A stretch of DNA of 10,313 nt, taken from Methylotenera sp. UBA6020 (GTDB lineage Bacteria > Pseudomonadota > Gammaproteobacteria > Burkholderiales > Methylophilaceae). The notes beneath the pieces are model-generated. The model was not told where the DNA came from. It saw only the letters and a list, made by a program, of their open reading frames with translations, and searched no databases. This document shows positions 1 to 10,313 of the stretch, piece after piece. The stretch covers positions 25,696 through 36,008 of the forward strand of contig DIZU01000069.1 in assembly GCA_002429455.1 (NCBI GenBank), written 5' to 3'. A program made the translations under genes and the position numbers. Every line of letters starts with the position of its first letter. The first letter of the stretch is position 1.

Positions 1-554
1 GCTACCTGCTCGGCCATGTCCTTACCGATTAAATCTGCACATTCCTGCAAGCTGATATTCTCATCATGCTCGCCCACCGCAGCCTTGCTGGATGGTGTAA
101 AAATAGGCGTTGGCAACTTGGAGGCTTCTTGCAGGCCTGCTGGCAATTGAATGCCGCACACCGTGCCTTTGGTCTTGTATTCTTTCCAGCCACTACCCAC
201 CAAATAGCCACGTACGATGGCTTCAATCGGCAAGGCTTTGAGTTTTTTTACAACCACCGCCCGACTGCCTAACTGCACTTGTTCTGCCGGGTTGGTAACC
301 ACGCTATTAGGATCTATGCCGGTTAAGTGATTCGGCACGACATCTTTTAATTTTTCAAACCAGAAATTGGCCATTTGCGTCAGCATCGCCCCTTTATTGG
401 CGATGCCAGTAGGCAAAATCACATCGAATGCTGACAGCCGGTCGGTGCTGACCAATAGCATGGTATTGGCGTCGATATCGTAAATATCGCGCACTTTACC
501 TTGATGTATACGTTTTAGGCTTTGGATGTTGGTTTCTAATAAAGGCTTATTCAT
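1..554 (-). CDS. purC: Phosphoribosylaminoimidazole-succinocarboxamide synthase (SAICAR synthase), 5' part only
   Basis: This cytosolic enzyme of de novo purine synthesis joins CAIR and L-aspartate, using ATP, to form SAICAR. The window contains the first 184 codons; the rest lies beyond the left edge, and family members of this type are near 300 residues. Visible hallmarks are GKVRD at 19-23 (N-terminal nucleotide-binding strand), STDRLSAFDV at 36-45, GSRAVVVKK at 96-104, RGYLVGSGW at 115-123, and the SAICAR synthase signature region around residues 146-167, ending in GEHDENI. The ATG at 554 places the conserved N-terminus exactly, but it has no good Shine-Dalgarno sequence (GCGACCC precedes it). 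The gene lies 147 bases downstream of pyk on the same strand. That spacer shows no clear terminator but does hold a candidate promoter. In related clusters a class II aldolase gene often sits between pyk and purC; none is present here. Confidence 0.95.
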   Translation of the reverse strand, partial: MNKPLLETNIQSLKRIHQGKVRDIYDIDANTMLLVSTDRLSAFDVILPTGIANKGAMLTQMANFWFEKLKDVVPNHLTGIDPNSVVTNPAEQVQLGSRAVVVKKLKALPIEAIVRGYLVGSGWKEYKTKGTVCGIQLPAGLQEASKLPTPIFTPSSKAAVGEHDENISLQECADLIGKDMAEQV

Positions 555-598
555 GGGTCGCTTATGGATAGATTAGCTGGTCATCATTCGGATGGCAT

Positions 599-627
599 AT
601 TATAAAGGCCTACCCGAACTTTATCTA
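599..627 (-). promoter_or_regulatory. Candidate sigma-70 promoter for purC
   Basis: On the minus strand a perfect -10 TATAAT (604-599) is preceded, after a 17-base spacer, by TAGATA (627-622), which matches 4 of 6 positions of the -35 consensus. Transcription would start near 592 and give a leader of about 38 bases before the purC ATG. This would let purC be expressed independently of the glycolytic genes upstream. The call rests on sequence match only. Confidence 0.45.
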
Positions 628-701
628 TTGATTTGCTTGGCCTGTTTTAAGAGACTTATTTTTAAGCTGTGCCGTCATGAAATTACTAAGTTAAGAATGA
701 C

Positions 702-2138
702 TTAAGTTTGTCTATGTTCGCCAATTTTAACGATTTTAAGGGTGTTCGTCCCCCCAGGGCTACCAATCGGCTCACCAAACGTCAGCAACACTAAATCACC
801 CGGGTTGACCACTTGTTGTTGCAACAATACTTGCTCCATTTCCTGCAAAATCTCATCTCTATTTTTGTTTTCTTGCTTAATCGGGTAAGGGTAAACACCA
901 CGGTGTAAAGTGAGTTTTCTGCGCGCAAATTTATCAGGTGACAGTGCATAAATAGGCACTTCAGCGTCTGCACGTGACAGCCATTGTGCAGCATTGCCAG
1001 ATTGTGTCAGTGCGGCAATCGCCTTTATTTTCAAGTGTTGCGCGGTATAAATGGTTGCGGCAGCGATGGCTTCATCCGTTTTTACAAATACCTGGTCTAA
1101 TTTTCGTATATGTTGCTGGCTAAAGTATTCTTTTTCGGCCTCCATGACCACGCGGTGCACCGCTTGCACGGTTTCCAGCGGATACTGGCCTGCAGCAGTT
1201 TCGGCCGATAGCATCACCGCATCGGTACCATCAAGCACGGCGTTCGCCACATCCGAGACTTCTGCACGGGTTGGAATCGGGCTGGTAATCATCGATTCCA
1301 TCATTTGCGTGGCGGTAATCACCAGTTTATTTTGTGCCCGCGCCATGCGTATCATGCGTTTTTGTAAGCCGGGTATGGCAGCGTCGCCGACTTCAACGCC
1401 TAAATCGCCACGCGCCACCATAATGGCATCGGATGCCTCAATAATGGCCTCCAGGTTTTCAATCGCTTCTGCACGCTCGATTTTGGCAATGATACTCGCA
1501 GTGCCACCGGCCTTTCTAACCAAGGTCCGAGCGAGCTCAACATCCAATGCTGACTTGGGAAAAGAAATCGCGATGTAATCCGCCTCAAGTGCAACCGCAG
1601 TTTTAATGTCTTCGCGGTCTTTTTTCGTGAGTGCATCCGCTGACAAGCCACCACCTTGGCGATTGATGCCTTTATTATTAGATAGAATGCCACCACTCAG
1701 CACCACGCAATGAATTTGATTGCCTTTTACTCTATCCACTTGCATGGTAATACGGCCATCATCCAATAATAAAATTGCACCTTCAGCCACCTCTTGAGGC
1801 AGCGTTTTATAATCCAAACCGACCTGATATTGATTACCCAACACGCAGTCTGCATCCAGCACAAATAAATCACCGGTTTTCAGGCTAACGTTGCCAAGCT
1901 CAAATTTACCAATACGAATCTTAGGGCCTTGCAAATCGCACAGTACGCCTACCGGGCGTCCAAGCTTCATTGCGATGCTACGAACAATCTCAGCCCGTTT
2001 AATATGATCTTCCGCCAAACCATGCGAGAAATTTAAGCGCACAACGTTAACACCAGCCGTGATCATACGTGCCAACATCTCCTCACTGCTTGAGGATGGG
2101 CCAAGTGTTGCGACAATTTTTGTTTTACGTAACGTCAA
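702..2138 (-). CDS. pyk: Pyruvate kinase
   Basis: This enzyme converts phosphoenolpyruvate and ADP to pyruvate and ATP, the last step of glycolysis. The 478-residue length is normal for a bacterial enzyme. The N-terminal strand KIVATLGPSS is followed by R34, N36 and S38 in VVRLNFSHG (phosphate and potassium site). The signature IIAKIERAEAIEN contains K219 and the metal ligand E221, and MVARGDLGVEV contains D245. The B domain spans roughly residues 70-170 and the C-terminal regulatory domain roughly 350-478. The start codon is TTG, not ATG. It is chosen because translation from it begins MTLRKTKIVATLGP, matching the family's N-terminus; AAGG and AAAAGG purine runs precede it, and the next in-frame ATG would remove the first beta strand. 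The start lies 39 bases after the pgk stop, in the same reading frame. A hairpin between the two genes (2210-2240) may limit read-through from pgk. Confidence 0.97.
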   Translation of the reverse strand: MTLRKTKIVATLGPSSSSEEMLARMITAGVNVVRLNFSHGLAEDHIKRAEIVRSIAMKLGRPVGVLCDLQGPKIRIGKFELGNVSLKTGDLFVLDADCVLGNQYQVGLDYKTLPQEVAEGAILLLDDGRITMQVDRVKGNQIHCVVLSGGILSNNKGINRQGGGLSADALTKKDREDIKTAVALEADYIAISFPKSALDVELARTLVRKAGGTASIIAKIERAEAIENLEAIIEASDAIMVARGDLGVEVGDAAIPGLQKRMIRMARAQNKLVITATQMMESMITSPIPTRAEVSDVANAVLDGTDAVMLSAETAAGQYPLETVQAVHRVVMEAEKEYFSQQHIRKLDQVFVKTDEAIAAATIYTAQHLKIKAIAALTQSGNAAQWLSRADAEVPIYALSPDKFARRKLTLHRGVYPYPIKQENKNRDEILQEMEQVLLQQQVVNPGDLVLLTFGEPIGSPGGTNTLKIVKIGEHRQT

Positions 2139-2177
2139 CCTTTTACCTTTTTTAACTATTTTTGAGGTGTTGCAGTT

Positions 2178-3482
2178 TTATTTTGTGTTAAAAAATCTAC
2201 GGTGTTGAAATAATAAAGGGGCCGTTAGCCCCTTTATTATCAAAATGCGCGGGTCTGAGGTGCTTAACATTACTCCCTGCGCATTACCCTTGGCACGTAA
2301 TTCTAAAATTTCCACCGCAGGTAGTTTTTTACCTTCTAAAAACTCTAAAAATGCCCCCCCTGCGGTCGATATATAGTCTACTTTATCTTCAATGCCATAT
2401 TTCTGGATCGCTGCAATCGTGTCACCGCCACCTGCAAGTGTGAATGCCTTGGTATTGGCTATCGCATGTGCAATCGTTTTTGTGCCTTCACCAAACTGGT
2501 CAAACTCAAATACCCCCACCGGGCCATTCCATACCACAGTACCTGCATTTTTAATGATCTCTACTAATTCATTAGCAGATTTCGCGCCAATATCAAAAAT
2601 CATATCATCGGCAGCCACAGAAGCCACGTCTTTGCTGATAGCAACCTCGTTAGCGGCAAATTTCTTACCACATACCACATCGACTGCAATCGGTACCGCT
2701 GCGCCTCTTTTGGACATTTTGTCCATTAAGGTGCGCGCAACCGGCACTAAATCATCTTCACAAAGCGACTTTCCTACCTCAAACCCTGCGGCTTTCAGGA
2801 AGGTATTAGCAATGCCGCCACCAACCACCATTTGATCTACTTTATCCGACAAACTTTCCAATACTGTCAGTTTGGTCGAAACCTTGCTACCGCCGACAAT
2901 TGCCACCATCGGCCGCCCTGGGTTAAGTAAGGCTTTGGTCAGCGCCTGTAATTCATTCACCAGCAAAATGCCCGCCGCAGCCACCGGTGCGAATTTCGCC
3001 ACACCATGTGTTGAAGCCTCTGCACGGTGCGCCGTACCGAAAGCATCCATCACAAAGATATCGCATAGCTTGGCATATTTTTGTGACAATTCATCAGTGC
3101 TTTTTTTCTCACCCTTGTTGAATCGACAGTTTTCTAGCACCACAAGTTCACCTGCCGCGACTGCAAAGCCACCATCCACCCAGTCTTTAATCAAACGTAC
3201 CGGCTTGGCTGTTTTATCAGTTTCTCTTAGTTTTGCAGAAATTACATCCACAACCGGTTTTAGCGAGTTCTCTTCTGAGTAAACCCCTTCTTCTGGGCGA
3301 CCCAAATGCGACGTAACCATCACTTTGGCGCCGGCGTTAAGGGCAAACTCAATGGTCGCCATTGAAGCAGTAATGCGTGCATCTGAAGTGACCTTGCCTT
3401 CAGCGACTGGCACATTCAGGTCTGCACGAATGAGTACGCGCTTGCCGCTTAACGCTAAATCCGTCATTTTAATTACGTTCAT
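2178..3482 (-). CDS. pgk: Phosphoglycerate kinase with an aberrant C-terminal extension
   Basis: This cytosolic enzyme transfers phosphate between 1,3-bisphosphoglycerate and ADP in glycolysis, or the reverse in gluconeogenic and assimilatory flow. N-terminal substrate-domain motifs are RADLNVP at 19-25, SHLGRP at 58-63, ENCRF at 117-121 and DAFGTAHR at 146-153. C-terminal nucleotide-domain motifs are GGSKVSTK at 197-204, [11 protein letters not shown] at 316-326 and GGGDTIAAI at 351-359, then [15 protein letters not shown] near 371-385. The ATG at 3482 is chosen because MNVIKMTDL matches the usual start of proteobacterial enzymes; the second ATG (codon 6) is less likely. At 434 residues it is longer than the usual 390-400. 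The family normally ends near ELRAK (residue 397). The next 37 residues show no family resemblance and read through the hairpin at 2210-2240. One extra G in the GGG at 2290-2292 would give a stop at 2287-2289, so a single-base deletion, natural or a sequencing error, is likely. Confidence 0.95.
2210..2240 (-). terminator. Intrinsic terminator-like hairpin at the 3' end of pgk
   Basis: A perfect 13-bp inverted repeat (2210-2222 against 2228-2240) encloses a 5-base loop, with a GGGGC/GCCCC core flanked by AATAAA/TTTATT. It has the A-tract/U-tract form of a bidirectional intrinsic terminator, although the U run after the stem on the minus strand is short. Its place just before pyk fits the end of a pgk transcript. 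Oddly, the annotated pgk frame continues straight through it, which supports a displaced pgk stop codon. Confidence 0.7.
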
Positions 3483-3501
3483 TACTCACTTATCCCTTAG
3501 A

Positions 3502-3572
3502 ATTTTGCTTAAACTTCCCATGAAACTTTTCTTAAGCTTTCAGTTAAAGTTTTTCTTAAATACTCACTTTAA
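3502..3572. repeat. Three imperfect 23-24 bp tandem repeats upstream of pgk
   Basis: Plus-strand units begin at 3502, 3525 and 3549 and share the cores attttgcttaa, acttttcttaa and gtttttcttaa, whose ends are spaced 23 and 24 bases apart. They fill most of the spacer between the small orphan gene and pgk, inside the presumed pgk leader. They may be protein-binding sites or only slippage products. No palindromic symmetry is obvious. Confidence 0.5.
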
Positions 3573-3805
3573 GATTTCATCCAGTAAAACTCTACTTCAT
3601 CTTTATCGCCCATCGCTTTTTCAATAATGTTGGTTAACGCCACCTCAGCACCGCGCTCCTTAAGTGCCTCTAAGGTCACGCGATTGATCCAGTAGTCCTG
3701 GTCGCTTTTATGCTCTTCGGCTAACTCATCAATAAGAAACTGTAGTTGAGCATAGCTGATTGAGCCTATCCAACGATTATTGCTTTTTTCTTTAAGCGTA
3801 ATCAT
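3569..3805 (-). CDS. Small conserved-type protein of unknown function (78 aa)
   Basis: I do not recognise a characterised family. The product is acidic to neutral, soluble and probably mostly helical, with no signal peptide or membrane segment. Visible landmarks are WIGSISYAQLQFLIDELAEE (about 12-31), an acidic helix after a short strand, then DQDYWINRVTLEALKERGAE (36-55) and a final EVEFYW. Similar short proteins occur in other proteobacteria, as far as I can recall. The ATG at 3805 has an AGGA seven bases upstream. An overlapping ATG four bases earlier is in another frame. The coding case rests on the ribosome site, the snug fit between gap and pgk on the same strand, and ordinary amino-acid composition. 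Its position suggests co-expression with the glycolytic genes, but no function can be assigned. Confidence 0.8.
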   Translation of the reverse strand: MITLKEKSNNRWIGSISYAQLQFLIDELAEEHKSDQDYWINRVTLEALKERGAEVALTNIIEKAMGDKDEVEFYWMKS

Positions 3806-3835
3806 TCATTATTCCTACTTTAATGACTTTGACAT

Positions 3836-3893
3836 AGTTACCTAGTCTAGTTACTTAAGTTCTAATTACTTGAGTATCTAGTAAGTTACTTAG
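3836..3893. repeat. Four scattered copies of a TTACTTA-like motif after gap
   Basis: Plus-strand copies of a(g/a)ttac(t/c)t(a/g) occur at about 3836, 3849, 3864 and 3884, the last overlapping the gap stop codon. On the transcribed strand they read AAGTAACT or close variants. The spacing (13, 15 and 20 bases) is irregular. The stretch covers most of the gap-to-small-gene spacer, and no terminator is seen there. Confidence 0.4.
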
Positions 3894-4905
3894 CGGCCAT
3901 CATGGCGGCTGTGCTGTCTAACATGCGGCTGCTGAAGCCCCATTCATTGTCATACCAAGCGCAAACTTTCACCAATAGGCCATCTTTAGTCACTTTAGTG
4001 AGTGTGGCATCAAAATTGGATGAGAAATTGGTATGGTTGTAGTCCACAGATACCAGCGGCGCTTCGTTATAAGACAAAATGCCTTTTAGCGGGCCGGCAG
4101 CGGCGGCTTCATGCATGATGTGATTGATTTCTTCTTTGCTGGTTGGACGCGCAGCGGTGAAAGTTAAATCCACCAACGAAACATTGATAGTTGGTACACG
4201 AATCGCGAAACCATCCAGCTTGCCACTTAGCTCTGGCAACACTAACGCTACAGCGGCAGCGGCACCGGTTTTGGTAGGAATCATCGAAGTCGTTGCAGAG
4301 CGGGCACGTCGCATATCTACGTGGTGCGAATCTGTCAGCACTTGATCGTTTGTGTACGAATGGATGGTATTCATCAAGCCATTTACAATACCAATCTTTT
4401 CATGCAAAGGCTGCACCATTGGCGCCAGACCATTGGTAGTGCAAGAAGCATTAGAGACTACGGTGTAACTGGCCTTTAGTATTTGATGATTAACGCCATA
4501 AACGATAGTTGCATCAATGTCTTTATCACCTGGTGCTGATAACAGTACCTTTTTAGCACCGGCATTAATATGCGCTTGTGCTTTGGCTTTACTATTAAAA
4601 GCCCCAGTACACTCCAACACAACATCAATGGCCAAATCGGCCCAAGGTAGTTCAGCCGGATTACGTGTAGCAAAGGTTTTTATTTTATGGCTCAGGATAA
4701 TCATATCATCGCCATCTACGCCTACCTCAAATGGGAATCGGCCATGCGCACTATCGTAACGCGTCAGATGCGCATTGCTTTCTGCATCACCATCGGCACT
4801 GTTGATTGCAATTATCTCGATGTCTTTACGACCAGATTCATACAATGCACGTAGCACCATACGCCCAATGCGACCATAACCATTAATTGCTACTCGAATT
4901 GCCAT
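3886..4905 (-). CDS. gap: Type I glyceraldehyde-3-phosphate dehydrogenase, probably NADP-accepting (GapB-like)
   Basis: This enzyme interconverts glyceraldehyde 3-phosphate and 1,3-bisphosphoglycerate using a nicotinamide cofactor. The 339 residues include the Rossmann motif NGYGRIGR (8-15), catalytic C155 in SNASCTTN, and H182 in TIHSYTNDQ. They also include the phosphate-site region [21 protein letters not shown], and the C-terminal [14 protein letters not shown]. Two features are unusual. The position after AIN, usually Asp in NAD-specific enzymes, is Ser36. The second Cys of the usual SCTTNC is Gly159. The stretch around LPW, FNSKAKA and [12 protein letters not shown] resembles Bacillus GapB more than the glycolytic GapA, as I remember those sequences. 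An erythrose-4-phosphate dehydrogenase is a possible but weaker alternative. The start at 4905 has AGGG six bases upstream. A candidate promoter and three ACCAG repeats precede it, and the tkt terminator separates it from tkt. Confidence 0.95.
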
Positions 4906-4933
4906 GATAATCCCTAAACTTTTCTAATTGAAT

Positions 4934-4974
4934 CAAAACCAGCTAAATTGAAGACCAGTTAAAACAAAACCAGC
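4934..4974. repeat. Three ACCAG-centred direct repeats in the gap leader
   Basis: Plus-strand copies caaaaccagc (4934-4943), gaagaccagt (4950-4959) and caaaaccagc (4965-4974) have CCAG cores at 4939, 4955 and 4970, spaced 16 and 15 bases apart. On the transcribed strand they read CTGGT followed by a T-rich run. If the proposed gap promoter is right they lie about 15-55 bases downstream of the start site, so they could be an operator array or a repeated RNA-binding motif. Confidence 0.5.
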
Positions 4975-4994
4975 CTCGTGAAATACTGCAATAC

Positions 4995-5023
4995 ATTCTA
5001 AACAGTGAAGTAAATAATGAAAA
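4995..5023 (-). promoter_or_regulatory. Candidate promoter for gap
   Basis: On the minus strand TTTTCA (5023-5018) and TAGAAT (5000-4995) are separated by 17 bases, matching the -35 at 4 of 6 and the -10 at 5 of 6 positions. It sits immediately after the U-tract of the tkt terminator, where a new promoter for gap would be needed. The leader would be about 80 bases. Confidence 0.35.
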
Positions 5024-5031
5024 ACATCTTG

Positions 5032-5067
5032 AAAAAAATAAGGCACCCCACATGGAGGTGCCTTATT
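5032..5067 (-). terminator. Rho-independent terminator of tkt
   Basis: An 11-bp perfect stem (5037-5047 with 5057-5067, GGCACC/GGTGCC core) with a 9-base loop is followed on the minus strand by a run of seven T. It starts 37 bases after the tkt stop codon. This is the clearest terminator in the window and implies that most tkt transcripts end before gap. Confidence 0.9.
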
Positions 5068-5103
5068 AAACTAGTGTACTAGTTAAATTAAAAGCACCTT
5101 GAA

Positions 5104-7089
5104 TTACAGCACTGATTTAACAGTTGCCACTACATTTTCAACCGTAAAGCCAAAGTGTTTCATCAACACGCCGCCAGGAGCTGATTCACCGAATGTATCA
5201 ATACCGACAACCGCACCTTCCAGACCTACATATTTACGCCAGAAGTCAGTCACGCCGGCTTCAACAGCCACGCGTTTAACGCCTTTTGTTAATACGCTAT
5301 CTTTATAAGCTTGATCTTGGCGATCAAATACATTGGTGCTTGGCATAGAAACCACACGAGTTTTCACGCCATTTGCATTTAATTCAGCCGCCGCTTTAAC
5401 CACTAACTCAAGCTCAGAACCAGTACCGATTAAAATCACTTGTGCGCCATCTACGTCAGACAACACGTAAGCACCTTTACGCATATTTGCGATTTGAGTT
5501 GCATCGTGCTTCATGCCAGCTACGTTTTGACGGCTCAATACCAAGCTTGCCGGGCCAGTTTTGCGTTCAACTGCTGCAACCCAAGCGACGCTAGTCTCAA
5601 CAGAGTTACCTGGACGCCATACATCCATATTTGGAATGTAACGTAAACCAGAAGTAGTTTCGATTGGTTGATGCGTAGGACCATCTTCACCTTGACCGAT
5701 AGAGTCATGTGTTAACACGTAAATCACACGTTGATGCATCAATGCAGACATACGCATACCGTTACGCATGTAATCAGAGAACATATGGAATGTACCGCCG
5801 AATGGAATTAAACCACCGTGCAACGCCATACCGTTCATGATTGCTGCCATACCGAACTCACGTACGCCGTATGAAATATAGTTACCTGGCTTTTTAGCAT
5901 CTACGTGCACGAAGCTGCCTGTTGAAGTTAAGTTAGAACCAGTTAAGTCAGCAGAACCGCCTAAGAACTCAGGCAATAATGGTGCAAGACCACCAATCGC
6001 GTTTTGTGACGCTTTACGTGTAGCAATGCCTTCAGCTTTTTCATTGACAGCGGCAACAAATGCATCTGTGCCTGCTTTCCAGTTTGCTGGCAAATCACCT
6101 GCCATACGGCGTGTGAATTCGGCAGCTTCAGCTGGGAACGCAGCTGCGTAAGCAGCAAATTTAGCATTCCATGCAGCTTCAGCAGCAGCACCTTTAGCCG
6201 TTGCATCCCAACCTGCATAAACGTCAGCCGGAATTTCAAACGGAGCGTGATCCCAACCAATGTTAGCGCGTGTTGCAGCAACTTCAGCGTCGCCTAATGC
6301 AGAACCGTGGCAATCGTGTGAACCTGATTTGTTTGGTGAACCCATACCAATCACTGTTTTACAGCAGATCAATGATGGTTTGTCTGTCACTTTTTTAGCG
6401 GCTTCGATGGCTTTGTTCAGTGCATTAACATCATGACCATCAACACCAGCAATTACATGCCAGCCGTATGATTCAAAGCGTTTAGCCGTATCGTCCGTGT
6501 ACCAAGCTTCGATATGACCATCGATAGAAATACCGTTGTCATCCCAGAAAGCGATTAAATTACCTAAACCCCAAGTACCAGCCAAAGCACAAGCCTCGTG
6601 CGATACGCCTTCCATCATGCAACCGTCACCCATAAACACATACGTGTGATGGTCAACAATGTCGTGGCCTGGTTTGTTGAACTGGTTAGCCAGTAACTTC
6701 TCAGCCATCGCAAAACCAACACCGTTCGCTATTCCTTGGCCTAATGGACCAGTGGTAGTTTCAACGCCAGGTGCATAGCCATATTCTGGGTGACCAGCAC
6801 ATTTTGAATGTAATTGACGGAATGTTTTAAGTTCGTCCATTGGCAACGCGTAGCCTGTCAGGTGTAGCAATGAATAAATCAACATTGAACCATGACCATT
6901 AGAGAGAACAAAACGGTCGCGATTAGCCCAGCTAGGATTTTTTGGGTTATGAACTAAATGGTTGTTCCATAGCTCTTCTGCGATTTCTGCCATGCCCATA
7001 GGCGCACCTGGGTGGCCAGAGTTAGCTTTTTGTACAGCATCCATTGCCAGCGCACGGATGGCATTAGCCAGGTCTTTACGTGTTGCCAT
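5104..7089 (-). CDS. tkt: Transketolase
   Basis: This thiamine diphosphate enzyme moves two-carbon ketol units between sugar phosphates in the pentose phosphate pathway. In methylotrophs and autotrophs it also serves the regeneration of the C1 or CO2 acceptor. The 661 residues are typical. N-terminal (PP) domain: H26 in SGHPGAP, H66 in SNGHGS, H100, GPLGQG at 114-119, and the ThDP motif GDGCMMEG at 154-161 with D155 and N185 as metal ligands; H261 follows. Pyrimidine domain: catalytic E411 in [10 protein letters not shown]461, D469 and H473. These match the numbering of the E. coli enzyme closely. The C-terminal domain is complete, ending near 661. The ATG at 7089 has GGAG seven bases upstream. 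The gene is the first of the minus-strand run and is followed by a strong terminator. Its leader contains a long inverted repeat. Confidence 0.98.
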
Positions 7090-7116
7090 TTGTTTTCTCC
7101 ATATTAATTAACTTGG

Positions 7117-7156
7117 GGTGTTAACGATTCTATTGTCTTAAAAAATCGTTAACGCC
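7117..7156. promoter_or_regulatory. 13-bp inverted repeat in the tkt leader
   Basis: GGTGTTAACGATT (7117-7129) pairs with AATCGTTAACGCC (7144-7156) across a 14-base loop, with one G-T position. Each arm contains the palindrome GTTAAC. It lies 16 bases upstream of the tkt Shine-Dalgarno and, if the proposed promoter is right, inside the transcribed leader. No T-run follows on either strand, so it is not a standard terminator. It may be a regulator's operator or a leader RNA hairpin affecting tkt translation or stability. Confidence 0.6.
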
Positions 7157-7210
7157 TTGATTGAGTTCTTCAAAAAGTCAGTTTTTAAACCGCTTTTTTG
7201 CAAAGGTTAA

Positions 7211-7239
7211 ATTATTGCTTAGATAGCCTTTTTCGGCAA
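7211..7239 (-). promoter_or_regulatory. Candidate promoter for tkt
   Basis: On the minus strand TTGCCG (7239-7234) and AATAAT (7216-7211) are separated by exactly 17 bases, matching the -35 at 4 of 6 and the -10 at 5 of 6 positions. The start site would be near 7204, giving a leader of about 115 bases that contains the inverted repeat. Other weak -10-like strings occur farther upstream, near 7261-7270. Confidence 0.45.
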
Positions 7240-7347
7240 GTACAACATCAGCAGATATAGCTTATAGATAGAGACTAAGATACACGACTGCAACAAGGCC
7301 GCATATCGCTCGCGTTGCTAAGAATACTATTGGTTGATGGCTTAAAC

Positions 7348-7353
7348 TATAAT
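7348..7353 (+). promoter_or_regulatory. Candidate -10 box for the Pls-like gene
   Basis: A perfect TATAAT lies about 49 bases before the ATG at 7402. No good -35 box is found at 16-18 bases upstream (the 17-base position reads TACTAT), so the promoter may be weak or need an activator. The implied leader is about 40 bases. Confidence 0.45.
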
Positions 7354-7401
7354 ACGCGGCTTACCTAAATTCAGTAACCAGCGAATAACGTCTGGAATGT
7401 T

Positions 7402-10313
7402 ATGAACTTAATGACCGCCACTTCCACTTACCCCGTCTCTGCCAGTCTGCTGCTGGGCCCGACTCAGACTGAACTGATACGCACCGAAGTCCTCGCCGAC
7501 ATTTTTGAAGCCACGGCCAAACTTCTGCCGCAACAGACGGCGCTTATTTTCGGCCAACGTAAACTGAGTTACAGCGAACTAAATGAGCTGAGCGACAGGG
7601 TCGCTTCTTGCCTGATTAACGATGGTCTTCAACCCGGCCAGATCGTCGGCCTGTGGCTGCCCCGCGGCATTGAACTACTGGTCATGCAACTCGGTATTGC
7701 TAAAGCTGGCATCGCCTGGCTGCCTTTTGACGCTGACACGCCAGCCGACCGCATCTCAATCTGCCTTGCCGACGCAAACGCCGCTGGCTTGCTCAGTTAC
7801 GAGGCCTTTCTGCCATATCTACACGCATCGCCACATAAAATCTGGACTGCCGAGACATTACTGCGACCTCATCCGGCTCCACTCAAGCGCCGTGATGGCG
7901 TTCTGCCAGAACACTCGGCCTATGTCATCTACACCTCTGGCTCTACAGGAAAACCCAAGGGCATCCAGATCAACCAAGGTGCAATTTGCCACTTTTTGCG
8001 CAGTGAAAACAGTCAGCTCGGCGTTAGCCAAGCGGATCGGGTTTATCAGGGATTTTCGGTCGCTTTCGACATGTCCTTCGAGGAGATCTGGATCAGTTAT
8101 CTGGTCGGCGCCACGCTCTGGATTGCCCCGAAAGAACTAGCCACCGACCCGGAAGCCTTGCCACTCGCCTTGATAGAGCAGCAGATCACGGTGCTGCACG
8201 CCGTTCCGACCCTGCTAGCCATGTTCAACTGCGAGATTCCCCGCCTGCAGCTGATTAACCTTGGCGGTGAAGCTTGTCCTGAGGCACTGGTCACCCGCTG
8301 GGCCAGACCTGGCCGCAAAATTTTCAACACTTACGGCCCAACCGAAGCCACCGTCTCGGCCAGCTTGGCCGAATTGCATGTAGGCGAGCCCGTCACTATT
8401 GGCCGCCCTTTACCTAATTACGTACTGCTCGTCATCGACCCGGATCCTGCACAGGAACTGCGCCTACTGCCGTGCGGAGAAACTGGCGAGTTATGCATTA
8501 GTGGGCCTGGTGTCGCGGCGGGCTATCTTGGACGGCCGGATCTAACCGCCGAAAAGTTCCTTGCGAACCCCTTCGCCTGCGGATCACACGACCAAAGGCT
8601 GTATCGTACTGGCGATCTCGCTCGTATTGACGATTCTGGCTACGTCCAGTGCCTAGGACGAACCGATGACCAGGTCAAGATTCGCGGCTTCCGCGTCGAG
8701 CTTGGTGAAATCGAGGCAGCGCTCTGCCAACAAACCGGCATCAGTACCGCGGCTGTCATTCTGCGCCACGATGATGGTATCGAGCGCTTAATTGCCTACA
8801 TTATTACCGAGGACGGAGACTCGCCAGCACAAACGAGCTTGCGCGCCACACTGGCCGAGAGCCTGCCACCCTATATGGTGCCCAGTCACATCGAGACATT
8901 GGCCGAAATGCCACGCCTCACTTCCGGCAAGATTGATCGCAAGGCGTTACGCGCTTTGCCTCTGAATAAAACAAGCGACAATGATAATCATTCTGACCAC
9001 CCTGCCAATGCCGCGGAAGAAGTACTCTTCGCCGACCTTGCCAAGCTTTTTCCGGGCCAGCCGATACGCCGCGACGCTGACTTTTTCTCCGATCTAGGTG
9101 GTCACTCGCTACTTGCGGCGCGCTTAGCATCCGCCCTGCGTAGCAATCCGCAGTTCTCCAACTTCACCGTGCGTGATATCTATCAACACCGCCAGATTAG
9201 CCGTATTGCCGAGATTTTGACCGCAACGCCAGCCACTCTGCCTACCAGCGAGCCATTCTGGACACCGCCATCCACCAGTCAGCGATGGCTATGTGGTGCA
9301 GCTCAGGCCGCCACAATACCAGGCCTGGTACTGCTGCGGATGTCGCAGTGGCTAGCATCTTTTTTCACCTACCATTATTTTACTGGCGATCCCGGCGACT
9401 CAATCGCTCGGGCAATGACCGCCTCCGTTAGCGTTTTCCTGCTGGCAACAGCGCTTGGTTTTGCCGTTGCCATAGTCGGTAAGTGGTTGATTGCCGGCCA
9501 CCTCAAACCGGGCCGCTACCCATTATGGGGGGCTGCTTATTTCCGCTGGTGGCTGGCCGACCGTTTGATTGAAAGCGCGCCGGTCTACATGCTCGGCGGA
9601 TCACCACTGTATGTATGGTGGCTGCGCGCCTTAGGGGCCCGTGTCGGCAAAGATGTCAACATCGGCTCACTAACCTTGCGTGCACACGATCTGCTCAGCA
9701 TCGGTGACGGCGTCAGCATTGGCAATGCGGTCAATCTGGAAAATGCGCGGGTCGAGCGCGGCGAACTATTGCTGGGCCAGATTACGCTAGATACTGAAGC
9801 CTGCGTGGACTCTTACGCCGTGCTCGAAGGCAACACCAGCCTGGGCGAATACAGCCGTCTTGAGGGACTTTCGGCGTTAAGTGATGGCATGCAGGTGCCG
9901 CCAGGGCGCGTTTGGAGCGGTTCGCCGGCCCGTGACATTGGCGCGTTCAACCATACAGCACAGGCACCTAGACCGGTCGTGTCCGGAACCCGCCTGGTCG
10001 GTGAAGCCTTGTTTTTTATAATTGGGGTTTTAGCCACGGCTACACTGTTCTTCATCCCCGTGTTCCCGAGTGTTATTCTGGTCGACTGGATTGACGGCAG
10101 TTATCCATGGCTACAGCAAGGCGATATCGCCTTTCAACTATTCAAATACTTCGTATTAGCTTTCCCGGCAATTACTGTCTTGATTATCTGTACGGCATTG
10201 ATCTCCGCCGCACTGCGCTGGGGGGTACTATTCCGCCTGAAAGCGGGTTGCTGGCCGGTACATAGCAATATTTATTGCAGGCGATGGCTGGTCAACCAGA
10301 TTCAGGAGTCTAG
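7402..10313 (+). CDS. Pls/PosA-family membrane-bound nonribosomal peptide synthetase (A-PCP-membrane/LbH), 3' end beyond window
   Basis: Characterised relatives make cationic homo-poly(amino acids), such as epsilon-poly-L-lysine, at the inner membrane; this one's product is unknown. There are 970 codons without a stop. The adenylation domain (about 20-515) shows LSYSEL (55-60), KAGIAWLPFD (101-110), the P-loop YTSGSTGKPKG (177-187), FDMSFEEIW (222-230), NTYGPTE (309-315), YRTGD (401-405), GRTDDQVKIRGFR (419-431) and TSGKIDRKAL with K510. The carrier domain (about 525-595) has GGHSL with S569 for phosphopantetheine. Hydrophobic segments follow at about 630-657 and 674-697. Next come the family-typical YFRWWLADRLI and YVWWLRALGARVG, a hexapeptide-repeat beta-helix (about 745-850), and segments at about 870-893 and 917-938. 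Inferred pocket residues are D223, M224, E227, H266, I285, L287, T310, V318, S319 and K510. The ATG at 7402 has GGA five bases upstream, and an in-frame stop lies at 7375; ATG 7411 is an alternative. No condensation or thioesterase domain is seen. G+C is visibly higher than in the neighbouring genes, which may indicate transfer. Confidence 0.92.
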   Translation, partial: MNLMTATSTYPVSASLLLGPTQTELIRTEVLADIFEATAKLLPQQTALIFGQRKLSYSELNELSDRVASCLINDGLQPGQIVGLWLPRGIELLVMQLGIAKAGIAWLPFDADTPADRISICLADANAAGLLSYEAFLPYLHASPHKIWTAETLLRPHPAPLKRRDGVLPEHSAYVIYTSGSTGKPKGIQINQGAICHFLRSENSQLGVSQADRVYQGFSVAFDMSFEEIWISYLVGATLWIAPKELATDPEALPLALIEQQITVLHAVPTLLAMFNCEIPRLQLINLGGEACPEALVTRWARPGRKIFNTYGPTEATVSASLAELHVGEPVTIGRPLPNYVLLVIDPDPAQELRLLPCGETGELCISGPGVAAGYLGRPDLTAEKFLANPFACGSHDQRLYRTGDLARIDDSGYVQCLGRTDDQVKIRGFRVELGEIEAALCQQTGISTAAVILRHDDGIERLIAYIITEDGDSPAQTSLRATLAESLPPYMVPSHIETLAEMPRLTSGKIDRKALRALPLNKTSDNDNHSDHPANAAEEVLFADLAKLFPGQPIRRDADFFSDLGGHSLLAARLASALRSNPQFSNFTVRDIYQHRQISRIAEILTATPATLPTSEPFWTPPSTSQRWLCGAAQAATIPGLVLLRMSQWLASFFTYHYFTGDPGDSIARAMTASVSVFLLATALGFAVAIVGKWLIAGHLKPGRYPLWGAAYFRWWLADRLIESAPVYMLGGSPLYVWWLRALGARVGKDVNIGSLTLRAHDLLSIGDGVSIGNAVNLENARVERGELLLGQITLDTEACVDSYAVLEGNTSLGEYSRLEGLSALSDGMQVPPGRVWSGSPARDIGAFNHTAQAPRPVVSGTRLVGEALFFIIGVLATATLFFIPVFPSVILVDWIDGSYPWLQQGDIAFQLFKYFVLAFPAITVLIICTALISAALRWGVLFRLKAGCWPVHSNIYCRRWLVNQIQES

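Follow-up and report, generated by a model that had tools for sequence, protein, structure and literature searches.

The stretch of DNA that we analysed (10,313 nucleotides, hereafter the window) comes from an organism which is probably a methylotroph; it lies within contig C225 of a genome of 2.31 Mb in 227 contigs, which is 77% complete. The right part of the window is occupied by an open reading frame of 970 amino acids (7402..10311, forward strand) which is still open at the point where the window ends. A run of 136 unread nucleotides (10314-10449) begins exactly there. On the far side of this run the frame is the same, and it goes on to a TAA at 11458-11460, giving 1352 codons, 46 of which are read as X on account of the unread run. 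No stop was found just past 10313, in line with the original prediction, although a frameshift inside the unread gap would be invisible. In five relatives that we compared, the stretch corresponding to these 46 X is 31 residues long; hence the residue numbers above 1016 given below are about 15 too high. When the gene is compared to its nearest relative (locus L006), dN is 0.12 for a dS of about 2.3, which is saturated. This means that the gene is under purifying selection. The features of the locus are collected in Table 1. Rfam and tRNA scans returned nothing, and a promoter-like scan returned five sites, all of them on the reverse strand.

Table 1. Features of the posA locus, in the numbering of the window, which is continued beyond its end in locus L003.
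Feature	Position	Strand	Basis or remark
Transketolase gene (tkt), left neighbour and left side of the insertion site	5104..7089	-	Named from sequence, not by family search
posA-type synthetase gene, part within the window	7402..10313	+	Open reading frame, domain matches, 53% identity to PosA
Adenylation domain, about residues 35-518	7504..8955	+	PF00501, PF13193; TIGR01733 (398 bits); PosA structure 8g95
Pocket residues D223, M224, E227, H266, N286, G288, T310, V318, S319	8068..8358	+	Read from the adenylation domain
Tenth pocket residue, K510	8929-8931	+	Completes the code DMEHNGTVSK
Carrier domain, residues 542-605	9025..9216	+	PF00550, E 1.6e-6
Carrier attachment motif GGHSL, residues 566-570, Ser569	9097-9111	+	Sequence motif
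Start of the membrane polymerisation domain (TIGR02353 positions 2-332)	9301..10313	+	Profile match, hydropathy of L006, repeat alignment
posA beyond the window: repeats C2 and C3; QTH			QTH is residues 1284-1286, counted with the 46 X
PPTase gene, 202 amino acids, beyond the window	GTG start 11464, stop 12072		3 bases downstream of posA

The protein is a synthetase of the Pls/PosA type, as had been predicted. Pfam detects AMP-binding (residues 35-376), AMP-binding_C (436-510), PP-binding (542-605) and hexapeptide repeats, and neither a Condensation nor a Thioesterase domain is present among the six Pfam families matching the synthetase at E <= 0.01. TIGR02353, the profile named after the Pls/PosA family, matches with 739 bits (curated cut-off 423.1), and TIGR01733 with 398 bits (cut-off 317.4). 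The adenylation domain, the carrier with its intact GGHSL and the membrane part containing a beta-helix were thus correctly described from the start, and the profile search assigns the C-terminal half to TIGR02353 rather than to an unrelated family. The attachment motif reads GGHSL or GGHSF in all 81 aligned rows. Within the window, the membrane domain comprises, in this order, a first hydrophobic region, the beta-helix repeat C1 (about 9625-9939) and a second hydrophobic region. The complete domain combines three repeats with membrane segments: the hydropathy of the complete relative L006 displays three hydrophobic regions, with five segments over the threshold (the six helices are not separated). 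In the genome of the organism we found no other adenylation domain over the cut-off and no condensation domain, two absences which are provisional at 77% completeness. PHROGs gave four families of unknown function for the synthetase and none for the downstream phosphopantetheinyl transferase (PPTase).

The closest described system is PosA of Acinetobacter baumannii (PMC10522769; PDB 8g95-8g98). Domain order and TIGR02353 are common to both proteins (725 bits for the A. baumannii one), and over the part of the gene that lies in the window they have identical residues at 509 of 963 aligned positions (53%). The best PDB match to the first 433 residues is the PosA adenylation domain 8g95 (518.7 bits over residues 15-422), while 7wew, the adenylation domain of epsilon-poly-lysine synthetase, reaches 275.3 bits with the whole protein as query. 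According to PMC10522769, posA forms a single-gene operon in A. baumannii, whereas posA of the window directly precedes the PPTase gene. The Streptomyces synthetase Pls, which makes epsilon-poly-L-lysine and whose class is named NAPAA (non-alpha poly-amino acid) in PMC13291983, has the same plan as it is described in the literature: adenylation domain, carrier, and a membrane part with C1-C3. Its pocket and its branch are different.

All ten positions of the specificity code, DMEHNGTVSK, are those of PosA. The code printed for PosA is the same, and the enzymatic reaction of PosA in vitro is reported to yield delta-poly-L-ornithine of 7-12 units (PMC10522769). In that report, chain length is linked to Met at position 2, and Glu at position 3 is given a part in binding the side-chain amine; Pls has Ala at position 2, while the window has Met, so that its pocket is not of the lysine type. 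We aligned 119 synthetases: the window, 78 of 80 loci (L007 and L038 are cut off) and 40 others. L101 and L103, which we regarded as copies of L009 and L008, were left out, as were L130 and L139 (truncated or short) and short duplicates; near-copies may remain. The exact code DMEHNGTVSK occurs in 84 of the 119 rows, window included, a proportion which is no census since most of the set was collected for its resemblance to the window; the other rows carry DLED, DFE, DAES or rarer codes. From these rows we chose 60 for a tree and 28 for a study of invariance, in such a way as to span codes and groups. The window falls with the Methylotenera rows inside a branch of 38 of the 60 synthetases which also holds A. 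baumannii PosA (SH-aLRT 100, from a quick search with no bootstrap and with long branches flagged, the PosA row among them). DAES- and DFE-code rows form other branches, and three DMEHNG rows (L105, L116, L142) lie outside the PosA branch.

Because the pocket is identical and the branch is the same, we predict that the product is very probably delta-poly-L-ornithine. Domains, family profiles, the structure match and the tree all support the earlier claim that the protein has the architecture of the makers of cationic diamino-acid homopolymers. The further suggestion of an undescribed oligomer is not supported: we rejected a new polymer as first choice, since every one of the ten pocket residues equals that reported for PosA (PMC10522769). 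The same paper states that many bacterial genera match known codes, the code of PosA included, and the window gene is therefore a further case of a system already described.

Several other synthetases also came to light. The code DLED(I/L)G(T/S)VVK is found in 14 of the 119 rows (L118-L129, L099, L100), which form a branch of their own; codes similar to it are listed among the unique signatures in PMC10522769. Diaminobutyrate transaminase genes adjoin two synthetases of the DFECLS type (L135, L141) and an M1 peptidase gene adjoins one of the DAES type (L136), and these neighbours agree with the monomers expected for the codes; the window synthetase has no M1 peptidase gene next to it. We took the DAES code of the Streptomyces rows L136 and L137 as lysine type because of the Ala at position 2. 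A Streptomyces mirabilis plasmid gene annotated as Pls/PosA family (L139, 3898-6633) matches the query only from residue 535 and seemingly encodes a carrier and a membrane part without adenylation domain. A partial Phycisphaerae synthetase (P0079) has PF01041, which we take to be the DegT-type aminotransferase family, listed besides a carrier and hexapeptide repeats; this is perhaps an in-line supply of monomer, or a gene fusion.

We then turn to the part of the protein which would make the bond. In PMC10522769, the polymerising domain of PosA is modelled as three left-handed beta-helices whose packing follows that of sugar nucleotide acyltransferases, and the catalysis of the domain is left open. 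We found no solved structure of such a domain: PDB sequence searches gave, besides a few weak and isolated hits, only small beta-helix proteins. Left-handed beta-helix proteins such as LpxA/LpxD and gamma-carbonic anhydrase match stretches of C1-C3 weakly; unlike in these proteins, a single chain of the domain carries all three repeats, and membrane helices lie between them. In an alignment of 52 rows (29 loci and 23 of the 120 proteins listed in a separate search), C1, C2 and C3 align with each other without gaps over 103-105 columns (probabilities 99.3, 99.2 and 97.6). In the 28 synthetases of the invariance study, H1286, which belongs to a QTH, QAH or QSH motif of C3, is the only invariant histidine of the polymerising domain, and it is a histidine in 119 of 119 aligned synthetases. 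At the corresponding position, C1 reads E-N-A and C2 reads G-D-E (row L006). The Q-x-H motif is shared by the Pls-type rows L136 and L137 and occurs in 112 of the 120 matches listed of the separate protein search (495 matches at E <= 1e-20); the other eight appear, from their last residues, to end or to leave the frame before C3. A weak PDB alignment (E about 7e-4) puts H1286 opposite a histidine of a carbonic anhydrase, which is suggestive only.

From this conservation, the histidine of Q-x-H in repeat 3 is a candidate catalytic base. Several residues are as conserved as H1286, in 119 of 119 rows as well (Q1284 and E1334 in C3; D1037, G1065 and N1066 in C2; R715, W717 and Q635), and conservation alone is no proof of catalysis. 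We put forward tentatively, as an idea which could well turn out to be wrong, that synthetase and dedicated carrier-arming enzyme form a two-gene cassette which is passed on whole among beta- and gammaproteobacteria, and that the alignment exposes the active site of the synthetase. There would be a single centre where the histidine of Q-x-H acts as general base, surrounded by the Glu of M[KR]xE of repeat 3 and by the Asp and the Gly-Asn of repeat 2, the equivalent positions of repeats 1 and 2 having diverged; an acyl transfer of the LpxA kind would thus have been turned to peptide-bond formation. Kito et al. reportedly mutated the three tandem domains of Pls in 2013 and may already name residues. 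Apart from what that mutant study may contain, the portions of the Pls/PosA literature that were examined (including PMC10522769, PMC4668381, PMC8949500, PMC13291983, PMC4690342, PMC8506220, PMC9205021 and PMC8117764) hold no report of a linked PPTase or of a proposed catalytic histidine. A citing paper states that Pls needs every one of its three tandem domains (PMC4668381); this fits one common site but equally several, and to that extent counts against a single centre.

The PPTase gene was found where the original prediction advised looking for one, directly 3' of posA, and 66 of 78 testable relatives have it downstream too. Of the 12 that do not, one (L045) has another PPTase upstream. We found no PPTase beside posA in A. 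baumannii (PPTase profile over a 14.9 kb stretch) or in Azospirillum; together with the 12 relatives, this shows that the linkage does not extend to the whole family. The profile gave nothing beside the DLED loci L118-L129 either, and as the same profile failed to detect the PPTases annotated in L138 and L142, it argues only weakly that the PPTase is absent outside the group of betaproteobacteria and Pseudomonas. A peptidase or transporter, for which the original prediction also advised looking, was nowhere nearly as frequent: when the neighbours of 81 loci were clustered, the PPTase cluster reached 48 loci and the next one 11, and no conserved peptidase, transporter or regulator stood out. 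The clustering demanded an overlap of half the length, which explains why its PPTase count is lower than that of the direct search.

The downstream PPTase has the Sfp fold. In an alignment of the PPTase of this locus with 40 of 51 clean PPTase frames, D105, E154 and K158, presumably the catalytic Asp, Glu and Lys, are present in 41 of 41 rows. Sfp has a Lys before the catalytic Glu and a Glu two residues after the metal-binding Asp. In 40 of the 41 rows the residue before the Glu is other than Lys (Arg in six of the rows), and in 40 of 41 there is no acidic residue two positions after D105. When compared to Sfp and to the human AASDHPPT type, the posA-linked PPTases are therefore a divergent subfamily, whose member at this locus stays below the PF01648 cut-off (18.9 bits against 25).

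Concerning the place of the operon, the original prediction had remarked that the gene sits beside core carbon metabolism. The position is real, the neighbour being tkt, but it looks incidental. The tkt gene is present in 31 of 31 genomes of the genus, own included, and we fetched its region in 7 of the 30 others: in all seven, a Gfo/Idh-type oxidoreductase gene lies 287-2501 bases upstream of tkt with no posA between (one of them, G090, has posA elsewhere), while 9.9 kb separate the two genes in the window genome. In L006, posA, the PPTase gene and the same Gfo-type gene are found together, the latter 1.7 kb from posA; in three loci of the same family (L008, L102, L104) the operon is at a different site, common to them. 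With the site free of posA in seven of seven genomes and the three family loci at another site, we rejected a functional link with carbon metabolism; the glycolytic neighbours explain nothing about the role of the operon. The G+C content is 56.1% in posA and 53.2% in the PPTase gene, against 45.7% and 46.5% in the left and right flanks. As a sign of very recent transfer this is weakened by L006, which has the same right-hand neighbour and yet a saturated dS. Within the family, 6 of 150 genomes have the gene; in a phylum sample it is present in 27 of 398 at E <= 1e-60, 26 of these being over the cut-off, and both counts include the genome of the window. Most likely, the operon was acquired into the site that separates tkt from the oxidoreductase gene, and purifying selection has maintained it. 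Between operon and Gfo-type gene there is also a MASE1-CHASE-PAS-GGDEF protein (L003 13814-16696, with a run of N at 13845-13933 inside it), for which no match was found in the L006 locus.

We consider it highly probable that the gene encodes a PosA orthologue, that is, a membrane-bound single-module non-ribosomal synthetase, armed by the co-encoded PPTase and making short delta-poly-L-ornithine. The PPTase would first, in trans, arm the carrier with phosphopantetheine. The adenylation domain would then activate L-ornithine with ATP and load it on the carrier. The C-terminal membrane domain, with the three left-handed beta-helix repeats C1-C3 predicted in one chain, would repeatedly form a bond between the thioester carboxyl and the delta-amine of either a free ornithine or the growing free chain, without thioesterase; this follows the scheme published for the poly-lysine synthetase. 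The product would be a short, positively charged delta-poly-L-ornithine. Our best guess for its role is antifungal competition, because of the tests of the synthetic 12-mer in the PosA paper (PMC10522769).

It is improbable, in our opinion, that the same machine uses another monomer and makes a polymer of lysine, of diaminobutyrate, of another diamino acid or a mixed one. Some latitude does exist: the PosA adenylation domain is reported to be modestly active with lysine and slightly with diaminobutyrate, the single change M218A raises its efficiency with lysine nearly ten-fold (PMC10522769), and at 53% identity to PosA residues outside the ten-position code differ. Against this, the ten positions that are reported to form the pocket are those of PosA, down to the Met and the Glu at positions 2 and 3 (PMC10522769), and rows with DAES and DFE codes stand in other branches. 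A free polymer could also be dispensed with, if ornithine or a short chain of it were transferred to an envelope component (lipid, sugar or peptidoglycan). Such a transfer would suit a polymerising domain that is bound to the membrane and whose repeats resemble, in PDB searches, acyltransferases of the sugar type as well as gamma-carbonic anhydrases; it would also suit the clustering of the 81 loci, where no exporter or peptidase stood out among the neighbours. We nevertheless hold it to be quite unlikely, as the homologue PosA is reported to yield poly-ornithine of 7-12 units in vitro (PMC10522769).

Still more unlikely is a decaying or silent foreign operon giving no product in the source organism. 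The patchy distribution in the family, the G+C content above that of both flanks and the site without posA in seven of seven genomes would be expected of it. However, the low dN towards L006 at a saturated dS, the persistence of the L006 operon near the same oxidoreductase gene, and the motifs, which are intact wherever we examined them in synthetase and PPTase, speak for a gene that has been kept. The synthesis of delta-poly-L-ornithine by a PosA orthologue is the reading that we retain.

The locus is very probably a further example of an already described system and not the maker of an unfamiliar product. For a gene which once had no known product, there is now a specific prediction, delta-poly-L-ornithine, and the likely makers of this polymer are widened to Methylotenera-like bacteria, to many other betaproteobacteria and to Pseudomonas. 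The linked PPTase would be a ready partner for making the holo enzyme, and the invariant histidine makes bond formation without condensation domain testable by point mutants.
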